Translations under genes and position numbers: made by a program
Notes under the pieces: model-generated
Told to the model about the DNA's origin: nothing
The model's database searches: none
The model's input: the letters and a program-made list of their open reading frames with translations, nothing else
Source: Neobacillus sp. YX16
Lineage (GTDB): Bacteria > Bacillota > Bacilli > Bacillales > Cytobacillaceae
DNA: 64,000 nt
Direction of reading: 5' to 3'
Assembly: GCF_030123505.1 (NCBI RefSeq)
Contig: NZ_CP126115.1
Coordinates: 2,742,001 to 2,806,000, forward strand
Part shown: one piece after another, positions 1-64,000 of the stretch
Numbering within the stretch: the first letter of the stretch is position 1
How the letters are laid out: the number at the start of each line of letters is the position of its first letter

Positions 1-260
1 ACAACAACATCAATATTATTATCAATAAAACTAAGCCGTTCTCTTGAGACCTGCGTCCATTCACTCGAAAAATCCATTGCTGACAAAATATGTCTAAGAC
101 TAAAAGAATATCTATCATTTAATTGTGAAATGACATAACTTACTCCTATATGTTTCCCTTCATCTTTTTTCAAAATGTCCTGGATGTCGCTTTTTACCCA
201 ATCTGGTGCAACAGCAACCGTTTTTTTTAGCAATACTTCATATTCTTCAAAAAGCATCAT
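1..260 (-). CDS. Hypothetical protein, 3' end beyond window edge
   Basis: The reading frame runs leftward from an ATG at 260 and is still open at base 1, so only the first 86 codons are seen. A clear GGAGGAATAA ribosome binding site sits directly upstream, which fixes the start. The visible N-terminus (MMLFEEYEVLLKK...) is soluble and mixed-charge, with no signal peptide or membrane segment. I do not recognise the family. The frame quality and the ribosome binding site make a real gene likely. Confidence 0.6.
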   Translation of the reverse strand, partial: MMLFEEYEVLLKKTVAVAPDWVKSDIQDILKKDEGKHIGVSYVISQLNDRYSFSLRHILSAMDFSSEWTQVSRERLSFIDNNIDVV

Positions 261-559
261 TTATTCCTCCTGATTTTTTCAAAAAAAACTATATAATAAT
301 TTTGCTAAACCAATAATAACCATATGGTAAGTATTGGCCTGATTTGCCTTCAACATACAACAACATCCTATAAATATGCAGAATTAGCAAGCAAAATTAA
401 TTTTATGGAATAATCTGAAATTTTAAAAATCGTCTAGTTTTGTCATATTTTAACTTGTTTTATCGAAACGATTTAATAGATTTAAATACATGCTATAATT
501 CTTTTCATGACTAATATATTTAAAAGCATCTGGGTAATTAAAAGAGTTAGAGGTGTGTT
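261..559. other. Intergenic region between divergent genes
   Basis: This AT-rich stretch of about 300 bases separates the leftward edge gene from the rightward Spo0E-like gene. A TATAAT hexamer at about 492 could be a -10 box for the Spo0E-like gene, but no convincing -35 box lies in front of it. I see nothing else. Confidence 0.4.
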
Positions 560-841
560 TTGGTTATGAATATAGTTGATTTAGAAGAGGCAATAAATGA
601 GAAGAGAAATGAAATGATAAAAATAGGTATGACAAAGGGACTGTCTAATAAAGAAACGATTGCTTGCAGTCAAGAACTAGATAATCTTCTTAATGAATAC
701 AGAAGGTTAACCCTAAACCAGGGAATGCCCAAATCTACCTTTTTATTAGATGATTTTGTAGCGGTTATACAGCATTTTTTCAAATTAGTATCAAGACCTT
801 ACAAATTTATTTCTCCTTATAAAGGTGATAGATTCTATTGA
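560..841 (+). CDS. Spo0E-like aspartyl-phosphate phosphatase
   Basis: This 93-residue protein carries the Spo0E family signature SQELD (about residues 38-42) in the second of two predicted helices, followed by a basic C-terminal tail. Family members dephosphorylate Spo0A~P and hold back entry into sporulation; acting on Spo0A here is inferred from the family. A TTG start at 560 sits about six bases after AGAGG; an ATG at 566 is the alternative and costs two residues. The C-terminal half is longer than in the shortest family members. The gene stands alone and is closed by a strong hairpin terminator. Confidence 0.75.
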   Translation: MVMNIVDLEEAINEKRNEMIKIGMTKGLSNKETIACSQELDNLLNEYRRLTLNQGMPKSTFLLDDFVAVIQHFFKLVSRPYKFISPYKGDRFY

Positions 842-869
842 TGAATGAAATTCTCTATAAGGTATGTAT

Positions 870-917
870 AGACCCACCCCCTTTGACAAGGATGGGTCTT
901 TTTTTTTTTTTTTTTTA
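870..917 (+). terminator. Rho-independent terminator
   Basis: The arms AGACCCA (870-876) and TGGGTCT (893-899) are followed by a run of about 18 T residues. It ends the Spo0E-like transcript. Confidence 0.85.
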
Positions 918-922
918 AATAT

Positions 923-1108
923 TTACGTTCGCTGAATCGTAGAAGTAGAAAAGCTTTTTACCATTTTCTGCAGGTTTCTATGTGCTTCTCTTAATTTAAT
1001 TGTTTCTTCGATGATTTTTTGGAATCCTTCAATGTCTCTATCGGATGCATTTAATAGTGTCTTTGGTACACCTTCTGCAATTTGTTGTAGGGTAATATCT
1101 TGACTCAT
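923..1108 (-). CDS. Small hypothetical protein (61 aa)
   Basis: A 61-residue frame starts at the ATG at 1108, eight bases after a good AAAGGTGG ribosome binding site; an upstream in-frame GTG at 1120 falls inside that site and is less likely. The sequence is amphipathic and helical, with an acidic middle and a basic end (MSQDITLQQIAEGVPKTLLN...). It has no signal peptide and no membrane segment. I do not recognise a family. It converges on the Spo0E-like gene and probably uses the same hairpin region as terminator. Confidence 0.55.
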   Translation of the reverse strand: MSQDITLQQIAEGVPKTLLNASDRDIEGFQKIIEETIKLREAHRNLQKMVKSFSTSTIQRT

Positions 1109-1120
1109 GGCAATGACCAC

Positions 1121-1438
1121 CTTTCAACTTATTCATTAGACTTGCTTTTCGTCTACTCTACTAATTTTAGAAACGTATGAGTTTCTCCTGCATGAACTGT
1201 AATAAACTTATCTACATGAATCACCAGATTCTTTTAGAAATAGTAAAGTTCCTGCAAATAACGACGGGAATCCATCTACCTTGCTAGTCATTTGTAGAAA
1301 AATATTCAAATATTCAGTAAATACAAAAAGAGTTACATAAAATTTTGCAGAATAATAGAATAATAGTTGACTTACCTATTGTTTGTAATATAATAAAACC
1401 AATAGATTTACTAGGGATTAAAAAAGAGGTGACATTAA
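1121..1438. other. Intergenic region holding the ABC operon promoter
   Basis: About 320 bases between divergent genes. It holds the promoter at 1367-1394 listed separately. CTATTG (1376-1381) and CAATAG flank the -10 box as a short inverted repeat that might bind a regulator. I see no riboswitch. Confidence 0.4.
1367..1394 (+). promoter_or_regulatory. SigA-type promoter for the ABC importer operon
   Basis: TTGACT at 1367-1372 and TATAAT at 1389-1394 are separated by 16 bases, 45 bases ahead of the ABC ATPase start. Confidence 0.65.
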
Positions 1439-2281
1439 ATGTATTTAACGATAGAGTCTATCGAAAAAAGCTTTATAAATGATAGAAAAGAAAACGTGAA
1501 AGTTCTTGATGGGATAAATTTAAATGTTAAAAAAGGCAGTTTTGTTTCGATTGTAGGACCATCAGGTTGTGGGAAGTCTACGCTGCTTTACCTAGTTGCT
1601 GGACTCGACAAAGCTGATAGCGGCGAAATCCGCGTTGATGGGAACTTAGTATCAAAACCTGGACCAGAAAGAGTAGTAGTTTTCCAAGAAGCAGGTTTGT
1701 TTCCGTGGCTGACCGTATTAGAAAATGTAACCTATGGTTTAAATCTTAAAAAAATGCCAAAAGAAGAGGCGAAAAGAAAGGCACTTGATGTCTTAAAAAT
1801 GGTTCACCTCAGCCGCTATGTAAATTCATATCCTCACGAATTATCTGGTGGAATGAAGCAGCGGGTTTCAATTGCAAGAGCGTTAGTAATGGAGCCTGAC
1901 ATCTTGTTAATGGATGAGCCTTTCTCAGCATTGGATGAACAAACAAGAATGGTGCTGCATAAAGAACTGCTTGAAATCTGGAGAAAGACAAAAGTAACCA
2001 TCTTTTTTATTACTCACAATATCAGAGAAGCGGTACTCCTCTCAGAGGAAGTGGTCGTATTTGCCACTCGTCCAGGAAGGATTAAAGAAATCATTCCCGT
2101 GCCAACGATGAAGGATGGAGTAACACCGGACAGTGTTACATTAAATACAGAACAGCGAATTTTATCTATTTTACAAGATGAAATCGAAAAAGTATTGAAG
2201 GAGGAAATGGGTGATGACTACAGCTTTAAGACGGATCATCTTCATCGCGGTGATAGCGGTGATATGGGAAGTCACATCTAG
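1439..2281 (+). CDS. ABC transporter ATP-binding protein, nitrate/sulfonate/taurine type
   Basis: This 280-residue cytoplasmic ATPase powers the importer encoded by the next two genes. Visible motifs are Walker A GPSGCGKST (40-48), the Q-loop glutamine (about 83), the signature LSGGMKQ (135-141) and Walker B ILLMDE (155-160). Sequence style and gene order place it in the SsuB/TauB/NrtD family, which imports aliphatic sulfonates, taurine, nitrate or related compounds. The substrate cannot be told from sequence. The start follows AAGAGGTGACA. The 3' end overlaps the permease gene by 68 bases, so the two are translationally coupled. Confidence 0.9.
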   Translation: MYLTIESIEKSFINDRKENVKVLDGINLNVKKGSFVSIVGPSGCGKSTLLYLVAGLDKADSGEIRVDGNLVSKPGPERVVVFQEAGLFPWLTVLENVTYGLNLKKMPKEEAKRKALDVLKMVHLSRYVNSYPHELSGGMKQRVSIARALVMEPDILLMDEPFSALDEQTRMVLHKELLEIWRKTKVTIFFITHNIREAVLLSEEVVVFATRPGRIKEIIPVPTMKDGVTPDSVTLNTEQRILSILQDEIEKVLKEEMGDDYSFKTDHLHRGDSGDMGSHI

Positions 2282-2975
2282 ATTTTCCAGTCTTCCCGAT
2301 TTTATGTTTCCCAGCCTTAGTCAGGTATTGGAAACCCTTTTTAACGGCTTACTAAGTGGTCAAATCACATTAGCAATCGGTAAAAGTATGGGGCGGATAT
2401 TACTCGGCTTTACGATTGCTATTATTGTCGGATTGATATTAGGTTACTTTATCTGGCGATATAAACTGGTCGAAGATACACTTGGATTTGTCGTTACTGC
2501 GCTCCAATCAATTCCAAGTATTGTCTGGTTTCCATTAGCGATCATCTGGTTTGGGTTAAATGATTTTTCCATATTGTTTATTGTAACTATCGGTGCGACA
2601 TGGACCATGACGGTGAATGCAACAAGCGGGTTTAAAAATGTACCCCAGCTTTATCAGCGTGTTGCTAAGGTATATGGTTCAAGTGGATTTCATTTCCTCC
2701 GGACTGTCATTCTTCCAGCATCTGTACCGCAAATCATTTCGGGACTTCGAATTGCTTGGGCATTTTCATGGCGTGCCTTAATGGCCGGTGAACTTCTTGG
2801 GGGCGGAGGCGGACTTGGACAACTGCTTGAAATGGGTCGTTCACTCGGTCAAATGGATTTAGTTATTTCTGTCATGATAATTATTGCCATTATCGGGACC
2901 ATAGTCGATAATGTTGTTTTTTCACGACTAGAACGCAATGTAGAAGTAAAATGGGGTATTCGAAAAAGAGCTTAA
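2214..2975 (+). CDS. ABC transporter permease, SsuC/TauC type
   Basis: A 253-residue inner-membrane permease with about six hydrophobic segments. The binding-protein-dependent transport loop lies near residues 160-200 (VAKVYGSSGFHFL... then GLRIAWAFSWRAL), where it docks on the ATPase. It forms the channel of the sulfonate/nitrate-type importer. ATG 2214 lies nine bases after AAGGAGG; the adjacent GTG at 2211 is possible. The gene begins inside the ATPase gene and is followed 32 bases later by the substrate-binding lipoprotein, so all three form one operon. Confidence 0.88.
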   Translation: MTTALRRIIFIAVIAVIWEVTSRFSSLPDFMFPSLSQVLETLFNGLLSGQITLAIGKSMGRILLGFTIAIIVGLILGYFIWRYKLVEDTLGFVVTALQSIPSIVWFPLAIIWFGLNDFSILFIVTIGATWTMTVNATSGFKNVPQLYQRVAKVYGSSGFHFLRTVILPASVPQIISGLRIAWAFSWRALMAGELLGGGGGLGQLLEMGRSLGQMDLVISVMIIIAIIGTIVDNVVFSRLERNVEVKWGIRKRA

Positions 2976-3007
2976 TAAAAAAATTATAGAACCAGGAGAG
3001 AAAAATC

Positions 3008-4003
3008 ATGTTAAAAAAATCTATGCTTTACCTATTTATCACCATTTTGTTTATTGGCTTACTTAGTGGATGTGCTCAATCTTCCAACGAAAGCGAAGGC
3101 GGAGAGGTGAAAAACGTTAAGATCGGATATTTTCCAAACTTAACACATATCGCAACGATTGTTGCACTTGAAAAAGGGTATTTTGAAGAAGCTTTCGGTA
3201 AGGATGTAACGATTGAAACAAAAACAGTTGCAAACGGCGGACTATTTATGGAAGCAATGGCAACAAAAGCAATTGACGTTGGTACAGTAGGACCTGGTCC
3301 ATTACTTAACTTTTATGTAAAAAACAAGGAATATCACCTGATTTCTGGTGCAGTAAATGGCGGGGCTGTTCTTGTTGCAGCAGAAGGAAGCGGTGTTGAA
3401 AAAGTAGCTGATTTAGATGGTAAAAAAGTGGCAATTCCGGTTATTGGAAGCACGCAGGATGTTATGCTCCGAAAAGCGTTAAAAGAGGCCGATTTAAAAG
3501 CGAAAACAAGTGGAGGTACTGTAGATTTATTCGCTGCAGCACCAGCTGATACAGCTTCTCTATTCATCCAAAAACAAGTTGACGCGGCAGCGACCCAAGA
3601 GCCTTGGGGATATGTACTTGAAAACCAAGCAAATGGAAAGTTACTACTTGACTGGGATGAGTTCGCATGGGGCAAGGAATCAACAAATACAGTAGTAGCA
3701 GCTAGAACAGACTTTTTGAAAAACAAAGACTTATCTAAGCAGTATTTAGTTGCTCACAAAAAAGCGGTAAAATTCATTCAGGACAATCCAGATGAAAGTA
3801 AAGAAATTGTCATCAAGCACCTAAAGGATCTAACTGGTAAAGAGTTAAACAAAGAGGAAGTGGATGCAGCATTCTCTCGTTTAGCGGTGACAACAGATGT
3901 AAATGAAAAAGTAATTCAGGAAATGGCAGATATCAGTAAAGAAGCTGGATATATTCCAAGTAGTGATATTAAAGGTCTAATCGACTTGTCCTTACTTAAG
4001 TAA
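3008..4003 (+). CDS. ABC transporter substrate-binding lipoprotein, NMT1/SsuA type
   Basis: A 331-residue extracellular solute receptor. A lipoprotein signal peptide ends in the lipobox LLSGC, with the lipid-modified cysteine at residue 22. The mature part begins with the family-typical KIGYFPNLTHI and contains the bilobed NMT1-like fold. It captures substrate outside the cell and delivers it to the permease. Related proteins bind aliphatic sulfonates, nitrate or thiamine precursors; which one applies is not determined. AGGAGAG precedes the start. It is the last gene of the operon and is followed by a terminator. Confidence 0.88.
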   Translation: MLKKSMLYLFITILFIGLLSGCAQSSNESEGGEVKNVKIGYFPNLTHIATIVALEKGYFEEAFGKDVTIETKTVANGGLFMEAMATKAIDVGTVGPGPLLNFYVKNKEYHLISGAVNGGAVLVAAEGSGVEKVADLDGKKVAIPVIGSTQDVMLRKALKEADLKAKTSGGTVDLFAAAPADTASLFIQKQVDAAATQEPWGYVLENQANGKLLLDWDEFAWGKESTNTVVAARTDFLKNKDLSKQYLVAHKKAVKFIQDNPDESKEIVIKHLKDLTGKELNKEEVDAAFSRLAVTTDVNEKVIQEMADISKEAGYIPSSDIKGLIDLSLLK

Positions 4004-4010
4004 TAATAGA

Positions 4011-4048
4011 AGGTTTTGGACTCAAATAGGAGTTCAAAACCTTTTTTT
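4011..4048 (+). terminator. Rho-independent terminator of the ABC operon
   Basis: The 13-base arms AGGTTTTGGACTC and GAGTTCAAAACCT flank a six-base loop and run into seven T residues. Confidence 0.85.
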
Positions 4049-4093
4049 AAGGTAAAATAAGGATGAATTTACATGCAGGAAGGGACGATAGAA

Positions 4094-4519
4094 ATGAAAT
4101 CAACTATTTACTGGACAGGAGATATGGCCTTTACCGGAACTACGCCTTCAGGCCATGATTTAAGGATGGACGCGGCACTAGAAGTTGGCGGTCAAAATAG
4201 CGGCCCCAGGCCAACTGAGCTTCTCCTATACTCACTTGCAGGCTGTACAGGCATCGATATCGTTATGATTTTGAAAAAAATGCGATTAGAGTTGACGGGA
4301 TTTGCAATGGAAGTAGAAGGGACGCGGGCAGACACCGAACCAAAGAAATTTACTGATTTTCATATTCATTACTTAGTAGAAGGCGATCTGCCAGAAGATA
4401 AGGTAGTCCGTGCCATTCAATTATCAAAAGACAAATACTGCTCTGTTTCCCATTCATTAAGTGCAAACATAGTAGCAAGCTATTCAATTAACGGAACAAA
4501 AGGTAATCAAGATTTATAA
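4094..4519 (+). CDS. OsmC family peroxiredoxin-like protein
   Basis: A 141-residue cytoplasmic protein of the OsmC/Ohr fold. Both family cysteines are present, one in YSLAGCTGIDI and one in KDKYCSVSHSL. Relatives reduce organic hydroperoxides or act as uncharacterised redox proteins of the YhfA type; the exact substrate is unknown. I chose ATG 4094, eight bases after GGAAGGGA and matching the usual N-terminus; ATG 4073 after AAGGA would add seven residues. It stands alone downstream of the ABC operon terminator and upstream of repeat element 1. Confidence 0.8.
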   Translation: MKSTIYWTGDMAFTGTTPSGHDLRMDAALEVGGQNSGPRPTELLLYSLAGCTGIDIVMILKKMRLELTGFAMEVEGTRADTEPKKFTDFHIHYLVEGDLPEDKVVRAIQLSKDKYCSVSHSLSANIVASYSINGTKGNQDL

Positions 4520-4526
4520 AAACAAG

Positions 4527-4707
4527 GCTGTGTTAAAGCTAATTGTTGATTGCACCCTGTTGATTTGCGCGGAAGGCACGAAGACTCCTGCGGGAGGACG
4601 GGGCAGGGGAGACCCCGCAGACACTTAAGCGGCGAGGAGGCTCCCCGTACCGCCCGCGGAAAGCGAAGTGCCTGGAGCGTACATCAACAGGCCCGTTTAA
4701 CACAGCC
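4527..4707. repeat. Interspersed palindromic repeat, copy 1 (181 bp)
   Basis: The element is bounded by perfect 12-base terminal inverted repeats GGCTGTGTTAAA (4527-4538) and TTTAACACAGCC (4696-4707). Inside are further complementary arms (GTTGATTTGCGC... against ...CATCAAC, and GGCAC against GTGCC) and a GC-rich core, so the whole unit can fold into a long stem with branches. It is far richer in GC than its surroundings. A larger copy lies at 25736-26144. Similar Bacillaceae repeats are known from genomes; no coding capacity is evident. Confidence 0.85.
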
Positions 4708-4710
4708 AAA

Positions 4711-4744
4711 AACAAAAAGGATTCAGCTTTTTGCTGGATCCTTT
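4711..4744 (-). terminator. Rho-independent terminator for the J-domain gene
   Basis: On the minus strand AAGGATCCAGC and GCTGAATCCTT form a stem with an AAAAA loop, then TTTGTTTTT. The stop codon lies in the loop. Confidence 0.7.
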
Positions 4745-5253
4745 ACCTTTTCATAGTGGTCATAAAACACTTTAAAGAGTCGTTCGTCGCCACCTCTATC
4801 AGGATGGAGCGCCTTTAATATTTTCTTGTATTCCTTCCTGATTGAGTCCATATCTGCCCCAGGTTCTAAACCCAATAAGGAGGTAAGGGTCAAAGGTGGA
4901 GTGTCGGAAAGTGCATACTCAGCTTTAAGCATTCTTTTTAAAGACCTATTTTTTGCTTGTTCAATCCGAATCGAGGTTTTTAACTGTTCAATTTCTTCTT
5001 TGAATTTTTGATTCTCGTGGAATGTTTTTTCCCACTGGTGAAAATCTATACCAAATTTCTTCGTTTTGAACTCAATCTTCTTTTCTAAAATAAAAGACGC
5101 TAAATCAACAGGATTTATCGAGTATTCTAGATTTAGATGCTTGGTTCTTCTAGCCTTGATTTTCCCATCGAGAATCCAACGGATGACAACCTGTTCACTG
5201 TCCGTAATCCCCCCAGCCCTAAGCTGTTCAGTAACCTCTTTAACATTCAACAT
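4723..5253 (-). CDS. J-domain (DnaJ-like) protein with N-terminal HTH-like region
   Basis: A 176-residue protein with three visible parts. Residues 1-60 resemble a small helix-turn-helix or excisionase-like fold (MLNVKEVTEQLRAGG...). Residues 75-115 form a lysine/glutamate-rich coiled coil. Residues 120-176 are a J domain with the essential HPD tripeptide in ALHPDRGGD. J domains stimulate DnaK ATPase, so it probably recruits DnaK to a specific client. The pairing with an N-terminal HTH-like segment hints at a DNA- or phage-protein-related target, which is inference. The ribosome binding site is weak. Confidence 0.65.
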   Translation of the reverse strand: MLNVKEVTEQLRAGGITDSEQVVIRWILDGKIKARRTKHLNLEYSINPVDLASFILEKKIEFKTKKFGIDFHQWEKTFHENQKFKEEIEQLKTSIRIEQAKNRSLKRMLKAEYALSDTPPLTLTSLLGLEPGADMDSIRKEYKKILKALHPDRGGDERLFKVFYDHYEKVKDPAKS

Positions 5254-5362
5254 AGGATCAACTCATTCTTCATTTGTCTAGTAATTACTAAACTCAATGT
5301 ATCATATGAAAAATGTTACAGGTTTACAGGACTATTTAATTTTTATTAAAAATAGTTTTCAA

Positions 5363-5863
5363 TTATCGATTATCTACTTTTTCCGGATACAGGTCATGGT
5401 TCATCAACCGGAAAGTAGCCATTTCTTCGAACTTGGTACCTGGTTTCCCGTAGTTACACCATGGATCAATGGAAATACCACCGCGTGGAGTGAATTTCCC
5501 CCAAACCTCAATATATCTAGGATCTAGAAGCTTGATTAAATCGTTCATGATAATATTGACGCAATCCTCATGGAAATCACCATGATTTCTGAAGCTGAAT
5601 AAATAGAGTTTCAGAGATTTACTCTCAACAATTTTTTGATTCGGGATGTATGAAATATACATCGTTGCAAAATCGGGCTGATGCGTAAGCGGGCAAAGAC
5701 TAGTAAATTCAGGACAATTAAATTTTACGAAATAATCACGCTCTGGATGAAGATTATCGACTGCCTCCAAAACCTCTGGAGCATACTCAAATGAGTATTG
5801 TGTATTTTGATTACCTAATAGTGTTAAATCCTTTAATCCTTCTTCATGGCTACGGCCAGACAT
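5363..5863 (-). CDS. queF: NADPH-dependent 7-cyano-7-deazaguanine reductase
   Basis: QueF reduces preQ0 to preQ1 in the cytoplasm, the last free-base step before tRNA modification to queuosine. The 166-residue length fits the short unimodular form. The catalytic cysteine is C57 (FTSLCPLT) and the proton donor is D64 (HQPDF), matching Cys55 and Asp62 of the Bacillus subtilis enzyme. GGGGGT precedes the ATG. It is transcribed away from queCDE and has its own preQ1-I riboswitch and terminator in the leader, so product feedback on this gene is well supported. Confidence 0.95.
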
Positions 5864-5944
5864 AAAAAAACCCCCATTAAAATGTATCCCAACACTTTTT
5901 TAGAAGAAGAGTCCTAGCCAGCATACTCCAGCAAACCACAAGGA

Positions 5945-5980
5945 TAAAAAACAAAAAGCCACGTCCGGTATGGACATGGC
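5945..5980 (-). terminator. Riboswitch-controlled terminator of queF leader
   Basis: On the minus strand GCCATGTCC and GGACGTGGC form a nine-base stem with loop ATACC, followed by TTTTTGTTTTTT. It lies directly after the preQ1 aptamer. A competing ACATG/CATGT pairing overlaps its 5' arm and could act as antiterminator. Confidence 0.85.
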
Positions 5981-5994
5981 ATAGAGTCATGTAT

Positions 5995-6032
5995 CCATAG
6001 TTTTTTATAGAGGGTATCAGCTATGAACCTCT
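5995..6032 (-). promoter_or_regulatory. preQ1-I riboswitch aptamer upstream of queF
   Basis: Read leftward, the aptamer has P1 arms AGAGG and CCTCT, a loop containing ATAGC, and the tail TATAAAAAACTATGG, whose CTAT pairs back with the loop as the H-type pseudoknot. This matches the preQ1-I consensus. It is followed by the terminator at 5945-5980, so preQ1 binding should stop queF transcription. Confidence 0.9.
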
Positions 6033-6063
6033 CCCGTGTAAGTACGGGTATTATCTTCTCCAT

Positions 6064-6092
6064 ATGATAAAGGACGTCAGCTAAAACGTCAA
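6064..6092 (-). promoter_or_regulatory. SigA-type promoter for queF
   Basis: On the minus strand TTGACG (6092-6087) and TATCAT (6069-6064) are separated by exactly 17 bases and point into the queF riboswitch leader. Confidence 0.75.
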
Positions 6093-6155
6093 ATAAAAAA
6101 TTATGGTTCCTATTTTCATTTTTTTTATGGTATTATACTAACAGCATAAACCAAT

Positions 6156-6188
6156 AGAGGTTCTAGCACCCCTCGTTAAAAAAACTAA
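6156..6188 (+). promoter_or_regulatory. preQ1-I riboswitch aptamer upstream of queCDE
   Basis: AGAGG (6156-6160), TTCTAGCACC, CCTC and an A-rich tail ending in ACTAA reproduce the preQ1-I aptamer: P1 from AGAGG/CCTC(G) and the pseudoknot from TAG with CTA. The loop is slightly shorter than in the minus-strand copy. Ligand binding would hide the CTAA needed for the downstream antiterminator. Confidence 0.9.
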
Positions 6189-6193
6189 GATGA

Positions 6194-6232
6194 AGCTGTA
6201 CTTCTATCTTGGGGTACGGCTTTTTCTATTTT
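6194..6232 (+). terminator. Riboswitch-controlled terminator of queCDE leader
   Basis: AGCTGTAC (6194-6201) pairs with GTACGGCT (6214-6221), followed by TTTTTCTATTTT. The alternative pairing CTAAGATGAAG (6185-6195) with CTTCTATCTTGG (6201-6212) is a plausible antiterminator that shares bases with both aptamer and terminator. Confidence 0.8.
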
Positions 6233-6251
6233 GGAAGGAGTTTCCTTTAAC

Positions 6252-6923
6252 ATGTTAAAAAATGAAAAAGCCATTGTCGTATTTAGCGGCGGGCAAGACA
6301 GCACTACCTGTTTATTTTGGGCGTTACAACAATTTAAAGAGGTGGAGGCAGTAACGTTCGACTACAATCAACGGCATAGTTTAGAAATTGAATGTGCCAA
6401 AAATATAGCCAATGAACTAGGTGTAAGACACCATATATTAGATATGTCTTTATTGAATCAGCTCGCACCCAATGCGCTAACACGCTCTGAAATTGAAGTC
6501 AAAGACGGAGAAGATGGTGAACTTCCTTCAACGTTTGTTCCAGGAAGAAACCTTTTGTTCCTTACCTTTGCCGGAGTGTTAGCTCGTCAGGTTGGTGCCA
6601 AGCATTTAGTGACAGGTGTTTGCGAAACAGATTTCAGCGGCTACCCAGATTGCCGTGATATTTTTATCAAATCCCTCAATGTTACCTTAAATCTTTCTAT
6701 GGATGATAACTTTGTGATTCACACACCGTTAATGTGGTTGAATAAGGCAGAGACATGGGAATTAGCAGATCAATTATATGCGTTTGAATACGTACGGGAG
6801 AATACGTTAACCTGTTACAATGGCGTTATTTCTGACGGCTGTGGGGAATGTCCAGCCTGTGTGTTAAGAAAACGCGGACTCGATGACTTTCTAAGTGGGA
6901 GGACTCAAAATGTACGGATTTAG
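6252..6923 (+). CDS. queC: 7-cyano-7-deazaguanine synthase
   Basis: QueC is an ATP-dependent enzyme that converts 7-carboxy-7-deazaguanine and ammonia into preQ0. The 223-residue protein has the PP-loop SGGQDSTT (about 12-19) and a C-terminal zinc-binding cluster with CGECPAC. I chose ATG 6252, 11 bases after GGAAGGAG; an in-frame TTG at 6231 would include the ribosome binding site in the coding region. It is first in the queCDE operon and overlaps queD by 14 bases. Regulation is by the preQ1-I riboswitch in its leader. Confidence 0.95.
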
Positions 6924-7389
6924 AATTGTCGATAAACTGCAGAAAATAGATGAAGACATTCAGCGCAAGGAGTTAAAGTATCATACGAAGCGTGTATTGG
7001 TAAGCAAGGAATTTACCTTTGATGCCGCACATCACTTACATTGCTATGAAGGAAAATGCAAGAACCTGCACGGCCACACCTATAAAGTAGTCTTCGGGAT
7101 TAGCGGCTATGTGGATGAAAGAGGATTAATGATGGATTTTGGCGATATCAAGGAAATTTGGAAAAATGAAATTGAGATTCACCTGGATCATCGATACCTA
7201 AATGAAACACTGCCTCCGATGAATACAACCGCTGAAAATATCGTGGTTTGGATTTATGAAAAAATGCAAGCAGCATTAGCCAAAGATGTGAACAAGGATC
7301 AATTCCTCGGAGCTAGAGTAGAATTTGTCCGCCTTTATGAAACGCCTACTAGTTATGCAGAGACTAGAAGGGAGTGGATGGAGGAATGA
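6910..7389 (+). CDS. queD: 6-carboxy-5,6,7,8-tetrahydropterin synthase
   Basis: QueD turns 7,8-dihydroneopterin triphosphate into 6-carboxytetrahydropterin, the first committed queuosine step. The 159-residue protein shows zinc ligands in AAHHLH (39-44) and HGH (54-56) and the catalytic cysteine C50 in GKCKNLHGH. The ATG at 6910 follows GGGAGG; longer frames upstream lack a site. It overlaps queC by 14 bases and queE by ATGA, so the three genes are translationally coupled. A folE gene for the substrate is not in the window. Confidence 0.94.
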
Positions 7390-8114
7390 GCAGTATTCCC
7401 GTTCTAGAAATTTTTGGCCCCACGATTCAAGGCGAAGGGATGGTCGTTGGGCAAAAAACGATGTTTGTAAGAACTGCCGGCTGCGATTATTCCTGCAGCT
7501 GGTGTGATTCTGCCTTTACGTGGGATGGCAGCGCTAAAGACGACATTATGTTAATGACTGCCGAAGAAATTTGGGGAAAATTATACTCCATTGGCGGTGA
7601 TAATTTCTCCTTTGTGACCATATCAGGGGGGAATCCAGCTCTTTTAAAAAACCTAGATTCATTGATTGATTTATTAAAAGAAAAGAATATAAGTATAGGA
7701 ATTGAAACGCAAGGCAGCAGATGGCAGGATTGGTTTTTAAAAATTGATGAACTTACCATTTCTCCTAAACCTCCAAGTTCAACGATGGAAACAAATTTTG
7801 AACTATTAGATTCGATTTTTATTAATCTAGACGAAAACCAGTTTGAAAATAATGTTAGTTTAAAGGTCGTTATTTTTGATGAAGCTGATTTGGAATATGC
7901 GAGAATGGTTCATAAGAGATACGAAGGCATTCCTTTTTATTTGCAGGTAGGGAATGATGATATCACGAATGGGAATAATCAAGAATTGATCCAAAAGCTG
8001 CTGAATAAATATGAGTGGCTGGTTAATCGGGTAGTCGAAGACAGTCAATTAAACAATGTCAAAGTACTGCCTCAACTACATGCCCTGCTTTGGGGTAATA
8101 AACGCGGTGTATAA
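7386..8114 (+). CDS. queE: 7-carboxy-7-deazaguanine synthase
   Basis: QueE is a radical SAM enzyme that contracts 6-carboxytetrahydropterin to 7-carboxy-7-deazaguanine. The 242-residue protein has the cluster-binding motif C33-x3-C37-x2-C40 in AGCDYSCSWCD, preceded by the family-typical EIFGPTIQGEG. The ATG overlaps the queD stop (ATGA). AAGGGAG lies 11 bases upstream. It ends the queCDE operon and is closed by a strong terminator. Together with the divergent queF, the locus makes preQ1; tgt and queA/queG are not here. Confidence 0.94.
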   Translation: MSSIPVLEIFGPTIQGEGMVVGQKTMFVRTAGCDYSCSWCDSAFTWDGSAKDDIMLMTAEEIWGKLYSIGGDNFSFVTISGGNPALLKNLDSLIDLLKEKNISIGIETQGSRWQDWFLKIDELTISPKPPSSTMETNFELLDSIFINLDENQFENNVSLKVVIFDEADLEYARMVHKRYEGIPFYLQVGNDDITNGNNQELIQKLLNKYEWLVNRVVEDSQLNNVKVLPQLHALLWGNKRGV

Positions 8115-8122
8115 AGATATGT

Positions 8123-8151
8123 GGCCCACCTAATAATTTAGGTGGGCTTTT
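8123..8151 (+). terminator. Rho-independent terminator of queCDE
   Basis: Perfect ten-base arms GCCCACCTAA and TTAGGTGGGC with a short loop, followed by TTTTC. Confidence 0.85.
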
Positions 8152-8323
8152 CTAATCTTGTAGACCATTAATAAAAATACAGTTTATTTTCATTTATTAA
8201 GTTAAGATGAAGTTTGCTTTAAGAGTAGGTAAATATGCTAAAAATCGACACACCCATAATAAGCAAGACGTTAAAATCGTATAGGTAGCTCAGGAGTAGT
8301 AAAATATCTGGAGGTGACAAGGT

Positions 8324-8521
8324 ATGAAGAATATTCTTCGAACCGCTGTCCAGCAAAGAAGGCAATACCTTATAGATAAACTGCTTAAAATTGGTGTGTT
8401 TAAAAAAGAAGATCGACATCTTTATGAATGGACTTTAAGTGACCTTGAAAGGGAATATGAGTATATGGAAACAAACCCAGTTGAGGGTAAGGTGGAACAA
8501 GAAAACCAACAGCTGCAATAA
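8324..8521 (+). CDS. Fur-regulated basic protein, FbpA-like
   Basis: A 65-residue protein whose N-terminal half (LRTAVQQRRQYLIDKLLKIG) and following FKKEDRHLYE match the small Fur-regulated basic protein A family. In Bacillus these proteins belong to the iron-sparing response, assisting a small RNA in lowering translation of iron-rich enzymes. That role is family knowledge, and I could not find a convincing Fur box upstream. Start after GGAGGTGACA. It is a single-gene unit with its own terminator. Confidence 0.75.
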   Translation: MKNILRTAVQQRRQYLIDKLLKIGVFKKEDRHLYEWTLSDLEREYEYMETNPVEGKVEQENQQLQ

Positions 8522-8544
8522 TGAGCTGTATACTTAGACACAGG

Positions 8545-8573
8545 AAAAAGCCGGATGTATAGTCCGGCTTTTT
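8545..8573 (+). terminator. Terminator between FbpA-like and DUF3231 genes
   Basis: AAAAAGCCGGA and TCCGGCTTTTT flank TGTATAG. The symmetric A and T runs let it work for both convergent genes. Confidence 0.85.
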
Positions 8574-8583
8574 CAATTATGAC

Positions 8584-9594
8584 TTATGTATGTGAAGAAC
8601 CTAATTCTCCACGATCCGTGGCCATAGGAGGCTGCTCCAACCATTTATTATGAATCAAGATATTGGAGCCATCCTCTGAATACAATTGAACTTCTAAAGA
8701 TAATCTGTTATACATGATCCCTAAATCCATCCGCGGACTTTGAGCTACACCAGTCCCGTAATAACCGATACTTAAAGCGATTAACCCAGTCGTAAAGAAC
8801 ATCATCAGTTTATCGGAAAATGTGTAGGCTGTACTTGTTGTTATTTCAGCAGATAAGGTAGCCGGAACAGGGAGGTTGCATTCCTCTAATTTTGCGCCAA
8901 ATATCTTTACATGTTTCTTTCCAATATCGATTCCTCTAAGAAAAAATTTGGTAACTTCCTTGTCTTTTGCAACCTGACTAAATCCAATCAAGGTAGCCAC
9001 ACCTAAAATATTTCTTATTGTGTTAGCGTATAGATTGCTTACTTCAGCGACAATTAATGGTCTCTTTTCACCAATAACATCAAAAAGAAAAGCTTGTTTA
9101 TTGACAAATTCGACTTTTTCACTAGGTATAGCAGGTGACCTTACAAAAAGACCTTTTGCCAATAATAAATCCTTTGATTTAACGTATAGCTGCATGGTTT
9201 CAGACAGGCATTCCATGTAATAATCGGTAATGTCTGCTCTTACTGATGAAGCGACACTTGCAGAATAATTTGTTAGACCAATCTTCGCCATTTGATGGAT
9301 AAATTGAAGTACGTAGCTGTCTGTAAACAATTTTGGAGCAGATAATTCCACATCCTCTTCTACTTTAAAACCATGGGGAACAGCATAATCCTCTTTTTCA
9401 AAAAATACCGTTAATTTTTTTATATGTGTCTCTGATAATCGTAAAGCAAAATCAATAACAGATGATATTTCTGGGTCTTCTGCCTTTTCTAAAAAGAATT
9501 TAAGGACACAAATACTTCCACTGTCATTCATATATTGCGCCCATAGCTGAGCAAGTTCAGCAGAGGAAATTTTTACTTTCTTATCAATCTCCAT
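8584..9594 (-). CDS. DUF3231 family protein, copy 1
   Basis: A 336-residue protein of DUF3231, a Bacillaceae family built from two ferritin-like, CotF-related helical halves. Landmarks shared with the other three copies here are the N-terminal SSAELAQLW region, GFSQVAKDKEV in the second half, FSDKLMM, and a C-terminal WLEQPPMATDR. The function is unknown; the resemblance to spore-coat protein CotF suggests a coat or forespore role. ATG 9594 follows GGAGGT; the longer upstream frame lacks a site. It is divergent from the XylR_N-type regulator at 9760. Confidence 0.85.
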   Translation of the reverse strand: MEIDKKVKISSAELAQLWAQYMNDSGSICVLKFFLEKAEDPEISSVIDFALRLSETHIKKLTVFFEKEDYAVPHGFKVEEDVELSAPKLFTDSYVLQFIHQMAKIGLTNYSASVASSVRADITDYYMECLSETMQLYVKSKDLLLAKGLFVRSPAIPSEKVEFVNKQAFLFDVIGEKRPLIVAEVSNLYANTIRNILGVATLIGFSQVAKDKEVTKFFLRGIDIGKKHVKIFGAKLEECNLPVPATLSAEITTSTAYTFSDKLMMFFTTGLIALSIGYYGTGVAQSPRMDLGIMYNRLSLEVQLYSEDGSNILIHNKWLEQPPMATDRGELGSSHT

Positions 9595-9759
9595 ATAATA
9601 CCTCCATAGTTGAATCACTAATACAATCATTTCCATTAATATATTGTAATATGTAATAATACTGGATGTTTTTCATTTTGATGAAGAAAGAGGTCTTTGA
9701 AATATCTCGGAGTAATAATTGAAATATTTTTAAATATTAATATACCGGGACGTGTTAGC

Positions 9760-11265
9760 ATGTACGTAAATATTTATGATGAGAGTTACAGTCAGGATGT
9801 GGTTACGAGTGACCGTAAACTTGTAACCTCTGCATCCGTTTTTGGGATTCTCAGGCAGCAGCTTGCTAAAAATATAGGAATTAAGAGAATAAAAGGATTT
9901 TTGTTTCATTATGGCTGGGAAATGGGTGTTAAAGCTGCAAAAGAAGCACTGCAAACAGAAACATCTTTAGAATATCTCATTAAACATGGACCGATTCTCC
10001 ATATTGAAAATGGTCATATTAAAGGGATAAAGCATGAATGTAACTATGAACTGGATGGACAAGGTAGGATCAAATCCTTTTTTTCTTTCGGTACTTGGTT
10101 TGGTTCTTATGAGGCAGAGGAGCATATAAAACGCCTTGGACATTCAAATCATTCTGTCTGCCATACACTGATTGGTTATGCGAGCGGTTTTATGTCGACG
10201 ATTTTTGGAGAAACACTGCTCGCTAAAGAAATCACGTGCGTGGGTAAAGGGGATGATGGCTGCGGTTGGGTAATTAAGCCGAAAAGAGACTGGGAAACTG
10301 AGCTTGATGCAGATGAGGTTCAGGAGTTTTATAATGAAACACCAATTGTAATGGAATTAGAGTATACATATGACCAAATACTAGACCCAAAGATTGTCGT
10401 TACTCGTTTATCAAAGTTTCAAAATAAGTTAACGGAAGAGATCATTAATGGAAGTGATCTTCAAACGATTGCTGATATTGTATTTTACATGGTTAACATA
10501 CCCATGATCATTGAGGATTCAGTCCTTCGAACCATTACGTATTCAGGTTTATCGGAAGAATCCTATATGGAGTTTAAAGCAGAAATGGAAGTTTACATGG
10601 AAGAAAGCCGCATTAATCATAAACAGCTTTTTCCTATTAGTAAAAAAATAATTAAAACCGCCAATCACGAACGTCTTATCACGCCCATACTTTTACAAAA
10701 GGAAATAATTGGTTATTGTACTTTTGTGTATAAGGATATAAAGGACCATCATGAAGAGGATTATTTATTTTTAGACCGTCTCGCCAATGCTGCGTCTCTA
10801 ATTCTTTTAAATGAGAAGACGAAGTTTGAATCGTTTGAAAAAATGAAAGGGAATTTTCTAGAACAAATACTAGAGTCGCGATTGCCAGCCAGTGAAATTG
10901 TTAAAAGAGGAAAATATATAGGATTAGACCTTGAACAAAACTACTATATATCAGTTATGAAATATAAGAACACAAAAACTACGATTGAGGATGAGTTTCT
11001 TTTACAGGAGCAGATATTTGAAACGACTTACCGCTATTTTAATGACAGAAATACTAATTTATTGGTTGGTCACCGCGATGGCCAAATGGTTTTATTAATC
11101 TCTAATCAGTCGCTCAAACATACTTCCATCCATGACGTAATCAAGGAATATCATGTATATATGACAAAAAAATACCCTTATGGTAACTTTAAGTTTGGAA
11201 TTAGTCATTTAGGTGCTGATATTCATCAAGCAGCTAAATGTTATTCTCTCATATTGGAAAAGTAG
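9760..11265 (+). pseudogene. XylR_N/V4R/CdaR-type regulator truncated before its HTH
   Basis: The 501-residue frame holds an XylR N-terminal domain (about 1-120), a V4R ligand-binding segment with conserved cysteines (about 130-185), a GAF-like region (about 225-370) and a CdaR GGDEF-like region (about 375-500). Family members bind aromatic or related ligands and activate genes through a C-terminal PucR-type helix-turn-helix. Here the frame stops at TAG 11263-11265, just after AAKCYSLILEK. Reading on in frame gives the plausible continuation QLASSKGELHK and then a TGA, and no PucR HTH follows in any frame I checked. It may still bind ligand but probably not DNA. ATG 9760 has a weak ribosome binding site. 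Confidence 0.65.
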
Positions 11266-11297
11266 CAGTTAGCGTCAAGTAAAGGGGAATTACATAA

Positions 11298-11435
11298 ATG
11301 AACGAACAAAATAATGTTACACGTAAAGAATGGCATGAAGTTTTTCTTCAAGCCATTCTTTTTTTGCAGTATCCAAGTTTATTTAATAACTTGTTTGTGA
11401 TGGTAGATTCCCAAAAATTAATTATGAAAAAATAG
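11298..11435 (+). CDS. Small hypothetical protein (45 aa)
   Basis: A 45-codon frame begins eight bases after AAAGGGGAA and encodes MNEQNNVTRKEWHEVFLQ..., with a hydrophobic middle and a basic end. It begins 32 bases after the truncated regulator. It could be a real microprotein or chance coding within the decayed 3' part of that regulator. I do not recognise a family. Confidence 0.35.
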   Translation: MNEQNNVTRKEWHEVFLQAILFLQYPSLFNNLFVMVDSQKLIMKK

Positions 11436-11569
11436 AAAAGTACGGGCAAAAGGGATAGATGTGACAACGAAGGATGTAAATGGACCCTCTCTAATACGAT
11501 CATTATGTTAGTATGATGAAGTGGGGTAAAAAGAAATTAGTTATTTATAGTTTAAGAGGTGGAATAGAC

Positions 11570-13678
11570 GTGGGAAGAATGGATAGAAGACAGCATAGAA
11601 AAACGTCTAAATGGGATTGGAGACAATTGTTATCAAAAGGTATTACGAAGAAATTGATTGTAGCGGGGATTATTACTGCCTTATGTGGACTCCTCATCGT
11701 TAATATCTTTATTTGGACTAGCGATGTGAGTAAATTAAATAAGCCAGCACCACAGCCTACGATAATTTACGACCAGAATGGCGAGATTGCGAGTAAGATT
11801 TCTAATTCAAAAATTGAAGGCGTAGGAATAAAGCAAATTCCTGATGAAGTCGTACAAGCGGTCATAGCAACAGAGGACCAACGATTTTATAAGCATAGTG
11901 GAATTAATTATTTTGCGATTATGAAGGCTTTCTTCAAAAATATGTTGAGTGGTGACATTGTTGCAGGCGGGAGTACCGTAACGCAGCAACTTGCAAAAAA
12001 CGCATTCCTTACACATGAACGGACATATACACGTAAGGTCAAAGAGTTGATTATTACGAAAAAGATTGAACGTACGTACTCAAAAGACGAAATTATGGAG
12101 AGATATTTAAATCAGATTTATTTTGGAGAGGGTGCATGGGGAATTCAGCGTGCTGCTAAGACTTACTTTGGAAAAGAAGCTAGTGAATTAACTTTAAGTG
12201 AGTCGGCGATGCTTGCTGGATTAATTAAGGCTCCTTCGATTCTTTCACCATTTAAGAATATGGAAAAGTCAGTTGAAAGACGAGATCTTGTCTTATCCTT
12301 GATGGAAAAGGAAGGATATATTACACAAGCAGATGTTGAAAAAGCCAAAGAACAGTCAGTAGTGTTAAATGAGGAAAAAGTGGAAGATGAATATGATGGC
12401 AATTACCCTTATTATGTGGACCATATTATTCAGGAAGCCATGACGAAGTATAAGCTTTCTAAAAATGAAATACTATCAGGCGGACTTCATATTTTTACAG
12501 AATTAAATCCCACTATTCAAAAGGGTACGGAAGAAGTATATCAGAATGATAACTATTTTCCGGCTAGTCAAAACGATCAACTGCTCCAAAGCGGAGCAAT
12601 TTTCATTGATCCTAAAAGTGGAGGAATTCAAGGACTTGTCGGCGGGAGAGGTCAACATACATTTTTAGGATTTAATCGGGCGACCCAATTGGTGAGACAG
12701 CCGGGTTCAACCATGAAACCATTGGCTGTTTATACTCCTGCATTAGAAAAAGGCTATGAGGTTTTTGATTTATTACAAGACAGACCGCTAGATATTGGAG
12801 GTTACCAGCCAAAGAATTTTGATAAGCAATATCGAGGCGAGGTAACGATGTATGATGCAGTTGTGAATTCGTACAATGTTCCCCCTGTTTGGTTGTTAAA
12901 TCAAATTGGTTTACAGCAGGGAACGAATGCAGTGGAGGAATTCGGTATTCCTTTACAGGAAAAAGATCATGCACTGGGGATTGCGCTTGGAGGTATGCAT
13001 GAAGGGACCTCTCCGCTAGCAATGGCGCAAGCCTATACCACTTTTGCAAATAATGGAACAATGGTAGAGGCACATTCTATCCGAAAAATTGAAGATAGTG
13101 ATGGAAAGGTCATGGCAAAATGGAAAAGCAAATCAACTGAAGTGATCAAACCAGAAGTTGCACAAAAAATCACCTACATGCTAAGGGGTGTTGTTAAAGA
13201 GGGTACTGGGAAGAAGGCATTCATGGAGGGCCTTGATATCGCGGGAAAAACAGGTTCGACCCAGCTGCCATTTGCGAATGAAGCCGGAACAAAGGATCAT
13301 TGGTTTGTTGGTTATACTCCCGACATTGTCGGAGCCGTGTGGTTAGGCTACGATCAAACGGACGAGAATCATTACCTAGCACCATCAAGCAGTGGAACCA
13401 CTCCAGTTATTTTTAAAGAAATATTATCCAAAGCAAAATCAGAGCTTTCTGATGAAAAATTTGCCGTATCAACCATTGAGAAAAAATATAAAAATGAAAT
13501 CAAAAAGATAAAAGAAAAAGAGGAAAAGGCTAGGAAAGAAAAAGAAAAAGAAAATAAAGAGAAAAATAAAGAGAAAAATAAGGGAAAGGGCAAGGAAAAG
13601 AATAAGGAGAAAAAGGATAAGGGTAAAGAAAGAGATGGAGAAGAGGAAGACGAAGATGAAGAAGATGAGGATGAATAA
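11570..13678 (+). CDS. Class A penicillin-binding protein (bifunctional transglycosylase/transpeptidase)
   Basis: A 702-residue membrane-anchored cell-wall synthase that polymerises lipid II glycan and cross-links peptides outside the membrane. A short basic cytoplasmic tail precedes one membrane helix (about 28-49). The GT51 domain shows E102 in ATEDQRFY and GGSTVTQQL (133-141). The transpeptidase motifs are STMK (380-383), SYN (434-436) and KTGST (560-564). The tail after about 630 is extreme, lysine/glutamate-rich and then purely acidic. GTG 11570 follows AAGAGGTGG; ATG 11513 would add 19 residues and lacks a site. It resembles Bacillus PBP4 or PBP2d; I cannot decide between them. Confidence 0.88.
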   Translation: MGRMDRRQHRKTSKWDWRQLLSKGITKKLIVAGIITALCGLLIVNIFIWTSDVSKLNKPAPQPTIIYDQNGEIASKISNSKIEGVGIKQIPDEVVQAVIATEDQRFYKHSGINYFAIMKAFFKNMLSGDIVAGGSTVTQQLAKNAFLTHERTYTRKVKELIITKKIERTYSKDEIMERYLNQIYFGEGAWGIQRAAKTYFGKEASELTLSESAMLAGLIKAPSILSPFKNMEKSVERRDLVLSLMEKEGYITQADVEKAKEQSVVLNEEKVEDEYDGNYPYYVDHIIQEAMTKYKLSKNEILSGGLHIFTELNPTIQKGTEEVYQNDNYFPASQNDQLLQSGAIFIDPKSGGIQGLVGGRGQHTFLGFNRATQLVRQPGSTMKPLAVYTPALEKGYEVFDLLQDRPLDIGGYQPKNFDKQYRGEVTMYDAVVNSYNVPPVWLLNQIGLQQGTNAVEEFGIPLQEKDHALGIALGGMHEGTSPLAMAQAYTTFANNGTMVEAHSIRKIEDSDGKVMAKWKSKSTEVIKPEVAQKITYMLRGVVKEGTGKKAFMEGLDIAGKTGSTQLPFANEAGTKDHWFVGYTPDIVGAVWLGYDQTDENHYLAPSSSGTTPVIFKEILSKAKSELSDEKFAVSTIEKKYKNEIKKIKEKEEKARKEKEKENKEKNKEKNKGKGKEKNKEKKDKGKERDGEEEDEDEEDEDE

Positions 13679-13699
13679 TATCTTCCTATGAATGTATGA

Positions 13700-13732
13700 G
13701 GACTGGTCTTAAGAAGAGACCAGTTCTTTTTG
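13700..13732 (+). terminator. Rho-independent terminator of the PBP gene
   Basis: GGACTGGTCTT and AGAGACCAGTTC form the stem, followed by TTTTTG. Confidence 0.8.
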
Positions 13733-13835
13733 TACCTAGAAACAATTTATGGTCGAGTTTAGGGATATTGAAATACATATAAAAAACTAAACTGGAAATA
13801 AATAAATAGTATTATTTTTGCAATGGAGGGATAAA

Positions 13836-15422
13836 GTGGAAGAATTAAATGGTCGGGGTACTGGCGAAGGCGCAGATACATTAACAAATCGGCAAGGTCA
13901 TCCTGTAACAGATAATCAAAATATCAGAACGGTTGGCAACCGTGGTCCATCGACGCTTGAGAATTATGATTTTATTGAAAAAATATCTCATTTTGACCGA
14001 GAAAGAGTGCCAGAACGAGTGGTTCATGCACGAGGGGCCGGTGCGCATGGATATTTTGAAGCCTATGGAAAAGCGGGGGATGAGACCGTTTCAAAATACA
14101 CAAGAGCAAAACTGTTCCAGGAAGCAGGAAAACGCACCCCGGTCTTTGTTCGTTTTTCAACAGTAGCCGGAGCGATGGAATCACCGGAAACAGAACGTGA
14201 CCCAAGAGGCTTCGCTGTGAAGTTTTATACAGAGGATGGGAACTGGGATCTTGTCGGGAATAATCTAAAAATATTCTTTATTCGCGATGCAATGAAATTT
14301 CCTGATATGATTCATGCCTTTAAGCCCGACCCAGTTTCAAATTTAAGTAACCCTGAAAGAATGTTTGATTTTCTCTCGCGTACACCAGAAGCCACCCATA
14401 TGGTTACATTTCTATTTTCCCCATGGGGAATTCCTGCGAATTATCGCCAAATGCAGGGATCAGGGGTAAATACATATAAATGGGTGAATAAGGATGGGGA
14501 AGCTGTATTAATCAAGTACCATTGGGAACCGTTGAAACAAGGGATAAAGAATCTTACCCAAAAAGAAGCATCGCAAATTCAAGCTAAAAGTGTCAGCCAT
14601 GCTACTCAAGATTTATATGAGGCGATTGAGCGTGGTGATTATCCAGAATGGGAGCTTTGTGTTCAAATTATGAGCGACGATTACCATCCTGAGTTGGATT
14701 TCGATCCATTAGATGATACTAAATTGTGGCCAACAGACAAGTTTCCTTTTTTAAAGGTAGGAAAAATGGTTTTAAATAAAAATCCGGAAAATTATTTTAA
14801 TGAAGTAGAGCAAGCAGCGTTTGGTACAGGTGTATTGGTAGATGGCTTGGATTTTTCGGATGATAAAATGCTGCAAGGAAGAACTTTTTCGTATTCCGAT
14901 ACGCAGCGACACCGCGTTGGCACAAACTATTTACAACTTCCTATTAATGCCCCTAAAAAGCGGGTTGCGACTAATCAGCGTGGCGGTCAAATGTCTTATC
15001 ACGTAGATTCGGGTCAAAATCCACACGTGAATTATGAGCCTTCTGTTATCGGTGGTTTAAAGGAAGCCGAACAAATAGGAAAAGTCCATGAACCGCATTA
15101 TAATGACAAATTGGTACGTGAAAAAATTGACCGCAGTAATGATTTTGGACAAGCGGGCGATACCTATAGGAACCTTGAGGATTGGGAGAGAGAGGAGCTA
15201 ATAAGCAATCTTGTCAACGCACTCAAAGTATGTAGACCAGAAATACAAGATAAAATGATTGAGTATTTTACGAGTGCTGACGAGGATTATGGTAAGCGGG
15301 TCAGAGACGGTGTTGAGAAAGCAATGGAAATGAGGCAGGAAACAACGCATACAAGTACAGCTGACGCAGATGATGCTACCGAAAAGGCACAACAAATGGG
15401 ACATGAAGCAGATCCATATTAA
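13836..15422 (+). CDS. Catalase (monofunctional heme type)
   Basis: A 528-residue cytoplasmic catalase that converts hydrogen peroxide to water and oxygen. The distal histidine is H64 ([12 protein letters not shown]), the distal asparagine N142 ([10 protein letters not shown]) and the heme-ligating tyrosine Y353 ([12 protein letters not shown]). An N-terminal extension of about 20 residues and a polar C-terminal tail exceed the short KatA form. The start is GTG 13836, five bases after GGAGGG. Whether it is vegetative or spore-associated is unclear. I see no clear PerR box upstream. Confidence 0.9.
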
Positions 15423-15427
15423 TTAGT

Positions 15428-15457
15428 AATGACCGGACTTTTTATAAGTTCGGTCAT
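15428..15457 (+). terminator. Probable terminator of catalase gene
   Basis: AATGACCGGACTT and AAGTTCGGTCATT form a stem just after the catalase stop. The T run after it is interrupted, so efficiency is uncertain. Confidence 0.55.
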
Positions 15458-15554
15458 TCTATTATTAAATGGTTGTATGTAAATGGTAGAAGGAATTTAT
15501 CAAGATGTGGCGAAAATTGTATATAATAAACTTTTTTTGAAAGGAAGTTTTATT

Positions 15555-15920
15555 ATGTATCGTTTTAAAGCCATTGATCATATCCAATTAGCTGCTCCAA
15601 AAGGCTGTGAAGATAGTGCAAGAAAGTTTTTTATAGATATTTTAGGATTTGAGGAAATCGTAAAACCAGAGGAACTAAAAAAACGTGGCGGTGTCTGGTT
15701 TCAAAATGGAAAAACGCAGATACATATTGGTGTAGAGGAACCTTTTGTGCCAGCTAAAAAAGCACATCCAGCTTTTGAAGTAGAAAATATTGAAGCTTTG
15801 AAAAAACATTTATTGGTTAACGGAATAGAAGTGATTGAAGATGATAACCTTCCGGGGGCAAATCGATTTTATACTGCTGACCCCTTTGGTAACCGTATTG
15901 AAATCCTTGAGTGGATCTAA
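15555..15920 (+). CDS. VOC (glyoxalase/bleomycin resistance) family protein
   Basis: A 121-residue single-unit vicinal-oxygen-chelate protein with paired beta-alpha-beta-beta-beta modules. Metal-ligand candidates are the histidine in IDHIQLAAP, the histidine in KTQIHIGVE and the glutamate in NRIEILEW. Families of this fold act as isomerases, dioxygenases or thiol transferases; the substrate is unknown. ATG 15555 follows AAAGGAAG, and the longer upstream frame has no site. It ends 26 bases before the TPR gene and may share its transcript. Confidence 0.75.
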   Translation: MYRFKAIDHIQLAAPKGCEDSARKFFIDILGFEEIVKPEELKKRGGVWFQNGKTQIHIGVEEPFVPAKKAHPAFEVENIEALKKHLLVNGIEVIEDDNLPGANRFYTADPFGNRIEILEWI

Positions 15921-15946
15921 TCTTTCATGGAGGGGGAGGGACGAAA

Positions 15947-16975
15947 ATGAGTTTAGGAGATAAAACCATTGAAGAATTAGAAGAGATAGAAGAAGAATTG
16001 AATGAGCAGGAAGAGGAGCATGGCTTTTCTAATTATTCTATGAAAATTGAATTGTACAAGGAAATGTACCGAAAACTCTCCCAGCTTGTCCGGCAACACA
16101 ATGAGGATGTTCAAAGTTCGCTTGATTATGTAAAAAGGAAATTGATTTACTGTCTCATTCATTATGGAACCTATTTAAAAACAGAATTCCAAAAGGATGA
16201 CTATTTGGCAAGAAGCTGCTTGGAGGAAGCGTTAAAATATGATAATAGAAATCCGTTGGCCTCCTATCGACTAGGTTTCTTGTCTTATAAGTTTAATGAT
16301 TATATAAAGGCAATACAGTTTTTTCAACAGGCTTTAGACCATGATCAATACCATAAACAGCATCTCTATCAACTTAATGAGCAGCAGCAGTTCAATGCCC
16401 ATTTGTATTTAACCAATTGTGCATTGCAAATTGCAAAAGAAACGTATGAAAAAATGAATCAATTGCCGTTTGCAAAAATACAAGAAATTCCGAAGCAGGA
16501 GTTAGCTCCACTTTTTAGCGGACTATTGGAAAATGAGAAATATTTGCTGCGGAATGCGTTTTATAAGATTAGTAGAGATGTGACAGACACTTGCTCAAAA
16601 GCGGAGTGTGAAAAGTTAATTTCATCTCCCCCTCCTGAAACATTGCTTTTATATTTTAGTGACCGTACGATTATTGCACTATTTAATGGAGAAGAAGTTT
16701 CCCTTACACAGGATCAAGGATACATGCTCAGTTATTTCCTAATTAAAAGTTCAGAAGAGCATCCTGCAACTAGACATCACTTCTCAGTTGTCGATACGAT
16801 ACGGCCAAACACTTATATACAATCTGTGAATAGATTGAGAAACCGAATGAGTAATAGAGGATTTCCTTCGTTGATACAACGAACAAGATTCCAAGAGGAA
16901 GCCGCTTACTATTATGATGAATCGTATCCATTTTATATCATGTATCGGGTGGACGAAGAAATTGAATATCGTTAA
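15947..16975 (+). CDS. TPR-repeat protein with possible winged-helix C-terminus
   Basis: A 342-residue cytoplasmic protein. The N-terminus is an acidic coil (residues 5-25). Helical repeats with TPR character span about 60-170, clearest at ARSCLEEALKYD and AIQFFQQALDHD. The C-terminal third (about 230-342) contains a segment, YIQSVNRLRNRM, resembling the recognition part of OmpR-type winged helices. If correct, this is a TPR-linked DNA-binding protein, but that reading is tentative. The start follows the very strong GGAGGGGGAGGG. It lies just downstream of the VOC gene. Confidence 0.6.
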   Translation: MSLGDKTIEELEEIEEELNEQEEEHGFSNYSMKIELYKEMYRKLSQLVRQHNEDVQSSLDYVKRKLIYCLIHYGTYLKTEFQKDDYLARSCLEEALKYDNRNPLASYRLGFLSYKFNDYIKAIQFFQQALDHDQYHKQHLYQLNEQQQFNAHLYLTNCALQIAKETYEKMNQLPFAKIQEIPKQELAPLFSGLLENEKYLLRNAFYKISRDVTDTCSKAECEKLISSPPPETLLLYFSDRTIIALFNGEEVSLTQDQGYMLSYFLIKSSEEHPATRHHFSVVDTIRPNTYIQSVNRLRNRMSNRGFPSLIQRTRFQEEAAYYYDESYPFYIMYRVDEEIEYR

Positions 16976-17067
16976 AAATGCGGAAAAACAGGGCTGTCCT
17001 TTCGAATATTTATTTGTGAAATGAATATTAGTTAAAATAGGTATTTTTTCTTGAAGACCTAGGAAAG

Positions 17068-17553
17068 ATGGAGGGGATGCTCCTGAAAATTGAGTACCAA
17101 CATATTTTTGGTTTGCCTAGGAAAATTATCTGGAAGTACATCAAGGATGAAAAAGTACTTGGAAATGCAATTCCCAGCTGCCGGTCATTTGTGCAAACCT
17201 CAACGGGATTATATCAGGCTGAAATTGAGATTATCTTAGGGCCGCTCAAGGATGGTTTTGCTATCGAGGTCAAGCTCGAAAAAGAAAAAATTCCTTCTTA
17301 TTTTCATTTGACTTTGAAAGGAAAAGGAAATTTAGGTGAGGTCAACAGCGAAGCCGAATTATTCTTGAGTGACCACCAGGGGAGCACACAGCTCAGCATC
17401 CAGGCGGAAGCAAATGTCACGGGCACTCTTTCAGGGGCAGCAGAACGTGTCTTAAATGGCGGAGCAAACAAGGGGATTGAGAAATTTTTTCAAAGCTTAG
17501 AAAAAGAAATGAAGAAAAACCTTTATCTTTTAAGAAAAGGACGAAAGGTTTAA
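17068..17553 (+). CDS. CoxG/SRPBCC-like lipid- or ligand-binding protein
   Basis: A 161-residue protein of the START/SRPBCC fold resembling carbon monoxide dehydrogenase subunit G (CoxG) proteins. The core begins KIEYQHIFGLPRKIIWKYIKD and ends with a long amphipathic helix. The molecular role is unknown and no CO dehydrogenase genes are near. The start is ambiguous: ATG 17068 and ATG 17077 both clash with GGAGGGG (17070-17076), while a CTG at 17083 lies at ideal spacing and would give the usual short N-terminus. A terminator shared with the convergent TerB-like gene follows. Confidence 0.65.
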   Translation: MEGMLLKIEYQHIFGLPRKIIWKYIKDEKVLGNAIPSCRSFVQTSTGLYQAEIEIILGPLKDGFAIEVKLEKEKIPSYFHLTLKGKGNLGEVNSEAELFLSDHQGSTQLSIQAEANVTGTLSGAAERVLNGGANKGIEKFFQSLEKEMKKNLYLLRKGRKV

Positions 17554-17557
17554 CACG

Positions 17558-17590
17558 AAAGAGCAACGTCATTAGCGTTGCTCTTTGTAA
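17558..17590. terminator. Bidirectional terminator
   Basis: Perfect arms AAAGAGCAACG and CGTTGCTCTTT flank TCATTAG between the convergent CoxG-like and TerB-like genes. Confidence 0.8.
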
Positions 17591-17599
17591 TTACGATTA

Positions 17600-17983
17600 T
17601 TATTCATGCTTGGGATAATTGGCTAATTCTTTTATCCCTACAATCCAATCCTTGAAACTAGCATATTTATTGGGGTCGAATCCAAAGTGTTCTTTAATTA
17701 AACGAATAGAATTTTGTTCATTTTCATGAACGATTCCATCTGAATAAACAATGCGGAGGATTTCAATTAGTACAATATGTTTGGAACGTTCTTCTTTAAA
17801 AACCTTAAGAATATCATCTATCGCTAAGCCTTTGATTTTATAATCCTCAAGCTCCATTTCCTTTTGATACTTCACGATAACTGGATTTTCAAATACCGAA
17901 AATTTCCCATCAATGGTTGCCATTAAATAGGCTAACTCTAAAAACGCTTCTTTCTCCTCTTGTTGAAGCTTTGTCAAAAACAT
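17600..17983 (-). CDS. TerB-like helical protein
   Basis: A 127-residue all-helical protein with the acidic pattern of the TerB (tellurite resistance) fold: LAYLMATIDGKFSVFE and a second IVYSDGIVHENE, which form a metal-binding pair in relatives. The function is unknown; no other ter genes are present, so tellurite resistance should not be assumed. The ATG at 17983 lies eight bases after AAAGGAG; the longer upstream frame has no site. Confidence 0.6.
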   Translation of the reverse strand: MFLTKLQQEEKEAFLELAYLMATIDGKFSVFENPVIVKYQKEMELEDYKIKGLAIDDILKVFKEERSKHIVLIEILRIVYSDGIVHENEQNSIRLIKEHFGFDPNKYASFKDWIVGIKELANYPKHE

Positions 17984-18144
17984 TATTTGAGCTCCTTTAT
18001 CAATAATAAATGTAATTATGTTATTAGTCATCTTACCAAGTTTAAATGCCTTTTGTCTATTCTTTAAATGGTGGAAAAAGGAAAATTCCAGTTTTAAAGC
18101 GAATAGGATATAGAGTGTGTAAAAAAGAAGGAAGGAAGTCAGTT

Positions 18145-18363
18145 ATGATAAAAACAGTTTTTGTCGGTTTAACATCTTTTTTTCTTATTAGTTTTTTGTT
18201 AGTTTCCATTGGCTATTTGTTTCAGATTGAATGGTTAATGTTTCGGTATTATGAAGAAACTTCAACAGGTTTCTCTACTGGTGGTTCTGTCATTCCTTTT
18301 ATCATCGCGATTATTGTCACTTTTTTTATTGGTGAATCTTATCAAAAGAGACAAAATGGTTAA
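18145..18363 (+). CDS. Small membrane protein (72 aa)
   Basis: A 72-residue protein with two hydrophobic segments (about 3-26 and 46-64) separated by a polar loop rich in serine, threonine and glycine (EETSTGFSTGGS). ATG 18145 follows AAGGAAGGAAG; the longer frame from 18046 has no site. It is probably an integral membrane protein of unknown function with the basic C-terminus in the cytoplasm. Confidence 0.55.
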   Translation: MIKTVFVGLTSFFLISFLLVSIGYLFQIEWLMFRYYEETSTGFSTGGSVIPFIIAIIVTFFIGESYQKRQNG

Positions 18364-18416
18364 TGGTCTTAGATAATTTGCAGCAAAATTGATTATACCT
18401 AAAAGGGGGTTTAGTG

Positions 18417-18488
18417 ATGAAGTCTATTTATGTAGATTGGGATGGGAAAAATGTAAAGTTGACTTGGACTCCCAATCGTTATTATTAA
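18417..18488 (+). CDS. Microprotein (23 aa), tryptophan/aspartate-rich
   Basis: A 23-codon frame (MKSIYVDWDGKNVKLTWTPN plus RYY) is preceded by AAAAGGGGGT at good spacing. Two tryptophans and a beta-like alternation are unusual for random sequence. It lies between the small membrane protein and the acetyltransferase gene. Function unknown. Confidence 0.4.
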   Translation: MKSIYVDWDGKNVKLTWTPNRYY

Positions 18489-18525
18489 TGGGGCTTTAAC
18501 TATAAAAACAATTTAAAGGGGTTAA

Positions 18526-19032
18526 ATGCTTTTGCTTAAGACAGAGAGATGCCTGCTAATTGGACTAAAACCAAAAGATTTTGACGATATAAAAAAACTT
18601 TATTGTAATGAAGAAGTACGTAAATTTCTCGGCGGTATCAGGAAGGAAGAGGATTTCCAAGCTGGTTTTTCAAAAATGCTACAGTCTTCTAGTGATACAA
18701 TTTACTTAACAGTTAAGGAAAAACAGAGTCATAAATTTGTTGGATTGGTTTCTCTCGACCCTCACCATGATAAGGAAAGCATTGAATTATCATATCAGTT
18801 CATGCCTGAATGGTGGGGTACGGGATATGCATATGAAGTTCTAAAGGAGTTGCTAGATTTTGCATTTTTTCAACTTAACCTCACAAAAGTAGTAGCGGAA
18901 ACACAGAGTGCAAACGTAGCTTCTTGTAAACTATTAAAGAAATTTGATATGGAAGTATGCGAAACAGTTAGTCGGTTTGGAACAGAGCAAGTGATTTATT
19001 CTATTGAAAGGAGAAAATGGAATGGAAGATAA
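18526..19032 (+). CDS. GNAT acetyltransferase, RimJ/RimL type
   Basis: A 168-residue acetyl-CoA-dependent transferase of the RimJ/RimL subgroup. The N-terminus TERCLLIGLKPKDFDDIKKL is typical, and the acetyl-CoA loop lies in MPEWWGTGYAYEVLKELLDF (Q/R-x-x-G-x-A variant). The substrate is unknown; relatives acetylate ribosomal protein N-termini, antibiotics or small amines. AAAGGGG precedes the ATG. Its last 11 bases overlap the following VOC gene, so the two are co-translated. Confidence 0.75.
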   Translation: MLLLKTERCLLIGLKPKDFDDIKKLYCNEEVRKFLGGIRKEEDFQAGFSKMLQSSSDTIYLTVKEKQSHKFVGLVSLDPHHDKESIELSYQFMPEWWGTGYAYEVLKELLDFAFFQLNLTKVVAETQSANVASCKLLKKFDMEVCETVSRFGTEQVIYSIERRKWNGR

Positions 19033-19435
19033 ATTACTTCGGATTGGAACGACCTATTTACCAGTAAGCAATGTAGACATTTCATCAGAATGGTATGTAA
19101 ACAAATTAGGAGCTATACTAAACTATAAAGATGAAGACAAAGCCATACTGAATTTTGCTAATCAAAGTGTATTTCTAGTAAAGGCCAAGGAAAATCAGAA
19201 CGCTAACTTTATTAATATATATGGTGATGAATGTTTTTCAATTACATTTGAAGTGGATGGACTAAACTCCCTTGAAGCAATTCATAGTGAGTTCAAGGAA
19301 AAGGAGATTAGAGTTGGTGTAATTGAGGACCGTGGACATAGCGGAAGAAACTTTGTTTTCTATGATCTCGATGGTAATAAATTTGATGTGTGGAGTGAAC
19401 TTAGTCCAATATATAAAGAGAAGTTTCTTTCATAA
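19022..19435 (+). CDS. VOC (glyoxalase) family protein
   Basis: A 137-residue vicinal-oxygen-chelate protein. It keeps the final-strand glutamate/aspartate pattern (FYDLDGNKFDVWSE) but the first metal histidine position appears replaced (GTTYLPVSNV), so catalytic metal binding is uncertain. ATG 19022 lies eight bases after AAAGGAG, inside the 3' end of the GNAT gene, indicating coupled expression. A joint role, for example modification and binding of a toxic small molecule, is only an inference from the overlap. Confidence 0.65.
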   Translation: MEDKLLRIGTTYLPVSNVDISSEWYVNKLGAILNYKDEDKAILNFANQSVFLVKAKENQNANFINIYGDECFSITFEVDGLNSLEAIHSEFKEKEIRVGVIEDRGHSGRNFVFYDLDGNKFDVWSELSPIYKEKFLS

Positions 19436-19523
19436 AGGGAGATAAAAGAAAATGATAATAGTATGTTCTATGGACTTTCCCAAGTGATGATTAATAGTAA
19501 TAAAAAGGGCAGGATTGTTGACA

Positions 19524-20183
19524 ATGATTAAAGAATTAACAATACATATTTTAAATGGGCAAGCCATGTATGATTTTTTTAAAAGGACGAATTTCCTCCA
19601 GGGTGAAATGATGATTCCTTTTAATGAAGCAATGTGTTTTGGGGACACATCTGATGAGCTTTTTACACGTGAATTTGTCGAAAAACGTGCAAAGGTTCAT
19701 CATGTAAGTCCAGAACAATATACCGAAATTACTATAAATCCATTAAAACCGCTCTTTAGCAAAGGTTTTACCCACGTAGAACTATGGTTTGACGAGGATA
19801 TGTTCTGTCAAATCAATATCCTCACGATTCTGGCTTGGCTCGACAAAAACGGTCACAGTAAACCCATAGACCTTCATATTGTTGAAGATAAATTTAAACC
19901 TATTGAAAATTACAAACTAATGGCTACCGGTTATTATGATGTTTTTATACAAGTAATGATACATAAAACGCTGCCTGAATGGATCTATCCAGCCCCGATA
20001 AAGAAGGGGGTTGAGTTATATTTAACTTATCTTCGTGAGGATAGTAACCTAATGCTGTATATAAAAAAACACCAAAATATGTCGGAAAAGGAACTTTTGT
20101 ATGCTCTCTTAGAAAATTTTAAAGGGTATGGATTGGGTGATGTACAATACCTAGAAATTATTAGAGAGCAACGTTCTAAATGA
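19524..20183 (+). CDS. DUF1835-like protein
   Basis: A 219-residue cytoplasmic protein. The opening IHILNGQAMYDFF and later VELWFDEDMFCQINILTILAWL match the pattern of DUF1835 proteins, which have no established biochemical role. The N-terminal half has the conserved GDTSDELF. ATG 19524 follows AGGATTGTTGAC with a weak site; TTG 19515 is an alternative. A hairpin terminator lies about 95 bases downstream. Confidence 0.5.
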   Translation: MIKELTIHILNGQAMYDFFKRTNFLQGEMMIPFNEAMCFGDTSDELFTREFVEKRAKVHHVSPEQYTEITINPLKPLFSKGFTHVELWFDEDMFCQINILTILAWLDKNGHSKPIDLHIVEDKFKPIENYKLMATGYYDVFIQVMIHKTLPEWIYPAPIKKGVELYLTYLREDSNLMLYIKKHQNMSEKELLYALLENFKGYGLGDVQYLEIIREQRSK

Positions 20184-20276
20184 AATAATAAAATGGTTGT
20201 ATGGGTATAAGGGTATATTGATAATGTAAAGTTGTGAAAGTTTTACAAACAAAGTATTTTACAAAAATAGTGAATC

Positions 20277-20313
20277 AAAGCGTCTCCTGTATCAAGCAGA
20301 GACGTTTTTCTTT
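20277..20313 (+). terminator. Rho-independent terminator
   Basis: CGTCTC (20281-20286) and GAGACG (20299-20304) form the stem, followed by TTTTTCTTT. Confidence 0.65.
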
Positions 20314-20426
20314 GTCCAAAGGCAGCATTAATGTAGACTGTCAAGTTTATGGAATATCCAATTTATTTCCAGTTAATAATAATATATACCGATATAATTT
20401 GTTGTTGAAAAAACGGAGTTGATGAG

Positions 20427-20942
20427 ATGCACATATTGTTGAATGGCCTGTTTCTCATTGCCGGTGTGAAATGGGGAGACTGGAGGAACTGGAGTAAATA
20501 TCATTCCACTATATTATTCTTTTGGTTTGGTGATTTGCTTTATAATTTTCTATGTAAAAATTATTTGATGTGGGAGTACAAGGAGACAATATTTGGTCAA
20601 AGTCTCCTGCCCAATCATTTAGCTGTTTCATTATTAATCATGTTTGTTGCTTACCCCGCCACAGTAATCATTTATCTGGGGAATATCCCAAAGGGTACAT
20701 CTAGAATAGTTTTGTGGCTGTTCTTATGGGTGACTTTATACTCGTTAGTAGAATACATAAATTTACGGTACCTTAACCTAGTTTCTCATCATAATAGCTG
20801 GTCAATGGGATGGTCAGTATTATTCAATTTAATCATTTTTTCCATGCTGCTTCTGCATTATAAACACCAAGTTGCAGCTTTGCTCATCTCCATTCCAATC
20901 ATACTATTCTTTGTCATCTTTTTTAAGGTTCCCATTTATTGA
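20427..20942 (+). CDS. CBO0543-like membrane protein
   Basis: A 171-residue integral membrane protein with about five hydrophobic segments. The opening GVKWGDWRNWSKYHSTILFF and the following FGDLLYNFL pattern fit the CBO0543 family of Firmicutes membrane proteins, whose function is unknown. ACGGAG lies ahead of ATG 20427. It is followed by two DUF3231 genes on the same strand, the first starting 67 bases after this gene's stop, so they may be co-transcribed. Confidence 0.6.
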   Translation: MHILLNGLFLIAGVKWGDWRNWSKYHSTILFFWFGDLLYNFLCKNYLMWEYKETIFGQSLLPNHLAVSLLIMFVAYPATVIIYLGNIPKGTSRIVLWLFLWVTLYSLVEYINLRYLNLVSHHNSWSMGWSVLFNLIIFSMLLLHYKHQVAALLISIPIILFFVIFFKVPIY

Positions 20943-21009
20943 AGGGCAATCGAATATATTTCGCGTGGCTGTAAAAACTAAAGGAAAATTTAGGTTAAGG
21001 GGATTTAAC

Positions 21010-22047
21010 ATGGATTTATTGAAACCAATCAACATAAGCTCAGATAAATTAAGCCCAGACCAGCCATTTAGTGCGATCGAATTGGGAAAGCTTTGGGCTA
21101 CATATTTAGGAAATAGTATGTCTAACAGGATTTTGAGCTACTTTCTTAAAAATGTAGAAGATGAATATGTCAAAACATTACTGGAAAATGGATACAACCT
21201 TACAGTGGATTTTATGAAGACCATTGAAAAGTTTTTCACTAATGACAAGGTTGCAATTCCCATTGGATTTACAGAAGAGGACGTTAATCTGGGTGCTCCT
21301 AGGTTATTCGAGGACCAATTTTACGTTCATTATTTGAAATATGCTGCCAAGGCTGGACTCAGTTTATACGCGATTGCCATTCCTTTGACATTAAGAGAAG
21401 ATGTACGAGAATTTTTCATCTATTGTAACACCACTACCACAATTCTTTTAGGGCAGATTAATAATGTTTTACTCGAAAAAGGATATATCATAAAGGCTCC
21501 TACCATTCCTGTGCCCACAAAAGTAGATTTTATCCAAAAAGAAAACTATTTGAATGGCTTTTTCGGCGATATTCGAGAATTACATGCGTTAGAAATTACA
21601 CATTTGTACGATAATATAGAAAATAATATCACGAGCAAAGCACTTTTGATTGGTTTCAGTCAGGTTGCAAAAAAGGAAAAAGTAAGAAGTTACTTTGTTA
21701 GAGGGAAAGAAATTACAGATAAGGAAGTTCAGCGTTTTCAAGATAAAATGCATAAAGGAAATTTACCATTTCCTTCCCAAATTGATCATTTAGTTACGGA
21801 TTCTACTTTTTCACCATTTTCAGATCGGATCATGGTATTCCATAAAGTAGATATGTTTTCAATCAAGATTCGTTCGTTTGCAAACGCTATGTCGGTCAAT
21901 GGGAGACGAGATATCGGCTTAATGTATATGAAATCACTTGCAGAGGTTACTTTATTTGTGGAAGACGGGGCAAATATTATGATTGAACACGGATGGATGG
22001 AGCAACCACCTAAAGCAATTGATCGTGAGAATTTGTCTTCAAAATAG
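21010..22047 (+). CDS. DUF3231 family protein, copy 2
   Basis: A 345-residue DUF3231 protein with two CotF-like helical halves. Landmarks are FSAIELGKLWATYLG at the N-terminus, GFSQVAKKEKVRSYFVRGKE in the second half, SPFSDRIM, and EDGANIMIEHGWMEQPPKA near the end. ATG 21010 follows AAGGGGA; the frame from 20872 overlaps the membrane-protein gene and has no site. It forms a tandem pair with the next gene, 49 bases apart, which suggests duplication. Spore-coat involvement is inferred from the CotF relationship. Confidence 0.85.
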   Translation: MDLLKPINISSDKLSPDQPFSAIELGKLWATYLGNSMSNRILSYFLKNVEDEYVKTLLENGYNLTVDFMKTIEKFFTNDKVAIPIGFTEEDVNLGAPRLFEDQFYVHYLKYAAKAGLSLYAIAIPLTLREDVREFFIYCNTTTTILLGQINNVLLEKGYIIKAPTIPVPTKVDFIQKENYLNGFFGDIRELHALEITHLYDNIENNITSKALLIGFSQVAKKEKVRSYFVRGKEITDKEVQRFQDKMHKGNLPFPSQIDHLVTDSTFSPFSDRIMVFHKVDMFSIKIRSFANAMSVNGRRDIGLMYMKSLAEVTLFVEDGANIMIEHGWMEQPPKAIDRENLSSK

Positions 22048-22096
22048 GTTTGAGTTTTTATCTTGGTAGATTTTTAAATCGTAAAGGAAGAGTGAT

Positions 22097-23134
22097 ATGG
22101 AACAAACTCGCATTTCTTTGACAGCTCCAGAGGTTTCCAGTTTATGGACACAATACATGTTTGATTCAATGTCCATTTGTTTTATTAAGTACGCACTTGA
22201 ACACTTAGAAGACGAAGATATTATAGAAATATATAAAGATTCCCTGGAGCTTTCAGAAAGACATGTACAAAAAGTGAAGGAGTTTTTCGGAGGTGAAGGA
22301 ATTCCCATCCCACATGGCTTTACAAACGAGGATGTAAATATCCATGCTCCACGCCTATTTCAAGATCCATTCTATTTGTACTATATTTACATAATGACAC
22401 TACAAGGACTGACTTGTTACTCCCTATCGGTCGGAACCTCCATTCGAGCAGACCTTCGTAAATACTATATTTCTTGTAATACAGAAACCATGATGCTCTT
22501 TGAGAGAACGATCGATACGATGCTAACGAAAGGTCTTTATTCGCGGCCGCCTGTCCTTAATCCGCCGGAAGCTATTGATTTTGTTAAACATCAAAGTTTT
22601 TTAACGGGCTGGTTTGGTGAGAAGCGTCCCTTAACGGGGATTGAAATAGGGGATATTACCTTTAATATGAACAAAATGCATATGCATGTCGCTTTAAAGG
22701 TCGGGTTTAGCCAAGTGGCGGCTTCTAATAAAGTCCGCCAATATATTAATAGGGGTAAGGAGATATCGAATAAACATATCGCAGCATTTGGAAAAATCTT
22801 TCGTGAAGAAATGTTGAATTCACCGATGTCCTGGCAATCTCATGTAACAAGCTCCACCACATCGCCCTTTTCAGATAAATGGATGATGTATCAGGTCCAG
22901 CTATCTTCCCAATTAGCTATTGCCTTCTATGGAACGGCTTTGAGTGTTTCCTCTAGAGCAGACATTGCTGAAAAATATATTGTCATGATAAGCGAACTTG
23001 TCAGATTTGCAGAAGATGGTGCTAATCTAATGATAGAAAATGGGTGGATGGAAGAGCCCCCAAAAGCAAGTGACCGAAGAGCATTATCCATAGGGAAAAA
23101 GGAAGGCATTGAAAGTGAAAATCAAGATAAATAA
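22097..23134 (+). CDS. DUF3231 family protein, copy 3
   Basis: The second member of the tandem pair, also 345 residues. It shares LTAPEVSSLWTQYMFDSMSI at the start, GFSQVAASNKVRQYINRGKE, SPFSDKWMM and EDGANLMIENGWMEEPPKA. The two neighbours are equal in length but only moderately similar in sequence, so the duplication is not recent. AAAGGAAG precedes the ATG. A hairpin terminator follows, closing the CBO0543-DUF3231-DUF3231 unit. Confidence 0.85.
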   Translation: MEQTRISLTAPEVSSLWTQYMFDSMSICFIKYALEHLEDEDIIEIYKDSLELSERHVQKVKEFFGGEGIPIPHGFTNEDVNIHAPRLFQDPFYLYYIYIMTLQGLTCYSLSVGTSIRADLRKYYISCNTETMMLFERTIDTMLTKGLYSRPPVLNPPEAIDFVKHQSFLTGWFGEKRPLTGIEIGDITFNMNKMHMHVALKVGFSQVAASNKVRQYINRGKEISNKHIAAFGKIFREEMLNSPMSWQSHVTSSTTSPFSDKWMMYQVQLSSQLAIAFYGTALSVSSRADIAEKYIVMISELVRFAEDGANLMIENGWMEEPPKASDRRALSIGKKEGIESENQDK

Positions 23135-23154
23135 AAATAAAGAAATATCTCAGG

Positions 23155-23187
23155 GGATAGATATCTAATCTATCCTTTTATATTTTC
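23155..23187 (+). terminator. Rho-independent terminator
   Basis: Perfect arms GGATAGAT and ATCTATCC with a five-base loop, followed by TTTTATATTTTC. Confidence 0.7.
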
Positions 23188-23265
23188 TTGAAAAAAGGTA
23201 AATGAGGCATCTAGGTAGAATATTAGAGTGTAAAAAGTCACAATTATTAAACTGGGGTGTCGTGA

Positions 23266-24093
23266 ATGTTAACGAAAGAAAAATTATATGAGATAAAAAC
23301 GCTTCAGGAGATTTGTGAGAAAGAAGGCAGACTTCAGTTGAAGCTTAATTTTGACATGCTGGAAAGCAGATCAGTAAACCGTAAGGAAGACTTTTTCTAT
23401 TATGAAGATAGCAAACTTGTTGGATTTCTTGGCAGCTATTATTTTGGTAATAAGGTAGAAATTTGCGGGATGGTGCACCCGAATTACCGAAGAAGAGGGA
23501 TATTTTCAAAACTGTTAGAAGATGCACTAGAAGAGGCGGAAAAACGTGAAGCTAGAACGATTTTGTTAAATGCGCCAACTGAATCCGAATCTGCCAAGCA
23601 GTTTTTAAAGAACATTCCTTGCTCTTTGTCAATGGTAGAATATCAAATGAAGTGGCAAAAAACAGAGTTATCTGAAAATCCTTCAGTTACAGTAAGACCG
23701 TCTTATACAGATGAGGATTTGGAAGCGGAAATACAACTCGATGTCCAGTGCTTTGGGTTAAATGAAAAGGAAGCACGCCAGTATAAGCAGGAAACGAAAG
23801 ACCTTGATACGGATTTAAGATTAATAATTGAAGCAGAAGGAAGAATTGCTGGAAAAATACGTCTTTCCGAAATGAATGGAGAGGCTTGGATATATGGATT
23901 TTCCATTTTTCCAGAGCTCCAAGGGAAAGGGATCGGCAGAAAAGCACTATCAAAAGTGGTGAAAATGGAGGACGAAAAAGGCCTGTCAATATTTCTAGAG
24001 GTAGAGGCTAAAAATGCGCATGCGTTAAAACTCTATGAATCATGCGGATTTATAAGCTATCATTCCCAAGATTACTATATGGTAAATTTATAA
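23266..24093 (+). CDS. Tandem GNAT acetyltransferase
   Basis: A 275-residue protein with two GNAT modules. The first keeps an acetyl-CoA loop in HPNYRRRGIFSKLLEDAL (about residues 65-82), the second in FPELQGKGIGRKALSKVV (about 223-240). Two-module GNATs often use one half catalytically and the other structurally. The substrate is unknown. The start has only a weak GGGGTG site. It is a single-gene unit. Confidence 0.75.
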   Translation: MLTKEKLYEIKTLQEICEKEGRLQLKLNFDMLESRSVNRKEDFFYYEDSKLVGFLGSYYFGNKVEICGMVHPNYRRRGIFSKLLEDALEEAEKREARTILLNAPTESESAKQFLKNIPCSLSMVEYQMKWQKTELSENPSVTVRPSYTDEDLEAEIQLDVQCFGLNEKEARQYKQETKDLDTDLRLIIEAEGRIAGKIRLSEMNGEAWIYGFSIFPELQGKGIGRKALSKVVKMEDEKGLSIFLEVEAKNAHALKLYESCGFISYHSQDYYMVNL

Positions 24094-24175
24094 ACAATTG
24101 GGTTCCTAGCCCTCTGTAAATTTAGCCTATTCTATGATAAAAAAATAATATTTCCAGTAAATAATAGCAGACAAA

Positions 24176-24189
24176 TGTAACCGTTTACA
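24176..24189 (+). promoter_or_regulatory. Candidate catabolite-responsive element (cre)
   Basis: TGTAACCGTTTACA matches the cre consensus TGWAANCGNTNWCA at every fixed position. It ends one base before a TATAAT -10 box (24191-24196), so CcpA binding there would block the promoter of the 43-residue gene. Confidence 0.6.
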
Positions 24190-24228
24190 TTATAATAATA
24201 GTAAGAACTAGGAGAGGGGAAACAAAAC

Positions 24229-24360
24229 ATGGAACTTTTATTAAAACAATGTGAACATAACCAGTCGGAAGAACCTTGTGAAGAGTGTGCCCCAAATAAA
24301 GATAGTGATGATAATAGGGATATTTATGAGTATGATTATAATAAAAGGATATGGTTTTAG
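24229..24360 (+). CDS. Small acidic cysteine-containing protein (43 aa)
   Basis: A 43-codon frame preceded by AGGAGAGGGGAA at good spacing. It is strongly acidic, has a CEEC pair (residues 17-20) plus C8, and ends in a tyrosine-rich tail (YEYDYNKRIWF). No family is recognised. A promoter, a cre-like site and a downstream terminator make it a complete expression unit, which argues for a real gene. Confidence 0.6.
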   Translation: MELLLKQCEHNQSEEPCEECAPNKDSDDNRDIYEYDYNKRIWF

Positions 24361-24398
24361 GACATTAATGCTTAATAATTGATCTAATAATTAAACGG

Positions 24399-24426
24399 GG
24401 CTGTCGATAAGACAGCTTTTCTTTTT
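24399..24426 (+). terminator. Rho-independent terminator
   Basis: GCTGTC and GACAGC with loop GATAA, followed by TTTTCTTTTT. Confidence 0.75.
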
Positions 24427-24538
24427 GGTAAAAGCAAATAATATCTGGACTTTTAAGTCGAAATCAGTGCAAATGAGAAATTCACTGCCTTATAATTAGG
24501 ATAATAAAAATTTATATTAAATAAGGGGAAATAAATAA

Positions 24539-25078
24539 ATGAATGATCATACTAAAAATGAAATAAAAAGCTGGACGAAGTCCATTTGTATTGCATTAGG
24601 CGTGGCATTTGTCGTTAGAACGTTTGTTTTTGCTCCCTATATTGTAGAGGGTGCTTCGATGGAGCCCACATTACATAATAAAGAAAAAATCTTCGTGAAT
24701 AAATTTACTTTAACGGACAATTTTAAAAGAGGAGAAATTGTCATTATTAAAGGTGAAGAAGAAAATTTTGTGAAGAGGATTATTGGTATACCAGGAGATA
24801 CGATTGAAATGAAAAAGGATCAACTTTTGATCAATGGTGTACATTTTAAGGAATCTTATCTATCTCAAAATCGTAAACTAGCTGAACAAATGGGGAGTTT
24901 ATTAACAGGTGACTTTGGACCAGAAATTGTACCTAAGAACTATTATTTTGTTATGGGGGATAACAGGTTACATAGTATGGATAGTCGGAATGGTTTGGGT
25001 TTTATCCAAAAAGAAACGATTGTTGGAAAACCTGAATTTGTATTTCTGCCATTCACCCAAATAAGAAATATTAAGTAA
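24539..25078 (+). CDS. Signal peptidase I
   Basis: A 179-residue membrane-anchored serine protease that removes signal peptides from exported proteins. One N-terminal membrane helix (about 14-32) is followed by the nucleophile serine in VEGASMEPTL, the general-base lysine in FVKRIIGIPGD and the late box GDNRLHSMDSRNG. AAGGGGAA precedes the ATG. Bacilli usually carry several Sip paralogues; which one this is cannot be said. Confidence 0.9.
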   Translation: MNDHTKNEIKSWTKSICIALGVAFVVRTFVFAPYIVEGASMEPTLHNKEKIFVNKFTLTDNFKRGEIVIIKGEEENFVKRIIGIPGDTIEMKKDQLLINGVHFKESYLSQNRKLAEQMGSLLTGDFGPEIVPKNYYFVMGDNRLHSMDSRNGLGFIQKETIVGKPEFVFLPFTQIRNIK

Positions 25079-25109
25079 TGAAAATCTTTAGGAGACTGAA
25101 AAAATACAT

Positions 25110-25143
25110 ATAAAATGACGTGTGTTTTGCACACGTCATTTTA
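25110..25143. terminator. Bidirectional terminator
   Basis: TAAAATGACGTGTG and CACACGTCATTTTA with loop TTTTG lie between the signal peptidase gene and the convergent DUF2383 gene. Confidence 0.8.
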
Positions 25144-25569
25144 TTGTAGATAATGCCGTAACTGCTCAATCTGTCTTCGACTTGTATTAATGACTTCTTC
25201 CGCAAGTTGCCTGCTTTCAGGATCAAGGTCGCCCCGAACAAGTTCCTCAGAATATTGAACTCCATAATGATCTAAGCCTTTCAAAGCGTCCTCAATCATT
25301 TCATTTGTATCATTCGGTAGCATGGTCTTGTGCATAAAACTATGCATCGAGCCTGAGAATCCTTCACCGTCCGCAGGAATGCCGCCTAAATTTTGAATTC
25401 TCACGGCCAGTTTCTGTGCATTCAGCTTTACTTCCTGCTGCATGAATTGAAAGACTTGCATTAATTCTTCATCCTCAACCTTGTGGATATAATGTTCAAA
25501 AGACCGTATGCCCATATATGTTCCTCTTAATAAAGTATTTAATTCCTCAATAATGACTTCATTTGACAT
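25141..25569 (-). CDS. DUF2383-like four-helix-bundle protein
   Basis: A 142-residue ferritin-like protein resembling DUF2383 / PA2169-type four-helix bundles: NTLLRGTYMGIRSFEHYIHK and later GLDHYGVQYSEELVRGD hold glutamate and histidine residues at bundle positions. The function is unknown; metal binding or stress protection is plausible. ATG 25569 follows AAAGGAAG, while the longer frame starts within that site. It is a single-gene unit. Confidence 0.65.
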   Translation of the reverse strand: MSNEVIIEELNTLLRGTYMGIRSFEHYIHKVEDEELMQVFQFMQQEVKLNAQKLAVRIQNLGGIPADGEGFSGSMHSFMHKTMLPNDTNEMIEDALKGLDHYGVQYSEELVRGDLDPESRQLAEEVINTSRRQIEQLRHYLQ

Positions 25570-25735
25570 TCTCACACTTCCTTTCATTCTATTTTGACAC
25601 GATGGTAGGATATTTTATTCGAGATATGGTCGTAATTCATCCATATTGAATGAAAAAGGAATCTTACGCAATCGATTATGGGATTGCTTCGTCTAATGGG
25701 AAAAGGACCAAAGCTGGTCCTTTTGTTTATTTTTT

Positions 25736-26144
25736 GGCTGTGTTAAAGGAGACTGTTGAGTTTAGAACTATGTTGATTTGTGCGGAAGGCGCGAGACTCC
25801 TCGAAAATGCTATCGCATTTTCTTCGTGCGTTGGCGGATTCGAGGAAGTAAATCAATGTTCTGCAGGAGGACGGGACAGGGGAGACCCCGCCTATCTCTT
25901 AGCGCCGAGGAGTAGGAAAAGCGGAAGCGCCTTGTACAGCCCCGACAAGCGCTGGAGGGCCTGACGATGAAGTCGTTCTTTGACTTCAACGTTGGGACCG
26001 AAGCGACTCGAGGGGCTAGGCGCTGCAGCTAGACAGGCTTCCCGTACCGCCTCGGGACAGGCAAAGACCGCCTTTCCCTGCGGTGATTATTCGAAGAAGC
26101 ATTCCTTAGTGGTGCGCAAATCAACAGCCTAATTTAACACAGCC
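25736..26144. repeat. Interspersed palindromic repeat, copy 2 (409 bp, with insertions)
   Basis: It has the same 12-base terminal inverted repeats as copy 1: GGCTGTGTTAAA (25736-25747) and TTTAACACAGCC (26133-26144), and the inner arms GTTGATTTG/CAAATCAAC. It also shares the core GGACGGG..CAGGGGAGACCCCGC and CCCGTACCGCC. It is longer because a different repeat (25913-26036) interrupts it between GAGGAG and GGCTTCCCG, and about 60 bases with a hairpin are added near 25801-25862. Its last base forms part of the stop codon of the minus-strand hydrolase gene. Confidence 0.85.
25913..26036. repeat. Second repeat family nested inside copy 2
   Basis: About 124 bases beginning TAGGAAAAGCGGAAGCGCC and ending GGCGCTGCAGCTAGACA, with complementary ends (AGCGCC against GGCGCT) and an internal palindrome (ATGAAGTCG..CGACTTCA-like) around 25967-25990. 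Copy 1 lacks this segment at the matching point, so it appears to be an insertion. This type of end sequence recurs in Bacillaceae intergenic repeats. Confidence 0.7.
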
Positions 26145-26758
26145 TATTTTTTAAAGACGTGTTGTCCGATTACCAGTGTGGTTGCTCTTGTATCGAGCCA
26201 TCGGCTGGTGGCGATAGTGGGATTGTAGAAAAATATGGCTCCTGTGGCTAATTGTCTTTTATCAGTAAGAGCAGCTTTTACGGCTTGAATCGATTCCTCA
26301 TCGGCGGGTTTATCAATTTGACCATTTTTCACAGGTTGAAATTGACCAGGGGCATATATCACATCCTTAATAGTGTCGGGAAATTGAGGGCTTTCGACTC
26401 TGTTCAGTACTACACAAGCTACTGCAATTTTCCCCTGTAATGGTTCTGTTTGTGCCTCAGCTCTCACCAATCTTGCTAGTAAATCTATTTCAGCATCTGA
26501 GAGATTGGTGTTCACAGGCTCTTTTTGGATGGGTTCCTTGGGTCTAGTAGAGTTAGTAGGAGTATTGATTTTTTGACCTATGTAAATTAGATTTAAGTTT
26601 GAAATTTGTGGATTCGCATCTGCTAGTTCTTGTAAGGTTAACTGATGATCTCTTGCTATACTCGACATCGTGTCTCCGGGTTTTACGTCATAAGCAAAAG
26701 CAGGAGAAGCAAATAATAGTGAGACAGTCAAAGTAAGTAACGAAATAAGCTTTTTCAT
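26144..26758 (-). CDS. LysM and SleB/CwlJ-type cell wall hydrolase
   Basis: A 204-residue exported protein resembling B. subtilis YkvT. A signal peptide (1-22, ending ASPAFA) is followed by one LysM peptidoglycan-binding domain (about 23-66), a proline-rich linker and a Hydrolase_2 domain (about 88-204) with the catalytic glutamate in VRAEAQTEPLQGKIAV. Relatives cleave cortex peptidoglycan as lytic transglycosylases. GGAGGA precedes the ATG. The TAG stop overlaps the outer base of repeat copy 2, so the native 3' end may have been altered when the element arrived. Confidence 0.82.
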   Translation of the reverse strand: MKKLISLLTLTVSLLFASPAFAYDVKPGDTMSSIARDHQLTLQELADANPQISNLNLIYIGQKINTPTNSTRPKEPIQKEPVNTNLSDAEIDLLARLVRAEAQTEPLQGKIAVACVVLNRVESPQFPDTIKDVIYAPGQFQPVKNGQIDKPADEESIQAVKAALTDKRQLATGAIFFYNPTIATSRWLDTRATTLVIGQHVFKK

Positions 26759-27127
26759 AATTTTAGTCCTCCAAGTTGGTTTTATGTATATAAATCTATT
26801 ACTATGAAGTGAAAAAATAGAATAGTATTACAGTTAAGTTACATGGATAAGACATTTAAAAGTCTATTGATGAGAGGAAATACCAGATTGATAGATTGTA
26901 GGCTGGAATTCAACAAGATCGTAGGGAGGGAAACGGTTTACGAAGCCAAACACTCGAGAGGTAAAGCGGTTGTCAAGAAACAAACAAAAACCATGTGAAT
27001 CTTTTAAATAAAAGTTACAAAGGATAATTTTAGTGATCATGTGGCCAAAGCAAATAAGTTTGCTTCCTGTATTTCTATTGTTACTATAGAAACATACCCT
27101 TTAAAAAAGAAAGGATTAATGTAAATA
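26759..27127. other. Intergenic region between divergent genes
   Basis: About 370 bases. A 51-codon open frame at 26843-26998 has no ribosome binding site and is probably chance. A possible promoter for the oxidoreductase (TTGCTT near 27060, TACTAT near 27082) is weak. I see no riboswitch or hairpin terminator here. Confidence 0.4.
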
Positions 27128-28129
27128 ATGGGAACTATTAATATACCTGTATCAGTCTTAAATCTCGCCCCAATCCGTGAAGGAAAGAATTCGCAACAAG
27201 CGATTGAGGAAATGGTGAATCTTGCTCAAGCAACGGAAGCAATGGGCTACCAGCGCTACTGGATTGCCGAGCACCACAACACTCCGACACTTGTAAGTTC
27301 TGCAACACCGATATTAATCAAACATACCTTGGAGCATACCAAAACAATCAAGGTTGGTTCTGGCGGAATTATGCTGCCAAACCATTCGCCGCTGGTCGTA
27401 GCGGAACAATTCGGTACAATGGCAACAATTTATCCAAATCGAGTTGAACTTGGACTTGGACGCGCACCTGGAACCGATATGATGACTGCCAGTGCATTGA
27501 GACGTTCAAAAAATGATTCAGTTTATACCTTCCCTGAGGATGTTCAGGCATTACTTACCTATTTTGGACCGGAAGAGCACCAAGGATATGTAAGAGCCTA
27601 TCCAGGTTTAGAAACCAATGTACCAATTTACATTCTGGGTTCTTCCACAGATTCGGCTTATTTAGCGGCAAGCTTAGGTCTGCCATATGTATTTGCTTCA
27701 CACTTTGCACCTAAGTTCATGGGAGAAGCCATTTCGATTTATAGGGAGAGGTTCCAGCCTTCTGGGTATTTGGATAAACCATATATGATGGTATGTCTAA
27801 ATGTCATTGCAGCAGAAAGCGATGAAGAAGCGAAATACCAACAAACCACCATGCAGCAGTTTTTCCTAAATGTGGTCCGTGGTTCACGTAATCCATTACA
27901 GCCGCCAGTTAAAAGCATGGATGGTATTTGGAACCTAATGGAGGAGGAAATGGCGAAGTCTATGTCCAGCGTGACTTTGTTAGGAAGTAAAGAAACAATT
28001 CGTCAGCAGCTAACTAGCTTCCAAAATCGTTATGCTGTGGATGAAATCATGGCAGTGTCTTACATTTATGATCCGGAAAAACAAAAACGTTCTTATGAAA
28101 TATTTAAAGAAGTGGTAGAAGGCAAGTAG
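27128..28129 (+). CDS. LLM-class flavin-dependent oxidoreductase (luciferase-like)
   Basis: A 333-residue cytoplasmic flavin monooxygenase-like protein of the bacterial luciferase superfamily. The TIM-barrel signs are IPVSVLNLAPIREG at the start, YWIAEHHNTP (the conserved histidines near residue 50), GSGGIMLPNHSPLVVAEQFG and ELGLGRAPGTD. Such enzymes oxidise sulfonates, amines or alkanes with reduced FMN; the substrate here is unknown. The AAAGGA site is about 12 bases from the ATG. It is a single-gene unit with a strong terminator. Confidence 0.85.
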   Translation: MGTINIPVSVLNLAPIREGKNSQQAIEEMVNLAQATEAMGYQRYWIAEHHNTPTLVSSATPILIKHTLEHTKTIKVGSGGIMLPNHSPLVVAEQFGTMATIYPNRVELGLGRAPGTDMMTASALRRSKNDSVYTFPEDVQALLTYFGPEEHQGYVRAYPGLETNVPIYILGSSTDSAYLAASLGLPYVFASHFAPKFMGEAISIYRERFQPSGYLDKPYMMVCLNVIAAESDEEAKYQQTTMQQFFLNVVRGSRNPLQPPVKSMDGIWNLMEEEMAKSMSSVTLLGSKETIRQQLTSFQNRYAVDEIMAVSYIYDPEKQKRSYEIFKEVVEGK

Positions 28130-28197
28130 TTTCATTACATTCCAAGGTTGATTGTGCCCGAAATCTTGGCTAGACGACTATTTGGGGCACAGTCATG

Positions 28198-28249
28198 AAA
28201 TAGTGAAAAAATGACGTTTGAATCTACGTCATTTTTTCACTATTTTTTT
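28198..28249 (+). terminator. Rho-independent terminator (20-bp stem)
   Basis: AAATAGTGAAAAAATGACGT and its exact complement flank an eight-base loop, followed by TTTT. Confidence 0.85.
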
Positions 28250-28320
28250 GGAAAAAACCATTCATTCACGTCACCATCCTTTGTCTCATAGGATACATTA
28301 ACAAATGCGGGGTGATTTGG

Positions 28321-28824
28321 GTGAATATTTGGGTGAAAGCAGGTATTTTACTATATCTTTCACTACTGTTCTTCGGGAGTTTCATAGCTATTGGTGTAGT
28401 TTGGACAGGAACACTAGACGACAAATTCCCCTTTATTGATGACATCAAAATTTTCTTGTATTATTTCTTCGCTGGATCTATCGGGGGTTCCCTGCGGCAT
28501 TTGTACATGTTCTGTTCCCACTATATGAAAGATGAATTGAATGACTATCGACTATGGATTATGTACATCTTTTATCCAATATTCGCGACCGGAACAGCGG
28601 TAGTGGCCGTTACCTTAATTCAAAGTGGAATCTTACTAATCGAATTCGTCGACTTCGAAGATACCCCTTATGCACAAATTAGCTTTGCTTTCTTCGTTGG
28701 ATTTGGATTCAACCGCTTCGTAAACAAACTAAACGCACTGTCAAAAGACATATTCAAAACCAATCAGCAGCAAACAATATACACCGAAGAAAATAACGAT
28801 AATAGCCAGAGTCCTAGTAAATAA
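28321..28824 (+). CDS. Membrane protein of unknown function (167 aa)
   Basis: An integral membrane protein with about four hydrophobic segments (near 5-28, 40-60, 80-105, 120-140) and a polar, asparagine-rich cytoplasmic tail. GTG 28321 lies six bases after GGGGTG; GTG 28312 is the alternative. I do not recognise a family. It is a single-gene unit. Confidence 0.55.
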   Translation: MNIWVKAGILLYLSLLFFGSFIAIGVVWTGTLDDKFPFIDDIKIFLYYFFAGSIGGSLRHLYMFCSHYMKDELNDYRLWIMYIFYPIFATGTAVVAVTLIQSGILLIEFVDFEDTPYAQISFAFFVGFGFNRFVNKLNALSKDIFKTNQQQTIYTEENNDNSQSPSK

Positions 28825-28849
28825 GGGATTCTGGCCGGTTCTGTTTTGC

Positions 28850-28886
28850 GGTGACATTTATGGTGACATTTATGGTGACAGGCACC
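28850..28886 (+). repeat. Tandem GGTGACATTTAT repeat
   Basis: Two perfect 12-base units GGTGACATTTAT (28850-28861, 28862-28873) are followed by GGTGACAGGCACC, a motif seen in Bacillaceae intergenic DNA. It lies between the membrane-protein gene and a gene remnant. No function is evident. Confidence 0.7.
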
Positions 28887-28986
28887 ATTTATACATTTTC
28901 ACCTATTTATGCAACTTTTTGTGTATGAAAATAATTTTCTACGTATATGTTTTATTTATTAACATACATATTAACGATTTTCGTAA

Positions 28987-29247
28987 ATTGTATACAATGC
29001 GGTACTTGGGGAAGGAAGCTTTATCTCCTCTGGTGCAGTTGTTACCAATGGTGTGGAACTTAAACCGAATAGCTTTGTGCCACCTGGCGCAAATGTCGAT
29101 ACACAGGAAAAAGCAAATGTATTAGCCACTGTACCAGGAACAGAAGAGGAATTTGCTAAAGAGGTACAGCGGGTTAATTCAGAATTCCCTGCAGCGTATT
29201 CCTTGTATTTTGGTAAAAATAAATGTTCATGCGGTCTAGCTTGTTAG
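28987..29247 (+). pseudogene. 3' remnant of a hexapeptide-repeat (gamma-carbonic anhydrase-like) gene
   Basis: An open frame after TAA 28984-28986 encodes IVYNAVLGEGSFISSGAVVT and continues to a C-terminus with CSCGLAC. The isoleucine-patch pattern (VLGEG, ISSGAVV, NSFVPPGANV) is the last part of a left-handed beta-helix enzyme. Full relatives are about 200 residues; the N-terminal half, including metal histidines, is absent and nothing like it lies upstream. There is no start codon with a ribosome binding site. I read it as a truncated, inactive remnant. Confidence 0.65.
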
Positions 29248-29339
29248 GATACATGAAGACACCCCTGCAAATCTGTGCAGGAAAAGTCGGATAGGTTCAT
29301 TTCATTTCCGTTATTCTATTGATGAGAGGAGGTCATACG

Positions 29340-30218
29340 ATGGATTCGCTAAAGAGATTGAATGAAGCAATTGCATATATAGAAGAAAATTTAACGAGTG
29401 ATATTGATTTTAAAGAAGTGGCAATGATCGCCATTTGTTCCGAATATCATTTCCAAAGGATGTTTTCTTATCTAGCAGGTGTGTCACTGTCTGAGTATAT
29501 TCGCCGCAGGCGACTTTCATTGGCTGCATTTGAGTTAATAAATAGTCATGTAAAAATAATAGATCTCGCCATTAAATATGGGTACAGCTCACCTGACTCT
29601 TTTACAAGAGCATTTCAAGGTTTACATGGAATTACACCTTCGGAGGCTAGAAATAATGGTCAATTACTAAAGGCTATTCCGAGAATGACCTTTCAATTAT
29701 CAATTAGTGGAGGAATTGAAATGAACTATCGAATTGTCGAAAAAGAAGCCTTTAATTTAGTGGGAATCAAAAAGAGAGTTCCTATCATATTCAATGGTGT
29801 AAATCCGGAAATTGCAGCGATGTGGCAAAGTTTAGATATGGAGAAAATTAACACGTTTAAGCAACTTTCAAATGTCGAGCCAATTGGACTGCTTAGTGCA
29901 TCGACGAATTTTTCAGAAGGGAGAATGGAGGAAAAAGGGGAGTTAGATCACTATATCGGTGTGGCAACCACTAAGGAAAGCCCTGAGGATCTAACGAAAC
30001 TTGAAGTACCTGCTTTAACATGGGCAGTATTTGAAGCTGTTGGACCATTCCCGGATACCCTGCAGAATGTATGGGGCAGAATCTATTCAGAATGGTTTCC
30101 ATCCTCGAACTACGAATTGGCGGTAGGACCTGAAATGCTGTGGAACGAGAATAAAGACACTACATCCCCAACATTTAGAAGTGAAATATGGGTTCCCGTT
30201 TCAAGAAAAGTTAAGTAG
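29340..30218 (+). CDS. AraC-family regulator with GyrI-like ligand domain
   Basis: A 292-residue transcription factor. Residues 1-105 hold two AraC-type helix-turn-helix motifs, the second around [20 protein letters not shown]. Residues 130-292 form a GyrI-like/SOUL-type small-molecule domain ([20 protein letters not shown]). Such proteins resemble Rob/BmrR-like sensors and usually activate detoxification genes, but no adjacent target is obvious. ATG 29340 follows GAGGAGGTC. It ends with a terminator. Confidence 0.85.
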
Positions 30219-30633
30219 TTTGCTTCGATTACACACTGGCCAACAGGATAAAGCCTTGTTAACAATATTTAAAAAATAATCGTCAAAAAGCCCTCAGTTA
30301 CAAACAAACTGTAGGGCTATTTTTGTCAGAAGCCGTTCACAATATAGACATATATTTTCATAATCTTCAAAATACATTTCGACATTAATTGGAAGTTTTC
30401 TAGTAAAATTCTAATCCAAGTATACTTTAATATGCAATTTACAGTGAATTTTGTAGGAATTAGTTTGAAACAGTCGACTTTTTTGATTTTTCAATAAATA
30501 ATTTGTTTGCTAAAATGGAGATACAATCACAAAAAATATAGAAAATATGAATTTTATAGATAAAAATTAGTAGAATTGTGTAGAGGTATTTTTGGGAGGG
30601 CTCCAATTGTAGTAATAGATAGGAGGGCTTTTT
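30219..30633. other. AT-rich intergenic region
   Basis: About 415 bases containing the AraC-gene terminator and then very AT-rich DNA leading to the 35-residue ORF. I see no convincing larger gene or RNA. Confidence 0.4.
30289..30324 (+). terminator. Rho-independent terminator of the AraC gene
   Basis: AGCCCTCAGTT pairs with AACTGTAGGGCT (one bulge), followed by ATTTTTG. Confidence 0.7.
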
Positions 30634-30741
30634 ATGTATTTCAAAGTTAGTTTTTGGAGAAGATTAACGAAAAAGCAGAAGTTAAGATTACTAAGACAAA
30701 AAGCTCACGTGAATTTAATTAGTAAAGATTTTATTGCATAA
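30634..30741 (+). CDS. Small basic protein (35 aa)
   Basis: A 35-codon frame (MYFKVSFWRRLTKKQKLRLL...) begins seven bases after GGAGGG and is strongly basic and helical. It is followed by a terminator at 30797, so it forms a complete unit. Size and charge recall other small regulatory basic proteins of Bacillus, but no family is assigned. Confidence 0.5.
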   Translation: MYFKVSFWRRLTKKQKLRLLRQKAHVNLISKDFIA

Positions 30742-30796
30742 GAGAATATATCTTAAGCAAGTTTGTAATTAGACATAGAATAAATAGTAGATTTAA

Positions 30797-30827
30797 CAAA
30801 ACACCGGCCAAATGGTCGGTGTTTCTT
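30797..30827 (+). terminator. Rho-independent terminator
   Basis: ACACCGGCC and GGTCGGTGT with loop AAAT, followed by TTCTTGTTG. Confidence 0.65.
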
Positions 30828-30890
30828 GTTGTGCCGAATACACCTTGGGCATATATAAGGATTTTATGGGTTGCTTGACCGCAATAGAAA

Positions 30891-30945
30891 AAACATGTCA
30901 CTATAAGGTCACTTGATAAACATGTGACCCTTTACTCACATGTTT
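30891..30945 (+). promoter_or_regulatory. Candidate operator of the ArsR-type regulator
   Basis: AAACATGTGA (30918-30927) and TCACATGTTT (30936-30945) are a perfect ten-base inverted repeat, and AAACATGTCA (30891-30900) is a further half-site. They end 38 bases before the ArsR start, suggesting autoregulation. Confidence 0.55.
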
Positions 30946-30982
30946 TTGGTAATCATCTAACCTTGATGAAAGGGTTGTTGGA

Positions 30983-31756
30983 ATGGATGAAGAACTTTCA
31001 ACCGTATTTAAAGCATTGGGACATTCAATCAGAAGGCAAATACTCGATATCCTTAAGCAATCGCCAAGAACCACTGGTGAACTAGACGAATATTTTCCAG
31101 AAGTCACTAGGTATGCGATTATGAAGCACTTAAAGATCTTAGAGGAAGGCAATTTGGTGGTAGTAAGACGTGAAGGTAAGTTTAAACGTAACTTTCTTAA
31201 CGCGGTACCTCTCCAGGAAATGCATAAACGCTGGGTAGGGAAATATATGCAATCAACGGCGAGCTCCCTCTTAAACTTACGTTCGGCAGTTAAACAAAAA
31301 GGAGAAATTGATAAAATGAGTGAATTTCGTATTGAACAGGAAATATTCATTGATGCACCACGTGCAGAGGTTTTTAAAGCGTTAACGGATAATGTGGAGG
31401 ATTGGTGGGAATTTCGTATCGCTCCAAAAGGAATAACCTCTCACCTTTCATTGGAACCCGTTCCAGGTGGACAATTTATTGAAAAATGGGACGAAAATGA
31501 TGGAGCCATTTGGGGAAATGTTTATTTTGTAAACGCTCCTGAAGAAATTCGCCTTTTCGGACATCTCGGCATGCAAGGCGCAGTTAACAGTGCCTATACC
31601 TATCGTCTTTTAGAAAAAGAAGGAGGAACGCTGCTTCAGCTTTCTCATACTGCCTCAGGTGTTATTCTTGAACAATGGGAACAAGAGCACTCAAAAGGCT
31701 GGGAATATCTTCTTGGGACATTGCTTAAAAATTACGTAGAAAATAAAGTGGAGTAA
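30983..31756 (+). CDS. ArsR-type HTH fused to SRPBCC (AHSA1-like) domain
   Basis: A 257-residue fusion. Residues 1-85 are an ArsR-type winged helix (FKALGHSIRRQILDILKQ, then TRYAIMKHLKILEEGNLVVV). Residues 111-257 are an SRPBCC domain starting MSEFRIEQEIFIDAPRAEVF. The ArsR part lacks a cysteine metal site, fitting the group of ArsR genes paired with AHSA1-like binding proteins. An in-frame ATG at 31316, preceded by AAAAGGAG, could still initiate a separate SRPBCC protein. It leads an operon with the next SRPBCC gene. Confidence 0.8.
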   Translation: MDEELSTVFKALGHSIRRQILDILKQSPRTTGELDEYFPEVTRYAIMKHLKILEEGNLVVVRREGKFKRNFLNAVPLQEMHKRWVGKYMQSTASSLLNLRSAVKQKGEIDKMSEFRIEQEIFIDAPRAEVFKALTDNVEDWWEFRIAPKGITSHLSLEPVPGGQFIEKWDENDGAIWGNVYFVNAPEEIRLFGHLGMQGAVNSAYTYRLLEKEGGTLLQLSHTASGVILEQWEQEHSKGWEYLLGTLLKNYVENKVE

Positions 31757-31762
31757 ATTGAG

Positions 31763-32203
31763 ATGGTGGATGTAGTAACAGAAATAATTATTAGCTGTCC
31801 TATTTCACAAGTATCAGAATATGCTTCAAACCCTAATAATGCTCCAGAATGGTATGTAAATATCAATTCAGCGGAGTGGAGATCCCCAAAACCACTCTCG
31901 ATAGGTTCTAAAATTGCATTTAAAGCAAAGTTTCTTGGTCGAGAACTTGCTTATGTGTATGAAATTGTTGAACTCATTCCAAGAAAGAAACTAGTGATGA
32001 AAACAGCTCAAGGACCTTTTCCGATGGAGACAATCTATACATGGGAAGAGATGGATGCAAATCGAACGAAAATGACCTTGAGAAATAAAGGGAATCCGAC
32101 TGGTTTTAGTAAGTTAATCTCTCCTTTTATGACAACAATGGTGAGGAAAGCAAATATGAAGGATTTAAAAAAGATTAAAGAAGTCCATGAAAATAACCTA
32201 TAA
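31763..32203 (+). CDS. SRPBCC family protein
   Basis: A 146-residue polyketide-cyclase-like/SRPBCC protein with a hydrophobic ligand pocket fold: VVTEIIISCPISQVSEYASN at the start, a GSKIAFKAKFLGRE strand pair and a C-terminal helix. The ligand and function are unknown. It begins seven bases after the ArsR-SRPBCC stop and shares its transcript. AGTGGAG serves as ribosome binding site. Confidence 0.75.
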   Translation: MVDVVTEIIISCPISQVSEYASNPNNAPEWYVNINSAEWRSPKPLSIGSKIAFKAKFLGRELAYVYEIVELIPRKKLVMKTAQGPFPMETIYTWEEMDANRTKMTLRNKGNPTGFSKLISPFMTTMVRKANMKDLKKIKEVHENNL

Positions 32204-32207
32204 AATA

Positions 32208-32245
32208 CGAAAACACTGTCCAAAATGGACGGTGTTTTCGTTTTA
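32208..32245. terminator. Bidirectional terminator
   Basis: CGAAAACACTGTCC and GGACGGTGTTTTCG form a strong stem between the SRPBCC gene and the convergent potassium transporter gene, followed by TTTT. Confidence 0.8.
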
Positions 32246-33589
32246 GCCAATTAATATTTTCTCTTCTGCATATTTAACCTTAGCTTCTTTTCGAGGATTC
32301 AATAGAGCAAATGCCATGGTTAAGGGTCCAAGCCTTCCTATAAACATCATGATGGTAATCAAGACCTTTCCGAATGGGGATAGTTCTTGTGTGAAATTTG
32401 CCGACAATCCCACCGTACCGAAGGCAGAAATGGTTTCAAATAGGAGTTTACTCATATCAGCTTTTTCAGTAAAAGTGAGTAAAAAGAAGATTATAAAGAT
32501 AAAAAATATAGCTGCTACTACGATTGATAAAGATTTATTCACCAATTCCCATGAAATTCTTTTTTTAAAAAGGTTCACATTGTCTCGATTTGTCACGACT
32601 GCCCAAAACGCTAAAATAATAATGGCGAAAGTTGTTACTTTAATTCCTCCACCAGTTGATCCAGAAGATGCACCTATAAACATTAGGGCCATCATAAACA
32701 CTAGAGATGAAAGATTCATGGCCCCAATATCAATCGTATTAAAACCAGCAGTCCTTGTTACGACTCCTTGAAAATAAGAAGCCCAAAGCTTATCTTCAAA
32801 CGCAAGGTTTCCAAGCGTAGCAGAATTACTATATTCGGAAATTAAAATAATTAAAAATCCTACAATGTTTAAAAAGAGGGACATAAGCAGTGCCACTTTA
32901 GAGTGCAAGGATAGTTTACGAAAAGATTTCTTAGCCCATAAATCCAGAATAACCGTAAAACCAATACCTCCGGTAATGAAAAGCGAAGTGATGGCGATGT
33001 TTACCGTAGGATCACCAACCCATTTACTTAAATTATCAGGTTCTAGTCCAAACCCAGCATTATTAAATGCGGATATCGAATGGAAGATTCCATAATAAAT
33101 GGCTTTCCCAAGTGGCATTTCAAAAGACCAGCGAATCGCTAAAGCTGTAGCCCCCAGCAATTCAACGATAAATGTAATAAGAATAATCCGCTTTACTAAG
33201 CTGACAACCCCCGCAAGTGAGAATACGTTTAATGAATCTTGCAGCAATAAGCGTTCCTTTAATCCAATCTTTTTCCCTAAAATAATGAACATAAATATAC
33301 CTGTCGTCATAAAACCCCAGCCGCCAATCTGAATCAAGCAAAGGAGAACAATTTCACCAAACAAAGTAAAAGTTGTTCCTGTATCAACAACAGCCAAACC
33401 GGTTACACAAACGGCTGAGGTTGCCTCGAATAAAGCATCAATAAAGTTTAGTCCACGATCCTCTTCATAAGTAGCAATCGGTAGCATAAATAGAAAAGTC
33501 CCCAATAATATTAGAGCTCCGAAGCCCAATACAAGTATTTGCGCAGGATGCAATTTTATCAAATTCCCTTTTCCTTTATAATATTTCAC
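32243..33589 (-). CDS. KtrB/KtrD-type potassium uptake membrane subunit
   Basis: A 448-residue ion-conducting subunit of a Ktr system, made of four M1-P-M2 repeats. Selectivity-filter glycines are visible in SAVCVTGLAVVDTGT, FNNAGFGLEP, TRTAGFNTID and AFGTVGLSAN. It takes up potassium with sodium in partnership with a cytosolic KtrA/KtrC protein. No regulatory partner gene is adjacent, as for ktrD of B. subtilis. GTG 33589 follows AAGGGAG. I see no c-di-AMP riboswitch in the short leader. Confidence 0.88.
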   Translation of the reverse strand: MKYYKGKGNLIKLHPAQILVLGFGALILLGTFLFMLPIATYEEDRGLNFIDALFEATSAVCVTGLAVVDTGTTFTLFGEIVLLCLIQIGGWGFMTTGIFMFIILGKKIGLKERLLLQDSLNVFSLAGVVSLVKRIILITFIVELLGATALAIRWSFEMPLGKAIYYGIFHSISAFNNAGFGLEPDNLSKWVGDPTVNIAITSLFITGGIGFTVILDLWAKKSFRKLSLHSKVALLMSLFLNIVGFLIILISEYSNSATLGNLAFEDKLWASYFQGVVTRTAGFNTIDIGAMNLSSLVFMMALMFIGASSGSTGGGIKVTTFAIIILAFWAVVTNRDNVNLFKKRISWELVNKSLSIVVAAIFFIFIIFFLLTFTEKADMSKLLFETISAFGTVGLSANFTQELSPFGKVLITIMMFIGRLGPLTMAFALLNPRKEAKVKYAEEKILIG

Positions 33590-33664
33590 TTTTTTGGTCT
33601 CCCTTTATTATCGATAGTCAAGTCCTGATGTTGATAATAATACCAAATAGACTACTGAGCTGAT

Positions 33665-33687
33665 AGTACCTTTCGGAGGTACTTTTT
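33665..33687 (+). terminator. Hairpin with T-tract upstream of aldolase gene
   Basis: AGTACCT and AGGTACT with loop TTCGG, followed by TTTTT. No rightward gene precedes it, so it may be an orphan terminator or part of a leader. Confidence 0.5.
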
Positions 33688-33711
33688 ACGTGAAAAACAA
33701 GTGTCTTTATT

Positions 33712-33741
33712 TTGGTAACGCGTCAGAAATCTTGGTATGAT
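33712..33741 (+). promoter_or_regulatory. Possible promoter for the aldolase-like gene
   Basis: TTGGTA (33712-33717) and TATGAT (33736-33741) are 18 bases apart, 40 bases before the start codon. Confidence 0.45.
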
Positions 33742-33781
33742 ATTTACAATAGATTTAAAAAGTAATAATGGAGGCAATAAA

Positions 33782-34807
33782 ATGTACAGTTTTAAGAATG
33801 ATTACAGTGAAGGTGCACATCCTAGAATTTTGAATGCATTACTTGAAACCAACCTTGTACAAGATGAAGGGTACGGGGAGGATCGATATTCCAAGGAAGC
33901 AATTGAACTAATAAAGGAGAAAATAGAAAGCAGTAACGTAGATATTCATTTCATATCAGGCGGAACCCAAACAAATCTTATCGCGATTTCAGCTTTCCTT
34001 AGGCCACATGAAGCAGCAATCGCAGTTAGCAGCGGACATATTCTTGGGCATGAAACAGGTGCCATCGAGGCAACTGGTCATAAAATAATTTCTGTAATAG
34101 GAAAAAATGGTAAACTATCACCACCTGATTTGCAGGGAGTACTTGACGGTCACCCGGATGAGCATATGGTGAAGCCTAAGCTAGTATACATATCAAATTC
34201 TACTGAGATTGGATCCATTTATTCCAAAAGTGAACTTCAGGATTTACATGATTTCTGTCAACATAATCAACTAATTTTATATATGGATGGTGCGAGACTT
34301 GGTTCGGCATTGTGTTCCGAGGAAAATGATCTAGAATTGAGTGATCTTCCTAAACTAGTAGATGCGTTCTATATTGGCGGAACGAAGAATGGGGCATTGA
34401 TTGGTGAAGCATTAGTGATTTGTAGTGATTCTTTAAAAGAAGATTTTCGTTATCATATTAAGCAAAAAGGAGCGCTCCTGGCTAAAGGAAGATTGATGGG
34501 CATACAGTTTCTTGAACTTTTTCGTGATAATTTGTTCTTTGAATTGGCATATCATGCGAATAAGATGGCCTGCTTGATAAGAGATGAGCTCAACAACGCG
34601 AATGTCACGTTTTTGACCCACTCACCATCTAATCAACTTTTCCCGATACTGTCGAATGCTGTCATCACAGAGCTGCAAAAAAACTATGCTTTTCATATTT
34701 GGGAGAAAGTAGATTCTGATTCATCTGCTATTCGCTTCGTCACATCGTGGGCAACAAAAAAGGAAGAGGTAAATAGTCTTATTGAGGATTTGAAAAACTG
34801 CTTATAG
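33782..34807 (+). CDS. Threonine aldolase-like PLP-dependent lyase
   Basis: A 341-residue fold-type I PLP enzyme of the beta-eliminating lyase/threonine aldolase family. The PLP lysine lies in FYIGGTKNGALIGEA, the PLP-contacting aspartate in LILYMDGARLGSAL, and the phosphate-binding loop in FISGGTQTNLIA. The likely reaction is cleavage of L-threonine or allo-threonine to glycine and acetaldehyde, although tyrosine/tryptophan-type eliminations exist in the family. ATG 33782 follows GGAGG; the longer frame has no site. Confidence 0.82.
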   Translation: MYSFKNDYSEGAHPRILNALLETNLVQDEGYGEDRYSKEAIELIKEKIESSNVDIHFISGGTQTNLIAISAFLRPHEAAIAVSSGHILGHETGAIEATGHKIISVIGKNGKLSPPDLQGVLDGHPDEHMVKPKLVYISNSTEIGSIYSKSELQDLHDFCQHNQLILYMDGARLGSALCSEENDLELSDLPKLVDAFYIGGTKNGALIGEALVICSDSLKEDFRYHIKQKGALLAKGRLMGIQFLELFRDNLFFELAYHANKMACLIRDELNNANVTFLTHSPSNQLFPILSNAVITELQKNYAFHIWEKVDSDSSAIRFVTSWATKKEEVNSLIEDLKNCL

Positions 34808-34817
34808 CTTTGGATAA

Positions 34818-34860
34818 AAAGGATACAAAAGGTGAGAGTAAAGCCTACTGTATCTTTTTT
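34818..34860 (+). terminator. Rho-independent terminator
   Basis: AAAGGATACA and TGTATCTTTT form the outer stem with an inner AGG/CCT pairing, followed by TTT. Confidence 0.6.
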
Positions 34861-34959
34861 GTGAGCAAAATCATTTAAAAATGAAGTGAGAATTTTATTG
34901 AACTCAGGGAAGAATTTTTATGAGCAATAAGTACCATTATAATAATATTGGAGGTGTGA

Positions 34960-35562
34960 ATGATGGGTTTTTTAGACAAACTATTTGGGAATCAAACAAA
35001 GGAGGAAAAGACGGTGACAAATGAAAAAGTAAAAATTGGAATTATATTAGGCAGCACACGTCAAGGGCGCGTTAGTCCTCAAGTAGGGGAATGGGTAAAA
35101 GGAATTGCCGACAAACGAACGGACGCCAATTATGAAATTGTCGATATTGCTGATTTTAATCTACCCTTTTTAGGAACTACCGATGGATCAGAACCTGGAA
35201 TTGGTGCTTGGAATGGGAAACTTGCTGAACTAGATGGATTTGTATTCATCGTTCAAGAATACAATCACAGTATTACAGCTGCTTTAAAAAATGCTCTTGA
35301 TTTTGCTCGTGAAGCTTGGAACGACAAAGCAGCAGGTATCGTAAGTTACGGTTCTACCGGCGGGGCACGTGCAGCTGAGCATTTACGTGGAATCTGCGGT
35401 GAATTGAAGATTGCTGACGTTCGTACGCATCCAACATTGAGCTTATTTACCGACTTTGTGAATGGGTCTGAATTCAAACCACAAGATTTACATCTTAATA
35501 ATGTCAATGCCATGCTTGGTGAAGTGGAGCAATGGAGTAGAGCATTAAAAAATGTACGATAA
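34960..35562 (+). CDS. NADPH-dependent FMN reductase family protein
   Basis: A 200-residue flavodoxin-like reductase. The FMN phosphate loop is ILGSTRQGRVSPQ (about 29-41) and the second flavin contact is VQEYNHSITAALKNALDF. Relatives reduce quinones, azo dyes or chromate with NAD(P)H. An N-terminal extension of about 22 residues (GFLDKLFGNQTKEEK...) precedes the fold and could be a localisation or binding tag. TTGGAGGTG lies upstream; ATG 34963 is equally plausible. Confidence 0.83.
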   Translation: MMGFLDKLFGNQTKEEKTVTNEKVKIGIILGSTRQGRVSPQVGEWVKGIADKRTDANYEIVDIADFNLPFLGTTDGSEPGIGAWNGKLAELDGFVFIVQEYNHSITAALKNALDFAREAWNDKAAGIVSYGSTGGARAAEHLRGICGELKIADVRTHPTLSLFTDFVNGSEFKPQDLHLNNVNAMLGEVEQWSRALKNVR

Positions 35563-35729
35563 TACTGAAGTACTAGCGTATTGGTCGAATTAATAATGCA
35601 GCGGGTTTCATATTTTGAAGTCCGCTGTTTTTGTTTGTGAGTAAAAGAAATTTTGATATCAATTTGAAAAAATAACAATATTCATTCATACTTGGATATA
35701 AATATTTATGAAACGAAGGGTTCCGTTCT

Positions 35730-36260
35730 ATGCATATGAATGATTTACAAAAATGGGTGTCCAAACTTGGACTTTCTCCACATCCTGAAGGTGGGTATTA
35801 CAAAGAAACTTTTAAGTCAGAAGAACATATTAGTGACAACGAATTATCCGTAAATTACGAGGGTAAACGTAAGCTTTATACGAGTATTTATTTTCTTTTA
35901 ACCTCTGATGTTGTGTCACATTTTCACCGTCTTAAATCAGATGAGCTTTGGTACTATCACGGTGGCAGTTCTTTAAGTATTCATGTAATTGATGAAACAG
36001 GAAAATATCAGGAAATAAAGCTGGGAATGAATCTTGATGCTGGCGAAGTACCACAATTCTTAGTGAAGAAGAATTCTATATTTGGTTCATCTGTATCAGA
36101 AATGGATACATGTTCACTGGTGGGATGTATGGTTTCCCCTGGCTTTGAATTTCAAGACTTTGAACTATTTACACAGGAAGAGCTTTTGCAAAAATATCCG
36201 CAACATAAAGAAATAATCTTGAAATTAGCCTACCAACAGCTGCCAAGTTCTTCGGAATAA
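35730..36260 (+). CDS. DUF985 cupin protein
   Basis: A 176-residue single cupin (Cupin_5/DUF985). The first metal box shows SHFHRLKSDELWYYHGG and an early HPEGGYYKETF is typical of the family, some of whose members bind sugar-like ligands. The function is unknown. AAGGG precedes ATG 35730 by nine bases; ATG 35736 is also possible. It is a single-gene unit. Confidence 0.8.
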   Translation: MHMNDLQKWVSKLGLSPHPEGGYYKETFKSEEHISDNELSVNYEGKRKLYTSIYFLLTSDVVSHFHRLKSDELWYYHGGSSLSIHVIDETGKYQEIKLGMNLDAGEVPQFLVKKNSIFGSSVSEMDTCSLVGCMVSPGFEFQDFELFTQEELLQKYPQHKEIILKLAYQQLPSSSE

Positions 36261-36316
36261 TTATCGAGGAGTATAAATGTGGCTTTTAGAAATAGGTTGA
36301 ATTTATTTAGCATTGA

Positions 36317-36373
36317 TTACATAAAAGTACAAATCGGAATCAAGATGGCGATTCTAAACATGAACTCGCGCAT
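36317..36373 (-). CDS. Candidate micropeptide (18 aa), hydrophobic
   Basis: On the minus strand GGAAGGGAGG lies seven bases before an ATG opening an 18-codon frame, MREFMFRIAILIPICTFM. The peptide is a short hydrophobic helix with a basic start, as seen in small membrane peptides. A TATACT hexamer lies upstream at an acceptable distance. Only the size makes it uncertain. Confidence 0.4.
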   Translation of the reverse strand: MREFMFRIAILIPICTFM

Positions 36374-36527
36374 GAAACATCCTCCCTTCCAAATTCATCC
36401 TAGTTACTTTCAGTATAGGAGAGATATGTTAAGACTCAGTTGTTGAATTGTAAATTTTTTGTCAATAATAGGATAAATCACCATGCATTAATTTAAAAAC
36501 TAGCGTTCTATTTGACCGAACTCCTAG

Positions 36528-36564
36528 TAAATTTCCCCATTGACCATGTCAATGGGGAAATTTA
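36528..36564. terminator. Perfect 16-bp hairpin, possibly a terminator
   Basis: TAAATTTCCCCATTGA (36528-36543) and its exact complement (36549-36564) flank CCATG. There is no T-tract. It may end transcription from either side or be a structured site. Confidence 0.5.
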
Positions 36565-36660
36565 TGATTACGATTTCTAAAAGGATATCCCATAGAATCC
36601 TTTTCTAAATGAAGTAAATAATAACGTTAGATTAGTTAAGAAAATGGGTGAAAGTGTAAA

Positions 36661-38103
36661 ATGGGTGAAAAAGCAATGAAGGGTAAACGGAAAGGATTGT
36701 CTGCATGGCAGCTAACGATGATGGCGTTAAGAAGCGTCATAGGGGGGTCTTTTTTCCTCGGGTCGTCAGTTGCGATTAATGCTGCAGGTCCCTCGATATT
36801 ACTGTCGTATATTTTAGCCGGGAGACTTGTATATCTGATCCTTTTTGCCTTGTCTGAGATGACGGTAGGAAATCCAACAGTCGGATCTTTTAGTACTTTT
36901 GCAGCACGCGAACTAGATTTGTTGTAGGATGGCTATATTGGACAGGTACCATTCTATCGAAGTCGAGTGAAGCTACAGCGATATCATTATTAATTTGCGA
37001 ATGGTACCCAAATGTATCAATTGCCTGGGTAGGTGGTTCGATAATTGTCGCTGTTACACTTTGAACTTACTAGGGGCTGATAAGATAGGTAAGCTTGCAA
37101 GCGGCCTATCTGCAGTGAAAATTTTCGCGATTATCTTTTTTATCCTCACTGCTTTGGTGTTAATTTTAGGATTTATGCCTGGGACACCTGCGATTGGTAC
37201 TGGGGAGTTAGCAAGAGAACCAATAATGCCAGGCGGGATCCAGGGCATTGCCGGAAGTATGCTGCTAGTGGTTTTTGCGTATGCAGGCTTTGAAATCATT
37301 GGCTTAGCCGCAACTGAAACGGAAAACCCAACTGAAACAATTCCCAAAGCGATTCACTATACGGTGTTTTCACTTGTCGGATTGTATATTTTGTATGCAG
37401 CAGTCCTCCTTCCACTTATTCCTACAGCAGACCTAGGCGAAATTGTCAGCCCGATGGTGGCTTCATTAAATCGATGGGGAATTGGCTGGGCGGGGACTGC
37501 GCTTAATTTAGTGTTAATGTCAGCGATCCTTTCAGCCATGCTTGCATGTATTTTTGGGCTGGGAAGGATGGTCAGGTCACTTTCTGATGAAGGGCATGCT
37601 CCTACCTGGCTGAAAGACAAACGAGATGTTCCCTATCGTGGAATTTTATTTTCTGGACTTTCTATGTTAATTGGATTGTTTTTTGGGCTATTGTTTCCTA
37701 GAGCTTATCTGGTATTGATTACTTCGGGAGGATTTGCCTTAATCTTTACCTACGCCATTATCATGGCAAGCCATATTCGTTATCTTAAAAGGGAAGGTTG
37801 TCCACCTGGAGGCATTTGTCAGATGCCAGGGTTTCCTTTAACCTCATGGATTGCATGAATAAGTTTAATCATTATTTTATTGTGTATGCCTTTTATTCCA
37901 GGTCAAACGCAGGACTTGTAACGGGTAGTAGTATGGTTGTTGTGTTTTCCCTCATTTATTATGTGATGTATTATCGGAAACGCACGATTGTGAAGGATAC
38001 AGAAAACGAAGGTCTGTCACTAAGGGATTATCATCCAAGCTTCGCAACAGAGTTATCAGAGGAATTAATAGAAACAGTTGACGAAAGTACCAAGGAAAAA
38101 TAA
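36661..38103 (+). pseudogene. Decayed amino-acid permease (APC family)
   Basis: Three frames together spell one APC-superfamily permease. Piece one (36661-36927) has the N-terminus GLSAWQLTMMALRSVIGGSF. A frameshift near 36920 moves to VVGWLYWTGTILSKSSEATA, another near 37062 moves to LNLLGADKIGKLASGLSAVK. The long middle ends at TGA 37856-37858, an in-frame nonsense codon followed by ISLIIILLCMPFIPGQTQD. A last frameshift near 37910 leads to AGLVTGSSMVVVFSLIYY. Three frameshifts and one nonsense codon exclude function. Confidence 0.85.
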
Positions 38104-38163
38104 ACTGAAAGAGGTTTCTTTTCTTTTATAAAATCAGAAAACTTAAGGGTGAAGGCAAAAAGT

Positions 38164-39906
38164 ATGGCACAAAAAGAACCTCTTTTAGCATTTGAATTTG
38201 CAGACTCGAACGGAAATATAAAACCATTTACATTTCAAAACCCTGTCAGTGTAATTACTGCATCCAAGGTGGAAGATGTTTTACCTAGTTTCCAGCTTGT
38301 TCAAGAAGCTGTTGATAAAGGGTATTACGCTGCCGGATTTCTATCATATGAAAGTGCACCAGCCTTTGATCCAGCATTTAAGGTCAAGAGTGGGGGCTCA
38401 TTTCCTTTGCTCTGGTTTGGCATTTTTTCAGACCCTGAACATTCTCAACTTAGCAGTTCAGGAGAATTTACCGTATCTGATTGGAAACCATCAATATCGA
38501 TGGACGAGTACAATCAAGGAATTACCTCTATAAAAAAATCCATACAGTTTGGTGATACATACCAGACAAATTATACCATTCGTCTCCATTCACAATTTAA
38601 AGGGGATGAGCTAGCTTTTTATAATAGGTTAAGGCAGGCGCAAAACTCTAATTATTGTGCTTATATACATACGGGTGAACATAGTATTTTGTGTGCTTCA
38701 CCAGAATTGTTTTTTCACTTGGATCAAGGAAAAGTTACGACTCGTCCCATGAAAGGGACAATAAAAAGGGGAGCATCTTTTGCTGAGGATGCTTCTAACG
38801 CAGAATGGCTATATCAATCGGAGAAAAATCGTGCAGAAAATCTTATGATTGTCGATTTGCTGCGAAATGATCTTGGAATGATTGCTCAATCTGGCAGCGT
38901 TAACGTTGAAAAAATCTTCGAAATTGAACAGTATCCAACTGTCCATCAAATGACTTCTACGATTTCAGCCAAGGTTTCGGAAACGACAAGCTTTGTTGAT
39001 ATCTTTAAAGCTCTTTTTCCATGTGGATCGATTACAGGAGCACCAAAGATAAGTACCATGAACATCATTGCAGACTTAGAAAATGAACCTCGTGAAGTAT
39101 ATTGCGGGGCAATTGGGTATATTACGCCAAACAAGGAAGCTATTTTTAACGTACCGATTAGAACAGTTCTTATTGACCATCAAACCGGAAGTGCCGTTTA
39201 TGGTGTAGGTGGAGGAGTAACCTGGGATTCGACATCGGAAGGGGAATACCATGAAATTCTTGCGAAAGCAAAGCTGTTAGAAGAAAAACCGACAGAATTC
39301 CAATTATTAGAAAGTTTACTGCTTGAAAATGGAGATTATTTTTTGCTGGAAGAGCATCTCAAACGGTTAGAGAATTCAGCTCGATATTTTGGGTTTCGAT
39401 ATCAAACTGAAAAAATAGAAAGTTCTTTAAAGGAGTTTGGAGAAAATAATCCTACCGGGTTGTTAAAGGTTCGATTACTAATAGCGAAAAATGGGGATTT
39501 GACGATAGAAGGTCAGATAATCACTCAACAGAATGTCGTATTGAAGGTAAGCCTAGCGGAAGAACCTGTCGATAAAACAAACCTATTTTTATATCATAAA
39601 ACAACCAATCGCGAGGTTTATGCAAAGTATCAAAAGCAAAAGTCACAAGAAGCATTTGATGTTCTGCTATGGAATCAAGAAGGTGAATTAACTGAATTTA
39701 CAAATGGCAACATCGTTATAGAAATTGAAGGTACCTTGTGGACCCCTCCGGTAATGAGCGGTTTATTGTCGGGAACTTTTCGTGATAGATTACTGCAAAT
39801 AGGGGAAATTCACGAAAAAACACTCACAAAATCAGATTTGAAAAAGGCAACAAGAATCTGGTTTATCAATAGTGTCCGGAAATGGAAAGAGGTTCAATTT
39901 ATCTAA
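38164..39906 (+). CDS. PabB-PabC fusion: aminodeoxychorismate synthase component I plus lyase
   Basis: A 580-residue bifunctional enzyme for p-aminobenzoate, a folate precursor. Residues 1-375 are a chorismate-binding domain with TRPMKGTIKRG, DLLRNDLGMI and GSITGAPKISTM. Residues 380-580 are a class IV aminotransferase-like lyase with the PLP lysine in LYHKTTNREVY. The first half makes aminodeoxychorismate with ammonia from a PabA subunit; the second releases pyruvate. No pabA is adjacent. ATG 38164 follows GAAGG; GTG 38149 is less likely. Confidence 0.88.
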   Translation: MAQKEPLLAFEFADSNGNIKPFTFQNPVSVITASKVEDVLPSFQLVQEAVDKGYYAAGFLSYESAPAFDPAFKVKSGGSFPLLWFGIFSDPEHSQLSSSGEFTVSDWKPSISMDEYNQGITSIKKSIQFGDTYQTNYTIRLHSQFKGDELAFYNRLRQAQNSNYCAYIHTGEHSILCASPELFFHLDQGKVTTRPMKGTIKRGASFAEDASNAEWLYQSEKNRAENLMIVDLLRNDLGMIAQSGSVNVEKIFEIEQYPTVHQMTSTISAKVSETTSFVDIFKALFPCGSITGAPKISTMNIIADLENEPREVYCGAIGYITPNKEAIFNVPIRTVLIDHQTGSAVYGVGGGVTWDSTSEGEYHEILAKAKLLEEKPTEFQLLESLLLENGDYFLLEEHLKRLENSARYFGFRYQTEKIESSLKEFGENNPTGLLKVRLLIAKNGDLTIEGQIITQQNVVLKVSLAEEPVDKTNLFLYHKTTNREVYAKYQKQKSQEAFDVLLWNQEGELTEFTNGNIVIEIEGTLWTPPVMSGLLSGTFRDRLLQIGEIHEKTLTKSDLKKATRIWFINSVRKWKEVQFI

Positions 39907-40083
39907 TCAAGATTCTGGAATAAGCAAGCATTGAAAAACACGTAAAAAGCATGATATTATGTATCAATCAGTCAGTGTGTAGCGATAGAGTGGGTTTAAA
40001 ATGCGTCTTTGTAAAACTGTATTAATTTTTGTTTCACAACTACGTCTGCCATCTGAAATAGATTTTTGGAGATGACAAACAAT

Positions 40084-40581
40084 ATGCATGGAGAAACAAG
40101 ACTTCCTCATAATGCCAAAGAGGGGATATTATTTATGTTGATTATTTCGATAATTTCCGTAAATATTATAGCGCCAATCATTATAGGATTAGAACGCGGG
40201 TTTAGCAAGGAAGTTTATTTTGAAACATTAAAGCTTATTCCGTTTATGTGGGTTATAGTTGTCCTATTAGTAAGATTCGTTGCAGGTCCGCTTGTAGGTA
40301 AGGTAATGCCTAAATTTGTGGGACAGACTGATGGATTTAATGCCAGAGTATTGTTAAATATTTTGTTAAATGTTACAGTGTTATCTTTATTGTTATCAAT
40401 CATCGGAACATGGGTTGGCATGAAAGAAGTAAGTATGGAACCCATTCAAAACTTTCTTCATATCTGGCCAAGAAATTTTGGAATAGCTTTTTGGGTTGAA
40501 ATGTTGATCGCCCAGCCTATAGCTAGATTTGCTATGAAAAAATTACATCATAGACAAGCGCGTAAAGCTGTAAATAAGTAA
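40084..40581 (+). CDS. DUF2798-like membrane protein
   Basis: A 165-residue membrane protein with four hydrophobic segments arranged as two similar pairs, the pattern of DUF2798: EGILFMLIISIISVNIIAP then later NILLNVTVLSLLLSIIGTW. The function is unknown. The start is uncertain: ATG 40084 is 12 bases after GGAG, ATG 40072 abuts it, and TTG 40066 precedes it. It is a single-gene unit with a terminator. Confidence 0.65.
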   Translation: MHGETRLPHNAKEGILFMLIISIISVNIIAPIIIGLERGFSKEVYFETLKLIPFMWVIVVLLVRFVAGPLVGKVMPKFVGQTDGFNARVLLNILLNVTVLSLLLSIIGTWVGMKEVSMEPIQNFLHIWPRNFGIAFWVEMLIAQPIARFAMKKLHHRQARKAVNK

Positions 40582-40608
40582 TACAATAAACTTTAGAAAT
40601 CATAGATT

Positions 40609-40636
40609 GTCGATTGGTTTACGTAAAAAATCAATC
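40609..40636 (+). terminator. Rho-independent terminator
   Basis: GTCGATTG and CAATCGGC pair around a loop and run into TTTTTTG. Confidence 0.7.
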
Positions 40637-40687
40637 GGCTTTTTTGTCCTTACATTCAATCTCTATCTAATAAATCCTTTCTAAAAG

Positions 40688-40727
40688 CTTAAGAATATCT
40701 TAAGGATTCTATGAAACTTTTCTTAAG
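40688..40727 (+). promoter_or_regulatory. Three phased CTTAAG boxes
   Basis: CTTAAG occurs at 40688-40693, 40699-40704 and 40722-40727, that is at steps of 11 and 23 bases. A TATAGT -10-like hexamer follows at 40738-40743 with no good -35. This layout fits activator sites of OmpR-type response regulators ahead of the gene at 40791. Confidence 0.45.
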
Positions 40728-40790
40728 TTTTTATATGTATAGTATAAACAGAGAAGTTTTCTTGAAAACCTTATTAGGAGGCTGAGGATT

Positions 40791-41399
40791 TTGATAGAAA
40801 AAGAGGTTTATATTCTTTTAACGAATACAGGTTCTTTATTAACAAAACTAATTAAGCTTTATACGAAAAAACCATATAATCATGCTTCAATAGCCTTTGA
40901 TCATAATTTATCAGAGGTATATAGCTTTGGGAGAAAAACAGCCCGAAACCCATTTATTGGAGGGTTTGTTAAGGAAGATGTTAGGGAAGGATTATTCAAA
41001 CAAGCAGACTGTGCTCTTTATTCTATTAACGTAACAGAGAGCCAAATCCAAAAGATGAAGTACAACTTACAAGAAATTGAGACACAAAAGAAACATTATC
41101 GTTATAATTTTTTAGGATTATTCGGTGTTATGTTTAATAAGCCATTAAAAAGAAACAATGCTTTCTTCTGTTCTCAATTTGTTGCCTTTATACTTAAGGA
41201 ATCTACTATCATTCAATTTCAAAAGCCTATTTCACTAATAGCACCATATGATTTCCAATGTGTTCCTAATGTTCATTTAGTTTATGAAGGAAAACTAAAG
41301 AATTACCAAAATGAGAATATAGCAGAAAAGTATTATATTCCTGTTTCGGAAAAAGGTGTTTACTCAAATAGATTGAAATGGCTCAGCTCTATTGTCTGA
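40791..41399 (+). CDS. YiiX/NlpC-P60-like permuted papain-fold protein
   Basis: A 202-residue protein of the permuted NlpC/P60 (YiiX-like) hydrolase fold. The histidine in KKPYNHASIAFD and the cysteine in NNAFFCSQFVAFIL are placed as in active members, where histidine precedes cysteine. Substrates in the family include lipids and peptide-linked amides; none can be assigned. The start is TTG 40791 after AGGAGGCTGAGG. Phased CTTAAG boxes upstream suggest regulated expression. The stop codon lies within a terminator stem. Confidence 0.72.
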   Translation: MIEKEVYILLTNTGSLLTKLIKLYTKKPYNHASIAFDHNLSEVYSFGRKTARNPFIGGFVKEDVREGLFKQADCALYSINVTESQIQKMKYNLQEIETQKKHYRYNFLGLFGVMFNKPLKRNNAFFCSQFVAFILKESTIIQFQKPISLIAPYDFQCVPNVHLVYEGKLKNYQNENIAEKYYIPVSEKGVYSNRLKWLSSIV

Positions 41400-41410
41400 G
41401 TCATTTTATA
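41380..41410 (+). terminator. Terminator overlapping the gene end
   Basis: AATGGCTCAG and CTGAGTCATT form a stem that includes the stop codon, followed by TTATA. Confidence 0.6.
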
Positions 41411-41492
41411 TTAATTGTCCATATCCTCATGATGCTTGTATCGTTTTGAAATGATAAAATATAATCATCTAGAGCAAAAGAGGTCATACGAT

Positions 41493-41783
41493 ATGAACAA
41501 AATAGAGGTTATTTCACGGAGAATACTAGGATGGAAATTGAATCGATGGTATGATCCGGAAAAAGGTGGTTTTATTTATGATTTTAATCCACACGAAAAC
41601 CTTGAGCATGCGCTGTTAATTGTTGAAAGGTTAAAAAACTTAGGCTATACATATACGGAAAAAGGAAATTATGAGGTTTGCTTTAATGAGGTTTGTGAAG
41701 CAGGTAAAACGTTACCTGAAGCCATCACGAATGCAGCATTCTCTCTCGCCGACAATAGCACGATTGCGGATGAATGGTTATAG
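41493..41783 (+). CDS. BC1872-like protein (phage ABA sandwich domain)
   Basis: A 96-residue protein fitting the BC1872 family: MNKIEVISRRILGWKLNRWY, then a FNPHENLEHALLIVERLKNL helix, a short beta pair and a C-terminal AITNAAFSLADN helix. The family occurs in Bacillus chromosomes and phages and lacks a known function. AAGAGGTC precedes ATG 41493; the longer frame has no site. It is a single-gene unit. Confidence 0.65.
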   Translation: MNKIEVISRRILGWKLNRWYDPEKGGFIYDFNPHENLEHALLIVERLKNLGYTYTEKGNYEVCFNEVCEAGKTLPEAITNAAFSLADNSTIADEWL

Positions 41784-41815
41784 AGAAAGTAAATATTTGC
41801 GGACAAATCGTATAA

Positions 41816-41857
41816 AAGCCCAATTACTCGAGATAATTTCGAGCATTGGGCTTATTT
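41816..41857. terminator. Bidirectional terminator
   Basis: AAGCCCAAT/ATTGGGCTT and the inner CTCGA/TCGAG form a long stem between convergent genes, followed by ATTTTAT. Confidence 0.75.
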
Positions 41858-41861
41858 TATA

Positions 41862-42179
41862 TCATCCCTTTATTGCTTCATGCTTAAATCCACTCTGGGT
41901 AGCATAGACTTCATACCATTCATATTTCGGAGCTTTAAACCATTCGTATTTAGGTAAATACACTAAGTATCTTGTATGGCCATCAGCATCAAGAAGGGTT
42001 TTAAAGATGGTAAAAGTACCAAATCCAAAGGTTCTATCTAAATAACCTTCCATTCCGTCTCTTATAATATTTTTCTTCTCTTCTTTTTCTTGCTTATGTA
42101 GCTCCATCACACCATCAATAAACATACTCATCAAAACCAACGTAATTAGAATTAGAACGAAAATCAATAATTTTAACAA
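41862..42179 (-). CDS. Membrane-anchored hypothetical protein (105 aa)
   Basis: A 105-residue protein with one N-terminal hydrophobic helix (3-22), a charged coil (28-42) and a C-terminal globular part rich in aromatic residues with the tandem motif KYEWFKAPKYEWYEV. TTG 42179 follows AGGAGG at nine bases. No family is recognised. The start and the ribosome binding site are clear. Confidence 0.6.
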   Translation of the reverse strand: MLKLLIFVLILITLVLMSMFIDGVMELHKQEKEEKKNIIRDGMEGYLDRTFGFGTFTIFKTLLDADGHTRYLVYLPKYEWFKAPKYEWYEVYATQSGFKHEAIKG

Positions 42180-42347
42180 TAGAACATCCTCCTAGTTATT
42201 TTTGATGATTCAATATTATTTTACATTGGTAAGATTGCAGAAGATGTGATAAATATAACAAGGGAGGTACATGTGTATTTATATTTTTTAAATTTTAATT
42301 GAAAAAAGGCCAACACCATGTTTGTGCTAACCTTTGGTTAGGTATGA

Positions 42348-43355
42348 TTATTCACCTTTAATAATATTGGAGCGATCTTCCATTTGTGGCGGTTCCTCAA
42401 ACCAGCCGTTCTTAATCTTTAGCTTAATTCCTTCCTGTGCGTAGAAATAAACATCTTTGGCTAAGAAGGTTGATTTTACGGAAATATCCTTCCTCATACT
42501 AAAATAAGTACCGAAACTATTTCCTACTAAACCAAATCCATTGAGCAGGTAAATACAGTGCATCATCAGCTTATCAGAAAATGGAGATACAGTTGATGTT
42601 GTTACCGTGCCTCCAGAAGTAGCTGAAATCTGAACATCGCTCTCAAGAAGAATGTCTTGCATAACTTTGATTTGTTTCTTAGCAAGCACTTTTCCTTTTA
42701 CGAAATATTCCTTAACCTCTTTGTTTTTTGCACATTGAGCAAAACCTGTAATCAGCTGAAGTCCAATATTATTTGTCTCAATCCCATGGTGAAGAATCCC
42801 AAGCTCAATGTCATTTAAAGCTCGTTTATCCCCAAAAGGATTTAAACCATCCAGGTAGCTTTTGTTTTTTATAAATTCATTTGTTTTTGGCATCGTTACT
42901 TTTGGCGGTAGAGTAAGTATCCCTCTTTCTAGTAAGTAAAGGGTAGACAATTTATAAATTTTCTGTGTGACTGAGGTTAGTCCCTCATAAATTTGCATAA
43001 CTTTGTCATTATAAGCCATATTCATATTAATGGTGTACATGCCCATACTTACTTCTTTTAATACTCGGACAAACATTACATCGAACCCATTATCGAATAA
43101 CTTAGGAGCTTCTAAATTAACATCTTCCTTTGTATAGCCAATTGGTTTCACCATTCCTTGATCTCTAAATATCTGTTCCATTTGTAATACATAGAAATTT
43201 AACTCCTGCCACAAACCACCAAGAATATTTGTGGCTTGTTGGTCATCTGACTTTTCGATAAAGTGTTCCAACATTCTCATAATAAGGGTTTTTTCACCAT
43301 ATGTAAGCCACAATGTTCCAATCTCTGAAGCGCTTATAGGGTTTGTTAATATCAA
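42348..43355 (-). CDS. DUF3231 family protein, copy 4
   Basis: A 335-residue DUF3231 protein, the most divergent of the four copies. It retains ISASEIGTLWLTYGEKTLI, GFAQCAKNKEVKEYFVKGK, SPFSDKLMMH and the ending WFEEPPQMEDR, although the acidic EDGANIMI motif of other copies is altered to QEGIKLKI. TTG 43355 follows AGGAGG at eight bases. It is a single-gene unit. The role is unknown, with spore coat as the leading family-based guess. Confidence 0.83.
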   Translation of the reverse strand: MILTNPISASEIGTLWLTYGEKTLIMRMLEHFIEKSDDQQATNILGGLWQELNFYVLQMEQIFRDQGMVKPIGYTKEDVNLEAPKLFDNGFDVMFVRVLKEVSMGMYTINMNMAYNDKVMQIYEGLTSVTQKIYKLSTLYLLERGILTLPPKVTMPKTNEFIKNKSYLDGLNPFGDKRALNDIELGILHHGIETNNIGLQLITGFAQCAKNKEVKEYFVKGKVLAKKQIKVMQDILLESDVQISATSGGTVTTSTVSPFSDKLMMHCIYLLNGFGLVGNSFGTYFSMRKDISVKSTFLAKDVYFYAQEGIKLKIKNGWFEEPPQMEDRSNIIKGE

Positions 43356-43546
43356 TACCTGTACCTCCTGTTAATGTGTTCAAAATATACAATTATCCTT
43401 AATTTACCCAATTTTGTATAAAAATCATTATTTTTACAAAAAAGTTATTTTAATAAAATATTTTCTACAGACCCTGTCCTTTTTTGCATTTCATATATAT
43501 ATATAAGGTGAAAGAAATGGGATCTGAAAAAAGGGAGGATATTAGT

Positions 43547-44233
43547 ATGATCAAAATAACTCATGCCGCAGGACATGCACTTGGCACACCGGGAAAGAGG
43601 TCACCTGATGGATATAAAGAATGGCAGGTAACGAGTGAGATTGTGAAGCTTGTGATGTTGGAACTAGGAAATTTTGAAGGTGTCATTCAAAAACGGATTG
43701 ATGATCCAACTGGGATTAGTGATATTCCGCTAAACAAACGCTGCGAGCTTGTTAATGGCTGGGGAGCAAATGTCCACATTGATTATCATCTGAATGCTTA
43801 TGGATCTGGTTGGAACAGTGCTAGCGGGACTGAAATATATATGTACACAACAAAGCCAAAAGAGGCAGCTGATCTTGCTGAAAAAATACAAACTAACTTA
43901 GTAAAAGTATTAGGATTTCGTAATCGTGGAGTGAAAGCAGCAGATTTCCAAATGATAAGAGAAACGAAAATGACGGCTATATTAATAGAATTCGCCTTTA
44001 TGACTAACCAAAACGAGGCTATGAAAATGAGAACATCTGAATATCAAAAAAAAGCAGCAAAAGCGGTTGTAGAGGGACTTGTTGCTCAGTATGGACTGAA
44101 AAAGAAACCAGAAGTTTCATCAAATGCTATTATGCTTTATCGTGTGCAAGTGGGGGCATTTTCAGATATCGATAACGCAAAGAGCTTAGTAGAAGATTTG
44201 AAAGCAAAAGGATATCCAGCAATAATGGTTTAA
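43547..44233 (+). CDS. N-acetylmuramoyl-L-alanine amidase (Amidase_3) with short SPOR-like tail
   Basis: A 228-residue peptidoglycan amidase. The Amidase_3 domain (1-180) shows the zinc histidine in ITHAAGHALGTPG, a second histidine in ANVHIDYHLNA and the catalytic glutamate in TAILIEFAFMTN. A SPOR-like half-domain ends the protein (LYRVQVGAFSDIDNAKSLVE). There is no signal peptide, as in phage-type or sporulation amidases that leave by holin or lysis. AAGGGAGG precedes ATG 43547. The SPOR part is shorter than the usual 70 residues. Confidence 0.83.
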   Translation: MIKITHAAGHALGTPGKRSPDGYKEWQVTSEIVKLVMLELGNFEGVIQKRIDDPTGISDIPLNKRCELVNGWGANVHIDYHLNAYGSGWNSASGTEIYMYTTKPKEAADLAEKIQTNLVKVLGFRNRGVKAADFQMIRETKMTAILIEFAFMTNQNEAMKMRTSEYQKKAAKAVVEGLVAQYGLKKKPEVSSNAIMLYRVQVGAFSDIDNAKSLVEDLKAKGYPAIMV

Positions 44234-44311
44234 CATAAACGCTATTAATATACTAACTATTAGCAGTCATAAAAAAATTTATTTTACATCTCTTATAAAG
44301 AGGTGTTTTTT

Positions 44312-44707
44312 TTGAGAAAGAAGCTTATTTTTTCTATTATTATATTGGTCCTGTTCGTTTCATTCTATGAAGTGATGGTAAGTGGAAAAACAGTTACCTA
44401 TATGGGTGAAGATGGGAATTGGCTTATTACGATAAATGCAAAAATAGAAGGACTGAATAGCAGTTATCGAATTGTAGTTAAATATAAAGGTAAAAAAGAG
44501 GTCGAAAATCTCAATTTTAATATTCATCCTCATTATGAAAGTGGTTTACCATTATTGAATGAAAATGGATATTATATCTATGAATGTAAGAATGAGTGTA
44601 CCTACAATGATAAAGAGTCCAAACTGCTTTTATTTATTATTTGGAAGGAAAAGAATCAATCGGTGGAAAACTTGGATTTTATAGATTTGAAAAAAATAAG
44701 AAACTAA
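44312..44707 (+). CDS. Secreted or membrane-anchored hypothetical protein (131 aa)
   Basis: A 131-residue protein with a basic start and one hydrophobic helix (about 4-22), followed by a beta-rich extracellular part (TYMGEDGNWLITINAKIEGL) with two cysteines in YECKNECTY that may form a disulfide. TTG 44312 follows AAAGAGGTG; GTG 44303 overlaps that site. No family is recognised. Confidence 0.6.
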   Translation: MRKKLIFSIIILVLFVSFYEVMVSGKTVTYMGEDGNWLITINAKIEGLNSSYRIVVKYKGKKEVENLNFNIHPHYESGLPLLNENGYYIYECKNECTYNDKESKLLLFIIWKEKNQSVENLDFIDLKKIRN

Positions 44708-44822
44708 TAGGTCTAAAAGTCTAGTAGGAAGTTATAACATTATATGTAACAGCATATGATTACTGTGCAGGCTATGATTATTCATAGTATTATAGTGTTA
44801 TGAATGAATTGGAGGTTTTTGT

Positions 44823-45779
44823 ATGGATTTTATTAGTAGAGTAGCTTCAGAATTGAAAGAAATACTCACGGTTTTCCCGCCGCTTAATCTTCCCGAAGGA
44901 TTGGAGGCAGCTAGACAAGCTCCTGTCATTCCAATTGAAAAATCTGAAAGCGTTAACATTTCGACACTCACTATACCTGGCGGTGATGGACAAGATATGA
45001 AGGTTAAGATTTATGAACCTGTATCGAGAAATGCGGAAAAGCTTCCAGCTCTTTTATTTATTCATGGGGGAGGTTACGTATTAGGAGATGCGGATGGCTC
45101 TGATGGCGACTGCCAACTCTTTGCTGAAGAAGCAGAGTGTGTTGTCGTATCCGTGGATTACCGCCTTGCTCCTGAGCATCCATATCCTGCGCCATTAGAG
45201 GACTGTTATGCTGCTTTGGTATGGATGACCAATGCCGCGGATGAGTTAAAGATTGATGTGTCGCGTGTTGCTGTCGCGGGTCAAAGTGCAGGTGGTGGAT
45301 TGACCGCGGCATTAAGTTTGTTAGCTCGTGATCGCAAGGGGCCAGCTATCTCTTTCCAAATGCCATTATATCCGATGATTGATGACCGTAATGTTACACC
45401 TTCTAGTTACGAAATTACAGACGAACGTGCGATCTGGAATCGTGGAAATAATTTAGCAGGGTGGAGGATGTATTTAGGTGAACATGCAAACGGAGAAATT
45501 TCACCCTATGCAGCACCTGCTCGTGCAAAAAATCTTTCTAACCTGCCACCTACCTTTACTTGTGTTGGTCAATTAGATCCGTTCCGTGATGAAACCATTG
45601 AATACGTAGCTAAATTGGCGCAGGCAGGAGTTGCTGTTGAATTCCACCTCTATCCTGGTGCTTACCATGGTTTTGAACTTTTAAATCCAACTTCAGAAAT
45701 AGGGAAACAAGCAAGAAATGAATATGTTCAAGCGTTGAAAAAGGCGTTCCAGCCTCAACCAGAATCGGTCAGTATCTAA
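44823..45779 (+). CDS. Alpha/beta hydrolase, hormone-sensitive-lipase family esterase
   Basis: A 318-residue esterase of family IV. The oxyanion motif is FIHGGGYVLGD (about 79-89), the nucleophile serine lies in VAGQSAGGG (about 150-158), the aspartate in GQLDPFRDE and the histidine in GAYHGFEL. It hydrolyses short-chain acyl or aryl esters in the cytoplasm; the natural substrate is unknown. TTGGAGG lies ten bases ahead of the ATG. It is a single-gene unit with a terminator. Confidence 0.88.
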   Translation: MDFISRVASELKEILTVFPPLNLPEGLEAARQAPVIPIEKSESVNISTLTIPGGDGQDMKVKIYEPVSRNAEKLPALLFIHGGGYVLGDADGSDGDCQLFAEEAECVVVSVDYRLAPEHPYPAPLEDCYAALVWMTNAADELKIDVSRVAVAGQSAGGGLTAALSLLARDRKGPAISFQMPLYPMIDDRNVTPSSYEITDERAIWNRGNNLAGWRMYLGEHANGEISPYAAPARAKNLSNLPPTFTCVGQLDPFRDETIEYVAKLAQAGVAVEFHLYPGAYHGFELLNPTSEIGKQARNEYVQALKKAFQPQPESVSI

Positions 45780-45789
45780 AAATAACTCT

Positions 45790-45828
45790 AGCGCAATGGA
45801 TTAGTTAATATTCCATTGCGCTTTTTAA
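45790..45828 (+). terminator. Rho-independent terminator
   Basis: AGCGCAATGGA and TCCATTGCGCT form the stem, followed by TTTTAATT. Confidence 0.8.
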
Positions 45829-45895
45829 TTTACATACAAAACATAGAATAATAAAATATATGAATGAGTATTTTATAGAAAGTGAGGATTCCGTT

Positions 45896-46444
45896 ATGAT
45901 TGTTAAACAAAAAGAATTTACTATCAATGGTTTACGTTATTTTATCAGGTCTGCAATGGAGAAAGATGCGAAGAGCTTATCTGAAGTACGAGTACAGATA
46001 GATGGCGAAACAGAAAATTTAGATAGAGAACCAGGCGAGGCTTACATAAATGAAACGGGTTTTAAGAATATGATTAAAGAAGATTCAGAACGGGTCAGCA
46101 ACTTATTTTTAGTAGCAGAAATTAATGATAGAATTATAGGTTTTTCCAGATGTGAAGGGAACCAATTGAAACGTTCCTCCCATAAAGTAGAGTTTGGTGT
46201 TTGTGTATTAAAAGAATATTGGGGATATGGGATAGGAAAAAGGCTTTTAGAAGAATGTGTTCTTTGGGCAGACACCAATGGAATAAAGAAAATGAACTTG
46301 AATGTTCTCGAAACGAATGATAAAGCGATAAAGCTGTATCAAATATATGGGTTTGAAGTGGAAGGGACTTTAAAGTATGACAAACTTTTATCCGACGGAA
46401 ATTTCTACAATACCGTTTTAATGGGTAGGAGTAATCAGCCGTAA
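45896..46444 (+). CDS. GNAT acetyltransferase, RimI/phosphinothricin type
   Basis: A 182-residue GNAT. The acetyl-CoA loop is in LKEYWGYGIGKRLLEECVLW and the C-terminal LNVLETNDKAIKLYQIYGFE is typical of the family. The substrate is unknown. ATG 45896 is preceded by GTGAGG at nine bases; ATG 45860 would add 12 residues without a site. Confidence 0.75.
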   Translation: MIVKQKEFTINGLRYFIRSAMEKDAKSLSEVRVQIDGETENLDREPGEAYINETGFKNMIKEDSERVSNLFLVAEINDRIIGFSRCEGNQLKRSSHKVEFGVCVLKEYWGYGIGKRLLEECVLWADTNGIKKMNLNVLETNDKAIKLYQIYGFEVEGTLKYDKLLSDGNFYNTVLMGRSNQP

Positions 46445-46582
46445 TATTTTGTACATAGAGATAGTTTTGAAAAATGTTTAAAGTGGATGGTCTATTTTTA
46501 GATGAATTGGATGGTTAAGAAAAGTTCAAGTTGCGCTATCATTAATTAGTAAATAGCACTAATAAAAAAGACGAGGTGCAGC

Positions 46583-46774
46583 ATGGAGATATTATCTGTT
46601 TTAGTCGTTTTAATCTTAATTGTTGCTGTGGTTTCAACCCTGGCATTAACGGGGAAGCCTGATGAAAACTATAGCGATTCCACAAAAAGGAATACAACCA
46701 ATTTAACTTTAATATATGTGGTGATTATTTTTATATCATTAGTTTCCCTAGGAATCTACATTTGGCTGACTTAG
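46583..46774 (+). CDS. Small membrane protein (63 aa)
   Basis: A 63-residue protein with two membrane helices (3-23 and 42-61) joined by a polar loop (GKPDENYSDSTKRNTTN). CGAGGTG precedes the ATG. A hairpin closes it. Function unknown. Confidence 0.6.
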   Translation: MEILSVLVVLILIVAVVSTLALTGKPDENYSDSTKRNTTNLTLIYVVIIFISLVSLGIYIWLT

Positions 46775-46784
46775 AAAATGGTTA

Positions 46785-46813
46785 AAAGGATCAGAATAAA
46801 ATCCTGATCCTTA
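46785..46813. terminator. Bidirectional terminator
   Basis: AAGGATCAG and CTGATCCTT form a stem between the small membrane protein gene and the convergent MocR gene. Confidence 0.65.
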
Positions 46814-48253
46814 TCATTTCTTGGAAACAGCCTTTAGAGCATCCGCAAACCTTCGTATTCCTTCGTTAATATCTACTTCATTTTCCCGTGAAAACGTAAA
46901 ACGGACAAATCCTTTTTCAGAACCCATGGTTAAACCAGGCACATAAATGACTCCCCGTTTAATGGACTCTTCGAGTAAATGAATTTCATTAAATTCTTTT
47001 TTTATCCTGCACCAGATATGAATTCCGCCTTTAGGAATATAAAAATCTACTTGGTCGTTTAGATAAGTTTGAAGGCTATTGACAATTTGATTTCTTCTAC
47101 TTTCTAAATGAATAACTAAATTCTTAATATGTGATTCGAAGTTCGTCGAATCTAGAAAGTCATTTGCAATCCATTGGGTGTAACTGGCATGTCCAAAATC
47201 AACCTGCTGCTTGGCATCTGATAACCTTTCGATTACCGCTTTTGGACCTATAATCCAGCCTATCCTCAAACCTGATGCTACGATTTTGGTCAGGGAGCTA
47301 ATATATAAAACATTCCCATAATGATCTAATGATTTAAGGGTATGAATTTTTTCTCCTGTAAAAGAGGTTAGACTGTAAGGATCATCCTCAACAACGGGAA
47401 TTCCATATTCAGATGATATTTCAATAACCTTTTTGCGTCTTTCTTCAGACATTAATGTACCGGTTGGATTTTGAAAAATAGGGTTTAAAAAAATCATTCG
47501 GATTCTATGTTTTTTATACAATGCAGTTATATCATTGGGATCAATTCCATTTTGATCTCCCATTAAGTCATATGTTTTGATTCCTGCTGATTTAAACACT
47601 GGTAGATTGTAATGATAGGAAGGATTTTCAATCGCGACAGCGTCCCCAGGTTTTAACAAACATTGTACAACCAGATGCAGCGCTTGTTGTGCACCGGATG
47701 TAACTAGTATCGATGATGGGTTCGTTTCAATTCCACGAAACTGCCTAACATGGTTCGAAAGGGTTTGCCGCAGGATAGCATTACCTTTGGGATGGTCGTA
47801 TCCTAATGATCCAATAAAGGACCGATTAGAAGTAATCTCTCGTAATGAATGCATCGGAAAGAGATCCTGAGACAATTCACCACTAGCTAAATTTATTAGG
47901 CTATGCTCGGCCATTTCTTTGTGTATTCTTTGCGTAACAGGCAAATTTGGTAAAAACGAACCTGCCTCAATATATCGGTTCCAACTTGGGATCCGTTTCT
48001 TGGAAAGGCCCCAAATATCTTTACTGATGGTTGTTCCGCTGCCCCTATTTCGATCAATCAGACCATTTGATTCCAATTCATCATAAGCAGCGATCACTGT
48101 GCTTCTATTTACACCAAGTTCCTTAGCCAAACCTCTTTCGGAAGGTAGAGGTTTATCATGCGGAAAAGTTCCATCACCAATTCCGGTCTCAATATATAAA
48201 GCAAGTTGTTTATAAATAGGCATTTTTGAATCTCTATTCGGTTTCCAATCCAT
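46814..48253 (-). CDS. MocR/PdxR-type regulator (GntR HTH plus aminotransferase domain)
   Basis: A 479-residue transcription factor. Residues 1-75 are a GntR winged helix (PIYKQLALYIETGIGDG and LPSERGLAKELGVNRSTVIA). Residues 110-479 are a class I aminotransferase-like domain with the PLP lysine in YISSLTKIVASGLRIG. MocR proteins sense PLP-linked ligands and regulate vitamin B6, GABA or taurine genes. No such target is adjacent. ATG 48253 follows AAAGGATG; the frame is open far upstream but lacks another site. Confidence 0.85.
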   Translation of the reverse strand: MDWKPNRDSKMPIYKQLALYIETGIGDGTFPHDKPLPSERGLAKELGVNRSTVIAAYDELESNGLIDRNRGSGTTISKDIWGLSKKRIPSWNRYIEAGSFLPNLPVTQRIHKEMAEHSLINLASGELSQDLFPMHSLREITSNRSFIGSLGYDHPKGNAILRQTLSNHVRQFRGIETNPSSILVTSGAQQALHLVVQCLLKPGDAVAIENPSYHYNLPVFKSAGIKTYDLMGDQNGIDPNDITALYKKHRIRMIFLNPIFQNPTGTLMSEERRKKVIEISSEYGIPVVEDDPYSLTSFTGEKIHTLKSLDHYGNVLYISSLTKIVASGLRIGWIIGPKAVIERLSDAKQQVDFGHASYTQWIANDFLDSTNFESHIKNLVIHLESRRNQIVNSLQTYLNDQVDFYIPKGGIHIWCRIKKEFNEIHLLEESIKRGVIYVPGLTMGSEKGFVRFTFSRENEVDINEGIRRFADALKAVSKK

Positions 48254-48421
48254 GTGATACATCCTTTTAATTGAGGTCTCTACTACCATTGTATACTTTT
48301 CCAAAAAATAATTCATTTGTTGAAACCAATTCAAGAATTTATACGATGGAAGGGACTGAAGGGGGCGGAAATAATATGGGTAGGGCGTTGTGGGAAGCGT
48401 AGTGTTAAAAAAGGTAAGCAA

Positions 48422-48748
48422 CTAAAAGTGCTTACCAATTAAAACCTCATCTAGAGAAAGGACTCTATGCTTTAACTCATTATTCCAATCTAAAAATCCG
48501 ATCACCATTTGATTAGCCTCTGTTATGGTCGCATATCGGAAATGCTCATTCCCATTTATCACAAAAGCTTTTTCCTGTATTGCCTCCATCTTCGCAAAGA
48601 CACATTCTGTGTATTCAAGTGGTAGAAATTCATCTATACCTTCTGCTGGTCTGCCAACCCATTTAAAAAGGAAATCTTTGATTGCAAATTGCTCAATCAT
48701 CGATAATTTTTTCTTAAATGTCAGCTTATCTACGGTTATTGTATTCAA
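48422..48748 (-). CDS. Hypothetical protein (108 aa)
   Basis: A 108-residue soluble protein (NTITVDKLTFKKKLSMIEQF...) with a mixed alpha/beta pattern and no signal peptide. TTG 48748 lies eight bases after AAGGAG; GTG 48757 overlaps that site. It lies 168 bases upstream of the MocR gene on the same strand. No family is recognised. Confidence 0.55.
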   Translation of the reverse strand: MNTITVDKLTFKKKLSMIEQFAIKDFLFKWVGRPAEGIDEFLPLEYTECVFAKMEAIQEKAFVINGNEHFRYATITEANQMVIGFLDWNNELKHRVLSLDEVLIGKHF

Positions 48749-48962
48749 TTTAATCACTCCTTAATTAGTAGGTAAAGTTTATACTTTCAATCTCCTAACA
48801 TCAACTCTATTACAGTGACAGAATATTTACATTTTGATTGCAGGCATAGTCCAAGAAATTGATAGGTTTGAAATTTCCGTTGCGATATGTGGAAATATGG
48901 GTCATTTTTCATATCAATTTTTCATAAATAACTAAGAAACCTTTAAAAAGGGGGGATGATGT

Positions 48963-49675
48963 ATGCGAGCAAATTACAGAAGATGGTCAGAATATCCTTA
49001 CCCAGGGGAAGAAAACCCTCCTCAAGGATCCTCAGAACCAAGAGATTGGCCAATGTTTTTTATTTTTAGAGAAAAAGACAATATATTCTTAGACCCTTTT
49101 CGTCAGCGCATTAATTGGAGAATTAAAAATCCTAATGATATTGATTGGGAGAAAGAATTACCAATAGTAGAGGCAACATTAAAATTATTAACGCCAAGTC
49201 AAATACAAATTGCAAAATATTGGGGAACAGTGAGATAACGGAGAGAATTTCTACTATGACCTGTGATTTAGCAGACAAGCATAGGCTGGGGTCACCCGAT
49301 ATAGCTAGGGTGTTAGGATTTCTTCATGCTTCATTAAATGATGCATTTGTTATAACCTGGTATTTTAAATACCTTTGGGACGTGGCACGTCCAAACCAAT
49401 ATAGCAACGACCTATCTCCTGTTTTGTCAACACCTCGTTTTCCGTCCTATCCCTCTGCACACGCTACTGTGGCAGGTTGTGCAGAGGTTCTATTAAGTTA
49501 TTTTTTTCCTGAAGAGGTATCTGAAATAAAGGGAAGAATGGAATTGAGTGCTCAATCTCGTCTATATGCAGGAGTCCATTTTAAAGTAGATAACGATGAT
49601 GGATTAGATTTAGGCAGGCAAATTGGTGAAGTGGTTGTGAAAGTTTTAAGAGTGCAAAATGTAAAATTGAGGTAA
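48963..49675 (+). pseudogene. Frameshifted PAP2/vanadium haloperoxidase-like gene
   Basis: Two frames form one protein of about 237 residues. The first (48963-49238, good AAAGGGGGG site) ends IQIAKYWGTVR. The second resumes at about 49230 with SEITERISTM and carries the vanadate/phosphate motifs ARPNQYS, YPSAHATVAG and a late RLYAGVHF. These belong to PAP2-type acid phosphatases and haloperoxidases. Restoring one G in GGAACAGTGAG gives YWGTGEITERI and joins the frames, so the lesion is a single-base loss or a sequencing error. Confidence 0.8.
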
Positions 49676-49703
49676 AAGCGATGCTTAAAGCATCGCTTTT
49701 TTA
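49674..49703 (+). terminator. Rho-independent terminator
   Basis: AAAAGCGATGC and GCATCGCTTTT with a five-base loop, followed by TT. Confidence 0.75.
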
Positions 49704-49724
49704 GGCATAGCTTAACTTTTCACA

Positions 49725-49880
49725 TTAGCTTGGGTCGTTTTCATCTAAAGTCAAAACCGTCACATTCGTTGATTCCCCGTTCTCAATTTCCTCCTGAGTG
49801 GCATCTTGACTTAATATATCCTCAGTATTAATACCCTCCGCGAGAGTTGGTTCTCCTTTGGAATATGAATCTTTTTTCAT
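49725..49880 (-). CDS. Small acidic protein (51 aa)
   Basis: A leftward 51-codon frame beginning MKKDSYSKGEPTLAEG and ending DENDPS, strongly acidic and threonine-rich, with no hydrophobic segment. GGGGTGA lies six bases upstream of the ATG. It converges with the haloperoxidase-like gene. The composition looks like an intrinsically disordered spore-type or stress-type small protein. No family is recognised. Confidence 0.5.
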   Translation of the reverse strand: MKKDSYSKGEPTLAEGINTEDILSQDATQEEIENGESTNVTVLTLDENDPS

Positions 49881-50076
49881 ATCAGTCACCCCAATCAATA
49901 CATTTTGCGTTAAAAATAATCGCTAATTTATTGTTCACAAAAAGGGAAAAAACATTCTTTTATTTGGGTAACTCATTAGTCAGACACCTGTTTTCCCAAA
50001 AAAATCTTATATTTATCTATGATTCTGAATTCCAAATTGGTTACATAATTATAGACTAAAAAGATAGGACAAGGTG

Positions 50077-50646
50077 ATGTTTATTTTTCAGAAATTTATA
50101 GCCACTATTATTGGCAGTTTGCTATTAGGAATTGGAGTAAACGGGTTTCTTGTGCCTAATCATTTAATTGATGGTGGAATCCTAGGAATTGCATTAATCC
50201 TTCATTATTTCTATCATTTTCAGACAGGAATGACCATGATCGCTTTGAGTGCCCCAATCTGTGTATTGTCAATACTGAGTGAGAAAAGTTATTTTCTTAG
50301 CAGTTTGCAGGGATTGTTGGTCTCTTCTTTATTTATTGATTTACTCTCACCGCTTCGTCATCAATTTATCATTTCACAGCTTGGTAGTGCGTTAATAGGA
50401 GGAGTCATCATTGGAACGGGAGTTGGTTTGATGCTGCGGTATAAGTCGAGTACAGGGGGTACGGACTTACTCGCAAAAATCATTTCTGGAAGGTTTTCTT
50501 TAAATTTAGCACTTGTCATTATACTAATCGATGGAATTATTGTTTTAGCAGGTTTTAGTGTACTGGAAACGGACAGCTTCCTTTATTCTTGTGTCGCTAT
50601 AACCACTGTTGGGATAACAACTTTTCTGATTGAAAAGAAATATTGA
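50077..50646 (+). CDS. YitT-like membrane protein
   Basis: A 189-residue membrane protein with about five hydrophobic segments, matching the YitT/DUF161 membrane module: GSLLLGIGVNGFLVPNHLID, then GTGVGLMLRYKSSTGGTDLL. The C-terminal cytoplasmic DUF2179 domain of full YitT proteins is missing, so this is a short form. Transport function is suspected for the family but unproven. AGGACAAGG precedes the start; GTG 50074 is an alternative. Confidence 0.75.
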   Translation: MFIFQKFIATIIGSLLLGIGVNGFLVPNHLIDGGILGIALILHYFYHFQTGMTMIALSAPICVLSILSEKSYFLSSLQGLLVSSLFIDLLSPLRHQFIISQLGSALIGGVIIGTGVGLMLRYKSSTGGTDLLAKIISGRFSLNLALVIILIDGIIVLAGFSVLETDSFLYSCVAITTVGITTFLIEKKY

Positions 50647-50858
50647 ACCAGTGATAAGTCAAAAGGGAACGGCTCAGATATATATAATTACTACAGTTCT
50701 TTAAATAACTGAAGTTATTCGTTGTGCCTATGGGTTAACGCCTAATCTTGGGACAAACGCGGTACATAGTATGAGATTGTGATTATTCAAAGGTGTGAGA
50801 TATTTCTATTTCATTTGTAGGATGATAAAAAACAAACAGGGTGGGGTAATGAATCAAA

Positions 50859-51229
50859 ATGAATGAGCCAAAACAATACCGTGGTGATTTGTTGGAATGG
50901 TGTAAAATCGCTGAGTTAAATTGAGAGGGTATGAATCAAAGGAATCCAGAACTTATTAATCACGAAAGCTTAAAGGATTGGGAAGACTCCTGCCGCCATT
51001 TAAAAGCCAACTTACAGGGAAGCATAAACGCGGACCTCGATGAATGAAATCACATGTGTTAAATAGTATTGCTCCTTTTGTAATATATGGATTGCATGAA
51101 GCCAAACATACGTCATTTGCACATGCATTACAGGAAGTGGCTGCAATAACCTATTTAATGGGTAATGGTATGGATCCGCAGACCGCATATTTAACTCTTG
51201 AATCTTGGGAAATTAATGAGATGTTTTAA
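50859..51229 (+). pseudogene. Fragmented small cytosolic-protein gene
   Basis: One ancestral protein of about 120 residues is spread over three pieces. MNEPKQYRGDLLEWCKIAEL stops at TGA 50922-50924. The same frame resumes with EGMNQRNPELINHESLKDWE and stops at TGA 51045-51047. A shifted frame from 51044 gives MKSHVLNSIAPFVIYGLHEA and runs to WEINEMF at 51229. The content reads as one continuous helical protein resembling small cytosolic Bacillus proteins. Alternatively the last two are coupled tiny genes overlapping by ATGA. Confidence 0.55.
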
Positions 51230-51418
51230 AATTGAATGGTTCAAAGTGAACACCGTTTGTAAACAATATCCAACATCAGGGGCAAATCCATTGGAGTAGC
51301 GCCTTTTTTTTATGTAAAAAAACAGATGGAAGTCTTGTATAATCAAAAAGAAGGAATTGTATTATAGAGAGAGAATTTAATATCATTATAGTAATATTGA
51401 ATTTTTTTAGGAGGATAT

Positions 51419-51979
51419 ATGAAATTTGTTTTAATATTTGGTCCGCAGGCTGTTGGGAAAATGACAGTTGGGCAGGAATTAGCTAAAATAACTGGATTGA
51501 AGCTTTTTCATAATCACATGACGATTGAAATGGTTACCCCCATTTTTGACTTCGGTACGAAAGAAGGACAAAGATTAGTCAGCTTATTTCGGAAGGAGAT
51601 ATTTGAAGCCGCAGCAAAAAGCGATTTGGAAGGCTTGATTTTTACCTATGTCTGGGCGTTTAACCATCCATCTGATTGGAACTATGTCAATGAAGTCTGT
51701 AAGATTTTTGAGTCAAGAGGCGGCACTGTTTACTTCGTCGAACTTGAGGCTGACCTGAATGAAAGACTTGAGCGAAATAAAAGTCCACATCGACTTGAGC
51801 ATAAACCTACAAAAAGAAATATTGAATGGTCTGAAAATAATCTAAAGAAGTCATTGGAAAAATACAGATTAAATTCCTTAGAGGGAGAAATTTCCAAAGA
51901 GGAATATATCAGAATTAATAATACAAGCATGAGTGCCGAAGAAGTAGCGAAAGTCATTAAAGACAAATTTCTTTTATAA
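51419..51979 (+). CDS. P-loop kinase-like protein
   Basis: A 186-residue nucleoside/shikimate-kinase-like ATPase. Walker A is FGPQAVGKMTVGQEL (about 7-21), with methionine replacing the usual Ser/Thr after Lys but threonine next. A lid-like basic region (RLERNKSPHRLEHKPTKRN) lies at about 120-140. The phosphoacceptor is unknown. TTAGGAGG precedes the ATG. The next gene starts 33 bases on and may be co-transcribed. Confidence 0.75.
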   Translation: MKFVLIFGPQAVGKMTVGQELAKITGLKLFHNHMTIEMVTPIFDFGTKEGQRLVSLFRKEIFEAAAKSDLEGLIFTYVWAFNHPSDWNYVNEVCKIFESRGGTVYFVELEADLNERLERNKSPHRLEHKPTKRNIEWSENNLKKSLEKYRLNSLEGEISKEEYIRINNTSMSAEEVAKVIKDKFLL

Positions 51980-52012
51980 ATATCTGGTAAGTTTTAAGAA
52001 GAGGAGAACATT

Positions 52013-52543
52013 ATGGAGACTAAATACATCAAATTAACAAACCCTGACCAAACGCTTGTAGAGGTTTTTAATCGATGGGATAACGATCCCGAATTAATCC
52101 CACTAACACGACCTAACCAAAACAGGGCTGCTTTAGAACGCCGTGACACCATGACCCTGGATGACCTAAAAAAAAGACTGGATCACCATCACACATATCT
52201 GATTTATCTTGATGACCTATTGATTGGTGAAATGAACTATATGGTTGATCCGAACCATCTCTATAAGAAAGAGGAAGGAACTGCCTGGATAGGCATTACC
52301 ATTGGAGAACCGGAAGGACGAGGGAAAGGGATCGGGTACCACGCTATCCATTTCTTAGAAGAGGAGATTAAGAAGGATGGGTTAAATCGTGTAGAATTGG
52401 GCGTGTTTGAATTTAATAAACAGGCTCGAAATCTGTATGAGAAGCTAGGCTACAAGGAAATCGGCCGAATCGAAAATTTCACCTATTGGGCTGATAAAAT
52501 GTGGTTCGATATCCGTATGGAGAAGTACCTAGGAGAGAACTAG
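52013..52543 (+). CDS. GNAT acetyltransferase
   Basis: A 176-residue GNAT with the acetyl-CoA loop in GEPEGRGKGIGYHAIHFLEE and the C-terminal FEFNKQARNLYEKLGYKEIG. The substrate is unknown. GAAGAGGAG precedes the ATG. It follows the kinase-like gene closely. Confidence 0.78.
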   Translation: METKYIKLTNPDQTLVEVFNRWDNDPELIPLTRPNQNRAALERRDTMTLDDLKKRLDHHHTYLIYLDDLLIGEMNYMVDPNHLYKKEEGTAWIGITIGEPEGRGKGIGYHAIHFLEEEIKKDGLNRVELGVFEFNKQARNLYEKLGYKEIGRIENFTYWADKMWFDIRMEKYLGEN

Positions 52544-52637
52544 CTAATAGTCTTAATCGTAACGGCTGCAATTCTTAATGATGGAATGAATTTTTTTTAA
52601 ATCAATCATTTTTCTATAAAAAAAGAGGATGCGTAAA

Positions 52638-53744
52638 ATGACGATATTTAGAATACTAGACACTCCAACCTTGTTGCTGGACCACCAAAAGCTGTTAAAG
52701 AACATAAGTGACATCGCTGACTTTGCAAAAGAACAGGGTGTCTCTTATCGGCCCCATATCAAAACACACAAATCTGTGAAAATAGCACAGCTGCAGACAG
52801 AAGCTGGAGCTGTTGGAGTAACAACGGCTAAAATTAGTGAAGCCGAAGTAATGGCTGCAGGCGGGATTAAGGATATATTAATTGCCTATCCGATTTCAAG
52901 CCCAGACAAAATTAATAGAGTAATAAAGCTTTTACAAAAAGGAGTTCAACTAAAGGTGTCCGTAGACAATAAGGAATCTTTAGGATATCTGCAAAAAGGA
53001 CTAGAACATACGCCTTATACTTTAGAGGTTTGGATTAAAGTAAATTCTGGGCTCTATCGTTGTGGTGTTGAACCGGGTCAGGAAGCAGTCCAATTAGCAA
53101 AAGCTATTATGTCTCATTCTAAGCTAAAGCTGTGCGGGATATTTACCCATGCCGGACATTCTTATGCAGCAAAATCATATAATGAAGTCGAAGCAATTGG
53201 AAATCAGGAAGGGTTTTCAGTGGTGGATAGTGCAAATGAGTGTGAAAAGGCTGGAATCCAAATTCCAATTCGCAGTGTCGGTTCCACCCCAACATATAAA
53301 ATTTCAGGCAAAGTACCTGGAGTAACCGAAATTAGACCTGGTAATGCCGTGTTTTTCGATGCCATCCAAGCTGGATTGGGTGTAACAAGCATTGAGAATT
53401 GTGCTCTAACGCTGCTTGCCTCTGTAGTAGGTATCTATAAAAATCGCATTATAATAGATACAGGCAGTAAGTCTCTTTGTTTAGACAAGGGTGCTCACGG
53501 AAATCAAACAGTCAGCGGGTTCGGACATATAATCGGACACCCTGAAGTCCTCATCGACCGTTTATCAGAAGAGCATGGCGTAGGGATTTTATTATATGAA
53601 ACAAACTTAAAGTTAAATGATAAAGTACAAATCATACCAAACCATGCCTGCACAGTAGTCAATCAGTTTAATGAATATGTGGTTCATGAAAATGGAAAAG
53701 TACTAGATGTGTGGAAAGTGGATGCACGCGGGATGGTAAAGTAA
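52638..53744 (+). CDS. D-threonine aldolase / D-serine dehydratase-like PLP enzyme
   Basis: A 368-residue fold-type III PLP enzyme. The N-terminal alanine-racemase-like barrel has the PLP lysine in YRPHIKTHKSVKIA (about 36-49), and the C-terminal D-ser_dehydrat domain has the zinc ligands in IIPNHACTVVNQF. Relatives cleave D-threonine or dehydrate D-serine or 3-hydroxyaspartate. The preferred substrate is unknown. ATG 52638 follows AGAGG at nine bases; ATG 52629 abuts it. It is a single-gene unit. Confidence 0.83.
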   Translation: MTIFRILDTPTLLLDHQKLLKNISDIADFAKEQGVSYRPHIKTHKSVKIAQLQTEAGAVGVTTAKISEAEVMAAGGIKDILIAYPISSPDKINRVIKLLQKGVQLKVSVDNKESLGYLQKGLEHTPYTLEVWIKVNSGLYRCGVEPGQEAVQLAKAIMSHSKLKLCGIFTHAGHSYAAKSYNEVEAIGNQEGFSVVDSANECEKAGIQIPIRSVGSTPTYKISGKVPGVTEIRPGNAVFFDAIQAGLGVTSIENCALTLLASVVGIYKNRIIIDTGSKSLCLDKGAHGNQTVSGFGHIIGHPEVLIDRLSEEHGVGILLYETNLKLNDKVQIIPNHACTVVNQFNEYVVHENGKVLDVWKVDARGMVK

Positions 53745-53785
53745 AAGGAACGTTGACTGGTTAAGAATTGAAGAGTTGAAATAGA

Positions 53786-53825
53786 GACCTCCTTCCTTGA
53801 GTGGATGGAGGTTTATTATTTTACT
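53786..53825 (+). terminator. Rho-independent terminator
   Basis: ACCTCCTTCC and GGATGGAGGT pair around TTGAGT, followed by TTATTATTTT. Confidence 0.65.
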
Positions 53826-53953
53826 GTTGAGTAAACTTCTTATTGCTATAATAGTCTAAATTGAAACATGACTTCGTGTTAGATATGATAGAGATAGGGG
53901 TAAATCCAATTTCTTAATTAAGCGGTCTTTTTTTTAGGGGGAAAATAATTATT

Positions 53954-55054
53954 ATGATTTATCTACTTGTTTTTTTTGGTGCAATAGCGATTGGCATTAC
54001 ACTCTTTGTAACCATGCACCCAGTGTTTGGAGGAATCCCAAGTAAAATGGACCGAGAGAGGTACCGTCTTTGTAGTCATTATAAGAATGGAAAGTTTATC
54101 AATCAAAGCCCTACGGATATGAAGATGAGCATTTCTACCATTCTTTCGTTAATGAAAGACTCAATGACAGGAAGAAAGGACCGAAAACCCTCTAATCCAA
54201 TTCCAATTTCTCTTGATTGGAAAAAAATAAAAAGTGATCAAGAAAGTTTAACTTGGTTTGGTCATTCAACTTTCCTAATCAGTATAGAGAGTAAAAAGAT
54301 TTTAATCGACCCGATGTTTGGTCCATCGCCATCACCGGTTTCGTTTATTGGTAGCAAACGCTACAGTGAAGATTTATTGTATATTATTGAGGAGCTTCCT
54401 CATATCAACGCGGTTTTGATAACACATGACCATTATGATCATTTAGACTATCCATCTATTATGAGACTTAAGAATAAAGTGGGTACCTTCTTTGTTCCGC
54501 TTGGTGTAGGAGCTCACCTAATCAAGTGGGGAGTAGATAAAGATAGAATCACTGAATGTAATTGGTGGGATGAACTTGAATGGCAAGGTGTAACGATTGC
54601 TTCCGTACCTTCGCAGCATTTTTCCGGCAGGGGAGTATTGAATCGAGATACAACACTATGGAATGGCTGGGTGATTCTTGGGGAAAATCAGAGAATCTAT
54701 ACCAGTGGTGATGGCGGATATGGACCTCACTTTAAAAAAATTGGTGAAAAATATGGACCATTCGATCTTACTTTAATAGAAGGTGGTCAATATGATGAGC
54801 GGTGGTCAGCTATACATATGAGGCCAGAGGAATCTGTTCAAGCTCATCTTGATATTAAAGGCAAAAACATGATGCTGATTCATTGGGGTGCATTTACATT
54901 GGCGTATCATAGCTGGACAGATCCAGTAGAACGTGCAATATGTGCAGCAAAAGAAAAAGAAGTTACTCTTATCACACCAAGAATTGGAGAAACGCTTGTT
55001 CTGGATGGCAGTCTGCCAGCATCTAATACTTGGTGGAAATACCACAAAGCTTAA
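53954..55054 (+). CDS. MBL-fold hydrolase, NAPE-PLD/UlaG-like, membrane-anchored
   Basis: A 366-residue metallo-beta-lactamase-fold enzyme. One N-terminal membrane helix (2-20) is followed by a linker and the fold core: LTWFGHSTFLI, then the metal motif ITHDHYDHLD (about 155-164), HFSGRGVLNRD and the late LIHWGAF. Relatives include N-acylphosphatidylethanolamine phospholipase D and UlaG lactonase, so a phosphodiester or lactone substrate is likely. AGGGGGAAAA lies upstream. It ends directly before the MarR palindrome. Confidence 0.82.
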   Translation: MIYLLVFFGAIAIGITLFVTMHPVFGGIPSKMDRERYRLCSHYKNGKFINQSPTDMKMSISTILSLMKDSMTGRKDRKPSNPIPISLDWKKIKSDQESLTWFGHSTFLISIESKKILIDPMFGPSPSPVSFIGSKRYSEDLLYIIEELPHINAVLITHDHYDHLDYPSIMRLKNKVGTFFVPLGVGAHLIKWGVDKDRITECNWWDELEWQGVTIASVPSQHFSGRGVLNRDTTLWNGWVILGENQRIYTSGDGGYGPHFKKIGEKYGPFDLTLIEGGQYDERWSAIHMRPEESVQAHLDIKGKNMMLIHWGAFTLAYHSWTDPVERAICAAKEKEVTLITPRIGETLVLDGSLPASNTWWKYHKA

Positions 55055-55076
55055 AACTCACTTGAGGTAAAGGGTT

Positions 55077-55120
55077 AGGATGTCAACCAAATTGACATCC
55101 TATTTCGGATTTTGTATAGT
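55077..55120 (+). promoter_or_regulatory. MarR promoter with embedded palindromic operator
   Basis: AGGATGTCAA-CCAAA-TTGACATCCT (55077-55101) is a perfect inverted repeat. Its right arm supplies TTGACA (55092-55097), and TATAGT (55115-55120) follows after exactly 17 bases. The core TGTCAA-N5-TTGACA recurs at 56193. The same hairpin may also end the upstream MBL transcript. Confidence 0.75.
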
Positions 55121-55134
55121 AGGTGGTGTAGAAT

Positions 55135-55587
55135 ATGATTGGAGTGAAACATTTGATTTCAAACTCTGAATTACAACATTTAGATCTGATTGACTTATTA
55201 AGTGAACGGCATAGTTTAGTTCGGAAAATTTCAGAAACGTCATGGAATAATCAAAGTGAGATCCATATTTCAAATTCAGAATGGTATATCATGGCAAGGA
55301 TTTATAAAAGAAAGCCGAACATTTCGTATATTACAAAAAATGTAGAAATCTCTCGTCAGGCGATACATAAGTTTATCAATAAACTTTCTGAAAAAGGGTT
55401 AGTACAAGTTGAAAATGTTGAAAACAATAAGAAAGAAAAGTGCATCCAATTAACAGCATTAGGTGAGGAATGCTACGAAAAAAACGAGGCCCTGAAGGCT
55501 CAGCTTGAGAATAAAATTGCTGAAAAAATTGGTCCTGAGCAAGTAAGTGTTCTAAAAGAAATATTAAAGCTAGATTGGAATATTTAA
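55135..55587 (+). CDS. MarR-family transcriptional regulator
   Basis: A 150-residue winged-helix repressor. The DNA-binding region is SYITKNVEISRQAIHKFINK (about 62-81), followed by the wing KGLVQVENVENNKKEKCIQL. It probably binds the palindrome in its own promoter and the copy before the CarD-like and MFS genes; this is inferred from the shared site. Binding of a hydrophobic drug would release it. ATG 55135 is used here, but the predicted transcription start near 55127 favours TTG 55153 after GGAG. Confidence 0.8.
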   Translation: MIGVKHLISNSELQHLDLIDLLSERHSLVRKISETSWNNQSEIHISNSEWYIMARIYKRKPNISYITKNVEISRQAIHKFINKLSEKGLVQVENVENNKKEKCIQLTALGEECYEKNEALKAQLENKIAEKIGPEQVSVLKEILKLDWNI

Positions 55588-55594
55588 TAATTTG

Positions 55595-55632
55595 AAAACC
55601 CACGCTTTGTGTAACAGAGCGTGGGTTTTTTT
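55595..55632. terminator. Bidirectional terminator
   Basis: AAAACCCACGCT and AGCGTGGGTTTT form the stem between convergent MarR and CarD-like genes, followed by TTTA. Confidence 0.85.
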
Positions 55633-56134
55633 AGTTAATTCCCTTGATTAATCTAATAATCATTTCATTTATATCTTCGTAAGAACAGTTTAATGAAATT
55701 GCTAATTCTTTAAATAATATATTTTGTGAAGAGATCAAAAGCTTACAGTCTTGTTCATTAAGTTTTTTTTCGTGGAGTTCAACTTCGATTTTTTTCCTCA
55801 TTAGCGTATTGAATACTTTAGCAATCTCTTTTCTATCACCTGTGCTTAAAATATCGGAAAAAATAGTAAGACTTAGAGTTGCTTTGTCATACCACTCTAC
55901 CCCTGGATAGTTAAAGGATTCAAGTATTTCTTGTGCTTCCTCTTTTTGAATCAGATCAAGAATCGCCACTTTATCATTATTAACAGGAATACTTATCGTT
56001 AAATGATGTTTATTATCCATTGGATTTAGAACATAATAGCTTCTCGTAATACCTGAAACGGTCTTCTCGCAAATATCGTTAATTTTACATATACCATGTG
56101 CGGAATAGATAACCAAATCTCCAATATTATACAT
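55631..56134 (-). CDS. CarD/CdnL-like RNA polymerase-binding protein
   Basis: A 167-residue protein with an N-terminal CarD_CdnL/TRCF-RID domain (MYNIGDLVIYSAHGICKIND, about 1-60) that contacts the RNA polymerase beta subunit, and a helical C-terminal domain. Relatives stabilise open complexes. B. subtilis YdeB is a comparable short form. ATG 56134 lies five bases after TAGGAGTG. It is divergent from the MFS gene and its promoter shares the palindrome at 56193. Confidence 0.8.
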   Translation of the reverse strand: MYNIGDLVIYSAHGICKINDICEKTVSGITRSYYVLNPMDNKHHLTISIPVNNDKVAILDLIQKEEAQEILESFNYPGVEWYDKATLSLTIFSDILSTGDRKEIAKVFNTLMRKKIEVELHEKKLNEQDCKLLISSQNILFKELAISLNCSYEDINEMIIRLIKGIN

Positions 56135-56169
56135 TTGTTCACTCCTAATAAAAATCGTCAACTAAGTTT

Positions 56170-56233
56170 ATAATAAAGCAGAAAAAATATTTTGTCAACT
56201 TGGTTGACATTTAAAGAAAAAATTTGATATATT
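56170..56233. promoter_or_regulatory. Divergent promoters sharing one palindromic operator
   Basis: TGTCAA-CTTGG-TTGACA lies at 56193-56209. Leftward, the left arm reads TTGACA and is followed after 17 bases by TATTAT (56175-56170), driving the CarD-like gene. Rightward, TTGACA (56204-56209) is followed after 18 bases by TATATT (56228-56233), driving the MFS gene. Both -35 boxes are therefore inside the operator. Confidence 0.75.
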
Positions 56234-56342
56234 TAGCAGGTTCGTTCGTAAGTGGGGGTGTACAACGGAGATTGGATAAGGGCTGATAATTGAAATTACG
56301 ACTATCATTTCAGCACATAGATTAATATAAAAGGAGATTGTT

Positions 56343-57806
56343 ATGAGTACACAAATTCAAGTTAAAAATCCTAAAACAATGGCATTTGTCTTAATGTTAG
56401 GTGCTTTCGCAGGATTATTCGGGGAAACGGCTTTGAACATGGCATTATCAAATATTATGGAACAATTTTCAGTTCCAGCTGCGACTGCACAGTGGCTGAC
56501 AACAGGATATTTATTAGTATTAGCGATTTTAGTGCCAATCTCAGCTCTATTAATGAAATGGTTTACGACAAGACAATTAGTCATCGGGGGACTTGCTATT
56601 TCGTTGTTAGGAGCAATTTTAGCAGCGCTAAATTTCAGTTTTGGTATTTTATTACTTGGTCGTGTCGTACAAGCCATTGGAACTGGTCTTTTATTACCGG
56701 TCATGTTAAGTGTGATGCTTCTTATTTTCCCAATTCAGAAGCGTGGAGTTGTAATGGGGCTTATGGGTCTTGTTATTACACTTGCTCCAGCCTTAGGACC
56801 AACACTTTCAGGAGTTATTATAAGTACGTTAAGCTGGCCATATATTTTCTGGTTTAGTGCCATTGCTTATGTATTATTGATCTTGGTTGCCGTAGTAAAA
56901 ATTGAGAATGTTTCGGAAATTACCAAGCCTAAAATTGATATTTCGTCGATTCTTTTATCAACAATTGGTTTTGGAGGATTAATTTTTGCTTTGAGTACGA
57001 TGGCTGAAGTAGCTATTTCATCTCCAAAAGTATGGGCACCTTTACTAGTAGGTATTATCGCACTACTATCATTTGGTATTCGTCAAAATAAAATGGCTCA
57101 GCCTATGGTTAACTTAAGTGTCTTTAAATATCCAATGTTTACATTAGGGACATTGACGATGTTTCTTGGTATTTTAATCATTTTATCAACAGGAATTTTA
57201 TTACCAATGTATTTAAAAGGTGCTTTATTATTTAGTGCGGCGATGGCTGGTTTATTATTACTTCCTGGTAATGCAGTTAACTTTATTCTTTCACCCATTG
57301 TAGGAGCTCTGTTCGATAAAATTGGAGCGCGTCGTTTCACCATTATTGGCTTCATATTTGTGTTAGTGGGGAACGTCGTTTTTCTATCTACTATTTCAAG
57401 CCATACACCTGCATGGCAAATTGTTGTTCCATTTATGATTTTATTCTTTGGGTTAACGATGGTCATGATGCCAGCACAAACAAATGCAATGAATCAATTA
57501 CCTCGTGAGTTATATGCAGACGGATCAGCAGCTATGAATACATTGAATCAAGTAGCTGGGGCAGCTGGCACAGCGATTGCCATCACGGTATTTACAAGTG
57601 GTCAAAACAGCCATGTAATGGATTTTCCTAATGCATCCCAGCCTGAAATATTAGCTGCAGGAATTAAATATGCCTTCTACTTTATTACTGGGATCTCTGT
57701 AGTTGGATTAATTAGTTCTTTCTTTGTAAAAAAAACAAGCACAGTAACGGAAAAATCTTTAGCAGCTGTGAAAACAACAGAAGCTGTTCGCAGTTTGTAT
57801 ATTTAA
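56343..57806 (+). CDS. MFS drug efflux transporter, DHA2 (14-helix) type
   Basis: A 487-residue membrane exporter with about 14 hydrophobic segments, of the EmrB/QacA subgroup. Family markers are NIMEQFSVPAATAQWLTTGY in helix 1-2, FGILLLGRVVQAIGTGLLLP (motif B) and GPTLSGVIISTLSWPYIFW (motif C), the antiporter signature. It expels drugs or hydrophobic toxins in exchange for protons. AAAAGGAG precedes the ATG. MarR control is inferred from the shared palindrome. A terminator follows. Confidence 0.88.
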   Translation: MSTQIQVKNPKTMAFVLMLGAFAGLFGETALNMALSNIMEQFSVPAATAQWLTTGYLLVLAILVPISALLMKWFTTRQLVIGGLAISLLGAILAALNFSFGILLLGRVVQAIGTGLLLPVMLSVMLLIFPIQKRGVVMGLMGLVITLAPALGPTLSGVIISTLSWPYIFWFSAIAYVLLILVAVVKIENVSEITKPKIDISSILLSTIGFGGLIFALSTMAEVAISSPKVWAPLLVGIIALLSFGIRQNKMAQPMVNLSVFKYPMFTLGTLTMFLGILIILSTGILLPMYLKGALLFSAAMAGLLLLPGNAVNFILSPIVGALFDKIGARRFTIIGFIFVLVGNVVFLSTISSHTPAWQIVVPFMILFFGLTMVMMPAQTNAMNQLPRELYADGSAAMNTLNQVAGAAGTAIAITVFTSGQNSHVMDFPNASQPEILAAGIKYAFYFITGISVVGLISSFFVKKTSTVTEKSLAAVKTTEAVRSLYI

Positions 57807-57821
57807 AAGAAATCTAATCAA

Positions 57822-57865
57822 AAAACCATTCAGAAAAGTTTACTTTTCGAATGGTTTCTTTTTTA
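57822..57865. terminator. Strong terminator between convergent genes
   Basis: AAACCATTCAGAAAAGT and ACTTTTCGAATGGTTT form a 16-base stem with one bulge, followed by CTTTTTT. Confidence 0.85.
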
Positions 57866-58324
57866 TGATGAGATTATCTTTTTTGAAATATTATGGATAA
57901 TGTCTCCTCTGCTTAGCACACCAATGAACCGGCCCGCTCCATTTACAACAGGGAGTTTTTTGAAATGATGCCGCGATAATAAACGGGCTGCCTTATCAAA
58001 CGCTTCATCAGGTGATACGAAGAGAAGATTTCTTTTGGTCATAATATCTTTTACAGGTGTGTCCAATTTTTCTTTTATAAGATCTTCGAGTTCTTCCTCC
58101 TCTATTATATAAACAAGACCTGCAAGACCAGCGATACCCAGAGGTTTTGGAGCAAGGTAGCGTAATACATCTCCATCAGATATCATTCCTACCAAATGAT
58201 CTTTATCATCAACAACAGGTACACCGCCAATTCGATTTGAATTGAGTATATCCAGCAATTCCTTGACAGTATTCGAAGGTTTAACAGTAAAAACTTTTGT
58301 AATCATGAAGTCTCTTACCTGCAT
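57863..58324 (-). CDS. CBS-domain-pair protein
   Basis: A 153-residue cytoplasmic protein made of two CBS motifs, the first starting VRDFMITKVFTVKPSNTVKE and the second VKDIMTKRNLLFVSPDEAFD. Such pairs bind adenosine nucleotides (AMP, ATP, S-adenosylmethionine) and act as sensors. No catalytic domain is attached, so a partner is presumably regulated. AGAGGGA precedes the ATG. It is divergent from the DUF4317 gene. Confidence 0.85.
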   Translation of the reverse strand: MQVRDFMITKVFTVKPSNTVKELLDILNSNRIGGVPVVDDKDHLVGMISDGDVLRYLAPKPLGIAGLAGLVYIIEEEELEDLIKEKLDTPVKDIMTKRNLLFVSPDEAFDKAARLLSRHHFKKLPVVNGAGRFIGVLSRGDIIHNISKKIISS

Positions 58325-58524
58325 TATAGGTCCCTCTTTTCATGTTGCAATCGCATACATTCAATATTAAACAATAGCTTAACACAAATAAAACTGTGTT
58401 CTCTAATAAAAAAATATGTCGAATTTGAGTCCTAAGGGTGCAGTACGGATATGGAGGGGGAATTGTCAAGTATTACTATTTTTCTTTTTGAACAGTATAA
58501 TCGAAGGATGGGAGTTGAGATAAA

Positions 58525-59685
58525 ATGAATGCAAAAGACATAGCTAATATCCGAAAGCAATTTAAATTAAACAATGATCTTATGAAAATTCAAGAAATCC
58601 TAAATGTTTATGTTCAGAAAGAGTCCGGTGAGATTTACCACTCAGTCATTTCACCGTTTGAAATGGTAGATCAGGAGTCACAAGAGTTATTTTTAATGAA
58701 TTTCAAAAAGGTTTTGACAGGGGCTCTCGATGCCAAACTATTTGAGCTGAAATTTCATCGGGATGTGGAGGACAGCACCCAAATGATCCTCTTTGATGGT
58801 TTGCAGACTGATACCACCGATGATTGGATTGAATATATGCACCAAATCGTAGGGAAAATGTTTGCTCATACCGTTTATGAATTTGATACAGTGGTGACGT
58901 TTATCCGGGGAGAATACCGTAAAGCGACGAAAAAACGTGACCTAGAATCGGAAGAAGGCGGGAATGATGAAGTTTATTCCAACGAGTTCATCCTCTGCAG
59001 TCTCAATAAAACCGATCAGCCGAAAAAAGCACTGGTTTTTGATTATATTGAAAGAGAATTTAGATCCAATAACGCCTTTGACCCGATTATTAATCTAGCA
59101 CAACCATTGTCAGGATTTTTGTTCCCTGCTTTCAATGACAATGCTGCTGATGTGAACCATATCCTATATTGTGCAGGAAAAGCGAATCAACCGGATGAGA
59201 CATTTATTGAGCAGGTACTCAATTGCGAAGAAATTATAACCGCTTTGGAGGAAAAGGATAGTTTTGAACTAATTCTGAATAAAGTCATCGGTGATACAGT
59301 AGATTCCCAGGTTATTTCTAACGTCTATGAGGAAATTGACAGGGTGGTCCAGGAGAGTAAAGAAAATGAAGAAAGTGAAGCACCTAAGTTGGATTCTCGG
59401 GATATCGAACGTATTTTAACGGTTAGCGGCGTTGAAAATGTAGATACTGCTAAAGTGGAACATGCATTCAAAGCAATCGTAGATGATGAAAAACATGAGC
59501 TAAAAGCGAGCAATTTAGTTCCTAAATCGGTAAAAATTGAAACAAAGGTTGCAAATTTATCACTTAGTCCGATGGATTTGAAACATGTAAAATATATTAT
59601 GTTCCAAGGAAAACGGTGTTTATTGCTGGAAATCGATGATGATGTTGTCGTTGAAGGATTCAGGCTAGAATCAGAAATACACTAA
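58525..59685 (+). CDS. DUF4317 family protein
   Basis: A 386-residue cytoplasmic protein matching DUF4317, starting MNAKDIANIRKQFKLNNDLM and with the conserved ANQPDETFIEQVLNCEE region and an acidic linker (about 280-295). The family is widespread in Firmicutes but its function is unknown. GGGAG lies upstream, and TATAAT at 58496-58501 is a likely -10 box. It is a single-gene unit with a terminator. Confidence 0.8.
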   Translation: MNAKDIANIRKQFKLNNDLMKIQEILNVYVQKESGEIYHSVISPFEMVDQESQELFLMNFKKVLTGALDAKLFELKFHRDVEDSTQMILFDGLQTDTTDDWIEYMHQIVGKMFAHTVYEFDTVVTFIRGEYRKATKKRDLESEEGGNDEVYSNEFILCSLNKTDQPKKALVFDYIEREFRSNNAFDPIINLAQPLSGFLFPAFNDNAADVNHILYCAGKANQPDETFIEQVLNCEEIITALEEKDSFELILNKVIGDTVDSQVISNVYEEIDRVVQESKENEESEAPKLDSRDIERILTVSGVENVDTAKVEHAFKAIVDDEKHELKASNLVPKSVKIETKVANLSLSPMDLKHVKYIMFQGKRCLLLEIDDDVVVEGFRLESEIH

Positions 59686-59692
59686 TGTAGTG

Positions 59693-59735
59693 GGTTAGTC
59701 CCCCATGCTTTAATGCATTGGGGGATTGACCCTTT
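59693..59735. terminator. Terminator between convergent genes
   Basis: GTCCCCCATGC and GCATTGGGGGATTGAC form a stem between the DUF4317 and AraC genes. Confidence 0.65.
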
Positions 59736-59736
59736 C

Positions 59737-60645
59737 CTAATTTTTATAATCCTTTTGCAAATTTTTAGGAGAAAGATTGTATTCTTTTTTGAAGAGCCTA
59801 TAAAAACTTGAATAATCAGGAAAACCGCATTTTAAAGCAATTTTCTCTATCGGGATCTGCTTTTGTTTGATCATCGTTACCGCAAATGATAACCGTTTCA
59901 ATGATACATACCGGTAAAACGGAAGGTTCATATGTTTTTTAAAATAATGAGAAAAATAGTATTTATTTAAATGAAAATAGCTCGAAACCTTGTCTAAACT
60001 TAGATCGTGTTCTGTTAAATGTGATTCAATGTATTCCAGTATCGACAGGAGCCTTTCATCGTGATCTTCTTTGTTACTTAGGTTTGGCAAACTACTTGCA
60101 GGATTAAATATGACTTGAAGCACTTGAAATAATAAATATTGTAAGGTGAAGGAAAAGTTTTCTTCACCATTTTTTATTCTATAAGTTATTTCATGAAGTA
60201 AAGATATGATATCTTGAAAGTTCACTGCATTCAGATGTAACACATAAGAACCTTGGGTCTTTTGAAAAACAATGTTTTCATTCATAGACGGTGAAACTGT
60301 TACAAAGTCTGTCATTAAACGATTACTAATGTTGATGATGATGCGTTCATAGTGATCAATATTCTTAACGATTGCCTGATGAACCGCATTAGAAGGCACC
60401 ACCACTATATCCCCTCTCCTTAGAGTGTAGGTTTTTCCTTCACAAAAAAAATCACAATCACCGCCTAAAAATACTAGAATCTCCAAACAATCGTGAGTGT
60501 GTAAGCGAAATAAAGGATCCAATTGATAAAATCTTTCTGCTGATTCGTTATATTTTTTGAGCAAATTATAGGACTGATTTTTATGGCTGAAATCATGAAT
60601 TTCAAAAGACTGATTGACTACTGGGATATGTATCGACTGTTTCAT
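59737..60645 (-). CDS. AraC-family regulator with cupin sensor domain
   Basis: A 302-residue transcription factor. Residues 30-170 are an AraC_binding cupin (LFRLHTHDCLEILVFLGGDC). Residues 200-302 hold the two helix-turn-helix motifs, ending CGFPDYSSFYRLFKKEYNLS. It probably senses a sugar and controls the divergent GH3 glycosidase, a common arrangement. ATG 60645 follows AGAGGAAG; the longer frame has no site. Confidence 0.85.
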   Translation of the reverse strand: MKQSIHIPVVNQSFEIHDFSHKNQSYNLLKKYNESAERFYQLDPLFRLHTHDCLEILVFLGGDCDFFCEGKTYTLRRGDIVVVPSNAVHQAIVKNIDHYERIIINISNRLMTDFVTVSPSMNENIVFQKTQGSYVLHLNAVNFQDIISLLHEITYRIKNGEENFSFTLQYLLFQVLQVIFNPASSLPNLSNKEDHDERLLSILEYIESHLTEHDLSLDKVSSYFHLNKYYFSHYFKKHMNLPFYRYVSLKRLSFAVTMIKQKQIPIEKIALKCGFPDYSSFYRLFKKEYNLSPKNLQKDYKN

Positions 60646-60833
60646 TTCTGTCTTCCTCTCATAAAGCAACAATTACAATATTTTTAGCAATAAATGATAT
60701 TTTTTTATCACTTTTTGTTGTTATTATAACATTGTTAAGGAAATTGAAATAATGATAAATCCAAAATTGAGCACCCTATTAAGAGTGAATTTTTTGTTGA
60801 ATCAATAGTCGTGGAAGTATAGGAGGCGCTAAA

Positions 60834-62957
60834 GTGGAAAATAGCCACAAACAACCTGAATTAGAAGTAAGGGTCAAGAAAATCATTGAAGTAGATGGAT
60901 TGAAATTTAAAGACTTGAATAATAGTGGGAAACTAGAGCCATACAAAGATTGGCGTTTGAGTCCAAAAGAACGTGCGGAGAATCTAGTCTCATTGATGAA
61001 TATTGATGAAAAGGTCGGCATGATGCTGATTAATAGCCGTCCGATGGGGCTCTCTCAAAAAGATAAGAGCAAGACAAGCCATGATGGTGTGTTAGATGAA
61101 GCGATTGTTGAAAAGGGTGAAACTATTTTTGCGCTTTCTAAAGTATATGGAACAACGCATACCATTGAAAACATGCATTTGCGCCACTTTATCCTAAGAG
61201 ACAATTGGAGTCCCTCTCAAATGGCTGAGTGGGTTAATAAAATGAATGAATTATGCGAGGGAACGCGTCTAGGTATTCCTTGTTTAATCGCATCTAATTC
61301 AAGAAACGAACATGCGGAAGCTGTGTTTGGCATGAATGATGCATCAGGTATTTTTTCGACCTGGCCAGGAACGTTAGGTCTTGCTGCAGCGGCTAAGGGA
61401 GATATGAAAAATGGCGGGGACGCATCACTTATTAGTCAATTTGCCCAAATAGCGCACGATGAGTGGGATGCAACGGGCTTACGCAAGGGATATATGTATA
61501 TGGCTGATACTGTCACAGATCCTAGATGGCAGCGGATATATGGTACGTTTGGTGAGGACACAGAATTTATTTCGGATGCAATCGGCCGCCTCATTGACGG
61601 ATTCCAAGGAGAGGAATTAGGAAAACATAGTATTGCTATGACAACCAAGCATTTTCCTGGCGGAGGAGCAAGGGAAAATGGATTTGATCCCCATTATGAA
61701 GAGGGTAAATGGAATCTATATCCAACTCCTGGAAGCTTAGAGCAGTATCATCTGCCACCGTTTCGGGCAGCGATAGAACATGGCACTTCATCCTTTATGC
61801 CATACTATTCAATCCCTAGTATCAAGAAAAGTGTGGTGCAAGAATTCGAAGGGCAAGATATTCCTTTCGAGGAAGTTGGCTTTACTTTTAATCATTATTT
61901 CTTACAGCATATTCTCAGAGAAAAACTAGGATTCAAAGGCTATATTAATAGCGATAGCGGTGTCACAAGTAAAATGAGCTGGGGCGTTGAACACTTAAGC
62001 GAGGCGGAACGTTTTGCCAAAGCCGTTAATGCCGGGACAGATCTTGTTTCTGATTCAAATGATGTTGAAAATCTTAAAAAGGCCATCGAAAATGGCTGGA
62101 TTAGCGAAAAGCGTATTAATGAAGCAAATGTAAGACTTCTTACAGAAATGTTTACTTTGGGATTGTTTGATGATCGTACGTATGTTTCACCAGATTATGC
62201 TGCTTCAGTGGTTAGTACTCCAGCACATTGGGAAGCTGCTTATGAAGCACATAAAAAATCAGTAACGATTCTGAAGAATTCAAATCAGACATTACCTTTA
62301 AAAGCTGAAAACGTAAATGGGAAGAAGGTTTACGTGGAAGTTTTACACAAGGAAACTGAACGAGCTGCTTCTTATACCGAAAAGGCAAGGCAGGAATGCG
62401 AAGAACTTGGCCTATTTACACTGGTCAATAATTATGAAGAAGCGGATCTAGCTATTTTGTTCCTTCATCCAAAGTCTGGAGCTTATTTCAATGCAACACC
62501 AGGTCTGTTAGAACTTGAATTATGCGAAAATAAAACGTTAACAGCATTAGATGGTACAACCTATCAAGAAACTACGTTAACGGGTATGGATCATCTGAAG
62601 GAAGTTTGTGACAGTGTCCATGTTCGCGGAGGAAAAGTTATCATCAGTGTGAATTTCACATTGCCGTGGATTCTTGGAAATGTTGAACCTTTAGCAGATG
62701 CGTTGATTGCTGGTTACGATACATTCATTAAGCCACAATTTGAGGTAATCGCTGGCCAATTCCAACCAGTGGGTGTATTACCGCTAACATTGCCAGCAAG
62801 TGATGAAGTCATTGCGGTTGATGAAAATGGAAATTGTAAGTCACCAAATGATGTACCCGGCTATGACAAGGACAAATATATGCCTGAAGGTCTTTCATAT
62901 GCTTATAAAGATAGTGATGGTAATGTTTATAAACTTGGTTATGGCTTAACATATTAA
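60834..62957 (+). CDS. Glycoside hydrolase family 3 (beta-glucosidase-like)
   Basis: A 707-residue cytoplasmic glycosidase without a signal peptide. The N-terminal barrel shows TTKHFPGGGARENG (catalytic-site Lys-His) and the nucleophile aspartate in YINSDSGVTSKMSWG. The C-terminal alpha/beta sandwich runs to the end (PEGLSYAYKDSDGNVYKLGYGLTY region). The family hydrolyses beta-glucosides, beta-xylosides or N-acetylglucosaminides; which one is unclear. GTG 60834 follows AGGAGG at eight bases. It is divergent from the AraC regulator at 60645. Confidence 0.87.
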   Translation: MENSHKQPELEVRVKKIIEVDGLKFKDLNNSGKLEPYKDWRLSPKERAENLVSLMNIDEKVGMMLINSRPMGLSQKDKSKTSHDGVLDEAIVEKGETIFALSKVYGTTHTIENMHLRHFILRDNWSPSQMAEWVNKMNELCEGTRLGIPCLIASNSRNEHAEAVFGMNDASGIFSTWPGTLGLAAAAKGDMKNGGDASLISQFAQIAHDEWDATGLRKGYMYMADTVTDPRWQRIYGTFGEDTEFISDAIGRLIDGFQGEELGKHSIAMTTKHFPGGGARENGFDPHYEEGKWNLYPTPGSLEQYHLPPFRAAIEHGTSSFMPYYSIPSIKKSVVQEFEGQDIPFEEVGFTFNHYFLQHILREKLGFKGYINSDSGVTSKMSWGVEHLSEAERFAKAVNAGTDLVSDSNDVENLKKAIENGWISEKRINEANVRLLTEMFTLGLFDDRTYVSPDYAASVVSTPAHWEAAYEAHKKSVTILKNSNQTLPLKAENVNGKKVYVEVLHKETERAASYTEKARQECEELGLFTLVNNYEEADLAILFLHPKSGAYFNATPGLLELELCENKTLTALDGTTYQETTLTGMDHLKEVCDSVHVRGGKVIISVNFTLPWILGNVEPLADALIAGYDTFIKPQFEVIAGQFQPVGVLPLTLPASDEVIAVDENGNCKSPNDVPGYDKDKYMPEGLSYAYKDSDGNVYKLGYGLTY

Positions 62958-62978
62958 TAATATTAATTGAAAAATTTT

Positions 62979-63009
62979 AGCTAAGGTTTCTTGCCTTAGC
63001 TTTTTTATT
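62979..63009 (+). terminator. Rho-independent terminator of the GH3 gene
   Basis: AGCTAAGG and CCTTAGCT flank TTTCTTG, followed by TTTTTATTT. Confidence 0.8.
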
Positions 63010-63126
63010 TGCCAGATTGATTAGGGGTAAACAAAAGGTAAATTTAACCAAAAATAACATAGGGAATATGGACTAACCTTCATTTCATATATATGGGAAG
63101 GAAGTGTATATAAGAGGAGGGACAAA

Positions 63127-63918
63127 ATGGCAGCAAATCCGATTGTTGCTAGATCATTGGACGAAATTAAATTTTGGTCTAGGATTATGAAAGAACATTC
63201 TTTATTTTTAAGTCTTGGATTCACCTATGAACAGAAACAATTAATTGAGGAAGCCCAGCAGTTTATGGCTTTATTCGAGAGAATTGAGGAGAAGCTATCT
63301 AGGTTTACGGTAAATTCGGATTTACGTCAAGTTCAAGCTTTTAATACCGAGGTTTATCAAGCAGCAGCAGCGATTTATGGCTATAAAAGGAAGATATTAG
63401 ATTTAACTCTTCGCTGTCAGATCAGGCATAACAATTTCCCGTTATTAATTGACCATATTAGCAGAGAAGCGGCATATTTTGCTAATCGCTTAAAAGAATT
63501 AAATGAAGGAATATTAGCCCCGACACCTGATTCAATAATTGAAGAAAATGTATTTTTCTTAAAGATTATGGCCGACCATGCAAAGTTTATCGGGCACCTT
63601 TTAGATCCTTCGGAAAGAAAGTTAGTGGAACAGGCGAGAGAGTTTAGTAATGATTTTGATAAATTGTTGTTCCAGGCAGTTGATTTAGACTATATGCGAC
63701 CACAATCTGAAACCCAACCATTACTTGGTCAATTTTTAAACCAAAATAAAGTATCCGTTGCTTCATTAAGGGATTTTAAGAAAACAGCAAGAGATTTAAT
63801 AGAAGAATGTCGGATTAAGAGCAACATTCACCCACTCTTAGCTGACCATACATTTAGGGAAGCTTCGAGATTCCTAGAAATCATTGATATGTTTGAGGCT
63901 AGTCTAAGTGGAACTTAA
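63127..63918 (+). CDS. DUF2935 family protein
   Basis: A 263-residue protein of two similar helical halves, each with a ferritin-like histidine/glutamate pattern: SRIMKEHSLFLSLGFTYEQK with DHISREAAYF, and FFLKIMADHAKFIGHLLDPS with DHTFREASRF. The duplication is clear. DUF2935 proteins occur in sporulating Firmicutes and lack a known role; metal binding is plausible from the paired motifs. AGAGGAGGG precedes the ATG. Confidence 0.82.
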   Translation: MAANPIVARSLDEIKFWSRIMKEHSLFLSLGFTYEQKQLIEEAQQFMALFERIEEKLSRFTVNSDLRQVQAFNTEVYQAAAAIYGYKRKILDLTLRCQIRHNNFPLLIDHISREAAYFANRLKELNEGILAPTPDSIIEENVFFLKIMADHAKFIGHLLDPSERKLVEQAREFSNDFDKLLFQAVDLDYMRPQSETQPLLGQFLNQNKVSVASLRDFKKTARDLIEECRIKSNIHPLLADHTFREASRFLEIIDMFEASLSGT

Positions 63919-63929
63919 TAAATTATTAT

Positions 63930-63972
63930 AAAAACAAACCTTCCACTTTGAACAGGTGGAAGGTTTGTTTTC
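63930..63972 (+). terminator. Rho-independent terminator
   Basis: AAAACAAACCTTCCAC and its complement form a 16-base stem just after the DUF2935 stop. Confidence 0.85.
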
Positions 63973-64000
63973 TGTTTACTTTGGAAACGCCTTCGATTTA

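Follow-up and report, generated by a model that had tools for sequence, protein, structure and literature searches.

The window, the whole stretch of 64,000 nucleotides analysed here (Neobacillus sp. YX16, contig NZ_CP126115.1, positions 2,742,001 to 2,806,000), contains a marR gene and a carD-like gene that converge, as well as an MFS exporter gene that diverges from carD; the nearest named protein relatives of the window's genes are mostly from Neobacillus. Two copies of the palindrome TGTCAA-N5-TTGACA, which the sequence-only reading had placed at 55081–55097 and 56193–56209, are both exact, and the elements around them are laid out as follows.

55081–55097, unstranded: operator upstream of marR, TGTCAACCAAATTGACA (from the sequence; kept in relatives)
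55092–55097, + strand: marR −35 box TTGACA, the right operator arm (from the sequence)
55115–55120, + strand: marR −10 box TATAGT, 17-bp spacer (from the sequence)
55141–55146, + strand: probable marR Shine-Dalgarno sequence GGAGTG (read by eye)
55153–55587, + strand: marR, winged-helix MarR-family protein, 144 aa from TTG (150 aa from ATG 55135)
55595–55632, unstranded: terminator-like hairpin common to the convergent ends of marR and carD (read by eye)
55631–56134, − strand: carD-like gene, 167 aa, divergent CarD subfamily (Pfam, model)
56156–56172, unstranded: second, weaker operator, CGTCAACTAAGTTTATA, 3 mismatches, overlapping the carD −10 box (clearer in relatives)
56170–56175, − strand: carD −10 box TATTAT (from the sequence)
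56193–56209, unstranded: operator between carD and the MFS gene, TGTCAACTTGGTTGACA (from the sequence; kept in relatives)
56193–56198, − strand: carD −35 box TTGACA, 17-bp spacer (from the sequence)
56204–56209, + strand: MFS −35 box TTGACA (from the sequence)
56228–56233, + strand: MFS −10 box TATATT, 18-bp spacer (from the sequence)
56343–57806, + strand: DHA2-family MFS exporter, 487 aa, LmrB/EmrB-like (profile scores)

The promoter geometry that had been proposed holds as well: the first palindrome supplies the −35 box of marR, followed after 17 bases by TATAGT, and the two arms of the second form the −35 boxes of divergent promoters for carD (17 bases, TATTAT) and the exporter (18 bases, TATATT). 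The marR operator can be extended to 9-bp arms (GGATGTCAA-CCAAA-TTGACATCC), and the weak operator at carD lies 37 bp from the strong one. The marR gene probably starts at TTG 55153, behind GGAGTG, rather than at ATG 55135. A GGAGTGAA..TTG block is present in many relatives, residues 1–6 of the longer protein have pLDDT values below 50 in the model, and the ATG would have almost no leader if transcription begins about 7 bases past the −10 box.

The exact palindrome TGTCAA-N5-TTGACA occurs only twice in the 6,231,385-base genome, both times in the window, with about 0.7 copies expected from base composition; the number alone is not above chance, given that the backward-read control also occurs twice. 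Their placement, by contrast, is unusual, since two random sites would fall within 1,112 bp of each other with a probability of about 4e-4. Across the genus genomes, too, exact sites are no commoner per genome than backward-read controls, and the case for an operator therefore rests on placement. A large direct MarR regulon is unsupported, since at ≤1 mismatch the core GTCAACYWRGTTGAC matches only the two window sites in this genome, against 4 matches for the backward control. A further 20 places in the genome match TGTCAAN5TTGACA with one mismatch (judged by eye, on their centres only).

Many MarR proteins respond to phenolic or drug-like compounds or to oxidants. The window protein scores 29.7 bits against HTH_27 (cut-off 22.2), and 21.9 and 22.5 bits against MarR and MarR_2, under the respective cut-offs of 24.6 and 27. 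Its model superimposes on ST1710, FabT, MarR and MexR with TM scores of 0.65–0.74, and the winged-helix MarR domain that marks membership of the family was found. All 42 MarRs compared share R74, Q75, H78 and K79 in the predicted recognition helix.

CarD-family proteins are present in many Firmicutes. The window CarD combines an N-terminal RID (CarD_TRCF) domain (49.7 bits, Pfam cut-off 23) with the helical C-terminal domain CarD_C (29.6 bits, cut-off 23.1); its model has a mean pLDDT of 87.5 and matches six CarD chains at TM 0.73–0.80 and five other CarD/CdnL chains at 0.46–0.64, with 20–23 percent identity to solved full-length CarD/CdnL chains. A wedge Trp at the N-end of helix 3 is present in >95 percent of CarD proteins according to excerpts of PMC4593161. 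This residue, a usual rather than strictly defining CarD feature, is absent from its column in all 80 sequences aligned (the window protein has Ala). Trp 81, by contrast, is found in every one of 80 sequences, the window protein and 79 relatives (L157, whose carD is frameshifted, was left out), and lies near the wedge helix, four residues before the wedge position in an ungapped match to the M. tuberculosis chain. An Arg at the place of M. tuberculosis R47 occurs in 0 of 80. The only other RID match in the genome falls in a 1193-aa open frame, read as Mfd, and four other stand-alone Neobacillus CarDs are 27–29 percent identical to the window CarD, have Met at the wedge position and lack Trp 81. 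As judged from these comparisons, the window protein is a member of a divergent CarD subfamily without the usual wedge tryptophan. The exporter scores 281.6 bits against the DHA2 profile TIGR00711 (cut-off 230.2), and 459.8 bits against the LmrB model, under that model's 800-bit cut-off.

Loci of this CarD subfamily were found through two peptide patterns and scanned with the CarD alignment; the best 80 of 103 are the named loci considered here, and their genera include Neobacillus, Planococcus, Oceanobacillus, Ureibacillus, Paenibacillus and Clostridium. MarR lies within about 4 kb of carD in 69 of these best 80. Within 150 bp before carD, an operator with ≤1 mismatch is found in 61/69 MarR-linked loci versus 2/11 others, and in 2 of 2,444 control windows of 150 bp from the same loci. 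Conservation of both palindromes, which the sequence-only reading had put forward as a check, is thus evident among relatives: at ≤2 mismatches the site precedes carD in 67/69 MarR-linked loci and marR in 53/69. Eight of the 69 have no site at ≤1 mismatch before carD, and L137 and L154 have none at ≤2, the former carrying a variant operator with a 4-bp centre near marR. The two loci with an operator (≤1 mismatch) and no nearby MarR, L109 and L158, have MarR elsewhere in their genomes. The other nine genomes without a nearby MarR gave no MarR match genome-wide at E ≤ 1e-15; eight of them lack a site at ≤2 mismatches, and L121 has a 2-mismatch site. Counted by genome, then, an operator with ≤1 mismatch precedes carD in 63/71 with MarR versus 0/9 without.

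The geometry of the carD promoter is conserved along with the site. Of the 70 named loci that carry an operator, 63 have a −10 box at 17-bp spacing behind the right operator arm, and in 58 the box differs from TATAAT at no more than one position (about 5 percent for random anchors drawn from these regions). The consensus in the named loci is AT-TGTCAAC-YWR-GTTGACA-AT, in which the selection of sites biases the 12 positions of the arms but not the centre and flanks; the central YWR and the flanking AT are conserved even though they played no part in picking sites. The idea of a single operator at carD fits the strong one at 56193–56209 but not the many relatives (45/80 named loci) in which two operators with ≤2 mismatches stand 37–50 bp apart, mostly 37 or 44–46 bp. 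Upstream of marR, the operator (≤2 mismatches) is also found in 29 of 34 loci of relatives, within 160 bp, and TTGA(C/A)N-16..18-TATA(T/G/C)T precedes the gene in 58/69 named loci; autoregulation of MarR would nevertheless not be universal, because 16/69 marR genes have no operator at ≤2 mismatches. Among the counted targets, the carD operator is, on these sequences, the most constant.

Specificity was examined in 16 genomes hand-picked from the 69 with carD and marR. The perfect core GTCAACYWRGTTGAC occurs 18 times in 12 of the 16 genomes, against 4 occurrences of the backward control, and 17 of these 18 fall at the carD locus, 16 of them as confirmed by sequence and the other by coordinate. 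The eighteenth, in the Ureibacillus genome of L178 (about 1501–1515), lies outside the carD locus and is flanked by two genes, one read as encoding an aldo/keto reductase and the other a luciferase-type oxidoreductase. Across 299 genomes of the order, which the MarR and CarD searches were taken to cover alike, 18 have both genes, 4 MarR only, 6 CarD only and 271 neither (Fisher p ~3e-20, a value that overstates independent events since the genomes are related). In each of the 18 genomes with both, carD and marR share a contig and are no more than about 2.1 kb apart. Two of the 22 MarR matches in the order (G222, G360) contain a stop codon.

Closer to the window, 35 of the 120 genomes searched have MarR, the window's own genome included, and 34 loci of relatives were fetched for operator counts. 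The operator (≤1 mismatch) stands within 160 bp before carD in all 18 of these loci with a carD start, and 13/25 exporter genes have an operator within 160 bp upstream, several others having it 200–280 bp away. Gene order varies, with marR and carD tail to tail, carD divergent from marR, or the exporter divergent from marR, and the carD copies situated away from marR in L069–L072 (4.4 kb off in L072) each have a one-mismatch operator upstream. Among 60 genomes of the genus, in which score class served to separate the carD subfamily from other stand-alone CarDs, four of which were also examined by direct comparison, 23 have the subfamily and 22 of these have MarR, versus 12 of the remaining 37 (Fisher p ~7e-7); the sole carD genome without MarR (G029) has a site of 2 mismatches only.

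On these sequences carD has probably been lost repeatedly among the close relatives, several of which, with carD deleted or broken, still have marR, operators and exporter. Six of the seven relatives without carD that were inspected by eye keep its first codons between the operators and a terminator-like hairpin, and the end points of the truncated gene differ among L035, L036, L039, L042, L044 and L047. In L074 (G120, the same species), carD is split into two frames, with marR, both operators and the exporter frame present. Operators also occur before other genes in this group: one precedes a DUF1275 gene in L070 (4260–4276, one mismatch, adjoining carD) and in L077 (3893–3909, perfect, without carD), and two Neobacillus have a perfect copy at a matching place (L075, 3959–3975; L076, 4043–4059) adjoining an unnamed gene of 142–150 aa without a Pfam match.

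The sequence-only reading had tied MarR, CarD and the exporter together through one operator holding both −35 boxes. The shared operator is upheld by its conservation, but the constant partner of MarR proves to be carD and not the pump. A DHA2-type exporter is found in 22 of the best 80 of 103 loci and was not found in the other 58 (stretches of ≤4 kb per side, ORFs <80 aa left out of the neighbour lists), and the exporter is accordingly rejected as a core partner of MarR. All 12 named loci with an MFS gene diverging within 500 bp have its −35 box in the opposite arm of the operator, followed after an 18-bp spacer by TATA(T/G)T. Among further neighbours, a gene of a Usp cluster (one member checked by Pfam) occurs in 12/80 named loci, and a one-cluster gene lies downstream of carD on the same strand in L122, L129, L148 and L159; two of these four were checked and belong to the ArsC family, which in our reading is Spx-like. 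L101, L107 and L111 encode a full-length third GyrB between carD and marR, at about +560 to +2490 relative to the start of carD. Immediately before this gene stand two operators separated by 45 bp, of which the first lies within a terminator-like hairpin identified by eye. Each of these genomes has three GyrB/ParE-type genes, the other two being 72–74 percent (read as the housekeeping GyrB) and 55–58 percent (read as ParE) identical to the L107 GyrB; 31 positions are fixed differently between the third and the housekeeping GyrBs (3 and 4 sequences), and the window's genome has only the housekeeping-GyrB and ParE kinds. The other identified neighbours of marR and carD are of unrelated kinds between lineages. 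The conserved unit is, as far as these loci indicate, MarR plus CarD, and the exporter an optional passenger.

The placement and conservation of the sites, the promoter geometry, the linkage and co-occurrence of the genes, and the predicted folds are observations that, taken together, make it very probable that a conditional CarD-family factor of RNA polymerase is held off by a dedicated repressor of MarR type and is made once a signal has released MarR. Binding by MarR, the direction of regulation, the signal and every effect of the window CarD are what we infer in this scheme. A MarR-family dimer would bind the palindrome AT-TGTCAAC-YWR-GTTGACA-AT. At carD it would cover the −35 box and, in genomes with a second copy 37–50 bp downstream, also the −10 box and start, so that RNA polymerase could not engage; in the window the same operator would also close the exporter promoter, because its other arm is the exporter's −35 box. 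At its own promoter MarR would cover the −35 box and thereby regulate itself. Release of the dimer by the signal would then allow CarD to be made, plus the exporter where present, and CarD would bind RNA polymerase and alter the lifetime of open complexes at many promoters. With few other strong sites apparent for MarR, the signal would spread by way of CarD.

It is conceivable, if somewhat unlikely, that the window CarD acts only locally or has lost its RNA-polymerase function, a situation compatible with the switch itself. The divergence of the subfamily (no wedge Trp and no Arg at the R47 place in any of 80 sequences) and the loss of carD in close relatives point in this direction, yet RID and CarD_C score above their Pfam cut-offs, the model is CarD-like, the invariant Trp 81 (80/80) sits near the wedge helix, and mycobacterial CarD, according to excerpts of PMC10232725, binds polymerase without choosing a DNA sequence. 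A role for the exporter alone, in an ordinary MarR-controlled drug pump with carD as a hitch-hiker in between, seems quite improbable. Several Neobacillus without carD do keep marR, the operators and the pump (6/7 of those inspected retaining the first carD codons), and MarR is found in 12/37 genus genomes without the carD subfamily; however, 58/80 named carD loci are without such an exporter in the stretch examined, the operator precedes carD in 67/69 MarR-linked loci, and the four carD copies distant from marR (L069–L072) have it too. Some MarR proteins act as activators, but it is very unlikely that this one does, or that another regulator uses the operator, as the sites overlap the −35 box and in many loci the −10 box and start of near-consensus promoters, the usual place for repression, and the operator tracks this MarR across genomes. 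That the palindrome is merely the back-to-back −35 boxes of divergent promoters, as its two TTGACA arms, both used as −35 boxes in the window, might suggest, is barely credible and was rejected: both arms stand before carD even without a divergent exporter (e.g. L099, L101, L103), conservation extends to the centre (YWR) and the AT flanks, a second copy lies downstream of the −35 box, and the operator tracks MarR, carD in MarR-less genomes being without a site of ≤1 mismatch (9/9).

Searches of open-licence papers showed no description of a CarD-MarR or CdnL-MarR circuit, or of the operator string. In E. coli marRAB, MarR represses its own gene together with that of MarA, a sequence-specific transcriptional activator of the AraC type that broadens the response. 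The circuit proposed for the window is like marRAB in outline, with a predicted repressor over itself and a wide-acting transcription factor, but its effector is of another kind, namely a CarD-family protein that has a promoter to itself and often two operators; any exporter present is served by the same repressor site. As in MarR-controlled MFS exporters and the LmrA/YxaF-LmrB systems (names taken from NCBIfam and Pfam), the exporter promoter is predicted to be under a local repressor; unlike in those systems, its operator also serves carD. The window CarD shares with the CarD/CdnL proteins of Mycobacterium, Thermus and Myxococcus an RID, a helical C-terminal domain and a similar fold, but at 20–23 percent identity and without the wedge Trp.

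In M. tuberculosis CarD is essential (PMC10232725, in excerpt), whereas the window carD is an accessory gene beside a repressor. Excerpts of the same source describe mycobacterial CarD as activating or repressing through open-complex stability and as affected by supercoiling (PMC10232725), and weakening the CarD-polymerase contact reportedly sensitises mycobacteria to antibiotics and to oxidative stress (PMC7505949, in excerpt). A stress-linked CarD switch is plausible by analogy, because mycobacterial CarD is tied to open-complex stability, supercoiling and stress sensitivity. CdnL1 and CdnL2 of Bacillus cereus are, like the window protein, CarD-family factors of Bacillaceae, and cdnL (BC4714) is reported to be induced by several stresses, disinfectants among them (excerpts of PMC4746229 and PMC4947961). 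The text of PMC4947961 makes no mention of MarR, and that of PMC4746229 mentions it once, for BC5038, which is tabulated among upregulated genes with no link to cdnL.

The presence of a conserved repressor-operator-CarD unit in many Firmicutes suggests that a general transcription helper may be made switchable by some signal. The linked, conserved repressor would be a natural switch, in that an inducer would turn CarD on in a genome without another stand-alone CarD, and the circuit would extend marRAB logic to a factor acting on RNA polymerase without choosing a DNA sequence. It is tempting, though unlikely to prove right, to propose that the signal is a compound (a plant phenolic, for instance, or an antibiotic directed at GyrB) that disturbs DNA topology or transcription initiation, and that CarD answers the damage by steadying open complexes on relaxed DNA or under impaired initiation. 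The passengers, though different from lineage to lineage, would fit this proposal, being either an exporter for the compound (MFS) or a third GyrB preceded by two operators (3 genomes). If it were true, CarD would be an inducible tolerance factor in Firmicutes.

The surroundings of carD itself also vary among the named loci. In seven loci of Clostridium type (L113, L114, L118, L120, L128, L133 and L145), carD adjoins a gene read as recA; five of these seven have neither MarR in the genome nor the operator, and L113 and L120 have both. In L131 and G320:C47, a tandem pair of carD copies stands beside marR.
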